A DNA stretch of 64,000 nt from Sandaracinus amylolyticus (GTDB lineage: Bacteria > Myxococcota_A > Polyangia > Polyangiales > Sandaracinaceae). The translations under genes were made by a program, and so were the position numbers. How positions within the stretch are numbered: the first letter of the stretch is position 1; the number at the start of each line of letters is the position of its first letter. The stretch is from NCBI RefSeq assembly GCF_000737325.1, contig NZ_CP011125.1, positions 8,990,001-9,054,000 of the forward strand, in the 5' to 3' direction. The notes below the pieces were generated by a model. That model was not told where the DNA came from. It saw nothing but the letters and a program-made list of their open reading frames with translations, and searched no databases. Shown piece after piece: positions 1-64,000 of the stretch.

Positions 1-977
1 GCAGCGAGCCCACGATCGGGTCGCGGATGAGCTCGTGGATGTCGGGCAGCTCGACGTCGACGCTCGTGATGCGCACGGCTTCGATGGTGCGCGTCGTCGC
101 GGTCGGCGTGGCTCCGTCGAGACCGACGTCGACGATCGTGGTGATCTCGAGGTCGAGCTCGACCGTGCCCATCGAGTCGAAGTCCGGGCCGACGGGATGG
201 CACTCGAGGGTCACGTCGTCGCAGACCATGTGGGCCTCGTAGGTCCAGCCCACGACGTGCACGCCGAGCCGCAGATCGCGGCTGCGCGCGATCACGCGCA
301 GGCCGCCGTCGACGACCGAGAGCTCGCTCTCCTCGGGCGCGCCGAGCATGCTCGTGTCGAGATCGATCGTCGTGAACATCACCTGCGGCCCGGTGGAGCA
401 CCCGGTGCCCGGGTCGGTGGTGCACGGCACGACGTCGAACACGAAGCTGCCGAGCCCGACGTCGAGCGCGCCCGCGATCAGCCCCGCGGTGCCGGCGCGC
501 GTGAGCACGTCGTCGAGCGAGCCGAGCGTCGTGTCGTCGTCGCCGTCGTCGACGCCGGATCCACCGATCTGCAAGAGCGCGGTGGTGCCCACGCGCGGAT
601 CGTCGCCGTCGGTCGCAGCGAACGCGGGCGCGACCACGAACGTGCAGAGCTGACGCACGCCGTCGACCTCGACCTCGACGTCGTTCACGCCGAAGCGCAC
701 CGGGATCTCGGTCGTGACGAGCCCGTTCGCGTCGATCGCGATCGCCACGTCGTTCACGCGCGCGCTCGTCGCGCCCGGCGCGCGGATCGCGGCGACGAAC
801 GGGATCGGGCGCATCGGCTCGTCGAGCACCATCTCGCCGTGGAACGGCCGCACGCACTCGATCGCCGGTGTGATCGCCGCATCGATCACGGCACCGGCAT
901 CGGCGGGATCGCTCGGAGATCCCCCACACGCGATCAGCAGAGCGAAGACGAGAGCACACGGCGCGCGCATCGCGCCC
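1..977 (-). CDS. Predicted secreted lipoprotein, 3' end beyond the window
   Basis: The frame is open from ATG 977 to the window edge (at least 325 codons). A GGGAG ribosome site lies about 7 nt upstream. The N-terminus is a short lipoprotein signal with lipobox LIAC and the acceptor cysteine near residue 18, followed by a Ser/Asp/Ala-rich linker. The next section reads like an Ig-type beta-sandwich (alternating Val/Ile, then FGVNDVEVEVDG); the rest is acidic and beta-rich. It starts 13 nt after the DUF1552 stop, so it is probably the third gene of that operon. No catalytic motif was recognised. The lipoprotein call is firm; the function is unknown. Confidence 0.8.
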
Positions 978-990
978 ATCGTACTCCCGA

Positions 991-2508
991 TCAGCTCGTC
1001 ATCGCGGAGATCGTCCCGCTCACCTCGCCGAGCGTGTCGCTCTCGTAGCCCGCGGCCTGCATCGCGGTGACGAGGCAGTGCGCGGGGTGCGCGCCCGCCG
1101 CGTCGACGTGCTGCCCGGTGCGCAGCGAGCCGTCACCGCGCCCCGCGACCAGCATCACCATGCGCTCGACGCTGTGCGTCTGGAAGTCGGTGGTCGCGTC
1201 GTTGAGCTGTCGACCGTGCCCCGCCTCGGGCGTGAACACGACGACGGAGTGATCGAGCAGCGAGCCGTCGCCCTCGCTCGTGCCGCGCATCTTGTCGATC
1301 AGGTACGCGTAGTGGCTCACGTGCCACTGCATCATCAGGCTCACCGCGAACTGACCGCGCGTGTTGGCGTCGCCGTTGTGCCCGACCTCGTGCAGGTCCG
1401 CGTAGATTGGCGTGCCGAGCATCTCGCTCACCGGCAGCACGCTCATGTGGCTCTGGAAGGTCGTGATCTGCAGCGTCGCGACGCGCGTGAGGTCGCAGAC
1501 GAACGCCATGTGGATCAGGTCCGCCATGATCCGCGCGCGCTCGTGCTCGTTCGAGTAGCCCGCGCCGGGGCGGATGTCGTCGCTGCCGCTGCCGGTGTTG
1601 TCGCCGCCGATCGGCGAGTCGGGCCCGGGATCGGTCGGCACCTCGCAGCCGCCGCCCGCGACCGGAGGGAGCGCGGCGATGCGGGTCTCGAGATCGCGCA
1701 GCTCGTCGAAGTGCCGCTCGATGCGCTCGCGATCGGCGCGCCCCAGCCGCGCGAGGAGCTGATCGCGCTTGCCGAGCACCACGTCGAGCACGCTGCGCCG
1801 CGCGCGGCGCTCGAAGTCCTGGCGCGCGGCGGCCGCGTCGTCGTCGGGCACGAACCCGCGGAACAGCGAGTCGAACGCGATCTGCGGCGAGGTCTGCGCC
1901 TCGATGGGATCGCGCATCCCGCGATAGCTCACGTACTGGCGCCCAGCGTAGCTCGAGCCGCTGAGATACCAGCTCGGCTGCGCGCGCAGCACCAGCGACT
2001 CGTGCGTCGTCGCGCCCGCGTGCAGCTGCGCGATCAGCTGATCGCTCGTGGGCCCGTTGCAGGTGAAGCGCGCCTCGGTCGAGCGCGTGCCGCTGAGCAG
2101 CGGGCTCTTCCCGCCGCCGTGGAAGTCGCGATACGCGCCGCCCGGCGGGACCGCGGCCGCGTCGGTCGACGTGGTCGAGTACGGGATGCGCATGTTCGAG
2201 ACGATCTGGAGCTGATCGCGCATCGTCTCGAGCGGGCGCAGCGGCGTCGTGATCTCGTATCCGTCGCCGTAGGTCGAGGGCACGATCCAGTGCCCGGTCT
2301 CGCTGTTGCGCACGCCGGCGACCATCGAGCGATCGTTCGCCCATCCGTCGCCGCCGCACGCCTGGCCCGCGAACACGACGCAGTAGCGCGACGGCGCGGT
2401 CTGCGCGCGCGCCCGCGATCCACGACGCTCGAGCATCGCGTCGAGCAGCGGCAGACCGATCGCGACCCCGCCCGCGCCGAGCAACATCGTCCTGCGGTTC
2501 AATCGCAT
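991..2508 (-). CDS. DUF1552 family exported protein
   Basis: A 505-residue protein of the DUF1552 (HXXSHH) family, common in planctomycetes and myxobacteria and of unproven function. The N-terminus has a twin-arginine-like signal (NRRTMLLGAGG, Arg5-Arg6), a hydrophobic stretch and a RARAQ cleavage region near residue 35, so Tat export is likely. A LHEVGHNGD segment late in the protein probably corresponds to the family HxxSHH motif, with Gly and Asn in place of Ser and His. The start at ATG 2508 is set by GGAGGAG 5 nt upstream, inside the last codons of the DUF1592 gene; only 2 bases separate the two genes. This pairing is the usual arrangement and implies a shared task at the cell surface or periplasm. 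Confidence 0.88.
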   Translation of the reverse strand: MRLNRRTMLLGAGGVAIGLPLLDAMLERRGSRARAQTAPSRYCVVFAGQACGGDGWANDRSMVAGVRNSETGHWIVPSTYGDGYEITTPLRPLETMRDQLQIVSNMRIPYSTTSTDAAAVPPGGAYRDFHGGGKSPLLSGTRSTEARFTCNGPTSDQLIAQLHAGATTHESLVLRAQPSWYLSGSSYAGRQYVSYRGMRDPIEAQTSPQIAFDSLFRGFVPDDDAAAARQDFERRARRSVLDVVLGKRDQLLARLGRADRERIERHFDELRDLETRIAALPPVAGGGCEVPTDPGPDSPIGGDNTGSGSDDIRPGAGYSNEHERARIMADLIHMAFVCDLTRVATLQITTFQSHMSVLPVSEMLGTPIYADLHEVGHNGDANTRGQFAVSLMMQWHVSHYAYLIDKMRGTSEGDGSLLDHSVVVFTPEAGHGRQLNDATTDFQTHSVERMVMLVAGRGDGSLRTGQHVDAAGAHPAHCLVTAMQAAGYESDTLGEVSGTISAMTS

Positions 2509-2510
2509 GA

Positions 2511-4154
2511 TCACTCCTCCGCCCGGAGCGCGAAGCGCTCGCTCGCGACGAGATCGATCAAGAGGCCACGCATCGAGCGACCGTTCTCGCGGAAGCGCGC
2601 GACCGTGGCGTCGATCGCTGCGCGCTCGCTGGTCATCGCGTCGCGGCCCACCGCGAACTCCCACACCTGCCGCACCACGCAGTCGTCGATCTCGCCCTCC
2701 GCGATCAACATCGCGCCGAGCTCCGCGGGACCGCTGAACGCACCGACGCCCGGCAGCTCGCCGACCCCGTCGATCGCGCACTCCGGGCGACCCTCGTCGT
2801 GCTCGCGGACGCGCCCCGAGATGTCGAAGCGCTCGAGCCCGAACCCGATCGGATCGAACTGCGCGTGGCACGCGCCGCAGCTCGACGACATGTCGCTGTG
2901 CGCGGCGTAGCGCTCGCTCTTGCACAGCGCGTCGCCTCCGTCGCCGCCGGGCGGCTGATCGACGTCGACGGTCGGCGGCGGCGGCGCGACGGCGTCGCAC
3001 ATCAATCGGGTGCGCACGAAGATGCCGCGCTGCGTGGGGCTGGTGTCGGTGAACTTGCTGAACGCGGCGAGCACGCTGCCGTGCGCGAGGATGCCCGCGC
3101 GCCCGCTCCCCTCCGGATAGCGCACCCACGCGCCCGCGGGATCGCTCGGCGCGGGCAGCCCGTAGTGCGTCGCGAGCGCGGCGTCGACGAACGTCTCGTC
3201 GCTCGCGAAGAGGTCGGTGTACGCGCGCGCCTCGTCGAACACGACGCGATCGATGAGCGCGCTGGTCTCGCGATCGAACTGCGCGACGCGCTCCGCCGAG
3301 TGCGGGATCGAGCGATAGCCGAGCCACATCGCGTGGAAGCGACGCACCTGCTCGCGCGCGCGCTCGTCCTCCATCATGCGCTCGGCGATCGCGCGGCGAC
3401 CTTCGCCGGTGCGCAGCCGTCCCGCGGCCGCGTCGGCGAGGAGCGTCGCGTCGGGCGTCGTGCCCCAGAGCAGGTAGGCCATCCGCGTCGCGATCTCGTG
3501 ATCGCCCAGCGTGAAGACGCCGGCGTCGTCGGTGCGCTCGCCGACCTCGATGCGATAGAGGAACTCGGGGTCCTGGATCACCGCGCGGATCACGAGGTCC
3601 ACCGCGGTGGAGAAGTCGTTGTCGACGTACGGGTTGTCCTCCGTCGCGAACGCGAGCAGCGGCAGGTAACGATCGACGTCGTCGTCGCTCGGCGGACGAC
3701 GCAGCGCCTGGCCCACGAACGACGCGACGAACGCACGGAAGCACGCCTCGTCTCCGTCGCTCGCCGGCGTGCACGGGACGATGCGCGCCATCACCGCGGG
3801 ATTCGCGACCGCGCGCGTGCCGACGTCCTCGGCGAGCGCCTCGAGCGACTCGATCAGCGCGCGCGACGCACGCTGCAGCGTGTAGTCGTTGTCGTAGGGC
3901 GCGTATTCGTCCTCGGCGAGCAGGCGACGCGCGGGGCGCGTGTCGTCGCCGAGCAGATCGAACAGCGTGCGATCGAGCTCGGCCTGCGAGAGACGGCGCG
4001 CGCCGCTGACCGACGCGACGGTCGAGGTCGCGCCGGGACCGGGTGGGGTGCGCGACGTGCCCGACGGCCCGGCGGGCGCGTCGTCGAGCGCGCCGCTGCA
4101 CGCGCCCGTCAGCGCGAGCGCGCACGTGAGCGCGAGGTGCGTACGCATGGTCAC
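2511..4154 (-). CDS. DUF1592/DUF1588/DUF1585 lipoprotein (planctomycete cytochrome-like)
   Basis: A 547-residue exported protein. GTG 4154 gives MTMRTHLAL; ATG 4148 is an equally possible start. The lipobox LTGAC places the lipid-modified Cys near residue 19. The domain order matches the family: a DUF1587/1595-like helical region (about 55-170), DUF1592 (about 185-290), DUF1588 (about 300-400, with KFTDTSPTQRG) and DUF1585 at the C-terminus. A CGACH motif near residue 425 has the form of a single c-type haem site; haem binding is inferred, not shown. It is the first gene of the operon with DUF1552, and its upstream region holds a 7-bp hairpin (4226-4245) and the 83-bp repeats. Confidence 0.88.
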   Translation of the reverse strand: MTMRTHLALTCALALTGACSGALDDAPAGPSGTSRTPPGPGATSTVASVSGARRLSQAELDRTLFDLLGDDTRPARRLLAEDEYAPYDNDYTLQRASRALIESLEALAEDVGTRAVANPAVMARIVPCTPASDGDEACFRAFVASFVGQALRRPPSDDDVDRYLPLLAFATEDNPYVDNDFSTAVDLVIRAVIQDPEFLYRIEVGERTDDAGVFTLGDHEIATRMAYLLWGTTPDATLLADAAAGRLRTGEGRRAIAERMMEDERAREQVRRFHAMWLGYRSIPHSAERVAQFDRETSALIDRVVFDEARAYTDLFASDETFVDAALATHYGLPAPSDPAGAWVRYPEGSGRAGILAHGSVLAAFSKFTDTSPTQRGIFVRTRLMCDAVAPPPPTVDVDQPPGGDGGDALCKSERYAAHSDMSSSCGACHAQFDPIGFGLERFDISGRVREHDEGRPECAIDGVGELPGVGAFSGPAELGAMLIAEGEIDDCVVRQVWEFAVGRDAMTSERAAIDATVARFRENGRSMRGLLIDLVASERFALRAEE

Positions 4155-4570
4155 GGTTCACCGGCAACGCAACCGATGCGCCACGACGAATCGTGAATGG
4201 TTACGCGCGGATGTCCGCGAACGCGGCGGGGTTCCGAGACCCCGCGCCCGGGCCTCGCGCCCCCGGCTCGAAACAAATCGGCTCGCCCGCCGGCCCCTAC
4301 CGTCCGCGCGCTCCGCGCGCTCCCGTCCGGCACCGGCGGGACGAGCACTCCGGCACGACATCGGCTCGCCCGCCGGCCCCTACCGTCCGCGCGCTCCGCG
4401 CGCTCCCGTCCGGCACCGGCGGGACGAGCACTCCGGCACGACATCGGCTCGCCCGCCGGCCCCTACCGTCCGCGCGCTCCGCGCGCTCCCGTCCGGCACC
4501 GGCGGGACGAGCACTCCGGCACGACATCGGCTCGCCCGCCGGCCCCTACCGTCCGCGCGCTCCCGTAGGC
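4149..4570. other. Gene-free interval with hairpin and tandem repeats
   Basis: About 420 bp separate the DUF1592 start from the FIST stop. The first 130 bp hold a 7-bp GCGGGGT/ACCCCGC hairpin (4226-4245). The remainder is almost entirely the 83-bp tandem repeat listed separately. Reading frames through the repeats are low-complexity and repeat in step with the DNA unit, so no gene is called. Confidence 0.8.
4280..4566 (-). repeat. 83-bp tandem repeat, 3.5 copies, member of a dispersed hairpin family
   Basis: Near-identical units begin at 4280, 4363, 4446 and 4529 (period exactly 83); the last is cut short next to the FIST stop at 4571. Each unit contains, on the minus strand, a hairpin GCGCGC-GGA-GCGCGC flanked by GACGGGA and GGACGGTAGGG. 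Related single or partial copies occur near 15.93, 16.6 and 32.8 kb. The function is unknown. Confidence 0.92.
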
Positions 4571-5683
4571 TCACGCGAACAAGAGCGTGTCGCACATCAG
4601 GTTGCCGTGGCGGTTCGTCGGCGTCGGGCCGGTGAAGCACCCGATCTCGCCGAACGTCGCGGCCCCGATGAACGGCGCGCCGCCGATCGCGCGCGAGTAG
4701 AGCGTGCCCACCTCGCGCGCCGCGTCGCCGATCGCCATCACGCAGCCGCCGCAGTACACGAGCACGCCGCCGCGCAGCGCGCGACCGCGCTCGCTGCCGA
4801 GCGCGCGCGAGACCGCTTGCTCCGTGCGATCCATCAGCGAGCCGCGCGAGCCAATCATCATGACGAGCTCGTCGCCCGTCGCGACCTCGGTGAAGAGCGT
4901 GAGCGCGCCGTCGGAGCGCACCTCGTGCGGGTGCGAGAGCAGATGCCGCGGGAGGTTGCCCACGCGATCGATCACGCGCCCCAGCGGGTGCAGCGTCGTC
5001 TTCGCGAGCACCACGCCGGGCTCGTGACCGAGCTCGCCGCCGCGCCACTCGTCGTAGACCTCGGCCGCGGGGCGTCGATCGATCTCGTACACGACGCGCC
5101 CCGCGGCGCGCGTGACGGTGCCGCGCTGTCGGCCCGGCACGTAGCCGCTCACGAAGGAGCCGTGGATCGGCGCCGAGCTCGCGAAGCCGGCGAGCACGAA
5201 GCCCTCGCGCTCGATCGTCGAGCCGTGGAGGACACGCCACTGCCCGCTGAGATCGTCGTCGGCCGCGCTGCCGCCGTACATCGGGGGCGCGGCGCCCTCG
5301 AACGCGTCGTCGACGCCCTCGATGAGGCGCTCCTCGAAGCCCGGCGTCGCGTGCAACAAGAGCGCGTCGGGCTTGCGGCCGAGGCGCTTCACGATCTGCT
5401 GCGCGGCATCGCGGGCGCTGCGGCGCGCGGCGGCGGCGTTGCACGCGCGCCCCGCGATCTCGACCGTGGGATCGCCCTCGTCACCGAGCAGCGCGAACGC
5501 GCCGCGCTCGAACCCGCGTGGGGTGAACACGCCGCCCGACGACGTGCACCCGAGCACGACGTCCGCCCGCGTGCGCGCCGACGTCGCGAGCGCGGCCGAG
5601 GCCGCGTCCGACGTGCTGTAGACCAGCGCCCACCGCGCGCGCGACGCGCCGCTCGCCGCCACCGAGAGATCGACCAACCGCAT
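4571..5683 (-). CDS. FIST-domain sensor protein
   Basis: A 370-residue soluble protein with the FIST N (about 25-225) and FIST C (about 230-360) layout. FIST domains are proposed small-ligand (amino-acid-like) sensory modules. Typical features are the early VVLGCTSSGGVF segment, GGSAADDD in the middle and a C-terminal GAATFGEIG before the last strand. It is a stand-alone FIST protein with no fused kinase, cyclase or chemoreceptor output. ATG 5683 starts the conserved first strand and is preceded by GAGGAGAG. The stop abuts the 83-bp repeat array. The upstream neighbour runs in the same direction but is separated by 64 bp, so it is probably transcribed alone. Confidence 0.85.
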   Translation of the reverse strand: MRLVDLSVAASGASRARWALVYSTSDAASAALATSARTRADVVLGCTSSGGVFTPRGFERGAFALLGDEGDPTVEIAGRACNAAAARRSARDAAQQIVKRLGRKPDALLLHATPGFEERLIEGVDDAFEGAAPPMYGGSAADDDLSGQWRVLHGSTIEREGFVLAGFASSAPIHGSFVSGYVPGRQRGTVTRAAGRVVYEIDRRPAAEVYDEWRGGELGHEPGVVLAKTTLHPLGRVIDRVGNLPRHLLSHPHEVRSDGALTLFTEVATGDELVMMIGSRGSLMDRTEQAVSRALGSERGRALRGGVLVYCGGCVMAIGDAAREVGTLYSRAIGGAPFIGAATFGEIGCFTGPTPTNRHGNLMCDTLLFA

Positions 5684-5747
5684 CTTCTCTCCTCGTCAGC
5701 CCCAGACGAGTCGAGTCTGCCGAGTCGGTCGATGTTCCACAATTGTT

Positions 5748-6545
5748 TCAGCCGCCGAACGCCTGGAACCGCTTGAGCCCCCGGTTCCACAGCACGACGC
5801 ACAAGAGGCCCAGACCGAGCACCCAGCCCCACTGCCGCGCGAGCATCGAGAGCGCGTCCTCGAGCGCCATCGATCGCGTGAGGACCTCGACGGGGAAGCC
5901 GAGCTGATAGCGGAACGGCAGCCACTCGGGCAGCCCGCGCACCGGCTCGGGGAAGAGCGCGATCGGCACGAGGTACCCGCTGAAGACGAAGAACCCCGAG
6001 GTCCACACGTCCATCACCTTGATGCTGCTCTGCGTCCAGAGGCTCAGCGTCCCGACCGCGACGTGCGCGAGGAACGTGATCGACCACGCGCCGATCAGCG
6101 AGACGAAGAAGATCGCGAGCATGCGCGGATCGCTGGTCAGCCGATCGCGTGACGTCGCGAGCAGCGCGACGATCGCGACCGGGCCCGCGACGAGCAGGCG
6201 CATCGGGAGCGCGGCGAGGTTCTCGATCGCGTAGGCCCAGAACGGATGGATCGGGCGCATCAGGCGCAGCGCGAGCGTGCCGTTCTTCACCTCGTAGTTG
6301 ATCGTCCAGCTCGCCCACGCGCTCGTCACCTGACGCACGACGAACGTCGTCAGGAAGTACGCGACGAAGTCGTCGCCGGTGAAGCCGCGCACCGGGCCGG
6401 TCTCGGCCACCGCGATCCACAGCGGCAGCATGACGAGCGGCATCGTCGTGGTGAGCACCCAGACGAGCAGCTCCGCGCGGTACGCCATCGCCTCGGCGAA
6501 CCCGACGCGCATCAGCGTCGGCATCGCGCGCAGCGTGCGCATCAT
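5748..6545 (-). CDS. ABC-2 type transporter permease
   Basis: A 265-residue integral membrane protein with about six hydrophobic segments, resembling the ABC-2 permease group often annotated as DUF990-like. The order is a cytoplasmic N-terminus, TM near residues 28-48, the charged loop NYEVKNGTLALRL, further TM pairs and a short basic tail. ATG 6545 overlaps the stop of the ATPase gene by four bases (ATGA), showing translational coupling. With the preceding ATPase it would form an exporter; the substrate cannot be read from sequence. Only one permease gene is present, so the permease would act as a homodimer or with a partner encoded elsewhere. Confidence 0.88.
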   Translation of the reverse strand: MMRTLRAMPTLMRVGFAEAMAYRAELLVWVLTTTMPLVMLPLWIAVAETGPVRGFTGDDFVAYFLTTFVVRQVTSAWASWTINYEVKNGTLALRLMRPIHPFWAYAIENLAALPMRLLVAGPVAIVALLATSRDRLTSDPRMLAIFFVSLIGAWSITFLAHVAVGTLSLWTQSSIKVMDVWTSGFFVFSGYLVPIALFPEPVRGLPEWLPFRYQLGFPVEVLTRSMALEDALSMLARQWGWVLGLGLLCVVLWNRGLKRFQAFGG

Positions 6546-7549
6546 CGCGCGTGCTCCGCCCGCTCCTTGCGCGTGCGCGCGAAGAGCTCGCTCATCACTT
6601 CCTCGAGCGGCGCGCTCGTCACCTCGAGATCGATCACCGGCAGCGTCTCGAGGGCGCGCGACACCCGCGCGCCGAGATCCTGCTGGGGCACGTCGATCAC
6701 CGCGCGCTCGCCGGCGTGCTCGACGATCTTCCCGAGGGCGTCGAGATCGCCGCGCTCCACCGCGCGCGAGAAGCGCAGCACGACGCGCTTCTCGGGGCGC
6801 ACGCGGCGCACCAGCTCGTCGAGCGCGCCGTCGTAGCTGAGCACGCCCTTGTCGATCACGAGCACGCGCGGACAGAGCGCCGCGACGTCGTCCATGTAGT
6901 GGCTCGTGAGGATGAGCGTCGCCTCGTGCTCTTGGTTGTAGCGACGCACGAACTCGCGCACCGCGACCTGCATCGCGACGTCGAGGCCGATCGTGGGCTC
7001 GTCGAGGAAGAGCACCTTCGGCTCGTGGATCAGCGCCGCGATGAGCTCGCACTTCATGCGCTCGCCGAGCGAGAGCTCGCGCGTGGGCTTCTTCACGAGA
7101 TCGCCGAGCTCGAGGAGCTCGCTCAGCTCGCGCACCGTCTTTTCGAAGCGCGTGCGCGGCACCTCGTAGACGGCGCGGTTGAGCTCGAAGGTCTCGACCG
7201 GCGGCAGATCCCAGAGGAGCTGCTGCTTCTGCCCCATCACGAGCGTGACCTTCTCGAGGAAGCGCACCTCGCGCTTCTGCGGCACGTGCCCGTCGACGCG
7301 CACCTCGCCGCTCGTCGGGTGCAGCAATCCCGCGAGCGTCTTGAGCGTCGTGGTCTTGCCCGCGCCGTTCGGCCCGAGGAACCCGACGCGCTCACCGCGC
7401 GCGAGCGAGAACGAGATGCCGTCGACCGCTTTCACGATCGTCGTGGGGCGGCGGAAGAGCGAGCGCGTCGCCGCGAGCAGCCCCGCGGCGCGCTGGTGCA
7501 CGCGGAACTCCTTGCGCAGATCGCGCACCACGATCTGAGCGTCGCTCAT
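6542..7549 (-). CDS. ABC transporter ATP-binding protein
   Basis: A 335-residue ABC ATPase. Walker A GPNGAGKTT is near residues 57-65, the signature LSLGERMK near 155, Walker B VLFLDEP near 177, and the switch His follows in LTSH. The N-terminal RSLFRR insertion before the P-loop and the C-terminal extension after residue 240 are typical of ATPases paired with ABC-2 permeases. ATG 7549 is chosen because it overlaps the stop of the haemoglobin gene by four bases; a longer in-frame start inside that gene has no support. It is the middle gene of a three-gene operon with 4-bp overlaps at both ends. Confidence 0.92.
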   Translation of the reverse strand: MSDAQIVVRDLRKEFRVHQRAAGLLAATRSLFRRPTTIVKAVDGISFSLARGERVGFLGPNGAGKTTTLKTLAGLLHPTSGEVRVDGHVPQKREVRFLEKVTLVMGQKQQLLWDLPPVETFELNRAVYEVPRTRFEKTVRELSELLELGDLVKKPTRELSLGERMKCELIAALIHEPKVLFLDEPTIGLDVAMQVAVREFVRRYNQEHEATLILTSHYMDDVAALCPRVLVIDKGVLSYDGALDELVRRVRPEKRVVLRFSRAVERGDLDALGKIVEHAGERAVIDVPQQDLGARVSRALETLPVIDLEVTSAPLEEVMSELFARTRKERAEHAR

Positions 7550-7923
7550 CGACACTCGCTGCCGGGATCGCTGGTGACCTCGGCGCGCAGCGACTCGACG
7601 TGCTCGAGCCACGCGCGCTGGACGTCCTCGGGCACGCGGTGGGCGATCAGCACCTGACGCAGGATCTCCTTCCGCCGCGCGAACTGCCCGCCGAAGATGC
7701 GGTGCGGCCCGTGCGCCGCGCGCAGCGGACGCCCCGTGTACCGCACGTCGGGCGCGCCGAGGAAGTCCGCTGCGTGCTCGTACTCCTTCTCGGCGAGCCG
7801 CGCGCGATCGACCTTCGCGAAGAAGAACCCGATCATCGCGTCGCTGGTCATGCGCGCGACGAAGTCGTCGATGATCGCGCGCAGCGCGCGCTCACCGCCG
7901 ATCGCTTCGAACCGGGACACCAT
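7546..7923 (-). CDS. Truncated haemoglobin-like protein
   Basis: A 125-residue globin of the truncated (2-over-2) class, which binds haem and O2/NO-type ligands. The segments IGFFFAKVD and RPLRAAHGPHRIFGG fit the B/E and F helices. His71 is the likely proximal haem ligand, with His74 nearby. The usual B10 Tyr is replaced by Phe, which may change ligand handling. Family assignment rests on these motifs and length. It is the first gene of an operon whose next gene, an ABC ATPase, overlaps it by four bases. That linkage is unusual and suggests the transporter and globin respond to the same stress. Confidence 0.82.
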   Translation of the reverse strand: MVSRFEAIGGERALRAIIDDFVARMTSDAMIGFFFAKVDRARLAEKEYEHAADFLGAPDVRYTGRPLRAAHGPHRIFGGQFARRKEILRQVLIAHRVPEDVQRAWLEHVESLRAEVTSDPGSECR

Positions 7924-8006
7924 CGCCCATGTCTATCCGGCGCCCCCGGGACGCGCACGACGACGCGAGCCGCCCGAGAGAGCAGCCCGCGCCGTCGCGC
8001 CGCGCG

Positions 8007-8996
8007 CTACGCGTGCCGCGGCGCGCCCACGGCGCCGCGCGCGCGGTCGAACGAGTGACGGATCGCACCCTTCATGCGCTCCCAGGTGCCGGGGTGCTCG
8101 GTCTCCCAGCGCGTGCGCAGGTCGCGCTCGACCGCGGTCCACTCGCGGCCGCCGTAGCGGCGATCGATCGCGAACGAGTGGCCCATGCGGTACGCGGGCT
8201 CGTAGCTCTCCCACGTCGCGCCCTCGCTCGAGGCGAACGTGCGATCGAAGTGCCCGCGGTGCTCGCGCAGCAACGTCGCGTCGTACCCGGCGAGCGGCTC
8301 GACCGCGACCTCGGTCTTCCGGACCGTGTCGTGGATGTGCTCGACGTGCTGTGCGACGTCCTTGCTGACGCGCACCTCCTCGACGACGTGCGCGCTCTTA
8401 CCGACGACCGCGCGCTCGGCGTGCTCCCTCATCTCGATGTCGCCCGCGCTGCGCGCCGCCGCGATGTCGGCCTCGGTCGCCGGGCGATCGACGCGCTTGC
8501 GATCGACGTGCACGTGCTCCTCGCGGAGCGAGACGTCGACGTCGACGGGCTTGTCGATCACGCGCGTCATCACGTGGATGCCGCCGCTCTCGATCTCGCG
8601 CTTGCCGACCTCGAGCTCCTCCTCGACGACCGGGATGACGACCTCGCGCTCGCCCGCCTTCACGCGCGCGGCGTCGGTCGTCGCGGTGGTCGCGGTGGTC
8701 GCGGTGGTCGCGGTCGTCGCAGCGCGCGCCTCGGCGAGCTCGTACCGCCGCATGATGTCGCTCGCCTTGCCGGCCTCGAGATCGCTGGTCTCGGCGATGA
8801 CGAGCGTGCGTCCGCTCTTCATCGCGGACTCGTACCGTCCGACGTCCGGGCGCGGGATCCCGAGGCTCTCGAGATCACGCATCGACGCACTGCCCCGACG
8901 CTGGATGTCCTTGCGGGCGAAGCCCGCGCCCAGAAGATCGCTCTCGACGCGCTTGCTCGTGGCGTCGTCGAAGAGCCCGACGACAGTCTTGGCCAT
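8007..8996 (-). CDS. YsnF/AvaK-type stress protein (DUF2382)
   Basis: A 329-residue hydrophilic protein. Residues 1-90 resemble the N-terminal domain of general-stress proteins (VVGLFDDATSKRVESDL). A low-complexity Ala-Thr linker (repeated ATT, about 93-108) is followed by a DUF2382 domain (about 115-230), with the family pattern VIPVVEEELEVGKRE and a later EEVRVSKDV. The C-terminal 90 residues hold SYEPAYRMGHSFA and a region rich in Trp and Arg, a pattern seen in related proteins. ATG 8996 is preceded by GGAGGAG. The physiological role is unproven; homologues are linked to stress. The next gene downstream on the minus strand is the globin. Confidence 0.83.
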   Translation of the reverse strand: MAKTVVGLFDDATSKRVESDLLGAGFARKDIQRRGSASMRDLESLGIPRPDVGRYESAMKSGRTLVIAETSDLEAGKASDIMRRYELAEARAATTATTATTATTATTDAARVKAGEREVVIPVVEEELEVGKREIESGGIHVMTRVIDKPVDVDVSLREEHVHVDRKRVDRPATEADIAAARSAGDIEMREHAERAVVGKSAHVVEEVRVSKDVAQHVEHIHDTVRKTEVAVEPLAGYDATLLREHRGHFDRTFASSEGATWESYEPAYRMGHSFAIDRRYGGREWTAVERDLRTRWETEHPGTWERMKGAIRHSFDRARGAVGAPRHA

Positions 8997-9047
8997 GATG
9001 ACTTCTCCTCCTGTTCGGTTCCTTCGGTGGGGTGCTCCTCCTTCGCG

Positions 9048-10724
9048 TCAGCGCGAGAGCAGCACGATCTCGCTGCGACGGTTCTCTCGACGACCCTCCT
9101 CCGTGTCGTTCGACGCGATCGGACGCGACGCGCCGTAGCCCTGGGCCTCGATGCGATCGGGCTGGACGCCGCGCGTGACCAGCGCGTCGCGCACCGCCTC
9201 GGCGCGCATCTGCGAGAGCGAGTCGTTGAACGCGGGATCGCCGGTCGAGTCGGTGTGGCCCTCGATGCGCACGCGCGCGTTCGGGTTCTCGCTCAGCATC
9301 TGGGCGAGGCGATCGAGCTCGGGCGAGTCCGCGGAGAGGTCGGCCTCCGAGGAGCGGAAGTCGAGCCCGTCGATCGTGAAGCGCGCGGGCAGCGACTCCC
9401 CCGAGCCCTCCTCGAACGACGCGGCGAGCGCGTCGATGCCGCCGCGCGGCGCTTCGGCGAGCGTCTCCTCGCCGGGCGCGGGCTGCATCGGCTCGGCCGC
9501 AGCCTGCTCCTCCATCGCAGGCTGCTCCTCCATCGCGGCCTGCTCCTCCATCGCGGCCTGCTCCTCCGTCGCGGCCTGCTGCTCCTCCATCGCAGCCTGC
9601 TGCTCCTGCATCGCAGCCTGCTCGGTCGCGGCCTGCTGCTCCTCCATCGCAGCCTGCTGCTCTTCCATCGCAGCCTGCTCGGTCGCGGCCTGCTGCTCCT
9701 CCATCGCGGCCTGCTGCTCTTCCATCGCGGCCTGCTCGGCCGCGGCGGCCTCTTCTTCGTGCATCGCGCCCGAGGGCGGCGTGCCACCGAGCGTCGCCTG
9801 CTGCTCTCCCTGCGGCTCCATCGCGGGCTCTGCCTCGGTGCCCTCGGGAACCGGCGCGACCATCGGCGCAGGCGTCGCCTCGGGCTTGCCGGCAGGCTCG
9901 CGCTCGGGCGTCGTCGTCGCGGTCGCGGCGGGCTCGGGCTTCGCCGGCGGCTCGCGCACGGCGGCGCGCTCCTCGCGCTCGACCGGCACCGGCGCGACCG
10001 CGGCGCGCCGCTCCTCGCCGCGCCCGCGGAACAGGAAGAACAGCGCGAGCAGCAGCGCGCCCAGCAGGAGCAGCGGGATCAGCCACGCGGGCCGCTTCTT
10101 GTGCGGCTCCTCGGTGGCGACGCGCTGCGTGCGCACCGGCTCGGTCACGACCGGCGCAGGCCGCTCGTACACGTGCGGCCCGACCACGCCGTACGTCCGC
10201 GTGACCTCGTCGGGCACCAGCCCGCCGAGATACGAGCGCTGGTGACCGAGCAGTGACGAGAGCCCGTTCGCGTCGAGACGTTGCTCGCGGATGGTCTTCC
10301 CGAGCACGCCCATCACGAGCGGCGCGAGCATCGCGAGCAGGCCGCCCATCGAGCGTCCGCTCATGCCCGAGCGGCCCGCGAGCGCACCCGCGACCTCGTC
10401 GGTGCGCGATCCGAAGATCGATCCGAGGATCCCCGACCCCTCGCGCGCGAGCGGCTCGGCCCCGATCCCTGCTCGGCCGAACGACGACGTGATGCGTGAG
10501 AGCGAGCCCTCGGAGTCGTACTGGCTCGATCGCACCAGCGCGAGCACGCGCGATGCGCCGCCCGGCGTGTCGCCCATCGCCGTCAGTCCGCCGAGGATGG
10601 CGGGAATGCCGGCGTGCGCGCCGCGCCGGACGACGTCCGGGCTCTCGCCGAGGGCTCCACCGAGCCCGCTCAGCGTGTCGGTCCCGATCGCCGACGTCAC
10701 TTCGTTCAACAGGTTGATCGCCAC
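9048..10724 (-). CDS. DUF937-TM-OmpA envelope protein with Gln/Glu/Met repeats
   Basis: A 558-residue four-part protein. It has an N-terminal DUF937 domain (about 1-150), one TM helix near 212-233, a Pro/Ala/Glu linker with about 90 residues of AAMEEQQ-type repeats (about 323-410), and a C-terminal OmpA-like peptidoglycan-binding domain with RIEGHTDSTGD and NRRSEIVL. The topology implies a cytoplasmic DUF937 head, a periplasmic extended or coiled spacer, and cell-wall attachment. GTG 10724 is favoured over longer frames because AGGAG sits 9 nt upstream and the DUF937 domain begins immediately. The repeat DNA (about 9496-9755) may vary in copy number. The role is unknown. Confidence 0.86.
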   Translation of the reverse strand: MAINLLNEVTSAIGTDTLSGLGGALGESPDVVRRGAHAGIPAILGGLTAMGDTPGGASRVLALVRSSQYDSEGSLSRITSSFGRAGIGAEPLAREGSGILGSIFGSRTDEVAGALAGRSGMSGRSMGGLLAMLAPLVMGVLGKTIREQRLDANGLSSLLGHQRSYLGGLVPDEVTRTYGVVGPHVYERPAPVVTEPVRTQRVATEEPHKKRPAWLIPLLLLGALLLALFFLFRGRGEERRAAVAPVPVEREERAAVREPPAKPEPAATATTTPEREPAGKPEATPAPMVAPVPEGTEAEPAMEPQGEQQATLGGTPPSGAMHEEEAAAAEQAAMEEQQAAMEEQQAATEQAAMEEQQAAMEEQQAATEQAAMQEQQAAMEEQQAATEEQAAMEEQAAMEEQPAMEEQAAAEPMQPAPGEETLAEAPRGGIDALAASFEEGSGESLPARFTIDGLDFRSSEADLSADSPELDRLAQMLSENPNARVRIEGHTDSTGDPAFNDSLSQMRAEAVRDALVTRGVQPDRIEAQGYGASRPIASNDTEEGRRENRRSEIVLLSR

Positions 10725-10941
10725 GACGGATCGCTCCTTCCGCCTCGTCCGCTCGCGCGAGCACGCGCGGACGCGGGAGGCGTTGGCCGCGCTGCATCGA
10801 CCGTGCGTGTGACGTCGGACGCGCAGACCGCTCCCGGGCCCCACGTCGTCGCACCGAGCCAGCGACGTGAGGCACGAGGGACCCTCCGCCACGCGCGCGT
10901 GGGGCGCGTCGGGACGCGCGTCCTGCTACCTTCGTCGTCCC

Positions 10942-12285
10942 GTGAGCACTGCCCAGCTGGACGCGCTCGAGAAAGCGCTGGCCGCATCCCCAGACAACCT
11001 CGCGTTGCGCGCGATCGTCGTCGAGACGCTGCTCGCCGCAGGCGAGGCGCGCCGGGCCGCGAGACACCTCGACGTCGTCGATCCGAGCGCGGTGCTCGAG
11101 CCCGCGCAACGCATCCTCGCGATCGACGCGTACCTCCGCGCCGAGAGCCCGACGCGCGCGCTCGCGTTCGCGACCGGCGATCGCCCGGAGATCACGATCC
11201 GCCGCGCTCGCGCGCTGCTCGCGCTCGATCGCCGCGACGAAGCGCTCGTCGCGTACCGCGCCGCGCTCGCGGCGAACCCGACGCTCGAGGACAAGGAGCT
11301 CGCGGCCGCGCTCGAGGCGAAGGTGCGCGAGGTCTCACGCCCGGGCGGCCCGAAGCTGCGCGTGATCGCGAACGACGCGACCGACGACGCCGACGTCGTC
11401 CGCATGCTCCAGCCCGCGCGCGAGAAGGTCACGCTGCGCGACGTCGGCGGTCACGACGAGGTGAAGCGGCAGATCGAGAAGAAGATCATCCTGCCCTTCC
11501 AGAAGCCGACGATCTTCCAGCGGTTCAAGAAGCGCGTGGGCGGCGGGATCCTGCTCTACGGACCGCCCGGCTGCGGCAAGACGCTGCTCGCGCGCGCGAC
11601 CGCGGGCGAGTGCGACGCGACGTTCTTCGACGTCGCGATCTCCGACATCCTCGACATGTACATCGGGGAGTCGGAGCGGAAGCTCCACGCGATCTTCGAG
11701 AAGGCGCGCAGCAGCACGCCCGCGGTGCTCTTCTTCGACGAGCTCGAGGCGCTGGCGGGCAAGCGCCAGTACAGCCGCGAGATGCACGCGTCGAAGATCG
11801 TCAGCCAGTTCCTCGCGGAGATGGACGGGTTCGCGCAGAACAACGGCGGCGTCCTGGTGCTCGGTGCGACGAACGTGCCGTGGGCGATCGATCCCGCGTT
11901 CCGCCGCCCGGGTCGCTTCGATCGTGTGCTCTTCGTGCCGCCGCCCGATCGCGGCGCGCGCGCGGCGATCCTCGAGATCCTGCTGCGCGACAAGCCGACC
12001 GACGACGCGATCGACGTCGGCGCGATCGCGGCGCGCACCAGCGGGCTCTCGGGCGCGGACCTCGGTCACTTGGTCGAGAACGCGACCGACGCGGCGATCG
12101 AGGAGTCGCTCGAGCGCGGCGCAGAGGTGCCGATCACCCAGGCGCACCTGGTGCGCGCGCTCGGCGAGACGCGCGCGACGACGAGCGAGTGGCTCACGAC
12201 CGCGCGCAACTACGCGCGCTACGCGAACGAGGCCGGGCAGTACGACGAGGTCCTCGCGTTCCTCGATCGACACGGGAAGGGTTGA
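10942..12285 (+). CDS. AAA+ ATPase with N-terminal TPR-like region
   Basis: A 447-residue ATPase of the CDC48/FtsH-type AAA family. Residues 1-130 are Ala/Leu-rich helical pairs resembling TPRs. The AAA module has Walker A GPPGCGKT near 207-214, Walker B VLFFDE near 263-268, and the second region of homology with the arginine finger in FRRPGRFDR. There is no protease domain, so it would remodel or unfold client proteins. GTG 10942 begins the helical region and lies just downstream of the presumed promoter; ATG 10867 would add a non-conserved Arg-rich tail. It heads a plus-strand set with a membrane protein and a TPR protein. Confidence 0.87.
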   Translation: MSTAQLDALEKALAASPDNLALRAIVVETLLAAGEARRAARHLDVVDPSAVLEPAQRILAIDAYLRAESPTRALAFATGDRPEITIRRARALLALDRRDEALVAYRAALAANPTLEDKELAAALEAKVREVSRPGGPKLRVIANDATDDADVVRMLQPAREKVTLRDVGGHDEVKRQIEKKIILPFQKPTIFQRFKKRVGGGILLYGPPGCGKTLLARATAGECDATFFDVAISDILDMYIGESERKLHAIFEKARSSTPAVLFFDELEALAGKRQYSREMHASKIVSQFLAEMDGFAQNNGGVLVLGATNVPWAIDPAFRRPGRFDRVLFVPPPDRGARAAILEILLRDKPTDDAIDVGAIAARTSGLSGADLGHLVENATDAAIEESLERGAEVPITQAHLVRALGETRATTSEWLTTARNYARYANEAGQYDEVLAFLDRHGKG

Positions 12286-12297
12286 ACGAGTGTTCAA
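12282..12297. promoter_or_regulatory. TTGAAC-N4-GTTCAA inverted repeat
   Basis: A 6-bp inverted repeat with a 4-nt centre overlaps the stop of the AAA+ gene and ends 15 bp before the next gene. A more perfect relative, an 18-bp palindrome, is at 55160-55177. The form suits a dimeric regulator site or a small transcript hairpin; neither is shown. Confidence 0.35.
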
Positions 12298-12312
12298 GAA
12301 TCGGGGAGAGCG

Positions 12313-12771
12313 ATGAGCTATCGGATCGTCGACGAGCCGAGCGCGAGCGGGCTCGCGCGCTTCGCGGTGCGGCCGTTCTGGCCACTGCTCGCGCAGATGC
12401 TCGCGGGCGCGTGGCTCGCGTGGCCTTGGTTCATCGTGAACTCGATCGCGATGGGCAGCGCGACGCGCAAGCAGGAGCAGCGCTGGGTCGCGATCGCGGC
12501 GGTCGGCTCGGTCGTGGTCACGGTGCTCGTGATGGCGATGCTGGGCGCCGAGGCCGCGGGACCGGCCGCGCGCTACGTCGTGCTCGTGATGCTCGGGCTG
12601 AAGCTCGGCGTCGCGTATTGGCTGCACACGCTCCAGGAGCGCACGTTCGGGCTCTTCGAGCACTTCGGGCACAAGGCGCGCAGCGGGCTCGCGCTGGTGA
12701 TCGCGGGCGCGATCCTCCGCGCGACGATCCTCCCCGAGCTGCCGCTCTTCCTGATGCTGGTGCTCTCGTGA
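12313..12771 (+). CDS. Small integral membrane protein
   Basis: A 152-residue protein with about four hydrophobic helices (near 22-45, 60-80, 87-105 and 128-150). No family was recognised. GGGGAGAG precedes ATG 12313. Its stop overlaps the GTG of the next gene by four bases (GTGA), and it follows the AAA+ gene by 27 bp, so the three genes probably form one transcript. A membrane partner for the ATPase is a reasonable but unproven idea. Confidence 0.75.
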   Translation: MSYRIVDEPSASGLARFAVRPFWPLLAQMLAGAWLAWPWFIVNSIAMGSATRKQEQRWVAIAAVGSVVVTVLVMAMLGAEAAGPAARYVVLVMLGLKLGVAYWLHTLQERTFGLFEHFGHKARSGLALVIAGAILRATILPELPLFLMLVLS

Positions 12772-13700
12772 GCGAGTCGTTCGCGGATCGGAAGCTCGAG
12801 ATCGCGCGTCGCTTCCTCGCGCAGCGCCACTGGGCCGGAGCGATCGGCGTGCTGAAGGACGTGCTCGGCGCCGAGCCGAATCACGCCGACGCGCACCTGA
12901 TGCTCGCGCTCGCGCTCTACGAGCAGCGCCGCATCCACGCCGCGCTGCACGAGGCCGAGACCGGGCTCGCGCTCGCGCCCGAGAGCGCGAACGCGCACCG
13001 CGTGCTCGGCGTCGTGCTGATCGGCATGCGCCGGCTCGACGATGCGCAGCGCCACCTCGATGCCGCCCTCGCGCTCGAGCCCGCCGACGTGCCGGCGCAC
13101 GTCGCGCTCTCCACGCTCGCGACGCTGCGAGGCCGACGCGACGAAGCGCGTCGCTGGCTCGAGAAGGCGCTCGCGATCGATCCCACCGATCCCGAGACGC
13201 TCGCCGATCTCGCGCGGCTCGAGGCCCAGGCGGGTGATCTCGCGGCCGCCGAGCAGCACGCGCGCGAGGCGCTCGAGGAGCACCCCGGCGCGTCGAGCGC
13301 GCTCGTCGCGATGGGCCTCGTGCTGCTCAAGAAGGGCGACGTCGCGGGCGCGCGCGAGCACGCGATCTGGGCGCTCCGCAACGACGCCACCGATCTCGAG
13401 GCGCTGAACCTGCTCGCGCAGGTGAAGGCGCGCGAGAGCCTGTGGCTCGGCCTGTGGTGGCGGTGGGCGAGCTTCACGAGCGTGCTCGGCGACGGACGCT
13501 CGGTCGCGCTGATGCTCGCGACGTTCATCACCTACCGCATCGCGCGCCTCGTGCTCGAGGATCTCGATCTCGAGGGCGCGGCGTCGCTGCTCCAGTACGC
13601 GTGGCTCGCGGTCTGCGCGTACACGTGGATCGGGCCCGGCGTGTTCCGTCGCATGCTCGACAAGGAGCTCGAGACGGTGAGCCTCCGCGACGATTACTGA
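12768..13700 (+). CDS. TPR protein with C-terminal membrane anchor
   Basis: A 310-residue protein. Residues 1-220 hold about six tetratricopeptide repeats (for example NADAHLMLALALYEQ-like and SANAHRVLGVVLIGMRRLDDA helices). Two hydrophobic segments near 240-260 and 275-295 should anchor it in the membrane with the TPRs facing the cytoplasm or periplasm. GTG 12768 overlaps the previous stop by four bases. It is probably a scaffold working with the upstream AAA+ ATPase and membrane protein. No enzymatic motif is seen. Confidence 0.82.
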   Translation: MSESFADRKLEIARRFLAQRHWAGAIGVLKDVLGAEPNHADAHLMLALALYEQRRIHAALHEAETGLALAPESANAHRVLGVVLIGMRRLDDAQRHLDAALALEPADVPAHVALSTLATLRGRRDEARRWLEKALAIDPTDPETLADLARLEAQAGDLAAAEQHAREALEEHPGASSALVAMGLVLLKKGDVAGAREHAIWALRNDATDLEALNLLAQVKARESLWLGLWWRWASFTSVLGDGRSVALMLATFITYRIARLVLEDLDLEGAASLLQYAWLAVCAYTWIGPGVFRRMLDKELETVSLRDDY

Positions 13701-13718
13701 CCGCGCTAACCTCCGCGC

Positions 13719-14462
13719 GTGATCACACGGCTTCGCGCGCGCGGCGGTCGTCCCTTCGTCTACGGTCATCGCGGCGCGTCGAAGCGCGCGCCCGAGAACA
13801 CGCTGCGCGCGTTCGCGCTCGCGCTCGACGAGGGCGCCGACGGCGTCGAGCTCGACGTCCGCCTCAGCCGCGACGGCATCGTGATGGTCGCGCACGACCC
13901 CGATCTGCAGCGCGTGGCGAAGCGCCCCGAGCGCGTCGCCGATCTCGACGCGGCGACGCTCCGCACGATCGACGCCGGCGGCGACACGATCCCGACGCTC
14001 GACGACACGCTCGATCTCGCGCTCGCGCGCGGCGCGCTGGTCAACGTCGAGCTCAAGGGCGACGTGCCCGACCGCCTCGCCCTGGCGCGCGCCGTCGCGA
14101 GCCTGTTCGCGCGCCGCAGGCCCAGCGAGCGCGAGGGGCTCTTCGTCTCGTCGTTCCGCCCCGAGATCCTCGTCGCGCTCCGTGCGCTCCGCGCCCGCGT
14201 CCCGCTCGCGTTCCTGTTCGATCCCGAGCACACCGGCGAGGTGCGCGGCGCCCTCCTCCGCCGCGTGACCCCGTCCGACGGGCTGCACCCTCACCACACG
14301 CTCTGCACGCCGGGCGCGATCACGCGCTGGCACGCGCGCGGCCACTTCGTGAACGCGTGGACCGTCAACGCGCCCGAGCGCGCGCTCGCCCTCGCCGCCG
14401 CGGGCATCGACGGGCTCATCACCGACGATCCCGCCGGGCTCGTGGCCGCGCTGCGCCGCTGA
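13719..14462 (+). CDS. Glycerophosphodiester phosphodiesterase family protein
   Basis: A 247-residue TIM-barrel enzyme of the GDPD family, which hydrolyses glycerophosphodiesters to glycerol-3-phosphate and an alcohol. The catalytic features are clear: the first His in GHRGASKRAPENT, the metal ligands in GVELDVRLSRDG, the second His in MVAHDPDLQR, and Glu in NVELKGD. The C-terminal VNAWTVNAPE and GLITDDP are also typical. No signal peptide is visible, so it should be cytoplasmic. The start is GTG 13719. It follows the TPR gene by 18 bp and may be transcribed with it. Confidence 0.93.
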   Translation: MITRLRARGGRPFVYGHRGASKRAPENTLRAFALALDEGADGVELDVRLSRDGIVMVAHDPDLQRVAKRPERVADLDAATLRTIDAGGDTIPTLDDTLDLALARGALVNVELKGDVPDRLALARAVASLFARRRPSEREGLFVSSFRPEILVALRALRARVPLAFLFDPEHTGEVRGALLRRVTPSDGLHPHHTLCTPGAITRWHARGHFVNAWTVNAPERALALAAAGIDGLITDDPAGLVAALRR

Positions 14463-14483
14463 GGGCTATCAAGGCGCGTGCCG

Positions 14484-14512
14484 TTGCCACCCACGCCGTA
14501 CTTCACTATATA
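14484..14512 (+). promoter_or_regulatory. Sigma70-like promoter before infA
   Basis: TTGCCA at 14484-14489 and TATATA at 14507-14512 are separated by 17 bp, close to the vegetative consensus and notably AT-rich for this DNA. Transcription would start near 14519, about 65 nt before the IF-1 GTG. Confidence 0.6.
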
Positions 14513-14584
14513 CGCCGCCCTGAGCCGGACCGGCCGCGCGCGCCCTGCACGCGGAGCCTCGTGTCCGCGCTCCGAAGGCGATGC

Positions 14585-14848
14585 GTGGCAAGGCGACGGA
14601 GAAACGAAGACGCGTTCTACGAGGAAGACAACGAGCGTGACGATCACGTCAAGCTCGACGGCGTGATCTCGAACGTCTACGCCGGTGGTCAGTTCGAGGT
14701 GAAGACGGACGCAGGCGCGGTGGTCCGCGCGCAGCTCTGCGGCCGCATGCGCAAGTACCGCATCCGCGTGATCCTCGGCGATCGCGTGACGGTCGCGCTC
14801 AGCCCGTACGACCTCACCCACGGGATGATCGTCTACCGCGCGAAGTGA
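14585..14848 (+). CDS. infA: Translation initiation factor IF-1, basic N-terminal extension
   Basis: An 87-residue IF-1. The S1/OB-fold landmarks are strongly kept: LDGVISNVYAGGQFEV, CGRMRKYRIRVILGDRV and LSPYDLTHGMIVYR. An additional N-terminal run of Arg then Asp/Glu residues (about 20) precedes the fold. GTG 14585 is chosen because it starts at the Arg cluster and has GAAGG about 8 nt upstream; GTG 14561 would add eight more residues. It is monocistronic, with its own promoter and a hairpin 7 nt after the stop. A second, divergent IF-1-like gene lies in the ribosomal operon at 60971-61183. This copy looks like the functional canonical factor. Confidence 0.9.
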   Translation: MARRRRNEDAFYEEDNERDDHVKLDGVISNVYAGGQFEVKTDAGAVVRAQLCGRMRKYRIRVILGDRVTVALSPYDLTHGMIVYRAK

Positions 14849-14854
14849 CCCGCA

Positions 14855-14873
14855 CGCCGCGCGTCGCGCGGCG
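14855..14873 (+). terminator. Hairpin after infA
   Basis: An 8-bp perfect stem CGCCGCGC/GCGCGGCG with a 3-nt loop starts 7 nt after the infA stop. There is no clear U-tract, so it may act as an RNA 3' stabiliser or a weak terminator. Confidence 0.5.
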
Positions 14874-14945
14874 CGGATGGATCGCGCGGGCCCCGACGGT
14901 CTCCCGCTCTCTCGGTTCGACATCTCGATGACGGCTCGCCTCGAG

Positions 14946-14964
14946 CCTCGCCGCCCCGGCGAGG
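14946..14964 (-). terminator. Hairpin downstream of the convergent secreted-protein gene
   Basis: A 7-bp stem CCTCGCC/GGCGAGG with a 5-nt loop lies 20 nt past the stop of the minus-strand gene at 14985. It has no T-tract and could also act as part of a two-sided stop region for infA. Confidence 0.4.
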
Positions 14965-14984
14965 AGGCGAGCGCGTGCGCGCGC

Positions 14985-15908
14985 TCAGCGCACCCGACGG
15001 ATCTCCGAGACCCCGAGCCGGTAGGGCTCGGTCGTGTCCTCTGCGAGCGTGCCGACCCAGACGCGATAGAGCCCTTCGGGCCACGCGTCGGCCGCGACGT
15101 CGGGCACCTCGCGGGTCCCCACGTCGCAGAGGAAACGTCCTTGCGGCGTGAGCACGATGATCGTGAGCTCCTCCTCGCGATCGCCCTCGGCATCGACCCA
15201 GAGCTGCAGGAAGTCGAAGTCGCTGCGCAGCGTGATCGCGTGCGTCGGCCGCGCCGAGATGTGCCCGCGGCAGGTGCCGCCCAGCGAGGTCGCGTCGATC
15301 GGTCCGCCCGCCGCGCCGGCGAGCGTGCGCGGATCGGGCAGGAACCCGCGCTGCAGCCGGATGCCCTCGTGGCTGCCCTCGGTCGCCTCGACCTCGAGCC
15401 CGAGATCGCGCGCGAGCGCTTCGCCCTCGTCCCACGTCGACGCCTCGCCGATGCCCGGCCTCACGCTGCGCGTCTCGGTGATGCGCAGCTGGTAGTCGCC
15501 GCTCGTGCCGAGGGTCTTGCCGCCGATCCACACCTCGACGCGCCCCGCGGGGAAGAGCCCTTCGACCGCGGGATGCGGCCCGAAGCGGTCGTCGCTGCAC
15601 AGCCACTCCCCGCGCGCGTTGCGCACCGCGAGGACGAGGTCGACGTCGGCGGTCGCGAAGAGACGCAGGTACCCGAAGCGCGTGTCGAGCGCGAGCACGT
15701 GGCTCGGGGAGGTCCCGACGAAGCCGGTGCACGCCGACGCGAGCTCGCTCGCGGGACGCGTCGCGCTGGCGCGCCCTTCGAGCACCGCGGGGTCGGGGAT
15801 GAACCCGGTGCGCAGGTGCACCGCGCCCTCGAGCTGCGCGCGCGCGCTCGCGTGCGTCAGGAGCAGCGCGACGAGGACTGGCAGCGCACGGACGAGAGGT
15901 CGATGCAT
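14985..15908 (-). CDS. Secreted protein with two duplicated beta domains
   Basis: A 307-residue protein with a Sec signal (hydrophobic core near 10-20, THASARAQ cleavage near residue 24). The mature part is an internal duplication. Both halves carry a GFIPDP/GFLPDP opening, a Cys, a SHVLALDTRFGYLRL / THAITLRSDFDFLQL strand pair, a second Cys and a closing RVEVWIGG / YRVWVG strand. The duplication suggests two related beta-sandwich domains, each with one disulphide. No family name was recognised. ATG 15908 is chosen because it begins the signal peptide. A dispersed hairpin repeat lies directly upstream (15928-15993). Confidence 0.82.
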   Translation of the reverse strand: MHRPLVRALPVLVALLLTHASARAQLEGAVHLRTGFIPDPAVLEGRASATRPASELASACTGFVGTSPSHVLALDTRFGYLRLFATADVDLVLAVRNARGEWLCSDDRFGPHPAVEGLFPAGRVEVWIGGKTLGTSGDYQLRITETRSVRPGIGEASTWDEGEALARDLGLEVEATEGSHEGIRLQRGFLPDPRTLAGAAGGPIDATSLGGTCRGHISARPTHAITLRSDFDFLQLWVDAEGDREEELTIIVLTPQGRFLCDVGTREVPDVAADAWPEGLYRVWVGTLAEDTTEPYRLGVSEIRRVR

Positions 15909-15927
15909 CGAGCGATCGGTGCGGAGC

Positions 15928-15993
15928 TCGCACGGGAGCGTGCGGAGCACGCGGACGGGAGGGTGCTGCGCCGGCGAGCCGAGGTTGGACACT
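15928..15993 (+). repeat. Dispersed hairpin repeat copy (locus 2)
   Basis: The core GCGTGC-GGA-GCACGC hairpin is followed by GGACGGGAGGG, then a GGCGAGCCGAGGTTGGACA tail. It matches the 4.3, 16.6 and 32.8 kb copies, but with paired T/A changes in the stem. The element ends a few bases from the stop of the gene at 15997. Confidence 0.75.
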
Positions 15994-15996
15994 CGG

Positions 15997-16260
15997 TCAG
16001 ATCGTACCGTGCTCCTCGTCGGACGGCAGCGGCTTGCCGCCGAGCCGGTTGAGCAGGTCGATCGCGATCTCGCGGCGCGTGATGATCTCGCGCCGCGTGA
16101 CGGCGTCGCCCGCATGGGCGAGCTCCTTCTCGCACTGCGCGAGCGCGTGGCGCGTGCGCGCGATCGCCTCGCCGACGAGATCGAGCTCGAGGAAGTGACG
16201 CGCCTGCTCGAGCAGCAGATCGATGCGCTCGGCCGGCGTGGTGACGTCGCGGGTGCTCAT
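15997..16260 (-). CDS. Small helical protein of unknown function
   Basis: An 87-residue hydrophilic protein, largely predicted helical (ERIDLLLEQARHFLELDLVGEAIARTRHAL), resembling a single TPR-like helix pair followed by an Arg/Glu helix and a flexible tail. ATG 16260 fits the coding bias of the region. It follows a small membrane protein gene by 22 bp and may share its transcript. No family was recognised. Confidence 0.62.
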   Translation of the reverse strand: MSTRDVTTPAERIDLLLEQARHFLELDLVGEAIARTRHALAQCEKELAHAGDAVTRREIITRREIAIDLLNRLGGKPLPSDEEHGTI

Positions 16261-16282
16261 CGAGAGGTGAGATAGGCACCCG

Positions 16283-16528
16283 TCAGCGACAGAGCACGAC
16301 CGTCGCGGGACCTCCGTGCACGCCGACGATCGTCCACCCGCTCGGGATCGGCGTCGTCGTGCGCGGCGTCGAGAGCGCTGTCACGTCGTTGAAGACGAGC
16401 GCTTGCGCGTAGCACTCGGCGTAGCCCCGGGTCTGCGCGGTCGCGCTCGATCGCAGCGCGACACCCGCGGCGAGCCCGAGCGCGAGGCCGAGCGCCACGA
16501 TCGCGACCATCCATCTGCGTGCGTGCAT
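16283..16528 (-). CDS. Small membrane-anchored or secreted protein
   Basis: An 81-residue protein. Residues 5-25 form one hydrophobic helix (WMVAIVALGLALGLAAGVAL), followed by a short extracytoplasmic domain with two Cys residues and a closing SGWTIVGVHGGPATVVL strand pair. ATG 16528 is preferred; longer frames run into the dispersed repeat upstream and translate repeat DNA. The function is unknown. Confidence 0.62.
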   Translation of the reverse strand: MHARRWMVAIVALGLALGLAAGVALRSSATAQTRGYAECYAQALVFNDVTALSTPRTTTPIPSGWTIVGVHGGPATVVLCR

Positions 16529-16554
16529 ATGCAGCAGTGGTGCCCGCCGCTCGC

Positions 16555-16690
16555 GCGCCCCCGTCCGGGACCTGCGGCACGAGCACTCCAGCAAGCGCTG
16601 TCGAACATCGGCTCGACCGCCGGTCCCTACCGTCCGCGCGCTTCGCGCGCTCCCGTCCGGGACCTGCGGCACGAGCACTCCAGCAAGCGC
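16555..16690 (-). repeat. Dispersed hairpin repeat, one full and one partial copy (locus 3)
   Basis: On the minus strand a full unit starts at the stop of the zinc-ribbon gene (16691): GGAGTGCTCGTGCCGCAGG, then the hairpin GCGCGC-GAA-GCGCGC, then GGACGGTAGGG and a GTTCGACA tail. A second, truncated unit follows, offset by 102 bp. It is closely related to the 83-bp array at 4.3 kb. Confidence 0.85.
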
Positions 16691-17527
16691 TCACCGCTTG
16701 GGGCGGCCCGAGCGTCGCTCGAAGTACGACACGGTGTCGGGGCGCACGCAGAACCAGAGGAAGTACACGTCGAACGCGACGCGCGCCGCGAGCGAGAACA
16801 TCTCGGGCCCGGTCATGTGCCGGCGCACCGTCGCGAACGCGATGCCGCCGATCGCGAGCTCGATCAGCGCGCCCGTCATCAGGAGGAAGCGCGCCCAGTT
16901 CTTCCCGGCCCAGAAGAAGTACGCGATCAGCAGCGAGACCCCGAGCGGGATCATGTAGAAGCCCGCGATCGGCGCGTTCGAGCGAGCCCAGAGGCCGATC
17001 GAGAGGATGTCGATCCCCGCGAGGATCAGGACGAGGAGGTCGATGCCCTGCGGCGGACCTCCATCGCCCACGGCGCGCAACCACGGGCGCTTCTGCGCGT
17101 CGCGCTCGAACGCGTCCTTCGGAGGCGGCGCGGCGAACGGTCCAGCCACCTGCGGAGGCGGCGGCGCGAACGATCCGCGCGCCTGCGGAGGGCCATGCAT
17201 GGATGCATGGCTCGCGGGCTCCGCCATGCGTGGGTGCATGGCCCCTTCGAAGTGCTGCTGCGCGCGGGGATCGGTCGGGATCTCCTCGCTCGCGTCGAGC
17301 CGGACCCACGTCTGCTCCGCGTCGTCGACGACCTCGGGCGCTGGTGGCATCGGCGGCGGGACGTCGCTCGATCGCGGCGCGCCGGCACCGTGGATCGGCG
17401 GCAGCGGGCGCAGATGACGATCGAGCATCGCGCCGCACACCTGGCAGCGCACGAGCTCGTTGCTCGCCTCTTCGAGCCGCGCCGCGCCACACGACGGGCA
17501 GCGCGCCGCGAGCCCGTACTGGCTCAT
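16691..17527 (-). CDS. Zinc-ribbon multi-pass membrane protein
   Basis: A 278-residue protein. A zinc ribbon (Cys10, Cys13, Cys28, Cys31) is followed by a Pro-rich, low-complexity linker (about 40-135). Four hydrophobic helices then fill the C-terminal half (from about 150), ending in a short basic tail. The coding DNA for residues 95-112 contains a perfect 18-bp palindrome and a near copy (17191-17243), which looks like a palindromic element carried in frame. ATG 17527 overlaps the E1beta stop by four bases. Many zinc-ribbon membrane proteins of unknown role look like this; no specific function is assigned. Confidence 0.8.
   Translation of the reverse strand: MSQYGLAARCPSCGAARLEEASNELVRCQVCGAMLDRHLRPLPPIHGAGAPRSSDVPPPMPPAPEVVDDAEQTWVRLDASEEIPTDPRAQQHFEGAMHPRMAEPASHASMHGPPQARGSFAPPPPQVAGPFAAPPPKDAFERDAQKRPWLRAVGDGGPPQGIDLLVLILAGIDILSIGLWARSNAPIAGFYMIPLGVSLLIAYFFWAGKNWARFLLMTGALIELAIGGIAFATVRRHMTGPEMFSLAARVAFDVYFLWFCVRPDTVSYFERRSGRPKR
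17191..17243. repeat. In-frame palindromic insert with ATGCAT motifs
   Basis: CCATGCAT-GG-ATGCATGG (17193-17210) is a perfect palindrome. A near-identical version (16 of 18) follows at 17224-17241. The 14-mer ATGCATGGATGCAT differs by one base from the arms of the hairpin at 28649-28703. Confidence 0.6.
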
Positions 17528-18693
17528 CGATGCCGGAACGCGCGCTCGTACGCGTCGAACGGACCGACCGGCGCCTCACCGGTCCACGTGAACGCGAAGT
17601 CGCGCCGCGGGCGCGACGTGCCCATGCGGCGATCGGGCTGGCGCACGCAGCGACGGATCGCGTCGGTCACCGAGCCGAGCCCGGGGATCGTCGCCGCCTC
17701 GAGCGGCTCCGCGAGACCGACGCCCGGCAGGTGCTTGCCCGCCTCGAGGATCGGCGGCGCGCGCAGCGAGTCCCAGAGCTCCTCGACGCAGCGGCGGATC
17801 AGGTGCTCGCCGAAGTTCGTGATCTCCGTGTCCTCGTTGACGAAGACCGCGCGCCCGGTGCGCGAGACCGACTCCGCGATCGCCGGCCAGTCGTAGGGGT
17901 GCAGCGAGCGCAGGTCGATCAGCTCGACGTCGATGTCCTCGCGCGACAGCACGTCCGCCGCGCGCTTCGCGACGCCGACCATGCGCCCGTAGGTCACGAC
18001 CGTGACGTGCTCGCCGCGACGCACCGTCTTCGCCGCGCCGATCGGCACGAATTCGAGCGCGGTCTCGGGCCACTCGGGCTCCCAGCCCTCGCGCTGGCCG
18101 ATCGGCGCGTCGATCATCTTGCCGAGCGCGCGCGCGTCGTCGGGCTCACCGGGGATCATCTCGTCGGGCCCCGCGGCCTTCACGCGCATGAGCGCCTTCG
18201 GGATCAGCACCATGACCGGGTTCGGATCCTGGATCGCCGAGAGCATCAGCCCGTACGCGTCGCGCGGGTTGCTCGGCATCACGATCTTCCAGCCCGGGAT
18301 GCGCGTCGCCTGCGCGTCGAGCGAGTGCGAGTGGTACAGGCTGCCGTGGATGCCCGCGCCCACCGGCGTCATCAGCACGAGGGGCACGTTCCAGTCGCCG
18401 TTGCTCGACCACAGCGTGTTGCCCGCGAGCTTCAGCAGGTCGATCGTGTTGAACGCGTAGTCGCAGAACTGGATCTCGGCGACCGGCTTCTGGCCCGCCA
18501 TCGCGAGGCCCATCGCGGCGCCCACGATGCCGCGCTCGTCGAGCGGCGAGTTCCACGCGGTGCGCAGGCCCTGCGTGGCGGTGAACACGCCGCCGAGCGG
18601 CGGGCCCACGTCCTCGCCGAAGATGTCGGTCACGCCGAGCTTCGTCTCGCCGACGTGCAGCGCGAGACGGACTGCCTGGACCATCGTTGCCAT
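17524..18693 (-). CDS. 2-oxoacid dehydrogenase E1 component, beta subunit
   Basis: A 389-residue transketolase-like subunit that pairs with E1alpha to decarboxylate a 2-oxoacid (pyruvate, acetoin or branched-chain) using thiamine diphosphate. Markers are GEDVG, the FTATQGLRTAWNSPLDE segment, AEIQFCDYA, GAGIHGSLYHS and the C-terminal VVTYGRMV and IDLRSLHPYD. ATG 18693 is chosen because GGAGC lies just upstream and the conserved MVQAVRLAL helix begins there. The order E1alpha-E1beta is usual, but no E2 lipoyl transferase follows, so the substrate stays open. A strong 11-bp hairpin lies between the two subunit genes. Confidence 0.92.
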   Translation of the reverse strand: MATMVQAVRLALHVGETKLGVTDIFGEDVGPPLGGVFTATQGLRTAWNSPLDERGIVGAAMGLAMAGQKPVAEIQFCDYAFNTIDLLKLAGNTLWSSNGDWNVPLVLMTPVGAGIHGSLYHSHSLDAQATRIPGWKIVMPSNPRDAYGLMLSAIQDPNPVMVLIPKALMRVKAAGPDEMIPGEPDDARALGKMIDAPIGQREGWEPEWPETALEFVPIGAAKTVRRGEHVTVVTYGRMVGVAKRAADVLSREDIDVELIDLRSLHPYDWPAIAESVSRTGRAVFVNEDTEITNFGEHLIRRCVEELWDSLRAPPILEAGKHLPGVGLAEPLEAATIPGLGSVTDAIRRCVRQPDRRMGTSRPRRDFAFTWTGEAPVGPFDAYERAFRHR

Positions 18694-18717
18694 GAGGAGC
18701 TCCGGGTTTCTCATGCG

Positions 18718-18744
18718 CGACGGGGCCCCGAGAGGGCCCCGTCG
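18718..18744 (-). promoter_or_regulatory. Perfect 11-bp hairpin between E1alpha and E1beta genes
   Basis: CGACGGGGCCC/GGGCCCCGTCG with a 5-nt loop lies 27 nt after the E1alpha stop and just before the E1beta leader. It has no U-tract. It may tune the ratio of the subunits through processing, pausing or partial termination. Confidence 0.55.
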
Positions 18745-18771
18745 AATCGTCGTCGTGGTGGATCGATCAGC

Positions 18772-19914
18772 TCAGGAGGCGTTGCCGTTCTTCGACGCCT
18801 TCGTCGTCGGGAACGTGCAGCTCGGCGCCTTCCACAGACGATTGTCGTGCGGCACCTTGCGCGCGCCCTCGCCGACGATGTCGCGATCCGCGAAGACGTG
18901 CTCCCAGACCGACGCCGGCTCGGGCTTCGGCTCGAGCGAGACCGTCTTCGCCGCCTCGAGCAGGAACTGCTCGTACTCGTTGCGCAGCGAGTCGCACTCG
19001 TCGCTGGTGCGCAGGCCGCGCGCGACGAGCTTCTTCTCGATCTCGGTCACGCAGTCGATCTCGCTCTCGACGTAGTTCGAGCCGCTCGAGCTCGAGTGCC
19101 CGTAGAGGCGCGAGACGTACGCCTCGAGGAGGAACGGCTTCCGCTCGCGACGCACGTAGCGCATCGCGTCCTCGAGGCCGCGGTACGCGCTCTCCGCGTC
19201 GTTGCCGTCGATCGTCGCGGTGCGGATCCCGAACGCCTTGCCGCGATCCGCGATGCGCTGCTCGCCGTGCTGCTCGTGGCCCGGCGTGGAGATGCCCCAG
19301 CCGTTGTTCGTCACGATGATCAGCATCGGCAGCTCGAAGCCCGGGCGCGACGCCCAGACGAGGCAGCTCGCGAAGTCGCCCTCGGCCGTGCCCGCGTCGC
19401 CGCCCTGCACGATCGTGATGCCCTCGCCGCCCGCGCGCTTCTGCGCGATCGCGGTGCCGATCGCGGTCGCGTACTGCACTTCGATCGGCGAGGTGATCGG
19501 CGCGACGTTCCACTCGCGCTTGCTGTAGTGACCGCAGAAGTTGCGACCGCCCGAGTAGGGATCGGTCGCGACGCTCTTCATCTGCCGGAGCGCGTCCACC
19601 GGATCGGCGCCCATCGCGAGCAGCGTCGCGCTCGAGCGATAGTGCAGATGCAGGTAGTCGTGATCGAGACCCTGGCCCTTCTTCGCGAGCAGGCCGAGCG
19701 CGACGTTGAACGCCTCTTCGCCGGGCCCGCCGATCCAGAAGTAGCCGTCCCCTCCACGCTGCATGCGGATGAGGCGCTCTTCGAGAGAGCGCGCTTCGAC
19801 CATGCGCTCGTGCATGCGCAACAGGAGCTCCGCGGGAAGCGGCTCTGCGCGTGCACGTAGCGTAGCGAATGGCGCAGGAAAGCCGCTCGGAGACGTGTGG
19901 CTGAAGTCCGCCAT
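18772..19914 (-). CDS. 2-oxoacid dehydrogenase E1 component, alpha subunit
   Basis: A 380-residue thiamine-diphosphate subunit. The TPP motif runs from GGDAGTAEGDF (near residue 168) to TNNGWGIST, in which the usual GDG is GGD-A. Other marks are EERLIRMQRGGDG, GPGEEAFNVALG, and the phosphorylation-loop region RLYGHSSSSGSNY (Ser-rich). ATG 19914 is chosen at the conserved start; upstream in-frame codons encode an Arg-rich tail. It is first in the operon with E1beta. It resembles pyruvate or branched-chain E1alpha of the two-subunit type; the substrate is not resolvable from sequence. Confidence 0.92.
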   Translation of the reverse strand: MADFSHTSPSGFPAPFATLRARAEPLPAELLLRMHERMVEARSLEERLIRMQRGGDGYFWIGGPGEEAFNVALGLLAKKGQGLDHDYLHLHYRSSATLLAMGADPVDALRQMKSVATDPYSGGRNFCGHYSKREWNVAPITSPIEVQYATAIGTAIAQKRAGGEGITIVQGGDAGTAEGDFASCLVWASRPGFELPMLIIVTNNGWGISTPGHEQHGEQRIADRGKAFGIRTATIDGNDAESAYRGLEDAMRYVRRERKPFLLEAYVSRLYGHSSSSGSNYVESEIDCVTEIEKKLVARGLRTSDECDSLRNEYEQFLLEAAKTVSLEPKPEPASVWEHVFADRDIVGEGARKVPHDNRLWKAPSCTFPTTKASKNGNAS

Positions 19915-20102
19915 AGGTCGACCTCTACCACGCATTTCCGGCCTCGTCCGTCGAGAAGCATTGACGCGCCTCACGCCGCACCGCGTCGTGCGCGTCACGA
20001 AACAAGACGGAACGATCGCGTTTACGGATCGCGACGCAGTGCGTCGTCGTCGAGTCGATCGCCACCCTGCGCGATCATCTAGGCACCGCGTGCTCGCGTC
20101 GG

Positions 20103-21110
20103 CTACGCGGGCGAGACCTCGACGATGCCCTTCTTGCGCAAGCGAATCAGCGCGAGGAGCGTCTCGAGCTCGCGCAGGGGCGAGAGCAGCGTGAGCGCCG
20201 CCACACTGCGCGGCTTCTGGGCGAGCGCGTCGAGCAGCGCTTGGTCCGCGCTCGAGATCGCGCTGCTCGGCGGGCGCGCGATCCGCACGACGTCGGTCTT
20301 CGCGAGCTGCGCGTAGCAGGCCGCGAGGTGCGCGCGCTCGGTCTGCTCGAGCAAGCGCCGCACGCGCGTGTCGGCAGGGCTGCTCGCGAGCAGCGAGCGC
20401 AGCACGTGCGCGGCCTCGGCGAACTGCTCCTCGCGCACCAGCACCGCAGCCTGATCGATCAGCGTCGCCGCGAGATCACGCGCGCCGGGCAGCGCACCTT
20501 CGACCTCGACGCAGCCGATCGCGCGCAGCTCGTCGACGCGACGGAGGAGCGCGGTGCGCGAGAGGCCGAGCACGAGCTGCATCTCCGCGAGCGTCGGCGT
20601 GCCCGACCCGAACGGACGGCGTGCTTGCTCGAGGATCGCGGCCTGCACCGCGCCGAGCTCGTCGTCGGGCGCGGTGCCGATCGCGCGCAGCCGCGCCGCG
20701 TCGTCGGGGTACGTCGACGCGAGGCGCGGCCACTCGTCGAGCTGACGCAGGCCTTCCATCACGAGGAACCCGAGCGGCACTGCGAGCTTCACCGCGGCCT
20801 CGGACGACGCGGGGCCGCTCTCGGACACGTCGCGCAGCGTGAAGCGCCCCTGCGTCTCGAGGAACAGATCGAGCAACGACTCGATCGCAGCCGCGCGCAG
20901 CCCCGGCCCGGGCGCGTCGGGCGTTCCGTCGGACGCGAGCACGCCGCGCACGTGCGGCATCGAGCTCGCGATCACCTCGCGCTCGTGGGTGATCATCCAC
21001 GCGCCGAGCCCGCTCTCGCGCTCGATCTCGATCCGTACGTTCCGCCTCGCCGCCTCGGCCCACTGGAGCACGTCGGTCAGCGGCATCGTCGCGAGATCAC
21101 CGCGCAGCAT
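20103..21110 (-). CDS. DUF4388 domain protein
   Basis: A 335-residue protein. The first 100 residues form a DUF4388 domain (GDLATMPLTDVLQWAEAARRNVRIEIE, a PATAN-like start). The middle is a winged-helix-like block (LAEMQLVLGLSRTALLRRVDELRAIGCVEVEG), and the C-terminus carries TPR-like helices and a second winged-helix-like stretch (LIRLRKKGIVEV). DUF4388 proteins are frequent in myxobacteria and thought to act in signalling. ATG 21110 is preferred. It is divergent from the MglA-like GTPase gene with 56 bp between starts, hinting at shared control or function. Confidence 0.83.
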   Translation of the reverse strand: MLRGDLATMPLTDVLQWAEAARRNVRIEIERESGLGAWMITHEREVIASSMPHVRGVLASDGTPDAPGPGLRAAAIESLLDLFLETQGRFTLRDVSESGPASSEAAVKLAVPLGFLVMEGLRQLDEWPRLASTYPDDAARLRAIGTAPDDELGAVQAAILEQARRPFGSGTPTLAEMQLVLGLSRTALLRRVDELRAIGCVEVEGALPGARDLAATLIDQAAVLVREEQFAEAAHVLRSLLASSPADTRVRRLLEQTERAHLAACYAQLAKTDVVRIARPPSSAISSADQALLDALAQKPRSVAALTLLSPLRELETLLALIRLRKKGIVEVSPA

Positions 21111-21166
21111 CGAAGGTCGACAACCTATCACGAAGGGGTCGGCTGATCTGATAACGTTCGTGCGTC

Positions 21167-22294
21167 GTGTCCTTGATCAACCCGCTCGCTCGCGAGATCT
21201 CCGCCAAGATCGTCTATTACGGCCCCGGTCTGTCGGGAAAGACGACGACGCTGAAGGCGATCTACGACGCGGTGCGGCCCGAGCGGCGCGGTCAGCTGCT
21301 CACGCTCGCGACCGAGGGCGACCGCACGATCTTCTTCGACTTCCTGCCCATCACCGTGAACCAGGTGCAGGGCATGGGCGTGCGCTTCCAGCTCTACACC
21401 GTGCCCGGTCAGGTGTTCTACGAAGCGACGCGCCGGCTCGTGCTCAACGGCGCCGACGGCGTGGTGTTCGTCGCGGACTCGCAGCGCGCGGCGCGCGACT
21501 CGAACCTGCAGTCGTTCGAGAACCTGCAGCAGAACCTCGAGGAGATGGGGATCGACCTCGCGAGGTTCCCGTTCGTCGTGCAGTACAACAAGCGCGACCT
21601 GCCGGACCTGATGTCGGTCGAGCAGATGCGCGCGGACCTCAACGCGCTCGGCGCGCCCGAGCACGAGACCGCGGCGAACGCGGGCGTCGGCGTGCTCGAA
21701 GCGCTGCGCGACATCTCGGGGCTCGTGGTGCGCTCGCTGTGGAACGAGCTGCCGAAGAGCGCGCCGCGCGAGACGCCCGCCGAGCTCCTGCCGCCTTCGC
21801 CCGAAGCAGCGGCGACGCAGTCGGTGCGGCCGCGCGGCGTCGCGGGTGGGATCGTCGCCGAGCTGCAGCGCATCGTGGACTCCGGCGAGCACGAGGCGTT
21901 CTCGCTCAACGAGTCGACCGACGTGGTGCGCGCGGCGAAGACCGCGGTGCCTCCGCCGATCGCGTCGCCCGACGTCGGCATCTCGTTCGCGCCGCTCTGG
22001 GAGGGCGCGGACACCGCGACGGTGGTGGAGATCGAGGACGCGATCCGGCAGGGCTCGCACAAGCACGCGCTCGAGCTCTCGGCGCGCGCGCTCGCGCGCC
22101 TGCTCGAGTCGCTACCGGGCACGCTCGCGAACGAGAGCCCGATGGCGAAGGCCGGTCTGCTCGGGCTCGATGGCCGCGAGTACCTGCGCTTCTGTCGGCT
22201 CGTGCTGATGCCGGAGAGCGCGGTGACCGACAAGGACGCGCTGTTCGCGCTCTACATGCTCATCTCCGCGAAGCTCAAGGCGCAGGCGATCTGA
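21167..22294 (+). CDS. MglA-like small GTPase with C-terminal extension
   Basis: A 375-residue protein. Residues 1-195 are a Ras-like GTPase of the MglA type: P-loop YGPGLSGKTTT near 18-28, FFDFLPI, the G3 site in TVPGQVFYEATR and the G4 site NKRDLPD. MglA proteins set cell polarity and drive gliding in myxobacteria. The start is GTG 21167. Unlike MglA itself (about 195 residues), this protein has about 180 additional residues, with Pro-rich and acidic linkers and a helical C-terminal domain (FALYMLISAKLKA). The extension suggests a tethered effector or a paralogue with a distinct role. No MglB-type (roadblock) gene is seen nearby. Confidence 0.9.
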   Translation: MSLINPLAREISAKIVYYGPGLSGKTTTLKAIYDAVRPERRGQLLTLATEGDRTIFFDFLPITVNQVQGMGVRFQLYTVPGQVFYEATRRLVLNGADGVVFVADSQRAARDSNLQSFENLQQNLEEMGIDLARFPFVVQYNKRDLPDLMSVEQMRADLNALGAPEHETAANAGVGVLEALRDISGLVVRSLWNELPKSAPRETPAELLPPSPEAAATQSVRPRGVAGGIVAELQRIVDSGEHEAFSLNESTDVVRAAKTAVPPPIASPDVGISFAPLWEGADTATVVEIEDAIRQGSHKHALELSARALARLLESLPGTLANESPMAKAGLLGLDGREYLRFCRLVLMPESAVTDKDALFALYMLISAKLKAQAI

Positions 22295-22337
22295 GCGCGA
22301 CGCGGAAGGAAGCGCGGCTCCGCGCGTAAGGTCGGCG

Positions 22338-22838
22338 GTGAGCCACCCCGATCAGGAGCTCGTCGCGCGACAGCTGCGCGGCCTCACGATCCTCGACGAA
22401 GCGCATCGCGCGACGACCCGCGGCAGCGCGACCGCGGGGCTCGTGTTCCTCGGGCTCGGGCTCGCGTTCCCCGCGATGAAGATCGCGGCGATCGCGGCAC
22501 TGAGCGTGACGTGGAGCCCGTTCCTCCAGCGCGCCGCCGACATTCCGATCTGGGTCGTGGCGATCATGATCGTGTGCGGCGGCGGGATCGGCGCATACGC
22601 GCTCGTGAACGCGTGGAAGCTGCGCGCGGCGGGGTCTCCGGTGCTCGCGCACCTGCGCGCGAACGCCGACGATCCGCTGGTCGACATGGTGTGTCAGGTC
22701 GTGGTGCATCGCGGGCATCGCACCGCGTACTTCGACTTCACCACGCGGCGCGGTCGCGTGCTGCGCGAGGTCGTGACCGGCGCGCTCGAGGGGCGCGTCG
22801 CGGACGCGGCGTCGACGTGCGTGCCGCGCAGTCGCTGA
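22338..22838 (+). CDS. Two-TM membrane protein of unknown function
   Basis: A 166-residue protein with a short helical head, two hydrophobic helices (about 38-60 and 72-95), and a soluble C-terminal part with beta-like segments (RGHRTAYFDFTTRRG). GTG 22338 gives the only complete form. It follows the GTPase gene by 43 bp and may be co-transcribed. Its stop abuts the end of the convergent RCC1 gene. No family was recognised. Confidence 0.72.
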   Translation: MSHPDQELVARQLRGLTILDEAHRATTRGSATAGLVFLGLGLAFPAMKIAAIAALSVTWSPFLQRAADIPIWVVAIMIVCGGGIGAYALVNAWKLRAAGSPVLAHLRANADDPLVDMVCQVVVHRGHRTAYFDFTTRRGRVLREVVTGALEGRVADAASTCVPRSR

Positions 22839-24110
22839 TCACTCGTCGCGCTCGAGCGGATCGGGGAAGAGCGAGACCAGGACCGGTCGCGTCGCGTGGT
22901 CGAGCTCGCCCGAAGGTGCGCCGAGCTGACCGAAGCGGTTGTCGCCCCAGCACACGAGGCGGGTGAAGGTACGGAAGCACGCGTGCGCCTCGCCGCACGT
23001 CACGCTCCCCTCGTCGTGGATGTCGAGGACGCGCACCGGCGTCGTGCGGTCCTGGTGGGTGCCGTCGCCGAGCTGACCGCGCTCGTTCGCGCCCCAGCAC
23101 CACACGCCGTCGAGCACCGACGCGCAGCTGAAGCCGGATGCCGCGGGCACGACGAGCACGCCGTCGGCGTCGATCTCGAGCGGACCACCGCCGCCGACGC
23201 AGAGCGATCCGATGGGCCGCTCGGGCAGCCCGATCACCGGCACGGGCGCGTCGTGGTCGCGCATCGTTCCGTCTCCGAGCTGCCCGAAGTCGCCGCGGCC
23301 CCAGCAGCGCACCGTGGTGCCGCCGCGGACACACGCGTGCTCCTGGCCCAACGCCGGCCCGAGCGGGATCGGCGCGACGTCGATCGTGATCGCGCGTTCG
23401 GTCCACGCACCGGGCTGGAGACGACCGCCCGGCGGTGCGCTCCCCCAGCACTCGAGGGTCAGCGCGTCGCGCGCGAGGCCGCAGCTGCGCATGCCCCCGG
23501 CGAACATCTCGATGCCGTCGAAGCGCCGCGCGGGATCGAGCGCGGGGCCCGTCGCGGGATCACGACCGTCCCACGCGCCGAAGCAGTCCGAGGCCTCGAT
23601 CCCGCCGCCGGAGAACCGCTGGAGGCACGTATGCAGCGCGCCCGCGCTGATCATGAAGCCCGCCTCGGGACGCGTGACGATCTCACCACGCGCGCCGCCG
23701 ACGACGCGCGGCTCGCCCCAGCAGAGGATCTCGGTCGCGCCCTCGACGCACGTGTGCGCGGCACCGAGCGCGAGACCGTCACGCACGCTCGCGAGACCGA
23801 GCACACGACGCGGCGTGATCTCGTGCTCGCTCGCGTCCGGCGCCGCTTGGCCGCGATCGTTGGAGCCCCAACAAAACACCGCTCCCGAGCTGGCCAGCAC
23901 GCACGTGTGCCTCGCGCCCGCGGCCACCTCCCTCAAGAAGCAGTCGTCGAACGTGCACTCCGTCGGCTCGCGCGGAGACCGCGGCTCTCCGCCGCCGTCG
24001 GGTCGCTCGTACGACCAGCTCGGGGTCGGATCGCAGCGGAACGACGTGCCCTCGCACGATGCGAGGGCGATCGCGATCACCACGAGACACGTCACGCGGG
24101 TGCGGGTCAC
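22839..24110 (-). CDS. RCC1-repeat lipoprotein
   Basis: A 423-residue surface lipoprotein (lipobox LASC near residue 19) built of beta-propeller repeats. The RCC1-type phrase WGSNDRGQ / WGRGDFGQLGDGT / WGANERGQLGDGT recurs with paired Cys residues (HTCVL, HACVR, FSCAS), typical of myxobacterial secreted RCC1 proteins. The start at GTG 24110 overlaps the stop of the TonB-dependent receptor by four bases, so the two are coupled. A role as a surface partner of the receptor is inferred from this overlap. The ligand is unknown. Confidence 0.86.
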   Translation of the reverse strand: MTRTRVTCLVVIAIALASCEGTSFRCDPTPSWSYERPDGGGEPRSPREPTECTFDDCFLREVAAGARHTCVLASSGAVFCWGSNDRGQAAPDASEHEITPRRVLGLASVRDGLALGAAHTCVEGATEILCWGEPRVVGGARGEIVTRPEAGFMISAGALHTCLQRFSGGGIEASDCFGAWDGRDPATGPALDPARRFDGIEMFAGGMRSCGLARDALTLECWGSAPPGGRLQPGAWTERAITIDVAPIPLGPALGQEHACVRGGTTVRCWGRGDFGQLGDGTMRDHDAPVPVIGLPERPIGSLCVGGGGPLEIDADGVLVVPAASGFSCASVLDGVWCWGANERGQLGDGTHQDRTTPVRVLDIHDEGSVTCGEAHACFRTFTRLVCWGDNRFGQLGAPSGELDHATRPVLVSLFPDPLERDE

Positions 24111-26395
24111 AGCTCGATCCGGAGGCCGAGGTTGGGCGCGACGATCGGCGGCGCGCGGTCGGTGTTGCACCTGATCGGGATCCCGTCGCCGTCGACCGCG
24201 CACACGAGCGCGATCGCCTCCTGCGCGAACGTCACGTTGAGCCACTCGATCGAGACGCGCAGTCGGCCCCAGCCGGCGTCCCACGCGTACGCGATCGACG
24301 CATCGAGCCGCGCGAAGGGCGTCACCTCGCGCTCGACACGCTCGAACAGCGAGAGCGGCATCGAGAAGTCGCGGTACGCGAACCCACGCGGCCCGCCGCT
24401 GCGCAAGTGCACGCGCGCACCGACGGAGAGCCCGGGCACGATCTCCCAGCGCGCGACCGCGTTCAGCACGTGGCGCACGTCGTAGCTCGGCCGCATCGCG
24501 ACCTCCCACGCCCCGCCGAACGAGATCGGATCGAGCTCGCTCCACGAGAGCGTGTACGAGATCCATCCCGAGACGCGCTCGCGCGGCGCGATCGCGATCA
24601 GGCCCTCGCCGCCCCACGAGATCCCGTTCGTGCGCGGCACGAGCGGCATCGTCGGGCAGTACGCGTCTTCCGGAAGCTCGAGCAGCGGATCGCACGCGCC
24701 GCGCTCGTCGAGGATCGTGAGGAAGTCGGAGAACACGAGGTCTTCGTAGCGATGCACGAAGAGCTGCAGCTCCGCGCGGAACGAGCCCAGCTCGAACGTC
24801 GCGCCGCCGTCGAGCTGCATCGCGGTCTGCAGGCCGGGCGCGAGGATCAGGTCGTTGGTGCCGGGGACCGGCAGGTAATAGCCGGGCGGCTGTCGCGCGA
24901 CGCCCGCGCCGACGTGCAGCGTGAGCTCGGTGATCGGGCGCCACGCGATGCGCAGCCGCGGATCGAGCGCGCCCTCGAGGCGCTGCGCGTACATCCACGT
25001 GTCCACGCGCGCACCCACGTCGATGGTGAGCTCGGGCAGCAGCAAGAGCGTGAGCTCCGTCCACAGCGCGGCGGTGCTGCGCGTGAGCGCGTCCTGGATC
25101 TGCGGCTGGAACGTGTTGCGCAGGCCGATCTCGGGGTTGCGACCGAAGCTCGCGAGCACGTCACCACCCGCACGCCACGAGACGAAGCGATCGCGCAGCC
25201 CGCCCTCGAGGCGCGCCGCGACGTGCCCCGTCTCGGCGTGCGTCGCGCTCTCGAGCCCACCGAAGTAGTCGGTGCGGTCCCACCCCGCGCGCAGCGCCGC
25301 GAGCCCCGAGAACGCGCCGGCTCGGCGTCGGACGCGCGCCTCGACGCGATGGAACTGGATCTCCGCGTGCGTCGCGCGCCCCGCCTCGCTGCTGTACGCG
25401 AAGCGATCGTAGGACCCCAGCGCGACGACCTGCACGTCGTCGTGCGCGTCGAGCGGCACGGTGGCGCGCAGCTGGTAGTCGCCGAAGCCGAGCTCGAGGT
25501 TCTGCACGAACGCGCCCGCGAGCAGCGAGCTCCAGCCGATGCGCAGCGCGCCCGCGAAGCGACCGCCGTTCGGAAGCGGCGTCTCGAAGTAGCCGCTCAC
25601 GTCGAGGAGGCGCACCTCGATCTCGCCGTGCGTTCCGTCGAGCGGCGCGCGATCGTCGGGGCCCTCCGCGAGGATGACGCCCCCGATGTGACGGCCCCAG
25701 CGCGCGGGCGCGGCGCCGGCGTGGAGCTCGATGGCGCCGAGCATGCGCGGGTGCACCACCGCGGGCCCGAGCGCGAGATGGAACAGCTGCGGCAGCGGGA
25801 TGCCGTCGTACACGTAGAGCGTGCCCGCGGGCGGCGAGCCGCGGACGAACGCGTAGGGCACGCCGTTCGCGACCGGCACGACGCCGGGGAGCGACTCGAT
25901 CGCGCGCAGCGGATCGCCCATCGAGCCGGGCGCGTCGCGCGCCTCGATCAGCTCGAGCCGCCGCACCGCGGGCGCGACCGGGGACACCTCCGCGCGGGCC
26001 CGGAACGGCGGAGGCTCGCGGCGTGACCGCACCCGCCACGGCGCGTCGTCCTCGGGGAGCACGGGCTCGAACGCGACCGGATCCCAACGGATGCGGACAC
26101 GCGCGGCGATCGGCGCGCCGTCGCGCAGCGCCGGCACGAAGCGCGAGCGCTCGAGCGCGACGTGGACGGCCTCGCAGAGCGCGAGCGTCGCATCGCAGGC
26201 CTCGAGCGCGGCGAGCCCGTCGACGCCCACCAGCGCTTCGACGATCAGCTCGCGCTCGTGATGCGCCGGCAATGGCTCGAGCTGCGCGATGGACGGTGGC
26301 GTGAGCGCCTGCGCGCGCGCGCGCCCCGGCGCGAGCATCACGACGAACGTCGCGAGCCACACCAGGGCGCGGGCGAAGAGCGCGGACGAGCGCAT
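24107..26395 (-). CDS. TonB-dependent receptor-like protein with N-terminal TonB-C-like domain
   Basis: A 762-residue outer-membrane protein. Signal peptide (MLAPGRARAQA, cleavage near residue 28). Residues about 40-105 resemble a TonB C-terminal domain (FVPALRDGAPIAARVRIRW). A plug-like domain follows (DPLRAIESLPGVVPVANG, YVYDGIPLP), then a long beta-barrel of alternating hydrophobic strands ending in GLRIEL. A TonB-like module fused in front of a plug is an uncommon arrangement. ATG 26395 is chosen at the signal peptide. It is coupled to the RCC1 lipoprotein gene downstream. The substrate is not predictable. Confidence 0.85.
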   Translation of the reverse strand: MRSSALFARALVWLATFVVMLAPGRARAQALTPPSIAQLEPLPAHHERELIVEALVGVDGLAALEACDATLALCEAVHVALERSRFVPALRDGAPIAARVRIRWDPVAFEPVLPEDDAPWRVRSRREPPPFRARAEVSPVAPAVRRLELIEARDAPGSMGDPLRAIESLPGVVPVANGVPYAFVRGSPPAGTLYVYDGIPLPQLFHLALGPAVVHPRMLGAIELHAGAAPARWGRHIGGVILAEGPDDRAPLDGTHGEIEVRLLDVSGYFETPLPNGGRFAGALRIGWSSLLAGAFVQNLELGFGDYQLRATVPLDAHDDVQVVALGSYDRFAYSSEAGRATHAEIQFHRVEARVRRRAGAFSGLAALRAGWDRTDYFGGLESATHAETGHVAARLEGGLRDRFVSWRAGGDVLASFGRNPEIGLRNTFQPQIQDALTRSTAALWTELTLLLLPELTIDVGARVDTWMYAQRLEGALDPRLRIAWRPITELTLHVGAGVARQPPGYYLPVPGTNDLILAPGLQTAMQLDGGATFELGSFRAELQLFVHRYEDLVFSDFLTILDERGACDPLLELPEDAYCPTMPLVPRTNGISWGGEGLIAIAPRERVSGWISYTLSWSELDPISFGGAWEVAMRPSYDVRHVLNAVARWEIVPGLSVGARVHLRSGGPRGFAYRDFSMPLSLFERVEREVTPFARLDASIAYAWDAGWGRLRVSIEWLNVTFAQEAIALVCAVDGDGIPIRCNTDRAPPIVAPNLGLRIEL

Positions 26396-26479
26396 CGGGA
26401 CGGACTGTGCGCACCGGCGCACGCGATCCGAGCGCCAACGACGTCCGAGCCGAGGGGCTCGATTCCCGATGACGCGCGC

Positions 26480-27016
26480 TCAGCGCGCGAACTGCGCGAG
26501 CGGCGCGTCGACGGGCGCGCGGACCAAGCGGTTGGCGTACGTCGACAGCACGTAGATCGACACGCCGAGCACCACCTCGAGCGCGGCGCGCGCATCGAAC
26601 CCCGCCGCCGCGAAGCGAGCCCGCTCGTCGTCGCCGACCTCGCCGCGCGTCGCGAGCACGGCCTTCGTGAAGCGCCGCACCGCCTCGAGCCGCGCGTCGC
26701 TCAGCGGCGCGCCGATCCGGATCTCGCGCAGCAGCTCGGTCTCCCCGAGGCGCGTGAGCAGCGCCGCGTGGAACGCGTCGCAGAGCTCGCAGCCGACCTC
26801 GTGCGCGACCACGAACGCGACGACCTCGCGCGAGAGCTCGTCGAGGCTGGTGGCGCGCCACGTCTGCTGCAGGCGCACGAACGCTTCGAGCATCAGCGGC
26901 GCCACGGCCTGGCGCGCCATCGCGGCGGGGACGAACCCCGCGTGGCCCGCGGTCGCCTTCAGGATCGCGCGAGCATCTTCGGGCGCGGACTCGATCGTGT
27001 GATCACGGAATTCCAT
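26480..27016 (-). CDS. AhpD-like / carboxymuconolactone decarboxylase family protein
   Basis: A 178-residue helical protein of the AhpD-like superfamily, thought to reduce peroxides or related substrates. The redox motif Cys76-x2-Cys79-x3-His83 (EVGCELCDAFH) is intact. ATG 27016 is chosen because GGAGGA lies about 6 nt upstream. A MarR-type operator (27031-27048) sits 15 bp before the start, and the MarR gene is immediately upstream, so it is very likely repressed by that regulator and induced by oxidative or electrophilic stress. Confidence 0.88.
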   Translation of the reverse strand: MEFRDHTIESAPEDARAILKATAGHAGFVPAAMARQAVAPLMLEAFVRLQQTWRATSLDELSREVVAFVVAHEVGCELCDAFHAALLTRLGETELLREIRIGAPLSDARLEAVRRFTKAVLATRGEVGDDERARFAAAGFDARAALEVVLGVSIYVLSTYANRLVRAPVDAPLAQFAR

Positions 27017-27030
27017 GTCGTCCTCCTCCG

Positions 27031-27048
27031 ATATTGTCGATGCAACAT
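27031..27048. promoter_or_regulatory. Palindromic operator 2 (MarR type)
   Basis: ATATTG-TCGATG-CAACAT lies between the MarR gene and the AhpD-like gene. It is an imperfect copy of the operator at 27555-27572 (ATGTTG-TCAATG-CAACAT). The AhpD-like start follows 15 bp later, so binding would block its expression. Confidence 0.72.
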
Positions 27049-27061
27049 TCACGACGCGGGA

Positions 27062-27529
27062 TCACGGCCCCGCGTCCTGGTCGAGGTTCGCGAACATCTT
27101 CTGCAGCGTCGCGCGCGTGACCTCGAGGTCCTGCTTCGAGATCCCGCGGAGCGAGCGCGCGACGAGCTCGCGCACCCGCGGCACGAGCTCGCCCTTCAGC
27201 TTCTTCGCGCGCGGCGTGAGATACACCCGCCACACGCGCGCGTTCTCGGGATCGGTCTTGCGGCGGATCAGCTCGCGCCGCTCCATCCCCGCGAGGATGC
27301 GGCTCATCGTCGGACGATCGCGGTACGTCGACGTGCCGAGCTCGGTCTGGGTGCGCCCGTCCGACTCCCAGAGGCGCACCAGCACGATCCACTGCTCGGG
27401 CGTGATCTCTTCGTCGTCGATGCGCAGCACCGCGAACGTCGCGTTGCGCGTCGCCTGGTAGACGCGGTGGATCCAGTACGCGAGCGCGTTGTCGAGGACG
27501 ATCCCGTCCGACGTGAACTGATCGTGCAC
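27062..27529 (-). CDS. MarR family transcriptional regulator
   Basis: A 155-residue winged-helix regulator. The core is TPEQWIVLVRLWESDGRTQTELG, then the recognition helix region DRPTMSRILAGMERRELIRRK, then the wing DPENARVWRVYLTPRAKKL. The start is GTG 27529. Matching palindromes lie 26 bp upstream of its own start and just upstream of the AhpD-like gene, indicating autoregulation plus control of the neighbour. It probably senses an oxidant or phenolic ligand; no sensor Cys is obvious. Confidence 0.92.
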   Translation of the reverse strand: MHDQFTSDGIVLDNALAYWIHRVYQATRNATFAVLRIDDEEITPEQWIVLVRLWESDGRTQTELGTSTYRDRPTMSRILAGMERRELIRRKTDPENARVWRVYLTPRAKKLKGELVPRVRELVARSLRGISKQDLEVTRATLQKMFANLDQDAGP

Positions 27530-27554
27530 GCGATCCGTATGGCGCGGGCGCGCG

Positions 27555-27572
27555 ATGTTGTCAATGCAACAT
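27555..27572. promoter_or_regulatory. Palindromic operator 1 (MarR autoregulation)
   Basis: ATGTTG-TCAATG-CAACAT is an inverted repeat with perfect 6-bp arms, 26 bp upstream of the MarR GTG. The same arms recur, with one change, at 27031-27048. Spacing suits one MarR dimer. Confidence 0.78.
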
Positions 27573-27584
27573 AGCGCGCCGCGC

Positions 27585-28064
27585 TCACCCGCGAGCGCGC
27601 GCCACCGCCGCCGCCACGAGCCGCGCGAGCTCGTCGACGTCGCCAGGATCGCCGCTCGCGAGGAGGTGCCAATTGCCGCCCGATCCGATCAACAGCGCGC
27701 GCTCGCCCTCCTGATCGACGACCCGCGGCAGCACGCGATCGAGCGGAAGACGCAGCCGCGATCCGAGCAGGCGATCGCGCCACGCCAGCCCGTCTTCGTC
27801 GATGCGGATCCGCTCGACCGAGAGCGGCCACGTCGCGGCGATCCCCGCCGCGAGCGCGATCGAGAGCCCCTGCGCCATCACCGAGAGCGCGCCGAACGCG
27901 ACGGCGAGCGCGGTCGACGCGACCACGATCGGCACCACCTCGCGCGACGTCGCCTCGGCGCGTCGCTCACGCGTCAGCTCGGTCGCGCGTCCCGCGCGCG
28001 TCTCGGTCCATCCGAGCCGTCGCGCGTCGGGCGGAGCCGCGCGATAGGGCCGCTCATCGGGCAT
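27585..28064 (-). CDS. Two-TM membrane protein of unknown function
   Basis: A 159-residue protein. A basic cytoplasmic head is followed by two hydrophobic helices (about 45-85, VVASTALAVAFGALSVMAQGLSI-like), then a beta-rich domain (RIRIDEDGLAWRDRLLGSRLRLPLDRV, ALLIGSGGNWHLLASG) that resembles a PH-like fold. ATG 28064 is used. It is divergent from the lipoprotein gene that follows and ends 13 bp before the MarR operator. The function is unknown. Confidence 0.7.
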   Translation of the reverse strand: MPDERPYRAAPPDARRLGWTETRAGRATELTRERRAEATSREVVPIVVASTALAVAFGALSVMAQGLSIALAAGIAATWPLSVERIRIDEDGLAWRDRLLGSRLRLPLDRVLPRVVDQEGERALLIGSGGNWHLLASGDPGDVDELARLVAAAVARARG

Positions 28065-28114
28065 GCGCGCAGTATGGCCCGATGGCACGTGGGCTGCTGC
28101 GCTGGTTGCCCATC

Positions 28115-28645
28115 ATGCGAACGCCACGAATCGGCACACTCACGAGCTCGACGGCATCAGCGCTGCTCTGCGTCGGGCTCGCGTCTTGTCAGCCCTTGAA
28201 CGACGCCCTGATCATCCAGCGACTCCAGCTCGAGCTCGCGCCCGGAGCGACGATCCACGTCGTGCTCACGCCCAACGCGACCGCGATTGCACAGGCGGAC
28301 GCCGGCGTGCGCCTGCTCGCGAGCGCGTTCTCGCCAGGGCGCGCCGCGCTCGAGGTGATCGCCGACGATCCCGGGCTCGACGAGTTCGTCGTCCTCGACA
28401 CGCGCTCACTCGCGGACGGGTCGACGTCGCTCAGTGCCGGCGTGAGCGGCGGCGACCTCCGCGCGCTCTGCGCGGAGCTCGACCCGTGCGAGATCGGGTT
28501 CACGCTCGCACTGCTCGAGGCGCCGGGCCCCACGGCGGTCCACCTCGAGATCGGCGTCGCGCGCGCGGGCGACCGCGGGCTGTTCCATGTTCGCGGCCCG
28601 AAGCACTTCGAGCGCGAGGCGGCGATCACGGTGCGAACCGAGTGA
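28115..28645 (+). CDS. Small lipoprotein of unknown function
   Basis: A 176-residue lipoprotein. The signal ends in the lipobox GLASC (Cys near residue 25 from ATG 28115). ATG 28082 would lengthen the N-terminus by 11 residues; ATG 28115 places a compact signal peptide. The mature part is a beta-rich domain with two Cys (ALCAELDPCEIGF) that may form a disulphide. No family was recognised. It is followed after 4 bp by the inverted-repeat terminator shared with the kinase gene. Confidence 0.75.
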   Translation: MRTPRIGTLTSSTASALLCVGLASCQPLNDALIIQRLQLELAPGATIHVVLTPNATAIAQADAGVRLLASAFSPGRAALEVIADDPGLDEFVVLDTRSLADGSTSLSAGVSGGDLRALCAELDPCEIGFTLALLEAPGPTAVHLEIGVARAGDRGLFHVRGPKHFEREAAITVRTE

Positions 28646-28648
28646 GCG

Positions 28649-28703
28649 ATGCACGGATGCATCACGGCACGCCGAAACGTGTAGGCGTCATGCATCCGTG
28701 CAT
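28649..28703. terminator. Bidirectional 14-bp inverted-repeat hairpin
   Basis: ATGCACGGATGCAT (28649-28662) and its exact reverse complement (28690-28703) flank a 27-nt loop, placed between the stops of two convergent genes. It should act as a hairpin in either transcript. The arms match, with one change, the in-frame palindrome at 17195-17208. Confidence 0.6.
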
Positions 28704-28710
28704 GGGGTGA

Positions 28711-31700
28711 TCAGAGCGCCGCGACGAACTCGCGCGCGAGCTCCATCGGGTACGGGCGATCCTTCGGCGAGAGCGCGGTCGCCGCGCGCATCAGCTTCGC
28801 CATCGCCGCGGGGTACGCGCGCAGGCGCTCCGCGTCCTCGAAGGGATCGCGGTTCATGTGCGCGATGATGCGATCGCGCGGCGACTCGAGATCGTCGAAG
28901 AACGTGCGGCCCGTCGTGACGTTGTAGATCGTGCCCGCGAGCGCGTAGACGTCTGCGCGCGCGTCGAGCTCGACCGGATCGAGCACCTGCTCCGGCGCGA
29001 TGTATCCCGGCGTCCCGGCGACGAATTTCCCGCCGACCTCGGGCGGGACGCGCATCGCGCGCACCATGCCGAAGTCGATCACGACCGTCGCGAGCGGCTG
29101 CGCGCGCGCCGGGTCGCGATGTTTGTCGGCCTCGAAGCGCTCCCCGCCCGAGAGCGGCAGTCGGAGCCACAGGTTCGCCGGCTTGATGTCGCGATGCACG
29201 AGCCCCGCCGCGTGCAGCGCCGCGAGCCCCGCGCACGACTCGACCACGACCTGGCGCAGCTCGAAGAGCGACATCGGTCGCGCGGTCGCGTACTGCTTGA
29301 GGTCCGCGCCGATCAGGTACTCGAGCACCAGGAACGGCACCGCGCCCGAGACGCCGCGATCGATGATGTTCGCGACGTTCGGGTGATAGAGCCCGGCGAG
29401 CGCCTTCGCCTCCTCGACGAACGACGCGAGGATGCCCTCGCGCTCGGTGTCGCTCGCGCCCGCGAGCGCGTCCGCCTTCGGGATCTTCAGCACGAAGAAG
29501 CGATCGGCGCCCGGCTTGCGCACCAGCCACACCGTGCCGATCCCGCCCTCGCCGAGCGGCTTCACGAGCTCGTAGCCCTCGATGATCTTCGGCTCTTTCT
29601 TCTTCGGCGCGGGGGGCGGCGGAGGCGAGCGACGCACCGCGCCGCTCACCGCGCCCTCGACCAGCGCCGACGCGACGGGCCCGAGCGACGCGAACCACAC
29701 CTCGAGCATCGAGAGCTCGCGCGCACGGATCGCACGCGCGATCAGCGCCGCGACGCGCGGTGCGTTCTCGGTCGCGGCGCGCGAGAGCGAATTCTCCGCG
29801 GTGATCTCGCTCGCGGCGTGCAGCGCCTTCACGGGATCGGCGAGCGCGCCCTGCAGGCGCTCGGCGCTCATCACGAGCTCGAGGCAGAGCGCCTCGAGAT
29901 CGGGCTTCGGGCCCGCCGCGCTCGCGAATTTCTCGAGCCCGCGCGCGAGTCCGGCGAGCGCGTGCGCGAGCTCGGTGTCGTCGGCGTGCAACGCGGCGAG
30001 CGCGCTCGCCGCCGTCGCGCCCCAACGCCCCTCCGCGTCACCCGACGCGACCGCGGTGCGCAGCGCCTCGGCCTCCTCGCAACATCGCGCGAGCGCGCCC
30101 GGCGCCATCATCGGCAGCGCGGTCGCGAGCTGCTGCAGCATCGCGGGACGATCGATCACGAGCGCCCACCACGCCGCGAACGGCCCGAGCCAGCGCACGT
30201 CGTCGACCTCGCCGAGCGCGGTCCCGCGCGTCGTGTCGACGAGCCTCCAGAAGAGCGCGCTGAGCGCGCCCTCGAGCGGCGCCGGGAGATCGCGCGCACC
30301 GTCGGCGAGCCCCTCGACCTTGCGCAGCCAGCGACACGTGCCGTGCGCGGTGGGACCGCTCCCCGGACCGAGCTCGCTGTCCTCGCCGCACGCGTCGAGC
30401 GCGTACCCGCCGAGCCGCACCGCGAGCACCTCGAGCGGCAGATCGTCCTCGGTGCGCTCGCGCTCCTTCAGGAGATCGAGGATCTCCGCGGGCGCGCGCG
30501 CGATCGTCGTCCACGTCGCCTCGAGATCGGGCGCGTCGACGTGCTCGCCCTCGGGCCGCGTCGCGAGCAGCGGGCCCCACAAGCGCAGCGCGAGCGAGCG
30601 CGCGCACCCCTCGAGCGCGTTGATCGCGGCGGCGCGATGACGGAGGGTGTCTTGGCCCAGTGCGATGCGGCTCGCCTCCGCGAACGTCGCGGCGAGCGAT
30701 CCCGCGAAGCGCGCCGCGCGCGCGTCGGCCTCGTCGTCGTCGTACTGCGCGGCGATGCGCACGAGGTTCTCGAGGCCGAGCTCGAGATCGAGCGGATCGC
30801 GCTCCGCGCCGTCGACCGGGTCGGTGACCGCGATCACCTCGAGCCAGCGTCGCTGCTCGTCGAGCGAGCTCGCGCGCGCGCGGCGCGCCATCTCGCGCAG
30901 CTGGCGCATGGGCCCTTCGATCGCGCTCTGGTTCGTCCCGCGCCGCCACAACGTGCCGAGCCCGCGCGCGAGCGCGCGCGCCGCGACCGCACCGCCGTCG
31001 CCCTCGAGGATGCGCGCGGAGAGGCGATCCCAGAGATCACGCCGCTCGAAGAACAGATACGGCGTCGCCGCCGCGACCGCCGCGAGCGCCCAGCCCTCCT
31101 CGGGCGAGTCGAGGATGTGCACGAGCTCGCTCGCGAGCACCTTGAGCCGCTCGGCCGGCAGCGACGCGAACGCGGTGAGCGCGCGCTGGCGCAGCAGCAG
31201 CGACTCGCCGCGCATCCAGTCGAGCAGCGTGCCCTCGAGCTGATCGATCGATCCGGTGAGCCGACCCAGCGCGCGCGACGCGTGGATCCACACGAGCGGC
31301 TCGGGGTGGAGCAAGAGCGGCTGCAGCACCTGCAGCGTGCGACCGACGAGCTCGGGATCGACGTTCGCCGGGATCCCGCGCGCGCTCACCTCGAGACAAC
31401 GCGCCGCGAGCACGCGACCCCGCAGCGATCCGTGCGCCGGGCGCGCGACGATCGCCTCGAACGTCTCGCGGCTCGCCCACACCCACGCGCCGAGATCGGG
31501 CAGCGAGAGCGCCGTCGCGCCCGCCTCCCAGAGCAAGATCTCCATGCGCGCCGCGGCCTCGGCGTTCTCGGGGAGCGCGAAGCGATCGCCGGTGCCGAGC
31601 AGCGGCGCGCACGCGAGCGCGTCGAGCAGCGGTCCCTCGACGATGCGCGCCCGCGCCGCGGCGGCGACGCGCGAGGCGAGCTCGGGACGCGTCGCCGCGC

Positions 31701-32004
31701 TCGCGAGCAGTCGCGCCATGCGCGCATCACGACGCGCGGCGCCCGCAGCGCACCACGTGAACACGATCGCGCCCGCGGGCTCGCCGAAGAGCGCACCGAG
31801 GTCGGCGAGCCCGTTCTGCGATCGCGTGAGCGCGGGCATCGCGCGATCGAGCACGTCCGCCGCCGCGCCGGCCGCGCGCGGCAGATCGGGCTCGGGCATC
31901 GCGTTCGCGCGCCAGCGCGCGTAGAGCGCGCCTTGGATCGCGGGATCGACCGCGAGCGCCGCGGTCAGCGTGGAGAGCGCCTCTTGGACCGCCGCGGGTA
32001 GCAT
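28711..32004 (-). CDS. Serine/threonine protein kinase with a large N-terminal helical region
   Basis: A 1097-residue protein in which the kinase domain is at the C-terminus (about 810-1097), the reverse of most bacterial Ser/Thr kinases. The domain is complete: P-loop GEGGIGTV, catalytic Lys in FVLKIPK, HRDIKPANLW (catalytic Asp), DFG in VIDFGM, and APEQVLDP. Residues 1-790 are Ala/Leu-rich helical repeats resembling HEAT/ARM, probably a scaffold or sensor. No TM segment is seen, so it should be cytoplasmic. A Pro-rich linker (SPPPPPAPKKK) joins the two parts. ATG 32004 begins the open frame. The targets are unknown. Confidence 0.92.
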   Translation of the reverse strand: MLPAAVQEALSTLTAALAVDPAIQGALYARWRANAMPEPDLPRAAGAAADVLDRAMPALTRSQNGLADLGALFGEPAGAIVFTWCAAGAARRDARMARLLASAATRPELASRVAAAARARIVEGPLLDALACAPLLGTGDRFALPENAEAAARMEILLWEAGATALSLPDLGAWVWASRETFEAIVARPAHGSLRGRVLAARCLEVSARGIPANVDPELVGRTLQVLQPLLLHPEPLVWIHASRALGRLTGSIDQLEGTLLDWMRGESLLLRQRALTAFASLPAERLKVLASELVHILDSPEEGWALAAVAAATPYLFFERRDLWDRLSARILEGDGGAVAARALARGLGTLWRRGTNQSAIEGPMRQLREMARRARASSLDEQRRWLEVIAVTDPVDGAERDPLDLELGLENLVRIAAQYDDDEADARAARFAGSLAATFAEASRIALGQDTLRHRAAAINALEGCARSLALRLWGPLLATRPEGEHVDAPDLEATWTTIARAPAEILDLLKERERTEDDLPLEVLAVRLGGYALDACGEDSELGPGSGPTAHGTCRWLRKVEGLADGARDLPAPLEGALSALFWRLVDTTRGTALGEVDDVRWLGPFAAWWALVIDRPAMLQQLATALPMMAPGALARCCEEAEALRTAVASGDAEGRWGATAASALAALHADDTELAHALAGLARGLEKFASAAGPKPDLEALCLELVMSAERLQGALADPVKALHAASEITAENSLSRAATENAPRVAALIARAIRARELSMLEVWFASLGPVASALVEGAVSGAVRRSPPPPPAPKKKEPKIIEGYELVKPLGEGGIGTVWLVRKPGADRFFVLKIPKADALAGASDTEREGILASFVEEAKALAGLYHPNVANIIDRGVSGAVPFLVLEYLIGADLKQYATARPMSLFELRQVVVESCAGLAALHAAGLVHRDIKPANLWLRLPLSGGERFEADKHRDPARAQPLATVVIDFGMVRAMRVPPEVGGKFVAGTPGYIAPEQVLDPVELDARADVYALAGTIYNVTTGRTFFDDLESPRDRIIAHMNRDPFEDAERLRAYPAAMAKLMRAATALSPKDRPYPMELAREFVAAL

Positions 32005-32094
32005 CGCGTCGGGATCCGAGCGTATTCGTCTGCGACGGATTGATCCATACCCACGGTGAACGCGCTGGCACAGCCACTGCTGAATCCGCGAGGC

Positions 32095-32778
32095 ATGGAC
32101 ATGCGCTCACGATCGAAGGCGTGCCTCGCGTGGCTCTCGGCCGCGATCGTGGCGATCACGCTCTCGCCCACGCTCGCCGCGGCGCAGTACGAGCGGCCCG
32201 ACCCCGCGGTCGGTGCGCTCTCGTACTTCTTGAGCTGGGCCGCGGGGACGTTCGCGCTGCTCGGGCTCGCCGCGATCGCGGCGTGGCTCGTCCCGCACGA
32301 GACCGCGGAGCGCGTCTACCGCACCGCGACGTACGAGACGCGCCGCACGCTGCTGATGGGCCTCATGGTCGCGGTCGGCATCCCGCTCACGATCTTCGCG
32401 CTCACGCTCACGATCCTCGGGATCCCGCTCGCGATCGCGACGTCGATCCTCGCGGTCCCGCTCGCCGCTGCGGGCTACGTCACGAGCGGCTGGCTGCTCG
32501 GTCGCGCGCTCTCGGCGCGTCGCCACTCCACGCGCGAGCTCCGTGATCGCGTCCTCTGGTCGCTGCTCGGCGTGGGCGCGCTGCGCCTCATCGCGCTCGT
32601 GCCGCTGATGGACGGCCTCGTCGGGCTCGTCGCCAGCACGGTCGGCATCGGCGCGCTGATCGCGACGTTCGATCGCGCGGGTCGCACCCACACGTGGCGT
32701 CGCGCGACGCGCGCAGCAGAAGAAGAAGACGCGCCGCGCGGCACGCGCATCTACGATCAGGCGCCCGCGGGCGCCTGA
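32095..32778 (+). CDS. Membrane protein of unknown function
   Basis: A 227-residue protein with a Sec-type N-terminal hydrophobic segment (LAWLSAAIVAITLSPTLAAAQ), which may be cleaved, then about four more hydrophobic helices with two Pro-rich TM hairpins (GIPLTIFALTLTILGIPLAIAT) and a charged tail rich in Arg and Glu. ATG 32095 is chosen over GTG 32056 because it gives a standard signal peptide. No family was recognised. It converges with rel, and the dispersed repeat at 32.8 kb lies between them. Confidence 0.72.
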   Translation: MDMRSRSKACLAWLSAAIVAITLSPTLAAAQYERPDPAVGALSYFLSWAAGTFALLGLAAIAAWLVPHETAERVYRTATYETRRTLLMGLMVAVGIPLTIFALTLTILGIPLAIATSILAVPLAAAGYVTSGWLLGRALSARRHSTRELRDRVLWSLLGVGALRLIALVPLMDGLVGLVASTVGIGALIATFDRAGRTHTWRRATRAAEEEDAPRGTRIYDQAPAGA

Positions 32779-32799
32779 TCGCTCCTCGAGCTGGAATGC

Positions 32800-32880
32800 T
32801 CGCTCGCGCAGGACCCGCATGGAACGTGCGGAGCACGTGGACGGGAGGGCCTGAGCGGGCGAGCGTTGTTGGAGACGCGC
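32800..32880 (+). repeat. Dispersed hairpin repeat copy (locus 4)
   Basis: GCGCAGGACCCG leads into the hairpin ACGTGC-GGA-GCACGT, then GGACGGGAGGG and a GGGCGAGCGTTGTTGGAGA tail. It aligns with the copies at 4.3, 15.93 and 16.6 kb. The stem changes are paired, which preserves the hairpin. It fills the gap between two convergent genes and ends at the rel stop. Confidence 0.75.
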
Positions 32881-35043
32881 TCAGGCGCGCTCGACCGAAT
32901 AAACGCCTTCGACGCCCTGGATCCTGCGCATCAGGTTCTGCAAGCGCCCCGCGTCGTCGACGAGGAACTGGAAGAGGTTCACCGCCTGTCCGTCGGGTCC
33001 GACGCGGCAGTTCGCCTCCTGGATGTTCACGCCCGCTTCGGTGAACGCAGCGCTCACGTTCGCGAGGATGCCCGGACGATCCGACGTGATGATCCGCAGC
33101 GCGACCGGACGCGCGATCTTGATCGCCTCGCTCCACGCGACGTCGATGCGGCGCTCGGGGTCGAGCTCCATCGCCTTCGGGCACCCGCGACGATGCACCG
33201 TCACACCGCGCCCGCGCGTGATCCATCCGGTGATCGGATCGCCCGGCAGCGGCTGGCAACACTGGGCGAAGCGCACCAGCACGTCGTCGACGTCGTCGAT
33301 GCGGATCCCGCCCGCGCTCGAGCTGCCGGTGACGCGACGCACCGTGCGCTCGATGAACGAGGGCCGCAGCGCGTCCGCCGACTTCTCGTCCTGGATCGCC
33401 GCGTCGTAGACGTCGCCGGCCGACACGCGCCCGTAGCCGACCGCCGCGAAGAGCTCGTCCGGGCTCTGCACCTTGAAGTGCGTCGAGACCCGCTCGGCCT
33501 CGCCGCTCTTCAGGAAGCGCGCGAACGACATGTCCTTCTTGTGGAAGGCGCGCTCGACGAGGTCCTTGCCGAGCTTGATCGAGCGGCGCCGCTCCTCGCT
33601 CCGGATGTACGTGCGGATCCGCGAGCGCGCGCGGCCCGTCTGCACGAAGTCGAGCCAGTCCTTGCTCGGATGCTGCTGCGGCGACGTGATGATCTCGACG
33701 GTGTCGCCGTTGTGCAGCGTGTATCGCAGCGGGACGATCGCGCCGTTCACGCGCGCGCCCGCGCAGTGATCACCGACCTCCGAGTGCACCGAGTACGCGA
33801 AGTCGATCGGCGTCGCGCCGCGCGGGAAGACCTTGAGCTGTCCCTTCGGCGTGAAGACGTAGACCTCGTCCGCGAAGAGATCGACCTTCACCGAGTCGAG
33901 GAACTCGGCGGGGTCCGCGACCTCCTGCTGGAACTCCATCAGCTGGCGCAGCCACGCGAAGCGCGCCGCGTCCTTCGCGTCCGGACCGCCGCTCTTGTCC
34001 TTGTACTTCCAGTGCGCCGCGATGCCGTTCTCGGCCGTCTTGTGCATCTCGTCGGTGCGGATCTGCACCTCGATGCGTCGCTGGCCGGGCCCGATGACCG
34101 TCGTGTGCAACGACTGGTACATGTTGGGCTTCGGCAGCGCGATGTAGTCCTTGAAGCGGCCGGGGATCGGGGTCCACTGCGAGTGGATGACCCCGAGCGC
34201 CGCGTAACAGTCCGCGACGTTCTCGACGAGCACGCGGAACGCGAGCACGTCGTGCACCTGCTCGAACTCGCAGTTGTTCTGCCGCATCTTGCGGTAGATC
34301 GAGTACAGGTGCTTCATGCGCCCGCTGCACTCGGCGGCGAACCCGCGCTCGATCAGCATCTTCTGCAGTCGCTTGCAGACGTCGCTGATGTACCGCTCCT
34401 GGTCGCGCGAGACCTTCTTCGACTTCGCGATGATGTCGACGTAGGCCTCGGGATACAGGTATCGGAACGAGAGATCCTCGAGCTCGCTCTTGAGCCAGTT
34501 GATACCGAGCCGACCGGCGAGCGGCGCGTAGATCTCGAGCGTCTCCTGCGCGATGCGGGCCTGCGCCTCGGGCTTCATGTGCTCGAGGGTCCGCATGTTG
34601 TCGAGACGGTCGGCCAGCTTCACGAGCAGCACGCGGATGTCGCGCGCCATCGCGACCAGCATCTTGCGGAAGCTCTCCGCTTGCTGGTCTTCCTTGCAGG
34701 TGAAGTTGATCTTGCCGAGCTTCGTGACGCCGTCGACGAGGAAGGAGACCTCCTCGCCGAAGATCTCCTCCATCTGCTTGGTCGTGACGTCGGTGTCCTC
34801 GAGGACGTCGTGGAGCAGCGCGGCGCAGACGCTCGCGCTGTCGAGCTTCATCTCCGCGATGATGTTCGCGACCGAGACGGGGTGCGTGAAGTAGGGCTCG
34901 CCCGACTTCCGCTTCTGCCCCTCGTGCTTCTGCGCGGAGAAGACGTACGCGCGATTGACGAGGTCGAAGTCCGCCTGAGGTTGGTAGCCGCGAACCTTCT
35001 CGACGATCTCGGTGAGAGAGATTCTGTCGGTCAGGCGGACCAT
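32881..35043 (-). CDS. rel: Bifunctional (p)ppGpp synthetase/hydrolase (Rel/SpoT family)
   Basis: A 720-residue long RelA/SpoT protein, controlling the stringent response by making and degrading (p)ppGpp. It has an HD hydrolase domain (His54, His78-Asp79 in LLHDVLED), a synthetase domain with GRFKDYIALPKPNMYQSLHT near residue 290-310, TGS (about 390-450), a helical/zinc-finger region (QCCQPLPGD, CPKAMEL) and a C-terminal ACT domain (about 645-720). Both enzymatic centres look intact, so it is bifunctional. ATG 35043 is used because the conserved N-terminal helix starts there; longer frames add an Arg-rich tail. The 287 bp upstream contain no gene. Confidence 0.96.
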   Translation of the reverse strand: MVRLTDRISLTEIVEKVRGYQPQADFDLVNRAYVFSAQKHEGQKRKSGEPYFTHPVSVANIIAEMKLDSASVCAALLHDVLEDTDVTTKQMEEIFGEEVSFLVDGVTKLGKINFTCKEDQQAESFRKMLVAMARDIRVLLVKLADRLDNMRTLEHMKPEAQARIAQETLEIYAPLAGRLGINWLKSELEDLSFRYLYPEAYVDIIAKSKKVSRDQERYISDVCKRLQKMLIERGFAAECSGRMKHLYSIYRKMRQNNCEFEQVHDVLAFRVLVENVADCYAALGVIHSQWTPIPGRFKDYIALPKPNMYQSLHTTVIGPGQRRIEVQIRTDEMHKTAENGIAAHWKYKDKSGGPDAKDAARFAWLRQLMEFQQEVADPAEFLDSVKVDLFADEVYVFTPKGQLKVFPRGATPIDFAYSVHSEVGDHCAGARVNGAIVPLRYTLHNGDTVEIITSPQQHPSKDWLDFVQTGRARSRIRTYIRSEERRRSIKLGKDLVERAFHKKDMSFARFLKSGEAERVSTHFKVQSPDELFAAVGYGRVSAGDVYDAAIQDEKSADALRPSFIERTVRRVTGSSSAGGIRIDDVDDVLVRFAQCCQPLPGDPITGWITRGRGVTVHRRGCPKAMELDPERRIDVAWSEAIKIARPVALRIITSDRPGILANVSAAFTEAGVNIQEANCRVGPDGQAVNLFQFLVDDAGRLQNLMRRIQGVEGVYSVERA

Positions 35044-35330
35044 ACGGGCGGCGCTGCTGCTCGGTACGGTGGCGCGAGCCGGAGGCGGTGACCTCACCGA
35101 GCCCTCGGATTCGCGAGTGTCAGGCAGCCTAACACTGCCGTTCTCCGCGAACAAGGAACGCGCTCGTGCCCTCGTGCCCTCGTCCTTCGCCACTGCTCGA
35201 TCCGTAGGGCTCGCCGGCGTGTGCTGGGAGATGCGAAGCAGGGACGAGATGCGGACGCCCACGCTCCATCACGTGGAGCGCGGGCGCTCGTTCGGGTCAC
35301 CGCGCGCGCGGCTGCGCGCCGTGCAGATGC

Positions 35331-36737
35331 TCACTCGTCGAGGAGCTCGTTCGCGACGCGCCCCGACACGTCGGTGAGCCGGAAGTCGCGGCCCTCGCTG
35401 CGATACGTGAGGCGCGTGTGATCGAACCCGAGCAGGTGCAGCACCGTCGCCTGGAAGTCGTGCACGTGGAGCGCGCCGTCGACGACGTTGTACGAGTAGT
35501 CGTCGGTCGTCCCGTGGACGAGCCCGCCGCGCACGCCACCGCCCGCGAGCCACATCGAGAAGCAGCGCGGGTGGTGATCGCGCCCGTACTGATCGGTGCG
35601 CACCTCGCCCTGCCCGTACACGGTGCGGCCGAATTCGCCGCCCCAGATCACCAGCGTGTCCTCGAGCAGTCCGCGTCGCTCGAGGTCGAGCACCAGCGCC
35701 GTCGACGCGCGATCGACGGCGCGCGCCGCGATCGGGTGGTCGGTCTGCATCGTGCCGTGGTGATCCCAGTCGCGGTGGTAGAGCTGCACGAAGCGCACGT
35801 CGTCCTCGAGCAGGCGCCGCGCGAGCACGCAGTTCGCGGCGAACGTGCCGGGGATGCGCGCGTCGTCGCCGTAGAGCGTGTAGGTGCTCTCGGGCTCGTC
35901 GCCCGCGCGCGCGAGCGTGGGCACCGAGGTCTGCATGCGGAACGCGAGCTCGTACGCCTCGATGCGCGCCGTGACGTCGGGATCGCCGGTCTCGTCCGCG
36001 TGCATCTGGTCGAGCGCGGTGCGCGCGTCGCGGAGGCGCTCGCGGCTCGCCTGCGGTGCGCCGGTACCGTCGTCGAGATAGAGCACGGGATCGCTTCCGC
36101 CGCGCAGCTGCACACCCTGGTGGTGCGCGGGCAGGAACGCGCTGCTCCAGAAGCGCGTGCTGAGCGGCTGTCCGCCGAAGAGCCCGCTGTTCGAGAGCAG
36201 CACCGCGAAGGTCGGCAGATCGCGGGTGGGCGCGCCGAGCCCGTAGCTCACCCACGAGCCCATGCACGGGCGCCCGGGGTTCATGCTGCCGCTCTGGATC
36301 AGCGTGACCGCGGGATCGTGGTTGATCGCGTCGGTGTGCATCGAGCGCACGATGCAGAGGCGATCGACGATCGAGCCGAGGTGCGGCAGCAGATCGCTGA
36401 CCCACGTGCCGTTCTCGCCGTGCTGGGTGAAGCCGACGCGCGGCGCGACCACCGGGAACGAGCTCTGGCCCGAGGTCATCGTGGTGAGGCGCTGCCCGCG
36501 GCGGATCGACTCCGGGAGCTCGGTGCCGTCGAGCGCGGCGAGGCCGGGCTTGTGATCGAAGGTCTCGAGCTGCGAGGGCCCGCCGGACATGAAGAGGTAC
36601 ACGACGCGCCGCACCCTCGGCGTGAAGTGCGGCATCGCGAGCGCGCGCTCGCGGCCGAGAGGGAGCAGCGACGCGAGCGCGGCGGTGCCGAGCAGCGACA
36701 TCGAGCCGGTGAGAAGAGCGCGTCGGTTCACGTTCAC
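35331..36737 (-). CDS. DUF1501 family exported protein
   Basis: A 468-residue protein of the DUF1501 family (alkaline-phosphatase-like clan), typical of planctomycetes and myxobacteria. The N-terminus has a Tat-like signal (VNRRALLTGS, twin Arg at residues 5-6) and a hydrophobic stretch. The signature motifs are LFMSGGPSQLETFDHKPG, the acidic/His core WGGEFGRTVYG, and HHPRCFSMWLAGGG. GTG 36737 overlaps the DUF1549 stop by four bases (GTGA). The natural partner, a DUF1549/DUF1553 protein, is encoded just upstream. The substrate and reaction are not known. Confidence 0.92.
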   Translation of the reverse strand: MNVNRRALLTGSMSLLGTAALASLLPLGRERALAMPHFTPRVRRVVYLFMSGGPSQLETFDHKPGLAALDGTELPESIRRGQRLTTMTSGQSSFPVVAPRVGFTQHGENGTWVSDLLPHLGSIVDRLCIVRSMHTDAINHDPAVTLIQSGSMNPGRPCMGSWVSYGLGAPTRDLPTFAVLLSNSGLFGGQPLSTRFWSSAFLPAHHQGVQLRGGSDPVLYLDDGTGAPQASRERLRDARTALDQMHADETGDPDVTARIEAYELAFRMQTSVPTLARAGDEPESTYTLYGDDARIPGTFAANCVLARRLLEDDVRFVQLYHRDWDHHGTMQTDHPIAARAVDRASTALVLDLERRGLLEDTLVIWGGEFGRTVYGQGEVRTDQYGRDHHPRCFSMWLAGGGVRGGLVHGTTDDYSYNVVDGALHVHDFQATVLHLLGFDHTRLTYRSEGRDFRLTDVSGRVANELLDE

Positions 36738-39727
36738 TCCCTCGAGAGCGTCTCGCTGAGGTTCAGGATCGTGCGCGCGACGAGGGTGCGCGCGGCGTGG
36801 GCGGCGGGATCGCCCGCGGAGTCGCGGCCGGACTCGCCGATCGCGAGCACGCCGAGGATCGAGGGATCGCTGAGGGCGGCGTCGAGCTCGGCGTCGTAGG
36901 CCGCGCGCAGCACCGCGACCTCTTCGTCGCGCGGCGTGCGCGCGGTGAGCAGCCGGAACGCGAGACGAATCTGCGCGTCGGGATCGTCGCCGGCTTCGCG
37001 CCGCATGCGCTCGGCGAGGTGGCGCGCGGCCTCGACCATCACCGGCTCGTTCATCAGCGCCAGCGCCTGGGTCGGCGTGCTGGTGACGTCGCGCCGCGCG
37101 ACGGGCGTGACGCGTGATGGCGCGTCGACGATTGCCATCGAGGGCAGGAGCGAGCCGCGCCGCCAGAACGTGTAGAGCGAGCGACGATGGTTCTGCTCGG
37201 GGCGCCGATCGGGGCGATACGTGACGAGCTCGCCGAAGCTGTCCTGCCGCTCTTCGTAGAGCCCGTCGGGATGATACGGACGCACGCTCGGCCCGCCGAT
37301 CGACTCGACGAGCAAGCCGCTCGCGAAGAGCGCCTGATCGCGGATCACCTCGGCATCGAGGCGCCCGCGCGGACCGCGCCAGAACAGGCGGTTCTGGGGA
37401 TCGCGCGCGAGCAGATCGGCGCGGATGCGCGACGACTGGCGATAGGTGTCGCTCGTCACGATCGCGCGGACGAGCGCGCGCATGTCCCAGCCGCCGTCGC
37501 GCAATTCGATCGCGAGCCAGTCGAGCAGCTCGGGGTGCGAAGGGGGCTCGCCACGCGTGCCGAAGTCGTCGGGGGTGCCCACGAGCCCGCGCCCGAAGAA
37601 GAGCTGCACGTAGTGGCTCGCGATCACGCGCGCGGTGGTCGGGCTCGTCGGGCCGACGATCCATCGCGCCAGCTCGAGCCGGTCGCGCACGCGCGCGTCG
37701 GGATCGTCGATGGTGAGCACCTCGGGCAGCCCACACGTCACGCGATCGCCGAGCGCATCGAACTGACCGCGCAGCCGCACGTGGGTGACGCGCTCGGGAT
37801 CGTCGTCGCGCATCACGCGCGTGCTCGGGGTCGCGGCGAGCTCGCGCTCACGGGCCTCCAGCGCGGACAGACGCTGGGCGATCGCGCGCGTCGCGGGCTC
37901 GGCGTGCACGCGCGCGACGTGATCGCGCAGCAGCGATTGTTGCGCAGCGGTGCGCGAAGCGCGCGGGGTCGCGAGGATCGCATCGAGCTCGTCGGTGAGC
38001 GTCGCGCGCGGCTCGGACGCGACGAGCACGCGGATGTCGCGGAACACGCCGCTCCATCCTTGTCGCTGATCGATGCGCAGCGAGAGCGTCTCGCCCTCGC
38101 CCAGCGTGATCGTCTCCGCGGGCACCAGCACGATCGTCGTCGGCGACTCGACGTAGATCTTCGTCGTGGTGCGCCCATCGACGATCTCGGGGATCGCGGT
38201 GCCGTCGAGGCGCGACGCGCTCTCGAAGGTCACGCGCGTGCGGCGATCCGCGCGCTCGATGCGCGCCGACACGTCGGAGATCGACGGCGCGTCGCTCGCG
38301 CGGCGTCCTCCGAGCTCCATGCGGATCGCGCGGATCTCCGCGGGCGCGGTGATGTCGAGCCACCACGTCTCGACGTTGGGCACCGGTCCCGACGCCACGA
38401 TCGAGCGCGCGGCGTCCTCGGTGAGGATCGTGCCTCGTTCGGTGCGCAGCGCCGCGTACGTCGGCGCGATCCAGCTCGGCGCGGTGCGATCGACCGTGCT
38501 CTCCCACCGCGCGAGCGCGCCCTCGGCGTCGAGCTCTCCGCGCAGCCTCGTCATCTCGGCGCGCACCTCGTCGAGCGCGGCGCGCTGCAGCGGGCTCTGC
38601 GCCGCGAGCAGCGGGACGCCATCGTCCTGGTACGCGGTGCGCCCGCGATCGCGCACACGATCGAAGCACGCGGTCAGTCGGTAGAAGTCGCGCGCCGGGA
38701 TCGGATCGTACTTGTGATCGTGGCAGCGCGCGCAGCGCACCGTGATGCCGAGCAGCTGACCGCCGACGAGGCTCGCGCGATCCATCGCGTACTGGATGCG
38801 CCACTCCTCTTCGTCGATGCCGCCCTCTTCGGTGGTCGGCGCGTGGCGCAGGAACGCGGTCGCGAGCACGTCGTCGTCGCTCGCGCCGGGCAGCAGATCG
38901 CCCGCGATCTGCGCGACGAGGAAGTCGTCGAACGGCTCGTTGCGCGCGAACGCGTCGATGACCCAGTCGCGCCACGGCCACATCGTGCGCTCTTCGTCGA
39001 AGTAGATGCCGTTGGTGTCGCCGTAGCCCGCGAAGTCGAGCCAGTCGCGCGCGAGGTGCTCGGCATGGCGCGGCGACGCGAGCAAACGATCGACGAGGGC
39101 GGCGTACGCGTCGTCGCTGGGATCGGCGACGAACGCATCGACCTCCGCGGGCGTCGGGGGAAGCCCGGTGAGATCGAGCGTGACGCGACGGATCAGCGTC
39201 GCGGGATCGGCCGCCGGCGAAGGCTCGATGCCTTCACGCGCGAGCCGATCGAGCACGAACGCGTCGAACGCGTCGTCGACGGCACCACCGGGCACCTCGG
39301 GTCGCGACGGAGGCGCGAACGACCAGTGCCGCTCGTACTGCGCGCCCTCCGCGATCCATCGCTCGAGCAGCGCGATCTGCGCCTCGCTCAGCGCGCCGCC
39401 GGGCGGCATGCGTCGCGCGGGATCGGTCTCGCGCACCCGCTCGATCACCAGGCTGGCAGCGGGCTCCCCGGGCGCGATCGCGCGGCGTCCGTCGGGCCGC
39501 TCCGCGATCGCGTCGTCGCGCGTGTCGAGGCGCAGCCCCGCGAGGCGTCGTCCTTCGTCCGGCCCGTGGCACGCGAAGCAGTGCTCGCTGAAGATCGGCA
39601 GGATGTCGCGCCGATAGTCGACGAGCTGCGACGCGGGTGGCTCGTCGTTCCCTCCGCAAGCGACGGCGAGCAACGCTGTGCAGAGCAGCGATATCCGGCG
39701 GCACGACACGGCACGATTCACGCGCAC
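36734..39727 (-). CDS. PSCyt1/DUF1549/DUF1553 lipoprotein (planctomycete-type cytochrome)
   Basis: A 997-residue exported lipoprotein (lipobox VAC, Cys near 24). The domain order is a PSCyt1 cytochrome-like domain with CFACHGPD near residue 50, DUF1549 (PSCyt2, about 145-350, with CARCHDHKYDPI), a central beta region (about 420-560) and DUF1553 (about 670-950). The two CxxCH motifs suggest two c-type haems; attachment is inferred. Such proteins pair with DUF1501 proteins, as here. GTG 39727 is the likely start, with a second GTG six bases downstream. A strong terminator (39744-39776) separates it from lon. Confidence 0.93.
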   Translation of the reverse strand: MRVNRAVSCRRISLLCTALLAVACGGNDEPPASQLVDYRRDILPIFSEHCFACHGPDEGRRLAGLRLDTRDDAIAERPDGRRAIAPGEPAASLVIERVRETDPARRMPPGGALSEAQIALLERWIAEGAQYERHWSFAPPSRPEVPGGAVDDAFDAFVLDRLAREGIEPSPAADPATLIRRVTLDLTGLPPTPAEVDAFVADPSDDAYAALVDRLLASPRHAEHLARDWLDFAGYGDTNGIYFDEERTMWPWRDWVIDAFARNEPFDDFLVAQIAGDLLPGASDDDVLATAFLRHAPTTEEGGIDEEEWRIQYAMDRASLVGGQLLGITVRCARCHDHKYDPIPARDFYRLTACFDRVRDRGRTAYQDDGVPLLAAQSPLQRAALDEVRAEMTRLRGELDAEGALARWESTVDRTAPSWIAPTYAALRTERGTILTEDAARSIVASGPVPNVETWWLDITAPAEIRAIRMELGGRRASDAPSISDVSARIERADRRTRVTFESASRLDGTAIPEIVDGRTTTKIYVESPTTIVLVPAETITLGEGETLSLRIDQRQGWSGVFRDIRVLVASEPRATLTDELDAILATPRASRTAAQQSLLRDHVARVHAEPATRAIAQRLSALEARERELAATPSTRVMRDDDPERVTHVRLRGQFDALGDRVTCGLPEVLTIDDPDARVRDRLELARWIVGPTSPTTARVIASHYVQLFFGRGLVGTPDDFGTRGEPPSHPELLDWLAIELRDGGWDMRALVRAIVTSDTYRQSSRIRADLLARDPQNRLFWRGPRGRLDAEVIRDQALFASGLLVESIGGPSVRPYHPDGLYEERQDSFGELVTYRPDRRPEQNHRRSLYTFWRRGSLLPSMAIVDAPSRVTPVARRDVTSTPTQALALMNEPVMVEAARHLAERMRREAGDDPDAQIRLAFRLLTARTPRDEEVAVLRAAYDAELDAALSDPSILGVLAIGESGRDSAGDPAAHAARTLVARTILNLSETLSRE

Positions 39728-39743
39728 GGCGCCGCCGAATGCA

Positions 39744-39776
39744 ACGCCCGGTCCGGGAGATTCCCGGACCGGGCGT
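39744..39776 (-). terminator. Rho-independent-type hairpin after lon
   Basis: A perfect 15-bp stem ACGCCCGGTCCGGGA / TCCCGGACCGGGCGT with a 3-nt loop starts 27 nt past the lon stop. There is no long U-tract on the minus strand, but the stem is very strong and is placed just before the DUF1549 gene. Confidence 0.72.
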
Positions 39777-39802
39777 CGTCGTGGATCACGATGCGCGCTC
39801 GA

Positions 39803-42190
<2,388 letters not shown>

Positions 42191-42230
42191 GACGGCTGAC
42201 CGTAAGTTTCAACCCCGCGCTGTGAACCCC

Positions 42231-42250
42231 ACCGTACCGGTAGGAACGGT
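42231..42250. promoter_or_regulatory. Inverted repeat upstream of lon
   Basis: ACCGTACCGGTAGGAACGGT contains 5-bp outer arms (ACCGT/ACGGT) and the inner palindrome TACCGGTA. It lies 41-60 bp before the lon start. It may be a regulator site; no known operator consensus is matched. Confidence 0.3.
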
Positions 42251-42345
42251 GAAGAAACGTTGCGGGTGCGGGCGCGCGACCGGGCCCACGGGCCGGCAAC
42301 GATGGCGCGACGCGCGTGGTGCCGGTGGCGAGCGATGCAGAGGGC

Positions 42346-42645
42346 GCCGGTGACGCTCGGGGGCCGGCTGCGAGCGGTGCAGGGCCGCGCCGGTGACGCT
42401 CGGGGGCCGGCTGCGAGCGGTGCAGGGGCGCGCCGGTGACGCTCGCGGAGCCCGTTGCAAACCTTCCACAGCGCGTCGGCGACACCCGCGGAGCCCGTTG
42501 CAAGCGTTGCAGGGCGCGCCGGCGACGCTCGCGGAGCCCGCTGCAAGCGTCCGAGAGCGCGCCGCGACGCTCGCGGAGCCCGTTGCAAGCGTCCGAGCGC
42601 GCGTCGGCGACGCGCGGGGAGCCCCTTGCAAGCGTTGCAACGGGC
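42346..42645. repeat. 43-bp tandem array, about 7 degenerate units
   Basis: Units start at 42346, 42389, 42432, 42475, 42518, 42561 and 42603 (period 43, one unit of 42). Later units share GCCGGCGACGCTCGCGGAG and CCCGTTGCAAGCG. The array sits downstream of the TPR-C39 gene. It is not a CRISPR: there are no constant repeats with unique spacers. Confidence 0.88.
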
Positions 42646-42747
42646 TCCCCCGACGTCACCGGGAGCAACTTCGACCGTTCGATCGGGCTCCGCGACCCTC
42701 ACGGCGGCGCCGCGCAAGGCCCAGCTCGCCTCCCCGAAGTCCGCGTC

Positions 42748-45700
42748 TCAGGTCGACACGGCGCGCGCGGCGCGCGCGATCTCCGCGAGCCGTCCCCACA
42801 GCGGCGCGCTCGGATCGCGATGGAGGTCCGGCTGCACACGCGCCCACTCGAGGCGCGCCTCGTCGCCCCCGAGTGCCGCGCGCAGCGCGACGACCAGCGG
42901 GAACGTGTCCTCCGCGAACCCGCGCGCGACGAGCCGCGAGTACGCCGCATGCGCGTGCTTCGCCGCGAGCTCGCGATCTCCGCGCACCAGCGCGACCAGA
43001 CCTGCCGCCTCGTGCTCGGCCACCCAGGGCTGCCATCCGCGCGCGCCGCGTCGCGCCGCGTGCTGCGCCTCGTCGAGGCGGTCGACCATCAGCAGCTCGA
43101 CCGCGAGCATCGACCACCCCGCGAGCGAGTGGGGGAAGCGCTCGGTCGCGATCTGCGCCGCCTCGATCGCCGCCTCGTGCGCGCCTTCCGACGCGCGGAG
43201 TCGCGCGCGCGTGATCCACGTCTCGGCGCGATCCTCGCCCAGCATCGCGATCGCCTCGCGCGCCGCGCGCACGAGCTCGGCATGACGCACGTGGTGCGCG
43301 GTGCTGATCGACGCGACGAGCAGCTTCGGGTTGCGCTCGTGCGCGATCAGCGCGTCGAACGCCGCGCGATCTCCGCTCACCGCGCGGCTGCCCGCGAGCA
43401 CCGCGTACGCCCAGGTGCGGTCGTAGTGCACCGCGCGCGGATCGCCCTCGAGCCGCGCGAGACGTGCGTCGACGAGCGGGCGCAGCTCGTCCCATCCATC
43501 CGTCGACGCGATCAGGATCGTGCGCGCCGATGCGTCGTCCGCGGGCAGCCGCGCGTCGATCTCGCGCACCACGTCGAAGCGCCCGAGCGATCCCGCGAAC
43601 GCGAGCTGCGCGCGCAGCTCGCTCGAGCTCGGATCGAGCGCGTCCTTCGCCTCGCGATCGCGCAGCACGATGCGATTGCGCAGCTCCTGACCGCTCCATC
43701 CGAGCTGACCCTCGAACGGCGCGAGCACGTCGCTCGCCTCGTCCCAGCGCCGCACCTCGACCAGCTGCGCCGCACGATCGAGCTCGACGTACGCGTCCTT
43801 CGCGCCGGGCGCTCTCGCGAGCAGCGCGATCGCACCGTCCGCGTCGTCGCGCCCCTTCAGCGTCGCGAGACAACGACGTGCCCACGCGTACGTCGGCGAG
43901 CCCTGCACCGCCTTCTCGAAGAGCGCGATCGCCTGTGCGTCGTCGTCGTCCTGCCCGACGACACGCGCCGCGAGCTGCGCGCAGGCGTACGGCGAGTCCG
44001 GGCTCTGCGCGTGGAAGTCGTGCAGCACCTCGAGCAATCGCGCGTGGCGATCCGCGCGCTCGAGCACGTCGAACAGCACGCCCAGCATGCCCACGGTGGG
44101 GCGCGCCATCGCGAAGCGCTCCGCGTACTCGACCTCGCGCTCGGTGTCGCCCGCGTCGTGGAGGATCGCGGTCAGCGTGCGCAGCAGATCGACCGGCTCG
44201 TCCTGCGCGATCTCGAGCCCCGCGACGAGCAGATCGACCGCCTCTTGGATGCGCCCGCGCTCCTCGAGCATCTGCGCGGCGCGCCAGCGCGGCTCGAACC
44301 AGAGCGGCGCCTCGCGCGACAGGCGCGACACGATCTCGAGCGCCTCGTCGCGCTGCGCGTCGTCGCGATCGGTCGAGAGCATCTGCGCGAGGTGGATCGC
44401 GCCGTACGTGTAGCGCGGCGAGATCTCCATGCACTTGCGCGCGAGCGTGATCGCCTCGTCGCGCTTGCCGAGCTTCTCCGCGATCTTCGACGCCGTCATC
44501 CAGTTGAACGGGTTGTTCGGCGCCATCACCCGCGCGCACCGCGAGAGGTGCTCGGCGAGCTCGATCGCGCCGCCCTCGAGCGCGTGCGACGCGAAGTTCT
44601 CGGTCGCGCGCGCGTGCGTCGGATCGATCGTGAGCGTCTTCCAGAACGCCGCGTCCGCGTCGGCGCGTCGCTTCATGCTCATGTGGCACTCGGCGATGTC
44701 CTGCGCGTTGTTCGAGTCGCCGGGGTCGAGGCGCAGCGCCTCCTCGAGCTCGATGAGCGCCTCTTCCCAGCGCCCCTCGTCCATCAGGTACCAGCCGTGG
44801 ATCTGATGCGGCCACTCCTGGTCGTGATAACGAACGCGCGCCTCGCGCAGCGCCGCGAGGAAGCGCGCGAGGTTCGTCTGCGCGCGGTACTGCGCGAAGT
44901 GCCGGAAGAGCGCGTGGGTGCGCCGATTCCAGGCGAGCGGGTAGTCGCGCTCGAGCGCGATCGCGCGATCGCAGCGCCGCAGGATCTCCTCGGGGTCGCG
45001 CTCGACGTCCGGCGTCGCGCACGAGTCGATGATCCGGATGTGCTCGGCGTCCTTCACCCCCGCGGCATCGAGCGCCGCGATCGCCTTCTCGTCGCCGGCC
45101 CGGAACGCGACGATCGCCGCGTTGCGATAGAGCTTCCCGAGCGAGCCCTGGGTGTGGATCAGGCGCTCCGACGTGACGTGCGTCATCGGGTCCTGCACGA
45201 AGAGCAGCCCGAGCTCCTCGTCGACGCCGATCATCACCGCGACGTGGCTCGTCGTGGAGTACTCCTCCTCGACGATCACCGGCAATCCGAGCTCGAGGCA
45301 CGCGCGGAAGCGCGACGCGTCGCCCTCGAAGCGGCGCGTCACGAGCCCGTGCGACTCGAGGTACGTCGTCATCGCGTGGAGCGTCGATCCACGATCGCCC
45401 TTCACCTCGGGCGCGATGCGATCCTGATCGACGTCGATGCCCAGCGAGCGCAGCACCAGCTCGAGCGAAGCGGGCCCGCAGTAGTTGCGCTTCTGCTGCA
45501 CCGTCGGGAACGCCGGGAGCATCACGCGCTTGCGCTCGCCCGCCGCGCCGCGCTCGAGGTGGTTCAGCACCTCGCGCGCGAAGCGCCCTTCCCCGTCGTC
45601 CGCGTCCTCGCGCCACAGCGCGCGATAGACCTCGGCGCCCTCCTCGCGACGACCGAGCGCGAACAGCGCGCTCGCACGATCGAGCTGATCACGACGGCGA

Positions 45701-46365
45701 TGCGCGCCCCCCGGCGTGACCTCGAGGATGCGCGCGACGTGATCGAGGAACCCCTGCCAGTCACCGCGCACCCGGTCGACGTCGGCGCGCAGCCGCAGCG
45801 CGGCCACCCGATGGCGCGGCGCATCGACGAGCGATCCCAGCGTGCTCAGCGCGGCGTCGAAGCGCCCGCACACGTAGTGCACGCGCGCGAGCAGCATCTG
45901 CGCGCTCTCGGGCTCCTCGAGGCGCGTGCCCTCTTCGGCGCGCGCCAGCGCTTCGTCGCGATGATCGAAGCGCAGCGCGACCCACGAGAGCGCGGTCGCC
46001 CACACGCTGCCCTCGGGCCACGCGACGCGCGCGTGCTCGACCTCCTCGCGCGCGAGCGCCTCGCAGCGCTTCGCGACGAACGAGTACGCGATCTCGGTGT
46101 GCAGCCGCGCGCGCACCTTCGGGTCCTCGGCGCGCACGAGCTGGGCGCGCGCGTCGATCGCGATGCGATCCACCGGCTCACCCGCGAGCAGCCGGCACCG
46201 CAGCGAGCGCAGCACCGCGCGCCCCCACAGCGCCGGTGGCAGCGCGGCCAGCGAGCCGAGCGAGGTGATCTTCTGGCTCGCCTGCGCGTACCGCTCGGCG
46301 CCGAGATCGGCGTCGACCGCGTCGAGGATCTGCTCGGGTGTCATCGTCATGGCGTTCGATTCCAT
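42748..46365 (-). CDS. TPR protein with an embedded C39-like cysteine-protease domain
   Basis: A 1205-residue protein. Residues 1-280 are TPR-like helices. A papain-fold/peptidase C39-like domain follows (about 285-400), with a candidate triad of Cys296 (KRNYCGPASL), His374 (TTSHVAVMIG) and Asp392 (FVQDP). The remaining 800 residues are about 16 TPRs. No signal or TM is seen. ATG 46365 overlaps the upstream gene stop (TGATG), and GGAGGGG lies 5-6 nt before it. The unusual layout, a protease in the middle of a TPR scaffold, suggests processing of a peptide or protein held by the repeats. The domain call is a motif-based inference; function is unknown. Confidence 0.83.
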   Translation of the reverse strand: MESNAMTMTPEQILDAVDADLGAERYAQASQKITSLGSLAALPPALWGRAVLRSLRCRLLAGEPVDRIAIDARAQLVRAEDPKVRARLHTEIAYSFVAKRCEALAREEVEHARVAWPEGSVWATALSWVALRFDHRDEALARAEEGTRLEEPESAQMLLARVHYVCGRFDAALSTLGSLVDAPRHRVAALRLRADVDRVRGDWQGFLDHVARILEVTPGGAHRRRDQLDRASALFALGRREEGAEVYRALWREDADDGEGRFAREVLNHLERGAAGERKRVMLPAFPTVQQKRNYCGPASLELVLRSLGIDVDQDRIAPEVKGDRGSTLHAMTTYLESHGLVTRRFEGDASRFRACLELGLPVIVEEEYSTTSHVAVMIGVDEELGLLFVQDPMTHVTSERLIHTQGSLGKLYRNAAIVAFRAGDEKAIAALDAAGVKDAEHIRIIDSCATPDVERDPEEILRRCDRAIALERDYPLAWNRRTHALFRHFAQYRAQTNLARFLAALREARVRYHDQEWPHQIHGWYLMDEGRWEEALIELEEALRLDPGDSNNAQDIAECHMSMKRRADADAAFWKTLTIDPTHARATENFASHALEGGAIELAEHLSRCARVMAPNNPFNWMTASKIAEKLGKRDEAITLARKCMEISPRYTYGAIHLAQMLSTDRDDAQRDEALEIVSRLSREAPLWFEPRWRAAQMLEERGRIQEAVDLLVAGLEIAQDEPVDLLRTLTAILHDAGDTEREVEYAERFAMARPTVGMLGVLFDVLERADRHARLLEVLHDFHAQSPDSPYACAQLAARVVGQDDDDAQAIALFEKAVQGSPTYAWARRCLATLKGRDDADGAIALLARAPGAKDAYVELDRAAQLVEVRRWDEASDVLAPFEGQLGWSGQELRNRIVLRDREAKDALDPSSSELRAQLAFAGSLGRFDVVREIDARLPADDASARTILIASTDGWDELRPLVDARLARLEGDPRAVHYDRTWAYAVLAGSRAVSGDRAAFDALIAHERNPKLLVASISTAHHVRHAELVRAAREAIAMLGEDRAETWITRARLRASEGAHEAAIEAAQIATERFPHSLAGWSMLAVELLMVDRLDEAQHAARRGARGWQPWVAEHEAAGLVALVRGDRELAAKHAHAAYSRLVARGFAEDTFPLVVALRAALGGDEARLEWARVQPDLHRDPSAPLWGRLAEIARAARAVST

Positions 46366-46889
46366 CACATCCCCTCCACACGCGCGCCGCCCGTCCGCTG
46401 CACCGCGCCCTGAATGACCGCGCCCTGCACCACCACGTGCGAGCTCGCGCCCGCGACGATCGCGGCGGTCGCTCCGGTGTACGAGCCTCCGTCGAGGATC
46501 ACCTCGGCGTTGCCCCCGACCTGGAGCGCGATCGGCGCGCTCACGTTCACGCCATGAAGCGTCATCCGGCAGTTGCCCATCGCGGAGATCGCGGGGCTCG
46601 CGCCGAGCGTCGCGGTGACGGGCGTGACGTCGAGCACCTGGTTGCCCGCGCACACGAGCGGCCCGGTGCCGTCCCAGATCGCCGTCGCTTCGATGTTGCC
46701 GATGCCGCCGGCCCAGGGATCGGAGCTCGCGCGGTAGAGCTGCCACGCGACGTACCCGCCGACGCCGGAGAGGATGCACCCCGCGAGGCCGACGCCGAAC
46801 GCGGTGATGAAGCACCCGGTCATCGCCTGCGAGGCCTTCTGTTCGGCGCGCCGCTGCGCGCGATGCTGGAGCTGCTCGAAGGGGTTCAT
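46365..46889 (-). CDS. Membrane protein with beta-solenoid-like repeats
   Basis: A 174-residue protein. A basic, Gln-rich head (residues 1-20) leads into one TM segment (about 24-48) and then a small beta-repeat domain rich in Val, Gly and Ala (ALQVGGNAEVILDGGSYTGATAAIVAGASSHVVVQ). This resembles a short right-handed beta-helix. It is the first gene of the pair; its TGA overlaps the ATG of the TPR-C39 gene. The tight coupling implies a shared pathway, perhaps as membrane anchor or substrate for the protease. No family was recognised. Confidence 0.75.
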   Translation of the reverse strand: MNPFEQLQHRAQRRAEQKASQAMTGCFITAFGVGLAGCILSGVGGYVAWQLYRASSDPWAGGIGNIEATAIWDGTGPLVCAGNQVLDVTPVTATLGASPAISAMGNCRMTLHGVNVSAPIALQVGGNAEVILDGGSYTGATAAIVAGASSHVVVQGAVIQGAVQRTGGARVEGM

Positions 46890-47032
46890 CGTGGGCCCCG
46901 GCTCGGAGCAACCCGCGCACCGCGCGCGAGCCCCACGTTTGTCGGCTGTTCCGCTGCGACCGAACGTGCTGGGGCCGCACGCTCGCGCAGGAGTTGCGCG
47001 ACGCGTCCGCGCGAGCCGGGTGGGACGGGTTC

Positions 47033-47160
47033 GTCCCTGTTCGTGGGACCTCGGGCCGGCACCAGGAGCCGATTTGTCCCTATTCGCGGTACCTCGAGCC
47101 GGCACCGGAGCCGGTTTGTCCCTGTTCGCGGTATCGGCTCGTGGCGCCCGGAGGCGATCA
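47033..47160. repeat. 43-bp tandem array, 3 units (TTTGTCCCTGTTCG type)
   Basis: Units start at 47033, 47076 and 47118 (periods 43 and 42). Shared parts are GTCCCTGTTCGCGG and CCGGCACCGGAGCCGG. It lies directly before the longer 43-bp array. Confidence 0.75.
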
Positions 47161-47174
47161 CGATCGGCAGCGGA

Positions 47175-47519
47175 CGCCACCGCCCGGCACCCGACGCCGA
47201 TCACGATCACCGCCCGACGCCACCGCCCGGCGCCCGACGCCGATCACGATCACCGGCCGACGCCACCGCCCGGCGCCCGCCGCCGATCGCGATCACCGGC
47301 CGACGCCACCGCCCGGCGCCCGACGCCGATCACGATCACCGCCCGACGCCACGGCCCGGCTCCCGCCGCCGATCACGATCACCGGCCGACGCCACCGCCC
47401 GGCACCCGCCGCCGATCACGATCACCGCCCGACGCCACCCGCCGGCGCCCGCCGCCGATCACGATCGCCGCCCGCTGCCCCCGCGTGGCACCCGACGCCG
47501 ATGACGATCACCCGCCCGA
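47175..47519. repeat. 43-bp tandem array, 8 units (CGCCACCGCCCGGC type)
   Basis: Units start at 47175, 47218, 47261, 47304, 47347, 47390, 47433 and about 47476, with a strict period of 43 apart from a small end deviation. Each contains GCCGATCACGATCACCG. The array ends about 10 bp from the stop of the next gene. It is different in sequence from the two other 43-bp arrays. Confidence 0.92.
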
Positions 47520-47530
47520 CGCGACCGCGC

Positions 47531-48229
47531 TCAGCTCGCCTCGCAGAGCGGCGCGCGCGGCGCGCACTCGTTCTCGACGCACGAGAAGCTCGCGCACTCG
47601 AGCGACGACTGGCACTCCGCGCCGTCCTCCCGCGAGCGCGTGCACACCGGCGGCTCGGCGCGGACGTCGCAGAAGAGGCCCGTCGCACAGACCGTCGAGG
47701 CCCCGCATGCGTCGCCCTCGCCCGCGATCGCGCGGCAGGTGCCGAGCGCGTCCGCGTTGATCGCGGTGCACGAGCGGCTCTCGCAGTCGAAGAGCGTCGA
47801 GCAGGCGCCGCCATCGGCGACCCGCGCCTGGAAGACTCCGTCGCACTGCGAGACCAGCACCGAGCCGGTCACCATCGCGCGGAAGTCCTCGCACGACTGC
47901 TCCTCGAAGCCCTCGAGGCACGAGGCCGCGAGCGCCCCGTCGTAGTCGACGCGCCCGGCGTCGATGCTGGTGGCGAGCGTCTCGAACACGGTCCCCAGCG
48001 ATGCATCGAAGTACGCGATGCACTCCTCGGTGGTGCTCGGCGTGGGGGACGCGACCCCGAAGAAGCCCGCGCGAGAGTCCGCGTCGCAGCAGTCGAAGAG
48101 CCGCGTGCAGAGCCAGCGCGATCCCTCGGCGCCGTACTCCTGGACCGAGATCGGAGCCGGGTCGTTGTCGCAACCAAGCGCGGCGATGAGGACGAAGGGA
48201 GCGAGCCAGCGTGTGTCGTGGATGTTCAT
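47531..48229 (-). CDS. Cysteine-rich lipoprotein
   Basis: A 232-residue lipoprotein (lipobox AALGC, Cys near 20). The mature region has about 18 Cys, many in pairs of the form GACSTLFDCESRSC and ECASFSCVENEC, typical of secreted, disulphide-stabilised myxobacterial proteins. ATG 48229 begins the signal peptide. No family was recognised, but the Cys spacing resembles the repeat modules of secreted Dickkopf-like/EGF-type proteins. Its stop abuts the 43-bp array. Confidence 0.8.
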   Translation of the reverse strand: MNIHDTRWLAPFVLIAALGCDNDPAPISVQEYGAEGSRWLCTRLFDCCDADSRAGFFGVASPTPSTTEECIAYFDASLGTVFETLATSIDAGRVDYDGALAASCLEGFEEQSCEDFRAMVTGSVLVSQCDGVFQARVADGGACSTLFDCESRSCTAINADALGTCRAIAGEGDACGASTVCATGLFCDVRAEPPVCTRSREDGAECQSSLECASFSCVENECAPRAPLCEAS

Positions 48230-48404
48230 GACCGCCGATTGTGCACGCACCGCTCCACGAGCTCCGCGCCGAGCGCCCCCGCACCGATCGCCACGACCCC
48301 GATCCCCGCGCGACAGCGCGCGCACGCGCGCGGCGCGAGCCCTCCCCACCTCTACCTCGCGAGGCGGCAGAACCGCGGCGCCGGGCGCCTCACGCCGAGA
48401 CCCA

Positions 48405-49475
48405 TCAGCCGCGGGACTGCGCCTCGAGCAGCGCGGCCTGATGGCTCGCGCGCAGCGCGCTCAGCAGCTCGTCGACGTCGCCGTTCATCACCGCGTCGAG
48501 CTTGTGCAGCGTCAGGCCGATGCGGTGATCGGTCACGCGGTTCTGCGGGTAGTTGTAGGTGCGGATCTTCTCGCTGCGCTCGCCGCTGCCGACCATGCCG
48601 CGACGCTCCGCCGCGATCTGCGCGTCGTGCGCCGCTTGCTCGCGCTCGAGCAAGCGCGCGCGCAGCACCTTCATCGCGCGCGCCTTGTTCTTGATCTGCG
48701 AGCGCTCGTCCTGGCACTTCACGATGATGCCGCTCGGACGGTGGAGGATCTGCACCGCGCTGTTCGTGGTGTTGACGCCCTGACCGCCGGGCCCGCCGCT
48801 CGCCGCGATCGAGATCTCGAGGTCCTTCTCGTCGATGTCGACGTCGACCTCGTCGGCCTCGGGCAGCACCGCGACGGTCGCGGTCGAGGTGTGGATGCGC
48901 CCCTGCGACTCGGTCGCGGGCACGCGCTGCACGCGATGCACGCCGCCCTCGAAGCGCATGCGCGAGTACACACGATCGCCGCTGAACGACGCGACGATCT
49001 CCTTGTAGCCGCCCGCGCTCGCGTGGCTCGTGTCGAGGATCTCGACCTTCCAGCCCACACGATCCGCGTAGCGCGTGTACATGCGGAAGAGATCCGACGC
49101 GAAGAGCGCCGCCTCCTCGCCGCCGGTGCCGCTGCGGATCTCGACGATCGTGTTGCGCGCGTCGTTGGGATCGCTCGGCAGGAGCAGGACCTCGAGCTCC
49201 TTGGCGAGCGTGTCGAGCTCGGCCTCGAGCGTCGGGATCTCTTCCTCCGCCATCTCGCGCAGATCGGGATCCGCGAGCGCGGCGCGATCGTCCTCGAGCT
49301 GCTTCGAGGTCTTCTTCCAGCGCGCGAACGTCTCGACCAGCGGGCCGAGCTCACCGTGCTCGCGGCGCAGCTGCGCGTAGCGTTTGCCGTCGCTGATCAC
49401 GTCGGCGCGGCAGAGGAGCTCTTCGAGCTCCTCGTGACGCATCGCGAGGGATTCGAGCTTGTCGACCGGGAGCAT
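48405..49475 (-). CDS. prfA: Peptide chain release factor 1
   Basis: A 356-residue class I release factor that reads UAA/UAG and triggers peptide release. The GGQ motif is in SGGPGGQGVNTTNSAVQ (near residue 227), and the codon-recognition region has RVQRVPATESQGRIHTS, the RF1 form (not the SPF of RF2). Length and order match the family. ATG 49475 is chosen at the conserved start. It is 50 bp downstream of DUF1385, and the cluster rpmE-DUF1385-prfA is common. No prmC (methyltransferase) gene follows here. Confidence 0.97.
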   Translation of the reverse strand: MLPVDKLESLAMRHEELEELLCRADVISDGKRYAQLRREHGELGPLVETFARWKKTSKQLEDDRAALADPDLREMAEEEIPTLEAELDTLAKELEVLLLPSDPNDARNTIVEIRSGTGGEEAALFASDLFRMYTRYADRVGWKVEILDTSHASAGGYKEIVASFSGDRVYSRMRFEGGVHRVQRVPATESQGRIHTSTATVAVLPEADEVDVDIDEKDLEISIAASGGPGGQGVNTTNSAVQILHRPSGIIVKCQDERSQIKNKARAMKVLRARLLEREQAAHDAQIAAERRGMVGSGERSEKIRTYNYPQNRVTDHRIGLTLHKLDAVMNGDVDELLSALRASHQAALLEAQSRG

Positions 49476-49524
49476 GCTCAAGTGGCGCGCCTCGAGGCGC
49501 GGAAGGCGCTGCGCAGGAGCGCGC

Positions 49525-50616
49525 TCAACGCGATCCTGCGTAGTGCGCGAGCGCGCCGTCGAGCGACGGGAAGACGCGCACCTGATCGCTCGCGGGCGCA
49601 CGATCGCCTTCGCGCTGGCGCCAGAACGCGCTCTGCATCGACGCGATCGCGACCTCGATCTGCGCGTCGTCGGGCTCGCGCGTCGTGATCTTCTGGAAGA
49701 GGAACCCCGGCCACAGCAGCACCCGCAGCGGGCCCGTCGTGCAGTAGCGCGCCGAGAAGCGCTGGAGCTCGTACGAGATCGCGGCGATCGCCGGAAGCAG
49801 CGAGATGCGCAGCGCGAGCGTCGCGATCTGTCCGCCGATCCCGCTCGCGCCCGGGAGCACGAGCGGCGTGACGATCGAGCCGAGGATCACCGACACGATC
49901 ACCACGGTGATCAGGAACGTCGTGCCGCAGCGCGGGTGCAGCGTCGACTGCGCGCGCACGTTGTCGACGGTGGGCGCGAGCCCCGCTTCGTACGCGAAGA
50001 TCGTCTTGTGCTCGGCGCCGTGGTACTGGAAGACCCGACGAATCTCGGGGATCCGCGAGATCGCGACGAGGTACGTCGTGAGCACGACGAGCTTGAACAC
50101 GCCGGTCAGCGCGTGGAAGCGCCAGTCGCCGAGATCGAGGTCCGCGCCGATCAGCCAGCCCGCGCCGGTCGCGAGGAGCTGCGGGAGCGCGATGAAGAGC
50201 CCGAGCGCGAGCAGCGTGGACACGAACATCGCCGCGCGCGAGCCGCCGCTCGATGCGCCGCCGCCCGACGAGGTGGGCTCGGGGTCCTGGGTCGCGAGCA
50301 TCGCGGGGAAGAGCAGCACCGGGAGCATCGACGCGATGCCGGTGCGCTTCGGCGCCTCTTCTTCGCCCTGCTGGTCCGCGCTGAACTGGAGCGCCGAATA
50401 CCCGAGCGAGAGCGACTCGTACAGCGTCCCGATCCCGCGCAGCCCCGGGATCTTCCAGATCGGGCTGCGCAGCGCCGCGGGGAGCGGACCGTCCTTGACG
50501 ACGATCTGCCCGTCGGGCCTGCGCACCGCGACGGCGACGCCGCCCGGCGCGCGCATCATGACGCCTTCGATGACGGCCTGACCGCCGATGTAAGGCCGTG
50601 CTTCCTGCGTGCTCAC
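49525..50616 (-). CDS. DUF1385 membrane protein
   Basis: A 363-residue integral membrane protein of the DUF1385 family, common in bacteria next to rpmE and prfA; the function is not established. Conserved parts are YIGGQAVIEGVMMRAPGG near the start, a central FQYHGAEHKTIFAYEAG (His/Glu-rich, metal-site-like) and LHPRCGTTFL. About five hydrophobic helices are seen. GTG 50616 is used because the conserved region begins there; two earlier in-frame codons would add three residues. It is separated from rpmE by 102 bp. Confidence 0.93.
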   Translation of the reverse strand: MSTQEARPYIGGQAVIEGVMMRAPGGVAVAVRRPDGQIVVKDGPLPAALRSPIWKIPGLRGIGTLYESLSLGYSALQFSADQQGEEEAPKRTGIASMLPVLLFPAMLATQDPEPTSSGGGASSGGSRAAMFVSTLLALGLFIALPQLLATGAGWLIGADLDLGDWRFHALTGVFKLVVLTTYLVAISRIPEIRRVFQYHGAEHKTIFAYEAGLAPTVDNVRAQSTLHPRCGTTFLITVVIVSVILGSIVTPLVLPGASGIGGQIATLALRISLLPAIAAISYELQRFSARYCTTGPLRVLLWPGFLFQKITTREPDDAQIEVAIASMQSAFWRQREGDRAPASDQVRVFPSLDGALAHYAGSR

Positions 50617-50718
50617 GGCGTGCACTCTAGTGCCCTCGAGCAGCGATCGCGAGCCGCGCGCATCGGTAGGTCGGTGCCGGGTGGCACAGCGCGCGGCTCG
50701 TCTGCGATCGCGCGAGGA

Positions 50719-51000
50719 TCACTCCTCGCCGGCGCTCTCGGCGGCGGCGGCCTTCGCGGCCTTCTTCGCCTGCTTGACCTTCTTGCCGGTCGCGGCGGCC
50801 GGCTGGTTCTCGTACTTCTTGCGGAAGCGCTCGACGCGTCCCGCGGTGTCCATGATGCGCTGCTTGCCCGTGAAGAACGGGTGGCAGTTGCTGCAGACGT
50901 CGACGCCGAACGAGCCGCGCGACGAGCGGGTCTCGTACGTGGCGCCGCACGCGCAGGTGATGGTCGCGGTGTCGTACTTCGGGTGGATGCCGGCCTTCAT
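50719..51000 (-). CDS. rpmE: 50S ribosomal protein L31
   Basis: A 93-residue L31 of the zinc-binding (C+) type with Cys16, Cys18, Cys36 and Cys39 (TCACG and CSNC). It has a longer than usual C-terminal tail rich in Lys and Ala ([15 protein letters not shown]), about 20 residues beyond the classical end. ATG 51000 follows GGAAGAGG. A leader hairpin (51014-51036) and a weak promoter-like pair lie upstream. Confidence 0.95.
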
Positions 51001-51013
51001 GGGTACCTCTTCC

Positions 51014-51036
51014 GCCCCTTCGGAGATAAAAGGGGC
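51014..51036 (-). promoter_or_regulatory. Hairpin in the rpmE leader
   Basis: GCCCCTT (51014-51020) and AAGGGGC (51030-51036) form a 7-bp stem with a 9-nt loop in the mRNA leader, 13 nt before the rpmE start. It could be a translational control element, as is common for ribosomal proteins; not shown. Confidence 0.4.
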
Positions 51037-51041
51037 CGGGA

Positions 51042-51070
51042 GATGTAGTGGATCGCGCTCGGGACCGCAA
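51042..51070 (-). promoter_or_regulatory. Weak sigma70-like promoter candidate for rpmE
   Basis: On the minus strand, TTGCGG (51065-51070) and TACATC (51042-51047) are separated by 17 bp. The -10 is a poor match to consensus. Transcription would start about 35 nt before the ATG. Confidence 0.3.
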
Positions 51071-51145
51071 GGACGGGGCCCGGCGCGCTCGCCCGCGGTT
51101 TTTTTGGAGATCCGGTCCACCCCGGATAGTGAGGAGTCTGGCTCG

Positions 51146-51424
51146 ATGGCTCAGAAGCGGATCCACCTGGTGATCCGAGGACGCGTGCAGGGCGTGTACT
51201 TCCGCGCGTCGTCGGTCCGCGAGGCCAAGCGTCTCGGGCTCACCGGCTGGGTCAAGAACCGGCCCGACGGCGCGGTCGAGATCGTCGCCGAGGGCGAAGA
51301 AGATCAGGTCAAGGACTTCCTCGCATGGGCGCAACGAGGCCCCTCGACGGCGCGCGTGGACAAGGTGGACACGCGCTGGAAGAGCTACACCGGCGAGTTC
51401 GCTGCGTTCGTGATCGAGCAGTAG
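51146..51424 (+). CDS. acyP: Acylphosphatase
   Basis: A 92-residue acylphosphatase that hydrolyses acyl phosphates. The active site is Arg20 in [12 protein letters not shown] and Asn38 in GWVKNRPDG; both are intact. Length matches the family. ATG 51146 begins the conserved strand. Its 3' end overlaps the start of the HEAT/TPR gene that follows, in a different frame, so the two may be translated from one transcript. Confidence 0.95.
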
Positions 51425-52863
51425 CGATCGCGCTGGTGGTCCTCGTCGCGTGCGCGCCGTGCGTGGCGCGCGCGCAGACCACCGAGGACGAGATCGCGAC
51501 GCTGGTGCGCGCGCTCGGGAGCGACGACGCGGGCGAGCGACGCCGCGCGTACGAGACGCTCGGTGCGCTGCCCGCCGAGGCGCTGCCCGCGATCCGCGCG
51601 CGCCTCGTGACGCTGCGGCGCGCGCGACCGCTCCCCGAGGACGCGGTCGCGCTGCTGACCGCGTTCCGGCGCGCGACCGGGTCGCGACGCGCCGACGATC
51701 TCGTCGACGTCGCGGACGGGATCCCGGTGGTGCTCGGAGAACGTCGCGATCGCGACGCGCTGCGGATGGCCGAGCCGCTCCTGCTGCTGCGCTCGCTCGA
51801 GCGCATCGCGACGACGGATGCGCTCGTGCTGATCCCCGAGGTGCTGCGGCTCGATCGCGACGCGTGGACGATGGACGGGCGGCGTTCGGTGCTGCGGCTC
51901 GGTGATCGCGCGGCCGCCGCGATCATCCGCGCGCGCGCTCACGAAGACGTCGCGGGGCGCGAGTGGGCGCGGTGGTCGGGGCGCGAGCTCTCGCTCGACG
52001 ACGCAGGACGTCTCGTGCAGCGGCTCGCGCCGACGGATCTCGCGGACGTGCTGCGCGCGTGGGGCACGACGCGCTCGATCGACGCGATGAGCGTCGTCGC
52101 GTCGTTCGTCGACGATCCGCGACGGCTGGTGCGCGACGCGGCGCGCGATGCGCTGCGCGAGTACGGACAGAACGGCGTGTGGCAGGCGCGCGAGCAGTTC
52201 CGCCTTCGTCTCGGCGAGGACGCGAACCAGGCGTGGAGCTGGTCGCGCACGCTCGACGTGCTCTACGAGCGGCTCGACGCGGCGCGGCTCGCACGCGTCG
52301 CGGATCTCGCGGTCGCGGCGGACGGTGCCCTCGATCGCGGCGAAGCACGCGCGGCGACCGAGGCGCTCGAGGCGCTGCTCGCGCGCGCCCCCGACGCGGG
52401 ATCACACGAGGTCGCGGTGCTCTTCGCGCGCGCCGGCGAGGCGTGGATGGCGCTCGACGAGCGCGCGAGAGCGCGCAGCGCGTACGAGCGTGCGGTGCGC
52501 ATCGCGCCGAGCGACGAGCATCGCGCGCGATGGGAGGCGCGGCTCTCGTTCGTCGAGGCCGAGGACGCGCTCGCGCGAGGCGTGCTCGACGTCGAAGCGT
52601 ATCGACGCGCCGCGAGCGGGGACCCGACGTGCACGCGATGCGCGGAGGTGCTCGCGCGCCTCGACGCGCAGGCGCAGCCGGCCGCGGTGAGCGCGGACGA
52701 CGCCGAGCGTCGCCGCGGCGCGCTCGGCGTCGCGGCGGCGCTGTTCGCGGTGCTCGGCGCGTGGCTGCTGAGCGCGCGCAGCACGCCCGTGGTCACGACC
52801 GGAGAGGACGAGCCCGAGGAGGACGACGCGCCTCCCGCGCACGACGTCACGCTGCCCGGCTGA
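51325..52863 (+). CDS. Exported HEAT/TPR repeat protein with C-terminal membrane anchor (start uncertain)
   Basis: The product has a signal-like hydrophobic stretch ending AQTTEDE (51430-51475), then HEAT-like repeats (about 140-300), TPR-like helices (about 330-430), and a C-terminal TM segment with an acidic tail. The start is unclear. ATG 51325 gives 512 residues but overlaps acyP by 100 bases with a long basic leader; GTG 51436 gives a very short signal; a non-standard start between them is possible. Its stop directly touches that of the convergent gene (no spacer). The function is unknown. Confidence 0.75.
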   Translation: MGATRPLDGARGQGGHALEELHRRVRCVRDRAVAIALVVLVACAPCVARAQTTEDEIATLVRALGSDDAGERRRAYETLGALPAEALPAIRARLVTLRRARPLPEDAVALLTAFRRATGSRRADDLVDVADGIPVVLGERRDRDALRMAEPLLLLRSLERIATTDALVLIPEVLRLDRDAWTMDGRRSVLRLGDRAAAAIIRARAHEDVAGREWARWSGRELSLDDAGRLVQRLAPTDLADVLRAWGTTRSIDAMSVVASFVDDPRRLVRDAARDALREYGQNGVWQAREQFRLRLGEDANQAWSWSRTLDVLYERLDAARLARVADLAVAADGALDRGEARAATEALEALLARAPDAGSHEVAVLFARAGEAWMALDERARARSAYERAVRIAPSDEHRARWEARLSFVEAEDALARGVLDVEAYRRAASGDPTCTRCAEVLARLDAQAQPAAVSADDAERRRGALGVAAALFAVLGAWLLSARSTPVVTTGEDEPEEDDAPPAHDVTLPG

Positions 52864-53556
52864 TCACACGTGGATCCAGCGGAACGGCGACATGTCGAAG
52901 TGGAAGTGGTTGCGGTGCCCGGGGTGCGCGGGCCCGTAGATCACGCGGAACACGTCCTCGCGCGCGAGCCGCTCGATGAGCGTGCGCAAGAAGCGCTGGT
53001 GCACCGCGCCGGTCTCGCTCTCCGCCTCCCAGTGCCGCTCGAGCGACACCGTGAACCCACGACGCAGCGCGCGCGGCAATCCCTCGGGCGCTCGGGTGCG
53101 CCGCGGGAGCGCACGGAACTCGAAGCCGCGCACGTCGAGCGCGTTGCCGAGCGCGTGCTCGCTCAAGCGACCGCGGTTGCCGCGCACCGAGCGACAGTTG
53201 TACGCGCCGGCGTGGATCAGCCGATGTGGCGCGCGCCCGTAGATCTCGGTCGCGACCTCGATCGCGACGCGCTCGAGCTCGGGCAGTCGTTCGAGGAACG
53301 CGGGATGGACGCGCACCGTGCCCGAGTAGCGCAGCGCGGTGCCGCGATACGGCACCATGATCTCGGGCTGGCAGATCGACGTGTCCTGCCCGCGCCGCGC
53401 GATGTCGTCGAGCGCGTAGGAGGGACCTCGCCGTCCGAACAGCCAGCCGAGATCGAGCTGTGCTTTCGCGGAGGACGCGGCGATCATCGCGATCGCGACG
53501 AGGATGGAGAGCACGAGCGACGCGCGTGCGATCCGACCGTTCGACAGCTTCACCAC
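52864..53556 (-). CDS. Extensin-like C-terminal (LAS metallopeptidase fold) protein
   Basis: A 230-residue exported protein with a Sec signal (LVLSILVAIAMIAASSAKAQ, cleavage near 33). The mature domain belongs to the extensin-like C-terminal group, related to D-Ala-D-Ala/LAS zinc peptidases: SEHALGNALDVRGF supplies a His and Asp, and HRNHFHFD supplies the third ligand near the C-terminus. Two Cys (CQPE, YNCRS) may form a disulphide. Cell-wall or surface peptide cleavage is inferred. ATG 53556 is used. Its stop is adjacent to that of the convergent HEAT/TPR gene. Confidence 0.83.
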   Translation of the reverse strand: MVKLSNGRIARASLVLSILVAIAMIAASSAKAQLDLGWLFGRRGPSYALDDIARRGQDTSICQPEIMVPYRGTALRYSGTVRVHPAFLERLPELERVAIEVATEIYGRAPHRLIHAGAYNCRSVRGNRGRLSEHALGNALDVRGFEFRALPRRTRAPEGLPRALRRGFTVSLERHWEAESETGAVHQRFLRTLIERLAREDVFRVIYGPAHPGHRNHFHFDMSPFRWIHV

Positions 53557-53628
53557 GGTGGGCTCTGGAGCATGGGGCGGGTGCTCGCGAACGCCAAGAC
53601 GCGGCCGCCCCTCGCGGGATTCAGCGCG

Positions 53629-54435
53629 TCACGACTCGTCGCGACGCGGTGCGCGCGCGGACGTCATCGTGCCGTGCCCGTTCGACGGCTTCTTCGAGCG
53701 GCCGTTGCCGCTGCGCGGTGCGGGGGCGCGCGCGCCGAGATCACCGGTCTCCACGAGCTCCTTCAGTCGCCGTAGGTCGCTGCGCAGCTGCTGCTCCGGC
53801 GCGAGCCCGAGCCACGACGCGACGTGCGACGCGAGCGCGGCGGCAGGCATCGAGTACACGAGCTCGACCTGGACCTCGGTGCCGCGCCCGTCGCGCGAGC
53901 GCTCGAAGCGCACCGCGCCCTCGTGCGCGATCGGCGAGCCCGGCACCGTGCGCCACGCGATCGCGCGGCCCGGCACGTCCTCCACCAGTTCGGCGTCCCA
54001 CGCGACGCGCGGTCGATGCGCAGGAAAGCCGGGCAGCGGAGTGAGCTCCCACCGCGAGCGCGCGCCCTCCACGCGCACCGACGCGACGTGCCGGAGGAAG
54101 CGCGGCAGCAGCGAGAGATCGCGCCAGAGCCCGTAGAGCTCCTCGGGACGCGCGTCGATCGTGATCGCGCCGCGCACCTCGACGCGCTCGCGCGCGAGCG
54201 CCCGGTGCGCGGTCGCCGTCAGCTCGCGCGACACCGGACATCGCCCGGTCAGGCCGCGGTACACGCCGTATGCGCCGAGCGCTGCGAGCACGACACCGCT
54301 CGCGCGACCGCGCGCGAGACCGAGCGCCGCGAGCGCGACGCCGGCGACCGTCGACACGACGCGCTCGCCCTCGTCGAGCTCTGCTGCCTCGGTGAGCGTG
54401 TCGCGCGGTGACACGCGGATCGCGTCGCTCGCCAT
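53629..54435 (-). CDS. DUF2892-SRPBCC membrane-linked protein
   Basis: A 268-residue protein. The N-terminal part (about 20-70) resembles the DUF2892 domain (ERVVSTVAGVALAALGLARGR, YRGLTGRCPVSREL), with two hydrophobic stretches. Residues 90-230 form an SRPBCC (START-like) lipid or ligand-binding domain (GAITIDARPEELYGLWRDLSLLPRFLRHV, AWRTVPGSPIAHEGAVRFE). The C-terminus is basic and flexible (RSGNGRSKKPSNGHG). ATG 54435 is used. Such fusions occur in bacteria tolerant of membrane stress; the ligand is unknown. Confidence 0.85.
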   Translation of the reverse strand: MASDAIRVSPRDTLTEAAELDEGERVVSTVAGVALAALGLARGRASGVVLAALGAYGVYRGLTGRCPVSRELTATAHRALARERVEVRGAITIDARPEELYGLWRDLSLLPRFLRHVASVRVEGARSRWELTPLPGFPAHRPRVAWDAELVEDVPGRAIAWRTVPGSPIAHEGAVRFERSRDGRGTEVQVELVYSMPAAALASHVASWLGLAPEQQLRSDLRRLKELVETGDLGARAPAPRSGNGRSKKPSNGHGTMTSARAPRRDES

Positions 54436-54595
54436 GCGTGCGGTCCTCCGGGCGCGGGCGATCCTCACGCCTCGATCCGCGACGTAGGTGCACGGCACGG
54501 ACGCACAACGCGGGTGGAGACCCGCCCTTGTGGGCCTCGCGAGCGCGGCCATCTGATGGTGACGAGAGGCGACCGCACGAGGACGAGGAGGCGAG

Positions 54596-55054
54596 ATGGA
54601 GACGAACGCAGTGATCGCGCTGTTGCGCGATCTCGTGCACCTCGACGTCGACGCGATCCATGCGTACGACCAGGCGATCAAGAACATCGACGTCGAGCCG
54701 GTTCGTGCGGAGCTCGAGCGCTTCAAGGGCGACCACGAGCGGCACGTCACGGAGCTGACGACGGCGATCCTCGATCTCGGTGGGACGGCGCCGGTGATCC
54801 GGCGCGACCTCAAGGGTCTGTTCATCGAGGGCATGACCGCGCTGCGCGCCGCGATGGGGACCGAGCAGAGCCTGCGGGCGATGCAGACCAACGAGAAGCT
54901 GACGAACAAGGAGTACGACAAGGCCGCGAAGATGGCCTTGCCTGCTCGAGTGGACGAGCTCGTGCGTCGCAACTACGACGACGAGCGACGTCACCTCGAG
55001 TACATCGAGGACGCGATCGCACGACGCGTCTGGGAGCAGGTGCGGCACGCGTGA
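54596..55054 (+). CDS. DUF2383 ferritin-like protein
   Basis: A 152-residue four-helix protein of the DUF2383 (ferritin-like) group. Metal-type residues are in AIHAYDQAI, GDHERHVTEL, the third helix NEKLTNKEYDKA, and DERRHLEYIEDAI. A di-iron or stress role is inferred from related ferritin-like families. GAGGAGG precedes ATG 54596. A strong hairpin terminator follows at 55108-55143, so it is monocistronic. Confidence 0.9.
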   Translation: METNAVIALLRDLVHLDVDAIHAYDQAIKNIDVEPVRAELERFKGDHERHVTELTTAILDLGGTAPVIRRDLKGLFIEGMTALRAAMGTEQSLRAMQTNEKLTNKEYDKAAKMALPARVDELVRRNYDDERRHLEYIEDAIARRVWEQVRHA

Positions 55055-55107
55055 GCGCGCCGAGGGCTTGCCCTCCGAGGTGCAGCGGGATCGATCGGGT
55101 GCGGGAA

Positions 55108-55143
55108 GGGGCGGGAGAGCGTCGGAAGTCGCTCTCCCGCCCC
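55108..55143 (+). terminator. Rho-independent-type terminator after DUF2383 gene
   Basis: GGGGCGGGAGAGCG / CGCTCTCCCGCCCC forms a perfect 14-bp stem with an 8-nt loop, followed by a T-containing stretch (CGTTTCGTCGTTCTT). It starts 54 nt after the stop. Confidence 0.75.
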
Positions 55144-55159
55144 GACTCGTTTCGTCGTT

Positions 55160-55177
55160 CTTGAACGATCGTTCAAG
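55160..55177. promoter_or_regulatory. 18-bp perfect palindrome CTTGAACGATCGTTCAAG
   Basis: A perfect palindrome in the convergent region between the DUF2383 gene and the glycosyltransferase gene, 27 bp from the latter's stop. The form resembles TetR-family operators, but its place downstream of two genes suits a terminator or an unrelated binding site. A degenerate relative is at 12282-12297. Confidence 0.4.
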
Positions 55178-55204
55178 CGAGCGCCCGGACGCGCAGGCGC
55201 GCGA

Positions 55205-56311
55205 TCAGGCGCTCGAGCGCTCGAGCTCCGCGCTGCGTGCTCCGCGCGCTCGATAGCGCGCGTCGGCGACCCACGACTCGAAGCGCGCGCACGCGGCGTC
55301 GGCGGTGAGCGCAGCGCGGAGCGACTCGGCCCAGCGCGCATGCTCGGCGATCGGCTCGCGCAGCGCGGCCTCGATCGCCGCCACGAACGACGCTCGGTCC
55401 GCGACACGCGCGAGCGGCGAGAGCGCGGCGAGCGCCCCGAGATCGCGCGAGCTCGCCGCGACGACGGGGCGCCCCGACGTCATCACGTCGAGCGCGAGGC
55501 GCGGCTCGTCCCCACCGCTCGTGAGCACGGGCGCGATGCCGATGTCCCATCCCGCGATGTAGCGGGGCAGCTCGTCGTCCCGCTTCTCACCGAGCCAGCG
55601 GATGTTCGGCCGACACGGCAGCGCGCGCACGTCGATCCCGCGCGGCGCCCCGAGCGCGATCACCGAGAGCTCCGGGAGCGCGTCCGCGACGCGCGCGAGG
55701 AGCGCGACGTCGAGGTGCGCGTCGATCGGTGCTGCGAGCCCGAGCCGCGGCCCCGGAATGCACGACTGATCGAGGGGATCGACCCACTCGTCCGCGCTCG
55801 CGCGAGCGTGCCGCGACGCATCGACGATGAGCGGCATGACCTGCACGAGCGCGTGCGCGCGACGGCGCGCGTCGGCGCTCGCGTGCGTCGCGGTGAGCAC
55901 GAGGTCGGCGCGCGCGAGCAGCGCGCGCTCGCCCGGCGCGAAGGGCTCGTCGTCGCAGTCCCACACCACGACGCGCGGCTCCACGCAGCGCGCGACGGCG
56001 AGATCGGCAGCCGCGCGCACCCACAGGATCTCGGCGCGGATCGCGTGACGATCGACGAGCTGCTGTACGAGCGTCGCGAGCGCGGCGCGCGCGCGCACCT
56101 CGTCGAGATCGTCGCGTAGGTGCGGCACGCAGACGACGAGCCCATCGGCGACGCGCATCTCTTCGACGAACGCAGCGGCGACGCACGCATCGCGCACCGG
56201 CGCTTCGATCACGAAGACGCGTCGCGCTCGAGCGAGCGCGTGCAGGAGCGGATGCTCGCGCGACGTCTGGGCGCCCCATCGAGCACGAGTGAAGGCGACG
56301 ATGTCGGTCAT
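55205..56311 (-). CDS. Glycosyltransferase family protein (GT-B type)
   Basis: A 368-residue GT-B enzyme. The N-terminal half has a Rossmann-like start (VAFTRARWGAQTSREHPLLHALA) and VVWDCDDEPF. The C-terminal half has RWLGEKRDDELPRYIAGWDIGIAP and the nucleotide-binding motif DEPRLALDVMTSGRPVVAA (the family E-x7-E region, here with Asp-Glu). It resembles polysaccharide glycosyltransferases of the TuaH/WcaJ-neighbour type. ATG 56311 is used; an in-frame ATG 18 bases upstream is also possible. No other sugar genes are near, so it is an isolated transferase. Confidence 0.85.
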   Translation of the reverse strand: MTDIVAFTRARWGAQTSREHPLLHALARARRVFVIEAPVRDACVAAAFVEEMRVADGLVVCVPHLRDDLDEVRARAALATLVQQLVDRHAIRAEILWVRAAADLAVARCVEPRVVVWDCDDEPFAPGERALLARADLVLTATHASADARRRAHALVQVMPLIVDASRHARASADEWVDPLDQSCIPGPRLGLAAPIDAHLDVALLARVADALPELSVIALGAPRGIDVRALPCRPNIRWLGEKRDDELPRYIAGWDIGIAPVLTSGGDEPRLALDVMTSGRPVVAASSRDLGALAALSPLARVADRASFVAAIEAALREPIAEHARWAESLRAALTADAACARFESWVADARYRARGARSAELERSSA

Positions 56312-56625
56312 CTCGCGCCTGGCGAGCATCGCGCGGCAACTCTGCAATCGACGATCCCGCGTCGTGGGGCGTGGTGCGCGCGCGAAGCCCGCGCGTGCCG
56401 AGGCAACGTGCACGACGCGGCGCGCCCCACCGAGGCGCAGCGCGGCGGAAGCACGCGCGTCGACCGCACATGCGTGCGATCGACGCCGTGTGTTTCCGCG
56501 ACGCGTCGCGATGCGCGTGCGGAGGAGCACATGCGTGGCACGCGCGATGCCCCATCAGCGCGACACCCGAGGCGCGCCGACCCGCGGAGCTCTCCGCACG
56601 AGGCCAAAGCGCGCGAGGAGGACGG
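56312..56625. other. Gene-free interval (about 314 bp)
   Basis: This lies between the divergent glycosyltransferase and the basic protein gene. It is GC-rich, with several weak ribosome-site-like purine runs but no credible gene. The probable promoter of the basic protein lies here; no clear -10/-35 pair was found. Confidence 0.6.
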
Positions 56626-57546
56626 ATGGCGCGGGAGGACAAGAGCCAGACGAGCGCGAGGACCGGCGTCGGGCGCTACGTCGAAGGAGTCGGGACGCGT
56701 CTGAAGCGCGACGAAGATCCGCGCTCGCGCGTCGGGCTCCCGGAGCGCGGCGCGAAGAAGAAGAGCAAGTCGAAGACGAAGGCGATCGATGCCGGCGATC
56801 GCTCCGCGTTCGACGCGCGCGCCACGAACGTGGCCGCGCGCAAGGCAGGAACGCGCGGCCGGACGACGGCGCGCGGCTCGGACGACGAGGACACGAGCGC
56901 GCGCGGCGCGACGAGCTCTGGAGGACGGCGCGTGAAGTCGAAGGCGAAGACGAAGAAGGCGCGCGGGCCGGCCCAGGAGCGGGCACGCGAAGGACTGCGC
57001 GGGCCGAGCGCGCGCGATGCGCGCGCGAAGGGTCGCGAGCCGCGCGGCGAGCACTCGAGCGCGGGCAGCGCGCCCGGCATCGGGACCATCACGCGCCCCG
57101 TCCGCGTGGGCGAGTCGCACTTCATCGAGCGCGACGGCGAGGACGTCCCGCCGGGGCGCCGCCGCGCCGCGGGGACCGTCGGGGGCCGTGCGAAGCCGCG
57201 CCGCGATCACAGCCCGCCCACGCGCGCGGCGAAGGCGAGCGGCGGGCGCTCGACCGGCGCGCGGGGAGGCTCGGGAGGCGGCCGCTCGCGCCCGACCGAC
57301 GCAGGCGCCCATGCCGCCTCGGGGCGCTCGGGCTCGCGCAAGGCGGTGAAGAAGTCGACCGAGCAGGCGATGCGGCCGTCGGTGCGCGGCGCCGCGAGCA
57401 GCGGAGAGCAGCGTGGCGCGACCCTCGGACCGCGGAAGGGAGTCCGCCTCGCGGGCGCCCCCTCGCGCGGCACGAGCAGCAAGCCGGGCTTGGCCCGCGG
57501 CTCGTCGAAGAGCAACGCCGGACGTCGCTCGCGGGCGACGACCTAG
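56626..57546 (+). CDS. Highly basic, low-complexity protein (possible nucleoid protein)
   Basis: A 306-residue protein rich in Arg, Lys, Gly, Ser and Ala, with few hydrophobic residues and no predicted fold. Lys-rich clusters (KKKSKSKTKA, KSKAKTKKARG) and Ser/Gly repeats resemble tails of histone-like or RNA-binding proteins. GAGGAGGA precedes ATG 56626. A strong terminator follows. Nucleic-acid binding is inferred only from charge. The composition is unlike any neighbour. Confidence 0.75.
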   Translation: MAREDKSQTSARTGVGRYVEGVGTRLKRDEDPRSRVGLPERGAKKKSKSKTKAIDAGDRSAFDARATNVAARKAGTRGRTTARGSDDEDTSARGATSSGGRRVKSKAKTKKARGPAQERAREGLRGPSARDARAKGREPRGEHSSAGSAPGIGTITRPVRVGESHFIERDGEDVPPGRRRAAGTVGGRAKPRRDHSPPTRAAKASGGRSTGARGGSGGGRSRPTDAGAHAASGRSGSRKAVKKSTEQAMRPSVRGAASSGEQRGATLGPRKGVRLAGAPSRGTSSKPGLARGSSKSNAGRRSRATT

Positions 57547-57553
57547 ACGGAAT

Positions 57554-57591
57554 GAAGAAGCCCCACGACGCACGCGTCGCGGGGCTTCTTC
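57554..57591. terminator. Bidirectional terminator between the basic protein and rplQ
   Basis: GAAGAAGCCCC (57554-57564) pairs with GGGGCTTCTTC (57581-57591) around a CGACGC/GCGTCG inner stem. T-rich ends (CTTCTTC) on both strands fit a rho-independent terminator for either gene. Confidence 0.8.
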
Positions 57592-57648
57592 TCGTCGAGG
57601 CGGGCTCAGGCTCCGTCGTGCCTCCGCCGTGGAGGCACGAGCGGTGGA

Positions 57649-58137
57649 TCACTCCGCCGCGCTCTCTCCGAGGATCTCGATCATCGCCATCGGCGCGTTG
57701 TCGCCGCGGCGCGTGTTGAGCTTCGTGATGCGGGTGTACCCGCCGCCCTTCTTGTCCTTGATGCGCGCGAGGAAGCGCGGCGCGATCTCGTGGAAGAGCT
57801 TGTAGACGAGATCGACCTCTTCGGTGCTGCCGTCCGAGTTGGTCTTGGTCAGCGTCTTCGGCAGGTCGCGCGCCACCAGGCGCTGCGCGTGGACGCGACG
57901 CGCGACGACCTCGCCACGCTGCTCCTCGCTCAGCTTCCCGATGTCGACGGTGAGCTCGTCACCGAGCCGCGCCGCGCGCGTGATGAGGCGCTCCACCGTT
58001 CGGCGGAGCTCCTTCGCCTTCGCGTCGGTCGTCTCGATCTTCTCGTGCAGCACGAGGTTGCCCGCGAGGTTGCGGAGCATCGCGCGGCGGTGCGGGGTAT
58101 TGCGGCCGAACTTCCGGCCCGACTTGCGGTGACGCAT
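57649..58137 (-). CDS. rplQ: 50S ribosomal protein L17
   Basis: A 162-residue L17. The conserved N-terminus [13 protein letters not shown] and the helix [22 protein letters not shown] are intact. It is the last gene of the alpha operon. An extension of about 40 residues relative to many bacteria covers the C-terminal part ([20 protein letters not shown]). ATG 58137 matches the family start. It is followed by the bidirectional terminator. Confidence 0.97.
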
Positions 58138-58200
58138 GGCTTCCTACCGTCTCTCTACTTCGCTCGTCTCGCGACGATCGCCTCGAATCGGCCGCTCAGT

Positions 58201-59217
58201 TCAGGCCTGCGCCTGCTGCTGCTTCCAGCGCTCGAGCATCGCCGGCCAGTTGTCGATCTTCATGCCCAGCGAGAGGCCCATGTCGGCGAGGATCTCCTTG
58301 ATCTCCTTCAGCGACTTGCGGCCGAAATTCTTCGTCTTGAGCATCTCGGCCTCGGTCTTCTGGACCAGCTCGCCGATGAGATGGATGTTCGCGTTCTGCA
58401 GGCAGTTCGCGCTACGGACCGAGAGCTCGAGCTCCTCCACCGAGCGGAAGAGGTTCTCGTTGAGCGGCTCCTCTTCCTTCGAGTCGAGGGTCGTCGCCTC
58501 TTCCTCTTCCTCGAAGTTGATGAAGATCGAGAGCTGGTCCTTGAGGATCTTCGCGGCGTACGCGACCGCGTCGTGCGGCTTCACGCTGCCGTTCGTCCAG
58601 ACCTCGAGCGCGAGCTTGTCGTAGTCGGTGATCTGACCGACGCGCGCGTTGGTGACCGTGTAGTTCACCTTGCGGATCGGCGAGAAGAGCGCGTCGATCG
58701 CGATCGTCCCGATCGGCATTCCCGGCGTCTTGTTGCGATCGGCCGGCACGTACCCGCGCCCGACGTTGATCGTGAGCTCCGCCGAGAAGCGGCCGCCCTT
58801 GGCGACCGTGCAGATGACGTGCTTCGGGTTGAGGATCTCGACCTGGTCGTTGACCTGGATGTCACCCGCGGTGACCTCGCAGGGACCTTCGCGGTCGATC
58901 CGGAGGACGTGGGTCTTCGGCGAGTGCGCCTTGACCACGACTTCCTTCAGGTTGAGCACGATGTCCGTGACGTCTTCCACGACGTCCGGCACCGACGTGA
59001 ACTCGTGGAGCGCGCCGTCGATCTTCACCGCCGTGATTGCCGCGCCCTGGAGCGAGCTCAGCAGGATCCGGCGCAGCGCGTTGCCGAGCGTGATGCCGAA
59101 GCCGCGCTCGAGCGGCTCGCACACGAACTTGCCGTAGGTCGGCGTCGCGTCCTCGACCGGGACGCTCTTCGGCTTGATGAGATCGCGCCAGTTGCGTGCA
59201 ACGAACGTCGTCGACAT
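58201..59217 (-). CDS. rpoA: RNA polymerase alpha subunit
   Basis: A 338-residue alpha subunit with the N-terminal assembly domain (about 1-235, [22 protein letters not shown]) and the C-terminal DNA/regulator-binding domain (about 255-325, [22 protein letters not shown]). The start ATG 59217 begins the conserved [18 protein letters not shown] perfect terminator-like hairpin lies upstream, in the gap from rpsD, suggesting an additional control point or own promoter for rpoA. Confidence 0.98.
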
Positions 59218-59286
59218 GGAATCCGAACCTCTCTCCAGCGCGGAAATATGACCGCGCTCGGAACCCCGACGGGCCTAGAGAAAAGA

Positions 59287-59315
59287 CCACGGGCGGACAC
59301 CATGTCCGCCCGTGG
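59287..59315 (-). terminator. Terminator or attenuator between rpsD and rpoA
   Basis: CCACGGGCGGACA / TGTCCGCCCGTGG forms a perfect 13-bp stem with a 3-nt loop 11 nt after the rpsD stop. On the minus strand it is followed by TCTTTTCTC. This fits a rho-independent terminator that may let only part of the transcripts reach rpoA. Confidence 0.8.
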
Positions 59316-59326
59316 AAAGACTTCGA

Positions 59327-59953
59327 TCAGCGCGAGTAGAACTCGACGATCAGCTGCTCCTTGATGGGCAGCGTGATCGCCTCGCGGACCGGCTGGCTCA
59401 CCACCTTGCCGGTGAACGCGCCCTTGTCGAGCGAGAGCCACTCCGGCACGCCGCGACGCTCGACGCCTTCGAGCGCCGTCACGATGCGGCCCTTCTGGCG
59501 GCTCTTCTCGCGGATCGTGATCGTGTCGTTCGGGCGAACGAGGTAGCTCGGGATGCTGACGGTCTTGCCGTTCACGAGCACGTGCTTGTGGCGCACGAGC
59601 TGGCGACCGTCGCTGCGCGTCGCCGCGAAGCCGAGGCGGTAGCAGACGCTGTCGAGACGGCGCTCGAGCAGCGCGAGCAGCGCCTCACCGGTCACGCCCT
59701 TGCCCGCGTCCGCCGACGCGAAGTACTTGCGGAACTGGCGCTCGAGCACGCCGTAGATACGACGCACCTTCTGCTTCTCGCGAAGGCGGATGCCGTACTC
59801 GGTCGCCTTCGAACGACGCTGGCCGTGCTGGCCGGGCGGGTACGGACGGCGATCGAACGCGCACTTGTCGGTGTAGCAGCGGTCGCCCTTGAGGAAGAGC
59901 TTCTCCCCCTCGCGACGGCAGAGCTTGCAGGACGGGCCGGTGTAGCGAGCCAT
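59327..59953 (-). CDS. rpsD: 30S ribosomal protein S4
   Basis: A 208-residue S4 of the zinc-binding type: Cys9, Cys12, Cys26 and Cys31 form the zinc site at the N-terminus. The S4 RNA-binding region ([31 protein letters not shown]) is intact. S4 usually autoregulates its operon. ATG 59953 matches the family start. It is followed by a strong hairpin before rpoA. Confidence 0.97.
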
Positions 59954-59970
59954 CTCTCAGTTCCTCTACT

Positions 59971-60363
59971 TCAGACGCGGCGACGCTTGGGCGGGCGGCA
60001 GCCGTTGTGCGGGATCGGGGTCACGTCACGGATGAGCGTCACGCGCATGCCGGCCATCTGGAACGCGCGGAGGGCCGACTCGCGGCCCGCGCCCGGGCCC
60101 TTCACGAAGATCGCGACGGTCGTCATGCCGTGGTCCTGCGCCTTGCGAGCCGCGTCTTCGGCGGCGAGCTGCGCCGCGAACGGCGTGCTCTTGCGCGAGC
60201 CCTTGAAGCCACGCGCGCCCGCGCTGCTCCACGCCACCACGTTCCCCGCGAGGTCCGTGACGGTGACGATCGTGTTGTTGAAGGTCGACTGCACGTGCGC
60301 GATGCCCGTGCCGATGTTCTTCTTGACCTTCTTCTTGCCCTTGGCTGCCTTCGGCTTCGCCAT
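59971..60363 (-). CDS. rpsK: 30S ribosomal protein S11
   Basis: A 130-residue S11. The N-terminus is Lys-rich ([13 protein letters not shown]) and the core is conserved ([38 protein letters not shown] at the C-terminus). ATG 60363 matches the family. It is in the alpha operon, 17 bp before rpsD. Confidence 0.98.
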
Positions 60364-60418
60364 CTCTCAGATACTCCGGTGAGGTGATCCCCGTCGCTCG
60401 CTCGAGGCTCTTCCGAGC

Positions 60419-60784
60419 TCAGCGACGGACGGCGCTGCCGCGACGCGGGCCCTTGCGGGTGCGCGCATTCGTGTGGGTGCGCTGGCCGCGCACGGGAAGG
60501 CCACGACGATGACGCAGCCCGCGATAGCACCCGAGGTCCATCAGGCGCTTGATGTTGATGGCGATCTCGCGGCGGAGATCACCCTCGACCTTGAACTGCG
60601 TGTCGAGGAGATCGCGGATCTTCTTGACGTCGTTCTCGTCGAGATCGTCCGCCTTCTTCGTCTCGGGAATCCCGGCCTTCTCGCAGATCTGCTTCGCGAT
60701 CGCGGGACCGATCCCGTAGATGTACTGGAGAGCGATGACGGTGTGCTTGCGACCAGGAAGGTCGACGCCGGCGATGCGTGCCAT
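60419..60784 (-). CDS. rpsM: 30S ribosomal protein S13
   Basis: A 121-residue S13, complete from [19 protein letters not shown] to the basic tail [14 protein letters not shown]. The helix-turn regions ([19 protein letters not shown] and [18 protein letters not shown]) match the family. It is first of the rpsM-rpsK-rpsD group and follows rpmJ by 15 bp. Confidence 0.98.
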
Positions 60785-60799
60785 GACTCGATTCCTCTT

Positions 60800-60913
60800 T
60801 CAGCCCTGACGCTGCTTGTGGCGCGGGTTCTCGCAGATCACGCGCACGGTCCCCTTGCGGCGGACGACCTTGCACTTCTCGCAGATCTTCTTGACGCTCG
60901 GACGGACCTTCAT
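60800..60913 (-). CDS. rpmJ: 50S ribosomal protein L36
   Basis: A 37-residue L36 of the zinc type with Cys11, Cys14, Cys27 and His32. The sequence runs [17 protein letters not shown] to a basic tail (RHKQRQG). It is located between infA and rpsM, as in many bacteria. Confidence 0.95.
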
Positions 60914-60970
60914 CGCAGCCTCGCTCTTACTTCCAACTCTCTACGGGAGAAAACTTCCGACTGAGAATCC

Positions 60971-61183
60971 TCAGTCACCGGCGCGAGCAGTGATGCGCGC
61001 ACGGCTGGTGTCCGCGGGGGACACTTCGATCATCACGCGGTCGCCTCGGAGCAGCTTCACGATCGAGTGCCGACTCCGAATCGGCAGGGATGCGACGAAG
61101 CGACGACCATCTTCGCTGCGCACCGCGTACAGACCTCGAGGCAGCTCGTCTTCGACCACTGCTTCGAGAACCGTGCCCTTCAT
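60971..61183 (-). CDS. infA: Divergent IF-1-like protein
   Basis: A 70-residue S1/OB-fold protein at the usual infA position (adk-infA-rpmJ). It matches IF-1 in GTVLEAVVEDELPRGLYAV and GDRVMIEVSPADTSRARIT, but the central GKMRK-YIRI ribosome-contact segment is replaced by PIRSRHSIVKLL. It lacks the N-terminal Arg extension of the other copy (14585). It may be a specialised or decaying paralogue; the 14.6-kb gene keeps all IF-1 marks. ATG 61183 is used. Confidence 0.82.
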   Translation of the reverse strand: MKGTVLEAVVEDELPRGLYAVRSEDGRRFVASLPIRSRHSIVKLLRGDRVMIEVSPADTSRARITARAGD

Positions 61184-61196
61184 ACGAAGGGCGAGC

Positions 61197-61844
61197 TCAC
61201 TTCCCGAGGATCGACTCGATCCTGCGGGTCACGTCTTCCACCGCGCCGGTCCCGTCGACCTTCGCGACGATCCCCTTGTCCCCATAGTGGGCGAGGATCG
61301 GGAGCGTGTTCTCGAGGTACACCGCGTTGCGCGTGCGCACCTTTTCCTCGCGGTCATCGTCGCGTTGGACGATGCGATCGCTGCCGCAATTGCCACAGCG
61401 GCCCGTCGAGGGGGGCGGATTATAGCTCACGTGGTAGACCTGTCCACAGGCCTCACACGATCGCCTGCCGCTAATTCGATCCACGATCGCCTCGGTCGGC
61501 ACCTCGAGCGCGATCACCTTCTCGATTCGACGGCCCATCTCCGCGAGCATCGCGTCGAGGGCCTTCGCCTGATCGACCGTACGCGGGTAGCCGTCGAAGA
61601 TCGCGCCACCCTTCGCGTCGGCCTGCACCAGGCGGTTGCGCAGGAGCTCGATCACCAGCGAGTCGGGCACGAGCAGGCCCTGCGTCATGTACTCGTCGAA
61701 CTTCTTGCCGAGCGCGGAGCCGCTCTTGCGCTCCGCACGCATCATGTCGCCCGTCGAGATCTGCGGGATCCCGAGCCGATCGACGAGGAACTTGCTCTGC
61801 GTGCCCTTCCCCGCCCCCGGGGGCCCGAACAGGATGAGATCCAC
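61197..61844 (-). CDS. adk: Adenylate kinase
   Basis: A 215-residue adenylate kinase, converting ATP plus AMP to two ADP. The P-loop is GPPGAGKGTQ, and DGYPRTVDQA is the AMP-site region. The LID domain has the zinc-type Cys set (CEACG and CGNCG), as in many Gram-positives and myxobacteria. GTG 61844 is chosen because it gives the conserved VDLILFG strand and has a GGGGGG run about 8 nt upstream; it lies 13 nt after the secY stop. The map gene that usually follows adk is absent here. Confidence 0.95.
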   Translation of the reverse strand: MDLILFGPPGAGKGTQSKFLVDRLGIPQISTGDMMRAERKSGSALGKKFDEYMTQGLLVPDSLVIELLRNRLVQADAKGGAIFDGYPRTVDQAKALDAMLAEMGRRIEKVIALEVPTEAIVDRISGRRSCEACGQVYHVSYNPPPSTGRCGNCGSDRIVQRDDDREEKVRTRNAVYLENTLPILAHYGDKGIVAKVDGTGAVEDVTRRIESILGK

Positions 61845-61857
61845 GTCTAGCCCCCCT

Positions 61858-63186
61858 TCAGGCCGTGCGGCGACCACGGATGCGCGGACCACGCGGACCG
61901 GTGAGGCCCTCGTAGTGGCGCGTGATGAGGTGCGACTCGATCTGCTGCACGGTGTCGAGCGCGACGCCGACGACGATCATCACCGACGTGCCGCCGAAGA
62001 AGAACGGCACGTGGAACGAGTCCTGGAGCACCTGCGGGACCACGCAGACGAGCGCGACGTAGATCGCACCGCCGACCGTGATGCGGGTGAGCACGCGGTC
62101 GATGTACTCGGCCGTCGCCTTGCCCGGGCGAACCTTCGGGATGAAGGCGTTCTGCTTCTTGAGGTTGTCCGCGACCTCGACCGGCTGGAACGTGACCGCC
62201 GTGTAGAAGAACGCGAAGAACACGATCATCACGACGTAGAGCAGGTTGAACAGGAACGACCCCGGCTGGATGTAGTCGTTCACCGTCTCCATGCCCGGGA
62301 TGATCCCGACGAGCTGCTGCGGGAACATCAGGAGCGACGACGCGAAGATCGGCGCGATCACACCGCTCGAGTTCACGCGGAGCGGCAAGTGCGAGGTCTG
62401 GCCGCCGTAGAGCTTCCGACCGACGAGCCGCTTCGCGTAGTGGATCGGAATGCGGCGCTGGCCACGCTCGAAGAACGTGATCACCGCGATCACGAGCAGC
62501 ACGATGGCCGCGACCATCAGCAGCGAGACCGGCTGGATCTGACCGATCTGGACCTGCTCCATCGTCTGCACGCCGGCGCGCGGAAGGTCCGCGACGATGC
62601 CCGCGAAGATGATGAGCGAGATGCCGTTGCCGATGCCGCGCTCGGTGATCTGCTCGCCGAGCCACATGATGAACGCGGTGCCGGTCGTCAGCGCGATCAC
62701 CGTCAGGAACACGAAGCCCCAGCCCGGATCGCGAACGACGTCGCCGACCGTCGAGAAGCCCGTGCCCGCGCCACCCGCGTTCAGGCCCTGGAAGTAGTTC
62801 GCCCAGAAGATGCCCTGGACGACCGAGATCACGACGGTGCCGTACCGCGTGTACTGGTTGATCTTCCGCTGGCCCGCCTCGCCTTCCTTGCGCAGCTCGC
62901 CGAGCTGCGGGACGACGATCGTCATCAGCTGGAGCACGATGCTCGCCGTGACGTAGGGCATGATGCCCAGCGAGAAGATCGACGCCTGCTCGAGCGCGCC
63001 GCCCGAGAACAGGTTGAACATCCCGAGGAAGCCGCCCTGCTGGCCGATGTACTCGCGGAGCACGTTCCGGTCGATGCCGGGAATCGTGACGAAGATCCCG
63101 ATGCGATAGACCGCGATCATCCCCAGCGTGAAGAGGATGCGGCGGCGGAGCTCGGGGATCTTGGCGATGTTCGCGAAGGCGCTCAT
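61858..63186 (-). CDS. secY: Protein translocase subunit SecY
   Basis: A 442-residue SecY with ten TM helices, forming the translocon channel with SecE and SecG. Conserved landmarks are [30 protein letters not shown], the plug region [22 protein letters not shown], and [15 protein letters not shown] 63186 starts the conserved N-terminus. A hairpin (63215-63239) precedes it, in the gap after rplO. Confidence 0.98.
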
Positions 63187-63214
63187 GCGAGTGGAATCGG
63201 TGCTCGGAGTGACG

Positions 63215-63239
63215 CGAGCCCGCGAAGATCGCGGGCTCG
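63215..63239 (-). promoter_or_regulatory. Perfect 11-bp hairpin between rplO and secY
   Basis: CGAGCCCGCGA / TCGCGGGCTCG with a 3-nt loop lies 42 nt after the rplO stop and about 28 nt before the secY ATG. There is no U-tract. It may be a processing or stability signal separating ribosomal-protein from secY expression. Confidence 0.5.
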
Positions 63240-63281
63240 GTTCACCGTGGGGCTGCTGTCTCCCTCAACCGCGACCGGAGG

Positions 63282-63833
63282 TCAAGCCTTTGCAGCGGCC
63301 TTCGGCTTCTTGCCCTTCGCGGGCTTGTTCTTGTGCCGCACGACCGGAGCGACCTTCTTCTCGATCGTCTCGATCGAGCCGCCGGCCTTCTCGATCTTCT
63401 CCTTCGCCGAGGCGCTGAACGCGTCCGCCTTGACGACGAGCTTCTTCGAGAGCTCACCCGTGCCGAGAATCTTCACGCCGTCCCAGCGGCCCTTCACCAA
63501 GCCGCGTGCGCGGAGCGCCGCCTCGTCGACCGTCGCGCCAGCCTCGAACGCGTCGAGCGACTTGACGTTCACCGGGGCGAGGTCGCGCGGGAACAGCGAG
63601 TTGAAGCCGACCTTCGGGAGGCGGCGGTTGAGCGGCATCTGGCCGCCCTCGAAGTGCAGCTTGTGGATGTTGCCGGGCTGACGGGCCTTCTGACCCTTCT
63701 GACCGCGGCCCGCGGTCTTGCCCAGGCCCGATCCGGGACCACGGCCGACGCGCAGCTTCTTCGTGACCGCACCCTTCGGGGCGCGCAGGCGCGAGAGGAT
63801 CGGCACCTCTGCGCTGATCTTCTCGTCAGCCAT
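63282..63833 (-). CDS. rplO: 50S ribosomal protein L15
   Basis: A 183-residue L15, somewhat longer than usual because of a basic C-terminal tail (HKNKPAKGKKPKAAAKA). Conserved segments are LRVGRGPGSGLGKTAGRGQKGQKAR and FEGGQMPLNRRLPKVGF. ATG 63833 overlaps the rpmD stop by eight bases. Confidence 0.97.
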   Translation of the reverse strand: MADEKISAEVPILSRLRAPKGAVTKKLRVGRGPGSGLGKTAGRGQKGQKARQPGNIHKLHFEGGQMPLNRRLPKVGFNSLFPRDLAPVNVKSLDAFEAGATVDEAALRARGLVKGRWDGVKILGTGELSKKLVVKADAFSASAKEKIEKAGGSIETIEKKVAPVVRHKNKPAKGKKPKAAAKA

Positions 63834-64000
63834 CGATCTCCTCCACCGACACGAGGTGGATCACCTTCTTGATCGCACCGCGGAACGCGGGCGTGTTCGC
63901 CACGACGACCTCGGTGTGCGGGCCGCGGAGACCGAGACCCTTGAGCGTGCGGCGCATGGCCTCCGTGCGGCCGATGCCGCTGCGGAGCTGCTTCACCTTG
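63826..64000 (-). CDS. rpmD: 50S ribosomal protein L30, 5' end beyond the window
   Basis: The last 57 codons of L30 are present. The visible C-terminal part includes KVKQLRSGIGRTEAMRRTL and GLGLRGPHTEVV, typical of L30, then a longer tail ending VSVEEIDG. The TGA (63826-63828) overlaps the rplO start by eight bases, so the two are translationally coupled. The N-terminus is not in the window. Confidence 0.93.
   Translation of the reverse strand, partial: KVKQLRSGIGRTEAMRRTLKGLGLRGPHTEVVVANTPAFRGAIKKVIHLVSVEEIDG

Follow-up and report, generated by a model that had tools for sequence, protein, structure and literature searches.

Intergenic tandem arrays with a conserved unit length of 41-43 bp and a mostly unconserved sequence in Sandaracinus amylolyticus

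The closest described parallels to the arrays reported here are the REP/BIME elements, whose GTAG- and CGTC-tagged families are intergenic, often palindromic and can be tandem (PMC3733652). REP sites are found mostly between genes that converge or run in the same direction, frequently directly after a stop codon, and roles in supercoiling, termination and transcript stability have been proposed for them (PMC3733652). The 41-43 bp arrays of Sandaracinus amylolyticus are likewise found at gene 3' ends with a bias to convergent genes. REPs, however, keep a family consensus with its GTAG or CGTC tag and vary their spacing, whereas the arrays described here conserve unit length and, for the most part, not sequence. 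We did not assign the arrays to REP, as they have no common consensus (of 39 units, 14 are singletons and the others belong to several families) and a whole-genome search with PF01797, in which positive controls were detected, found no RAYT (Y1_Tnp) gene.

Minisatellites (VNTRs) resemble the arrays in being built of tandem units (10-100 bp) that can expand, contract and become homogenised, in having decayed copies at their edges, and in a copy number or presence that varies between relatives, here between S. amylolyticus and a sister species. They differ in that the present arrays cluster at a unit length of 41-43 bp over unrelated loci, favour convergent genes and carry self-complementary units. 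CRISPR loci are also intergenic arrays of regular period; here, in contrast, the whole 43-bp unit repeats, there are no unique spacers and the unit sequence varies along the array. The genome paper speaks of CRISPR and of insertion elements and nowhere of tandem repeats (PMC5010890), and our literature search found no description of 41-43 bp arrays of this kind.

We analysed a window of 64,000 nucleotides of S. amylolyticus DNA (contig NZ_CP011125.1, positions 8,990,001 to 9,054,000). It holds three arrays, which are listed here with the neighbouring genes in window positions.

42331..42639, no strand: array 1, 7.2 units of 43 bp (occasionally 42), 82% matches (TRF)
47028..47133, no strand: array 2, about 2.5-3 units of 42/43 bp, 85% matches (TRF)
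47143..47528, no strand: array 3, 9.0 units of 43 bp, 87% matches (TRF)
39803..42190, minus strand: Lon protease gene (Pfam Lon_C, E 6.6e-91), downstream neighbour of array 1
42748..46350, minus strand: gene for a TPR and C39-peptidase-like protein (Pfam TPR and Peptidase_C39_2), between both array sites
46365..46889, minus strand: small protein gene (ORF and coding score), which shares an operon with the TPR gene and lies upstream of it
47531..48229, minus strand: gene whose stop codon abuts array 3 (ORF and coding score)

The initial annotation had described three period-43 arrays with unrelated units. TRF bore out their existence at coordinates within ~30 bp of those first given, a 43-base layout displayed the occasional 42-bp units, and the mutual similarity of units 1, 2 and 3 was no higher than that of shuffled units (p = 0.49, 0.21 and 0.54). 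Shuffled copies of both intergenic regions yielded no array with a score of at least 100 in 200 trials. Array 1 sits in the gap that separates the TPR-C39 gene, whose stop is at 42748, from lon, which starts at 42190; both genes are on the minus strand. Array 3 adjoins array 2, with which it shares one 43-bp lattice in the 43-base layout, and finishes 2 bp short of the stop codon of 47531..48229, the next gene upstream. Every gene neighbouring the arrays is oriented on the minus strand, and neither 46365..46889 nor 47531..48229 has a Pfam match. The arrays are intergenic and their period of 43 is not divisible by 3, which makes them noncoding. An Rfam search of the window gave no match above the gathering score, and a scan of 42000-47700 for intrinsic terminators found none in the arrays; it returned two overlapping sites, both within the TPR gene (44835-44849).

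Repeat periods were surveyed over the genome, a single contig of 10,327,335 bp, in 60 evenly spaced 20-kb stretches, together with 19 stretches of the sister genome G002 and its orthologous locus. Another 20 stretches of the S. amylolyticus genome formed a held-out set. About 16% of the genome was sampled, leaving 84% unsampled, and genes were called with our own codon-pair model (88% coding). Among the noncoding arrays with units of 35-65 bp in the spread sample, 20 of 27 had units of 41-43 bp (eight of 41, five of 42 and seven of 43 bp, with seven of all other lengths), and no other unit length came near that count. The held-out stretches gave 4 of 9 (one of 41, one of 42, two of 43 and five of other lengths). 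Against a flat distribution, which is a crude null, these counts have p values of ~2e-15 and 0.007, respectively; period alone was tested on held-out sequence, and several of the statistics were chosen after seeing the data. Lag analysis of noncoding DNA, which is independent of TRF, likewise peaks at 41-43 bp with echoes at 84 and 126, and multiples (84 and 122-130 bp) also occur among the noncoding arrays. Arrays in coding regions display no 41-43 peak (two of 42 and six of 45 bp), although 42 is a multiple of 3. Other periods in the genome are 45-54, 63 and 78-96 bp. The ~20 sites in the 1.6 Mb sampled from S. amylolyticus extrapolate to ~130 sites per genome. A tandem-repeat survey had been proposed as the check on an excess at 43; run on this sample, it reveals an excess near 43 and no broad flat spread, but the excess covers 41-43 bp and not 43 alone. 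Together the data show a class of intergenic tandem arrays with a conserved unit length of 41-43 bp, close to 4 x 10.5 bp or about four turns of B-DNA, and a sequence that is mostly not conserved.

The arrays are biased to gaps between convergent genes. Both flanking genes could be called at 26 sites, of which 13 are convergent, nine codirectional and four divergent; per 10 kb of array-free gap this gives 3.94, 0.83 and 0.60 sites, respectively, a convergent excess with p = 5e-5. The six arrays recruited by similarity comprise three convergent, three codirectional and no divergent cases, and codirectional arrays have no consistent closeness to the stop codon (nearer in five of nine). Noncoding arrays with 20-22 bp units lie in convergent gaps in 9 of 25 cases. 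Convergent gaps may just be best at tolerating junk DNA, which would count against a functional reading.

We found no universal motif across the 39 units, and no 8-mer occurs in more than six of them; units that do group form clusters of 11, 5, 3 and 2 members. Relatives of array 1 occur at four other sites of the genome (E down to 2e-23) and also in G002. For array 3 we found a relative at G000 2467241-2467610 (period 43, 8.7 copies, E 2.5e-53), and a 41-bp array matches it more weakly. Array 2 gave a single match in three genomes of the genus, with no similar sequence elsewhere in the genus. The relatives of arrays 1 and 3 elsewhere in the genome make the original statement that the common period does not reflect common descent too strong. 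Judged from these matches, descent and dispersal account for part of the common period, and not for all of it on present evidence. At two other loci (L024 10950-11420 and L030 13400-13760) the unit sequence switches abruptly inside one lattice with the register kept, and at L030 a 21-bp half unit is exchanged for another 21-bp sequence.

We compared units with dinucleotide-shuffled versions of themselves and found self-complementarity at p <= 0.1 in 58% (mean z 2.5); random intergenic 42-mers reach this level in 5% of cases (mean z ~0), and noncoding arrays of other periods are intermediate at 33%. Array 2 is partly self-complementary (p = 0.05). In the clear cases (L025, L030, L109 and the second half of L024) two palindromes, identified by eye, alternate ~21 bp apart; this spacing is not independent evidence, because a palindromic tandem repeat has by symmetry a second dyad half a period away. 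Folding was better than that of column-scrambled copies (z below -1) for 24 of 34 arrays. In the window, the RNA fold of arrays 1 and 2 is no better than that of column-scrambled copies, and array 3 folds better than scrambled on the minus strand only, which is the direction of transcription. Compensatory evolution was not upheld: within arrays, 22 substitutions compensate and 144 break pairs, against 11.0 +/- 3.0 compensating in permutations, a weak excess among changes that are mostly breaking.

Purine/pyrimidine power at four cycles per unit exceeds 5 in 10 of 39 arrays, where 0.26 are expected; the arrays with ~10.5 bp purine phasing are partly one family and not ten independent cases. Over 42331-42720, array 1 has a purine periodicity of ~10.7 bp with a power of 30, and its single consensus unit scores 3.4. 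Arrays 2 and 3 carry no 10.5 bp purine/pyrimidine signal. Self-complementarity and 10.5 bp phasing are each missing from many arrays. A dinucleotide roll model gave a power at 10-11 bp equal to that of scrambled controls; it thus lends no support to static bending, and we discarded static curvature as an explanation. Three convergent gaps (L165 12006-12247, L052 9780-10206 and L027 185-506) hold 20-21 bp tandem units with the same ~10.5 bp phasing and no unit of at least 35 bp; possibly these are a half-length version of the class.

Comparison with G002, a genome of the same genus with 93-97% DNA identity around the locus, demonstrates that arrays turn over quickly between species. In place of the ~540 bp of arrays 2 and 3, G002 has ~20 bp, and at the site of array 1 (L101 7360-7810) it has a small lipoprotein-like ORF, identified by eye. 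The TPR-C39 protein is 96% identical there and its operon is kept without any array. This rules out the bracketing of the operon, which had been singled out as a feature of the locus, as meaningful; comparable sites exist genome-wide, and the arrangement is incidental. At other sites we worked out flank-to-flank gaps by hand. The gap is shorter in G002 than in S. amylolyticus at L024 (~167 versus 558), L031 (661 versus 911) and L069 (~167 versus 582), similar at L030 (472 versus 517) and L058:4710 (~388 versus 402), and longer at L050, L051 and L180. At L058:4710, where the flanks are 93-97% identical, the same pair of stop codons encloses an array in each species, and the units differ, being 42 bp in one species and 41 bp in the other. 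Part of the unit is weakly alike in the two, so the site may still be an old array that was homogenised divergently. At L058:15836, S. amylolyticus has 5.8 units and G002 has ~2 degenerate units in the same lattice. Since orthologous sites can be empty, no single array is essential.

We tentatively favour, with a probability of roughly 0.45, the reading that the arrays are REP/BIME-like structural elements that turn over quickly at gene 3' ends and whose unit length is held near four helical turns. We infer that the arrays have a function and that selection on helical phase, and not descent or the way arrays form, maintains their period. Arrays are gained, expanded, homogenised, lost or replaced quickly and survive chiefly at gene 3' ends, most of all between convergent genes, where tandem, often self-complementary and partly helically phased units would separate converging transcription units. 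They might act as hairpins in both transcripts and so end transcription from either side. Otherwise, in line with a proposal made for REP/BIME clusters, they might form a phased platform for gyrase or for a DNA protein that has little preference for sequence. A selected spacing of about four helical turns had already been suggested for the window. It gains from the genome-wide occurrence of the period with unrelated units, from a length near 4 x 10.5 bp and from the phasing of ten arrays and of the whole of array 1, and loses from the unphased arrays 2 and 3.

Alternatively, an old 42-bp satellite family could have spread and diverged in sequence beyond recognition, the period being inherited and not selected. 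The recognisable unit families fit such a history, as do the relatives of arrays 1 and 3, which have the same or a doubled period and in the case of array 1 extend to G002. However, more than a third of the units cluster with nothing, no 8-mer is common to the units as a whole, neighbouring sub-arrays change sequence within one lattice, and one orthologous site has different units of 42 and 41 bp between the same stop codons. Singleton units and orthologous replacement thus disfavour descent alone, and we regard it as somewhat unlikely. A replication or repair process of this lineage might instead duplicate segments of ~42 bp, which would be functionless and survive in the least constrained DNA, such as convergent gaps. 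Rapid turnover, empty sites and the preference for promoterless gaps are what such a process would leave behind, but repeats in coding DNA lack an excess at 42 bp though the frame permits it, and a pure length bias accounts for neither self-complementarity nor purine phasing. The missing coding peak and this extra structure make a purely mutational length quite unlikely. That these are ordinary bacterial minisatellites of broad period spread, gathered by chance or by detection, is highly improbable: such repeats are common in bacteria and periods outside 41-43 bp do occur in this genome, but the concentration at 41-43 bp holds in both the spread and held-out samples, and the assembly is a single contig.

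A bolder version of the structural reading, which we consider rather unlikely, is that the class is defined by length and helical phase: independent arrays would converge on a four-turn unit as trans-acting, DNA-structuring machinery between convergent genes selects spacing and ignores letters. Most repeated elements are recognised by sequence; in this class it is the length of the unit that is conserved, accompanied by a bias in location and by partial helical phasing, and consensus-based repeat searches could miss such a class. If selection does see spacing, the arrays would be a natural, testable case of an intergenic element in bacteria whose heritable feature is helical phase, and would offer a handle on how large GC-rich genomes keep converging transcription apart.

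Other genera were sampled thinly. Genome contigs searched with the Lon protein gave one locus (L181), without an array of this kind. The genome G007 (L130) has a single array with a 40-41 bp period, and in a genome of another family of the same order (L153 548-907) an intergenic 87-bp array is composed of 43 + 44 bp units (2 x 43.5). These single arrays hint at a wider spread of the class. We set aside 42-bp arrays in G005 (L132), as 42 is a multiple of 3 and their three copies look coding.

The window also holds a perfect 83-bp tandem repeat (4277-4563, 3.5 copies, 100%). It belongs to a different, dispersed and sequence-conserved family of 78-96 bp units with GC-rich hairpins, which was seen at ~9 sampled sites in both Sandaracinus genomes, often within ~20 bp of a stop codon.

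Follow-up and report, generated by a model that had tools for sequence, protein, structure and literature searches.

The alpha operon of the soil bacterium Sandaracinus amylolyticus carries a terminator-like hairpin (59287-59315, minus strand) between rpsD and rpoA, which we read as probably a leaky intrinsic terminator that would keep expression of rpoA-rplQ below that of rpsM-rpsK-rpsD. How one gene cluster yields much more ribosomal protein than RNA polymerase is an old question, and in E. coli part of the answer lies in translation. Placed right at the border of the two gene classes, a terminator would be a simple answer to this unequal output. The hairpin is real and makes sense as a variant of known biology, not as a new system; in the open-licence literature (titles and abstract openings), we found no report of a bacterial terminator between rpsD and rpoA and none of a Myxococcota rpoA leader. 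What gives the case broader interest is the pattern seen at this junction across Myxococcota, together with a new candidate leader RNA found there.

The window, that is, the whole 64,000-nt stretch analysed, comes from a genome assembled as a single contig of 10,327,335 bases. Its right end holds secY, adk, infA, rpsM, rpsK, rpsD, rpoA and rplQ as open reading frames, all on the minus strand; the gene names are putative assignments, from the initial annotation and the sequences themselves. Used as tblastn queries, rpsM, rpsK, rpsD, rpoA and rplQ returned the same neighbour order in relatives. Relatives were found by search both for rpsD (S4, 208 aa; 59327-59953, minus strand), whose product presumably has a zinc-type N-terminus, judging from its cysteines, and for rpoA (RNA polymerase alpha, 338 aa; 58201-59217, minus strand). 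The last gene of the cluster is rplQ (L17, 162 aa; 57649-58137, minus strand), followed by a 17-bp hairpin (57554-57591, minus strand) with only ATTCCGTC as a tail, likely the end of the operon. Elsewhere in the cluster, TGGACA-16-TATAAT (61446-61419, minus strand) matches 11 of 12 consensus positions within adk, upstream of infA, and may be chance or an internal promoter. An 8-bp hairpin followed by GAAGTTTTCT spans the infA stop codon (60958-60977, minus strand), ahead of rpmJ/rpsM.

Read directly from the window, the stem of the junction hairpin starts 11 nt after the rpsD stop codon (59327-59329, minus strand). The hairpin, CCACGGGCGGACATGGTGTCCGCCCGTGG, runs from 59315 down to 59287 and forms a perfect 13-bp stem with a 3-nt loop, 10 of the 13 pairs being G-C (folding energy of -26.5 kcal/mol). 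It is followed by TCTTTTCTCTAG and then by 57 nt to the rpoA ATG at 59217, which include a second, weaker hairpin (AGCGCGG-TCATATTT-CCGCGCT, 59237-59258, minus strand) directly 5' of the rpoA ribosome site; the distance from stem end to ATG is 69 nt, in a total gap of 109 nt. The tail, TCTTTTCTC (59278-59286, minus strand), has 6 T in 9 positions and lies on the coding side only (score 2.87 vs 0.09 on the other strand). A 184-nt region around the hairpin, folded as the opposite (plus) strand, had a z-score of -3.89, and a terminator scan of 54000-64000 returned nine terminator-like sites (vs 3.4 in shuffles), listing 59287-59315 with 13 pairs. The sequence features of an intrinsic terminator are therefore present, with a stable GC-rich stem, a short loop and, straight after the stem and on the strand of the gene only, a U-rich tract, here broken by a C (UCUUUUCUC). 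Direct reading and the terminator scan both bear out the perfect stem and T-rich stretch on the coding strand that the initial annotation had described.

The hairpin was compared with a baseline of 464 kb (about 88% coding), consisting of the window plus 20 segments of 20 kb spread over the same genome and scanned on both strands, with home-made gene calls that missed small genes such as infA. Hairpins that combine a stem of at least 8 bp with 5 or more T in the 9 nt that follow numbered 15, among which the rpsD-rpoA hairpin ranked first by tail score and was the sole one with at least 6 T. Its tail was also the most T-rich (6; best other 5) among the 42 gene-following hairpins with stems of at least 9 bp, 18 of which lie in convergent gaps. 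Long stems (at least 12 bp, at most two G-U pairs) occurred 95 times: 17 fell in the 7.5 kb of convergent gaps, 51 in coding sequence, 10 on the sense strand and three on the antisense strand of tandem gaps shorter than 150 nt, and the remaining ones elsewhere. Such hairpins cluster at convergent gene ends and therefore indicate where genes end in this genome; their T tails are mostly poor. No second copy of the junction hairpin was found in the window within three mismatches, and in the whole genome it matches only itself and its own palindrome, which rules out a repeat element.

Conservation was examined in the sister species (G001), in which the stem carries one change (A-U to G-U), the loop has one additional base and the tail is identical. 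The rpsD-rpoA gap is identical in 104 of 110 columns between the two species, and four-fold degenerate sites differ at 14 of 119 positions in rpsD and 17 of 174 in rpoA. A further relative (L003) has a related tail, GGTTCTCTCTCTAG, after an 11-bp hairpin of different stem sequence, and we infer that the two hairpins are homologous. Within the family of the window, L004 and L005 have a 12-bp hairpin without a T tail and L006 has a 10-nt gap without hairpin; in L009, no hairpin of at least 9 bp was found in the gap. The device is thus not universal even within this family, in which the rpsD search gave no match in four of 10 genomes. Among all loci collected, L007 and L008 were omitted as copies of L001, and L096 has no rpoA in reach. 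The GGTCATAYT core of the second hairpin stands directly before the rpoA ribosome site in the genus of the window, L003 and L009.

Across Myxococcota, the rpsD-rpoA gap has a median of 137 nt (100 distinct gaps), and rpsM-rpsK, rpsK-rpsD and rpoA-rplQ have medians of 26, 30 and 36 nt (80, 83 and 91 gaps); for the remaining phyla in the sample, the rpsD-rpoA median is 71 nt vs 25, 29 and 19 nt for the three other gaps. In this comparison, the Myxococcota set consists of all loci from the order to which the window belongs and 17 selected from 80 further loci, two of which (L033 and L034) were included for their sequence identity to loci of that order; some Myxococcota may sit in the other set. 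The initial annotation had remarked that alpha operons normally continue through rpoA, which holds as gene order and fails as a sign that something exceptional happens here, because Myxococcota generally have their longest alpha operon gap between rpsD and rpoA. Hairpins of at least 9 bp were found in 26 of 95 distinct Myxococcota gaps (dinucleotide shuffles: mean 5.16, maximum 9 in 50 rounds), counting identical gaps once and leaving out gaps of 25 nt or less as well as loops longer than 8 nt, so that terminator-like hairpins seen by eye, for example in L137, L155 and L062, are missed. In nine of the 26, the 9 nt that follow on the coding side contain at least 4 T (0.22 such cases in shuffles, maximum 1), and the mirror control, an A-rich stretch before the hairpin, gave one case in 95 gaps. 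The same combination of hairpin and T tail occurs in none of 80 rpsM-rpsK gaps, none of 83 rpsK-rpsD gaps and one of 91 rpoA-rplQ gaps. These counts are not independent, the rows of the survey being related to each other, and the nine T-tailed cases (two in the window's genus, L003, one in Anaeromyxobacter, three of Myxococcaceae type and two of Polyangiaceae type) represent fewer than nine independent ones because they share lineages. Altogether, the proposed terminator-like hairpin between rpsD and rpoA is upheld by a T tail that surpasses those found where genes converge in this genome and by its recurrence in Myxococcota.

The sequence, strand and position of the hairpin, its conservation in the sister species and its recurrence are direct observations, from which we infer termination, its leakiness and its purpose. 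In the proposed mechanism, RNA polymerase, having transcribed rpsM-rpsK-rpsD, would meet the hairpin and its U-rich tail; the fraction that stops would leave message for the ribosomal proteins, and the remainder would read on into rpoA and rplQ. The outcome would be less message for the alpha-subunit (and L17) than for S13, S11 and S4, which would suit a cell with a far greater need for ribosomes than for RNA polymerase. A weak or unusual promoter between the hairpin and rpoA may add to expression. If the terminator were strong and no promoter followed it, two essential genes would be starved, and therefore either its efficiency is modest or a promoter was missed. The break in the U tract also counts against termination. 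Against this dosage logic, L17 is itself a ribosomal protein, yet it is encoded behind the hairpin. The attenuation envisaged by the initial annotation would stand as plain partial termination, and not as control linked to S4.

Internal terminators have precedents in other operons. Ribosomal protein-RNA polymerase operons of Methanococcus maripaludis are reported to contain internal terminators, likewise placed between an upstream ribosomal protein gene and a downstream RNA polymerase gene and likewise tied to unequal dosage (PMC10450193). The placement is the same here, a ribosomal protein gene and an RNA polymerase gene in the same orientation (rpsD and rpoA, minus strand). The archaeal system differs in that it relies on U-rich tracts and the factor aCPSF1 and was demonstrated by mutation, whereas termination in Sandaracinus is predicted (PMC10450193); moreover, unlike in M. 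maripaludis, the downstream unit of Sandaracinus also carries a ribosomal protein gene, rplQ. Clostridial operons for ABC importers also contain internal intrinsic terminators, whose GC stems are described as longer and whose U residues as fewer (PMC9045158): they share with the Sandaracinus hairpin a bacterial setting, long GC-rich stems, poorer U tracts and genes needed unequally, but involve other genes in another phylum and are backed by transcript measurements.

Alternatively, the message could be made through rplQ and then cut or trimmed, the hairpin shielding the 3' end of rpsM-rpsK-rpsD; we consider this unlikely. Hairpins without a T-rich tail are the majority at the Myxococcota junction (17 of 26), which fits protection better than termination, and intergenic stem-loops that set ratios within operons by selective RNA processing and stabilization are reported (PMC8219983). 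Such stem-loops, however, act after transcription and need no T tract, whereas the tail here is the most T-rich of the genome sample and T tails at the junction exceed both shuffles and the mirror control. Similarly low is the chance we give to a full border between transcription units, with an efficient terminator and with rpoA-rplQ under a separate promoter within the 69 nt that follow the stem. This arrangement of hairpin and putative promoter does exist in the order: in family f5 (L019, L022, L027, L029), an invariant CTTTGACA-17-TATGGG with a conserved leader precedes rpoA, the TTGACA-17-TATGGG standing 151-159 nt before the gene (A2 columns about 1044-1100), and a clear or strong hairpin lies ahead of the promoter-like site in L019, L022 and L029. 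By consensus and conservation, the predicted rpoA promoter is clear in these four genomes. Also in favour of a border, the region ahead of rpoA has retained GGTCATAYT in L001, L002, L003 and L009. In the window itself, however, the best sigma-70-like site overlaps the hairpin and scores only 3.0 (on a hand-entered matrix), which 6.4% of 361 coding windows also attain, as do 18% and 32% of two sets of 65 and 94 other gene-upstream windows; a sigma-70 promoter in the rpsD-rpoA gap is therefore not convincing by score.

Switching of the hairpin by S4, or by translation of rpsD, is very improbable. The stem begins close enough to the rpsD stop codon to be likely in reach of a ribosome on that codon, and in E. 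coli S4 regulates the alpha operon and acts in antitermination (PMC10931766). However, stop-to-stem spacings of 11 nt or less are common, being found in 12 of the 42 gene-following hairpins (this one included), and because of this we treat ribosome-protected termination only as a part of the S4 explanation. No S4 leader reached the Rfam threshold in 57600-64000, which rules it out at that threshold; the sole S4-related Rfam signal in the cluster is an Alpha_RBS match at 60752-60809 (18.4 bits vs a threshold of 38, E 0.69). Nor was a comparable competing antiterminator found in the 150 nt upstream of the hairpin, and holding the 3' arm unpaired is about 20 kcal/mol worse (-86.2 vs -105.9). The link to S4 suggested by the initial annotation thus found no support at either level; a protein-dependent switch would be compatible with the missing antiterminator. 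The E. coli leader (RF00140) resembles the present case in controlling genes of the rpsM-rpsK-rpsD-rpoA-rplQ cluster, and S4 leader candidates are known in Clostridia, Fusobacteriales, Bacteroidia and Flavobacteria (PMC7247131), but these leaders bind S4, are listed for rpsM or rpsD onward and have no match in the window. In E. coli, repression by S4 hits the neighbouring genes as well as L17 but spares rpoA (PMC10931766), and therefore separate control of rpoA has a precedent. Least probable of all is a DNA-level operator or a chance palindrome: the dyad symmetry is perfect at the DNA level, but the change in the sister species breaks it and keeps the RNA pair (G-U), and the chance expectation is far lower. 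Partial termination at the hairpin is thus the reading that we prefer.

A different device appears at the same junction in family f12, which we take to be Polyangiaceae, where a conserved element of ~66 nt lies just before rpoA. A structure drawn by eye from 38 of 42 distinct candidates (near-duplicates L125, L146, L156 and L157 left out, L135 trimmed) gave model R1; among its 16 pairs, 13 have both partners changed in some sequences. Its covariation score on these 38 sequences was 0.634 (shuffles 0.230; at most 0.125 when slid), and 0.650 (at most 0.135 when slid) on 55 distinct sequences in the model alignment, which leans to the structure. At E 0.01 or better, R1 matched 56 of 138 genomes of the order, once each, 54 of them in f12; the matches in G028 and G070, outside f12, are weak, have none of the five alpha operon genes adjoining and were rejected as chance. 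Among the fetched loci of the order, 51 of 60 belong to f12 and 49 of these 51 have a match. In the 78 loci searched, all 57 matches are on the strand of rpoA, at a distance of 19-73 nt (median 29) ahead of its start. The element was noted in L119-L172 and L199-L206, for example at L123:1844-1909 (plus strand) and L199:1713-1779 (minus strand). No rpsD was found in eight of the 57 loci, and in six of these eight, rpsM and rpsK precede the element and rpoA and rplQ follow it. The fetched alpha operon stretch has no rpsD in the eight Polyangiaceae-type genomes of L199-L206, which have only a divergent rpsD (43-47% identity) elsewhere.

Rfam gave no match at the curated threshold at the R1 element in 20 loci (six of them f12), and none of the matches below threshold in L123 fits. 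R1 is absent from the family of the window, the window included: its best match there (13.8 bits, E 0.43) is far from the rpsD-rpoA gap, and in 59100-59400 it reaches at most 8.8 bits with filters off, members scoring 31-78. On comparative grounds, R1 is a candidate new cis-regulatory RNA for rpoA-rplQ, and as such this Polyangiaceae leader offers a concrete new candidate regulator of the two genes. We tentatively suggest, at somewhat less than even chances, that in Polyangiales and relatives the junction is a dedicated control point that uncouples alpha (and L17) from the other ribosomal proteins through lineage-specific devices: Sandaracinus and genomes of Myxococcaceae type would use a terminator, f5 a promoter followed by a long leader, and Polyangiaceae a structured leader, R1, which remains beside rpoA where rpsD is gone from the operon and so would probably sense a product of rpoA-rplQ, or S4 in trans.

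Other elements were seen in the alpha operons of relatives. The Rfam L17-Actino-Proteobacteria leader (RF03132) matches a Corallococcus alpha operon locus (L064:5958-6015, plus strand) and has no match in the alpha cluster of the window. Distinct from R1 are also two conserved stretches before rpoA, CCGCGTGCCC...GGCGCACG in Myxococcaceae types (L060, L064, L067) and GATGG..(C/T)CAGGTAG in family f7 (L117, L118, L159, L169).
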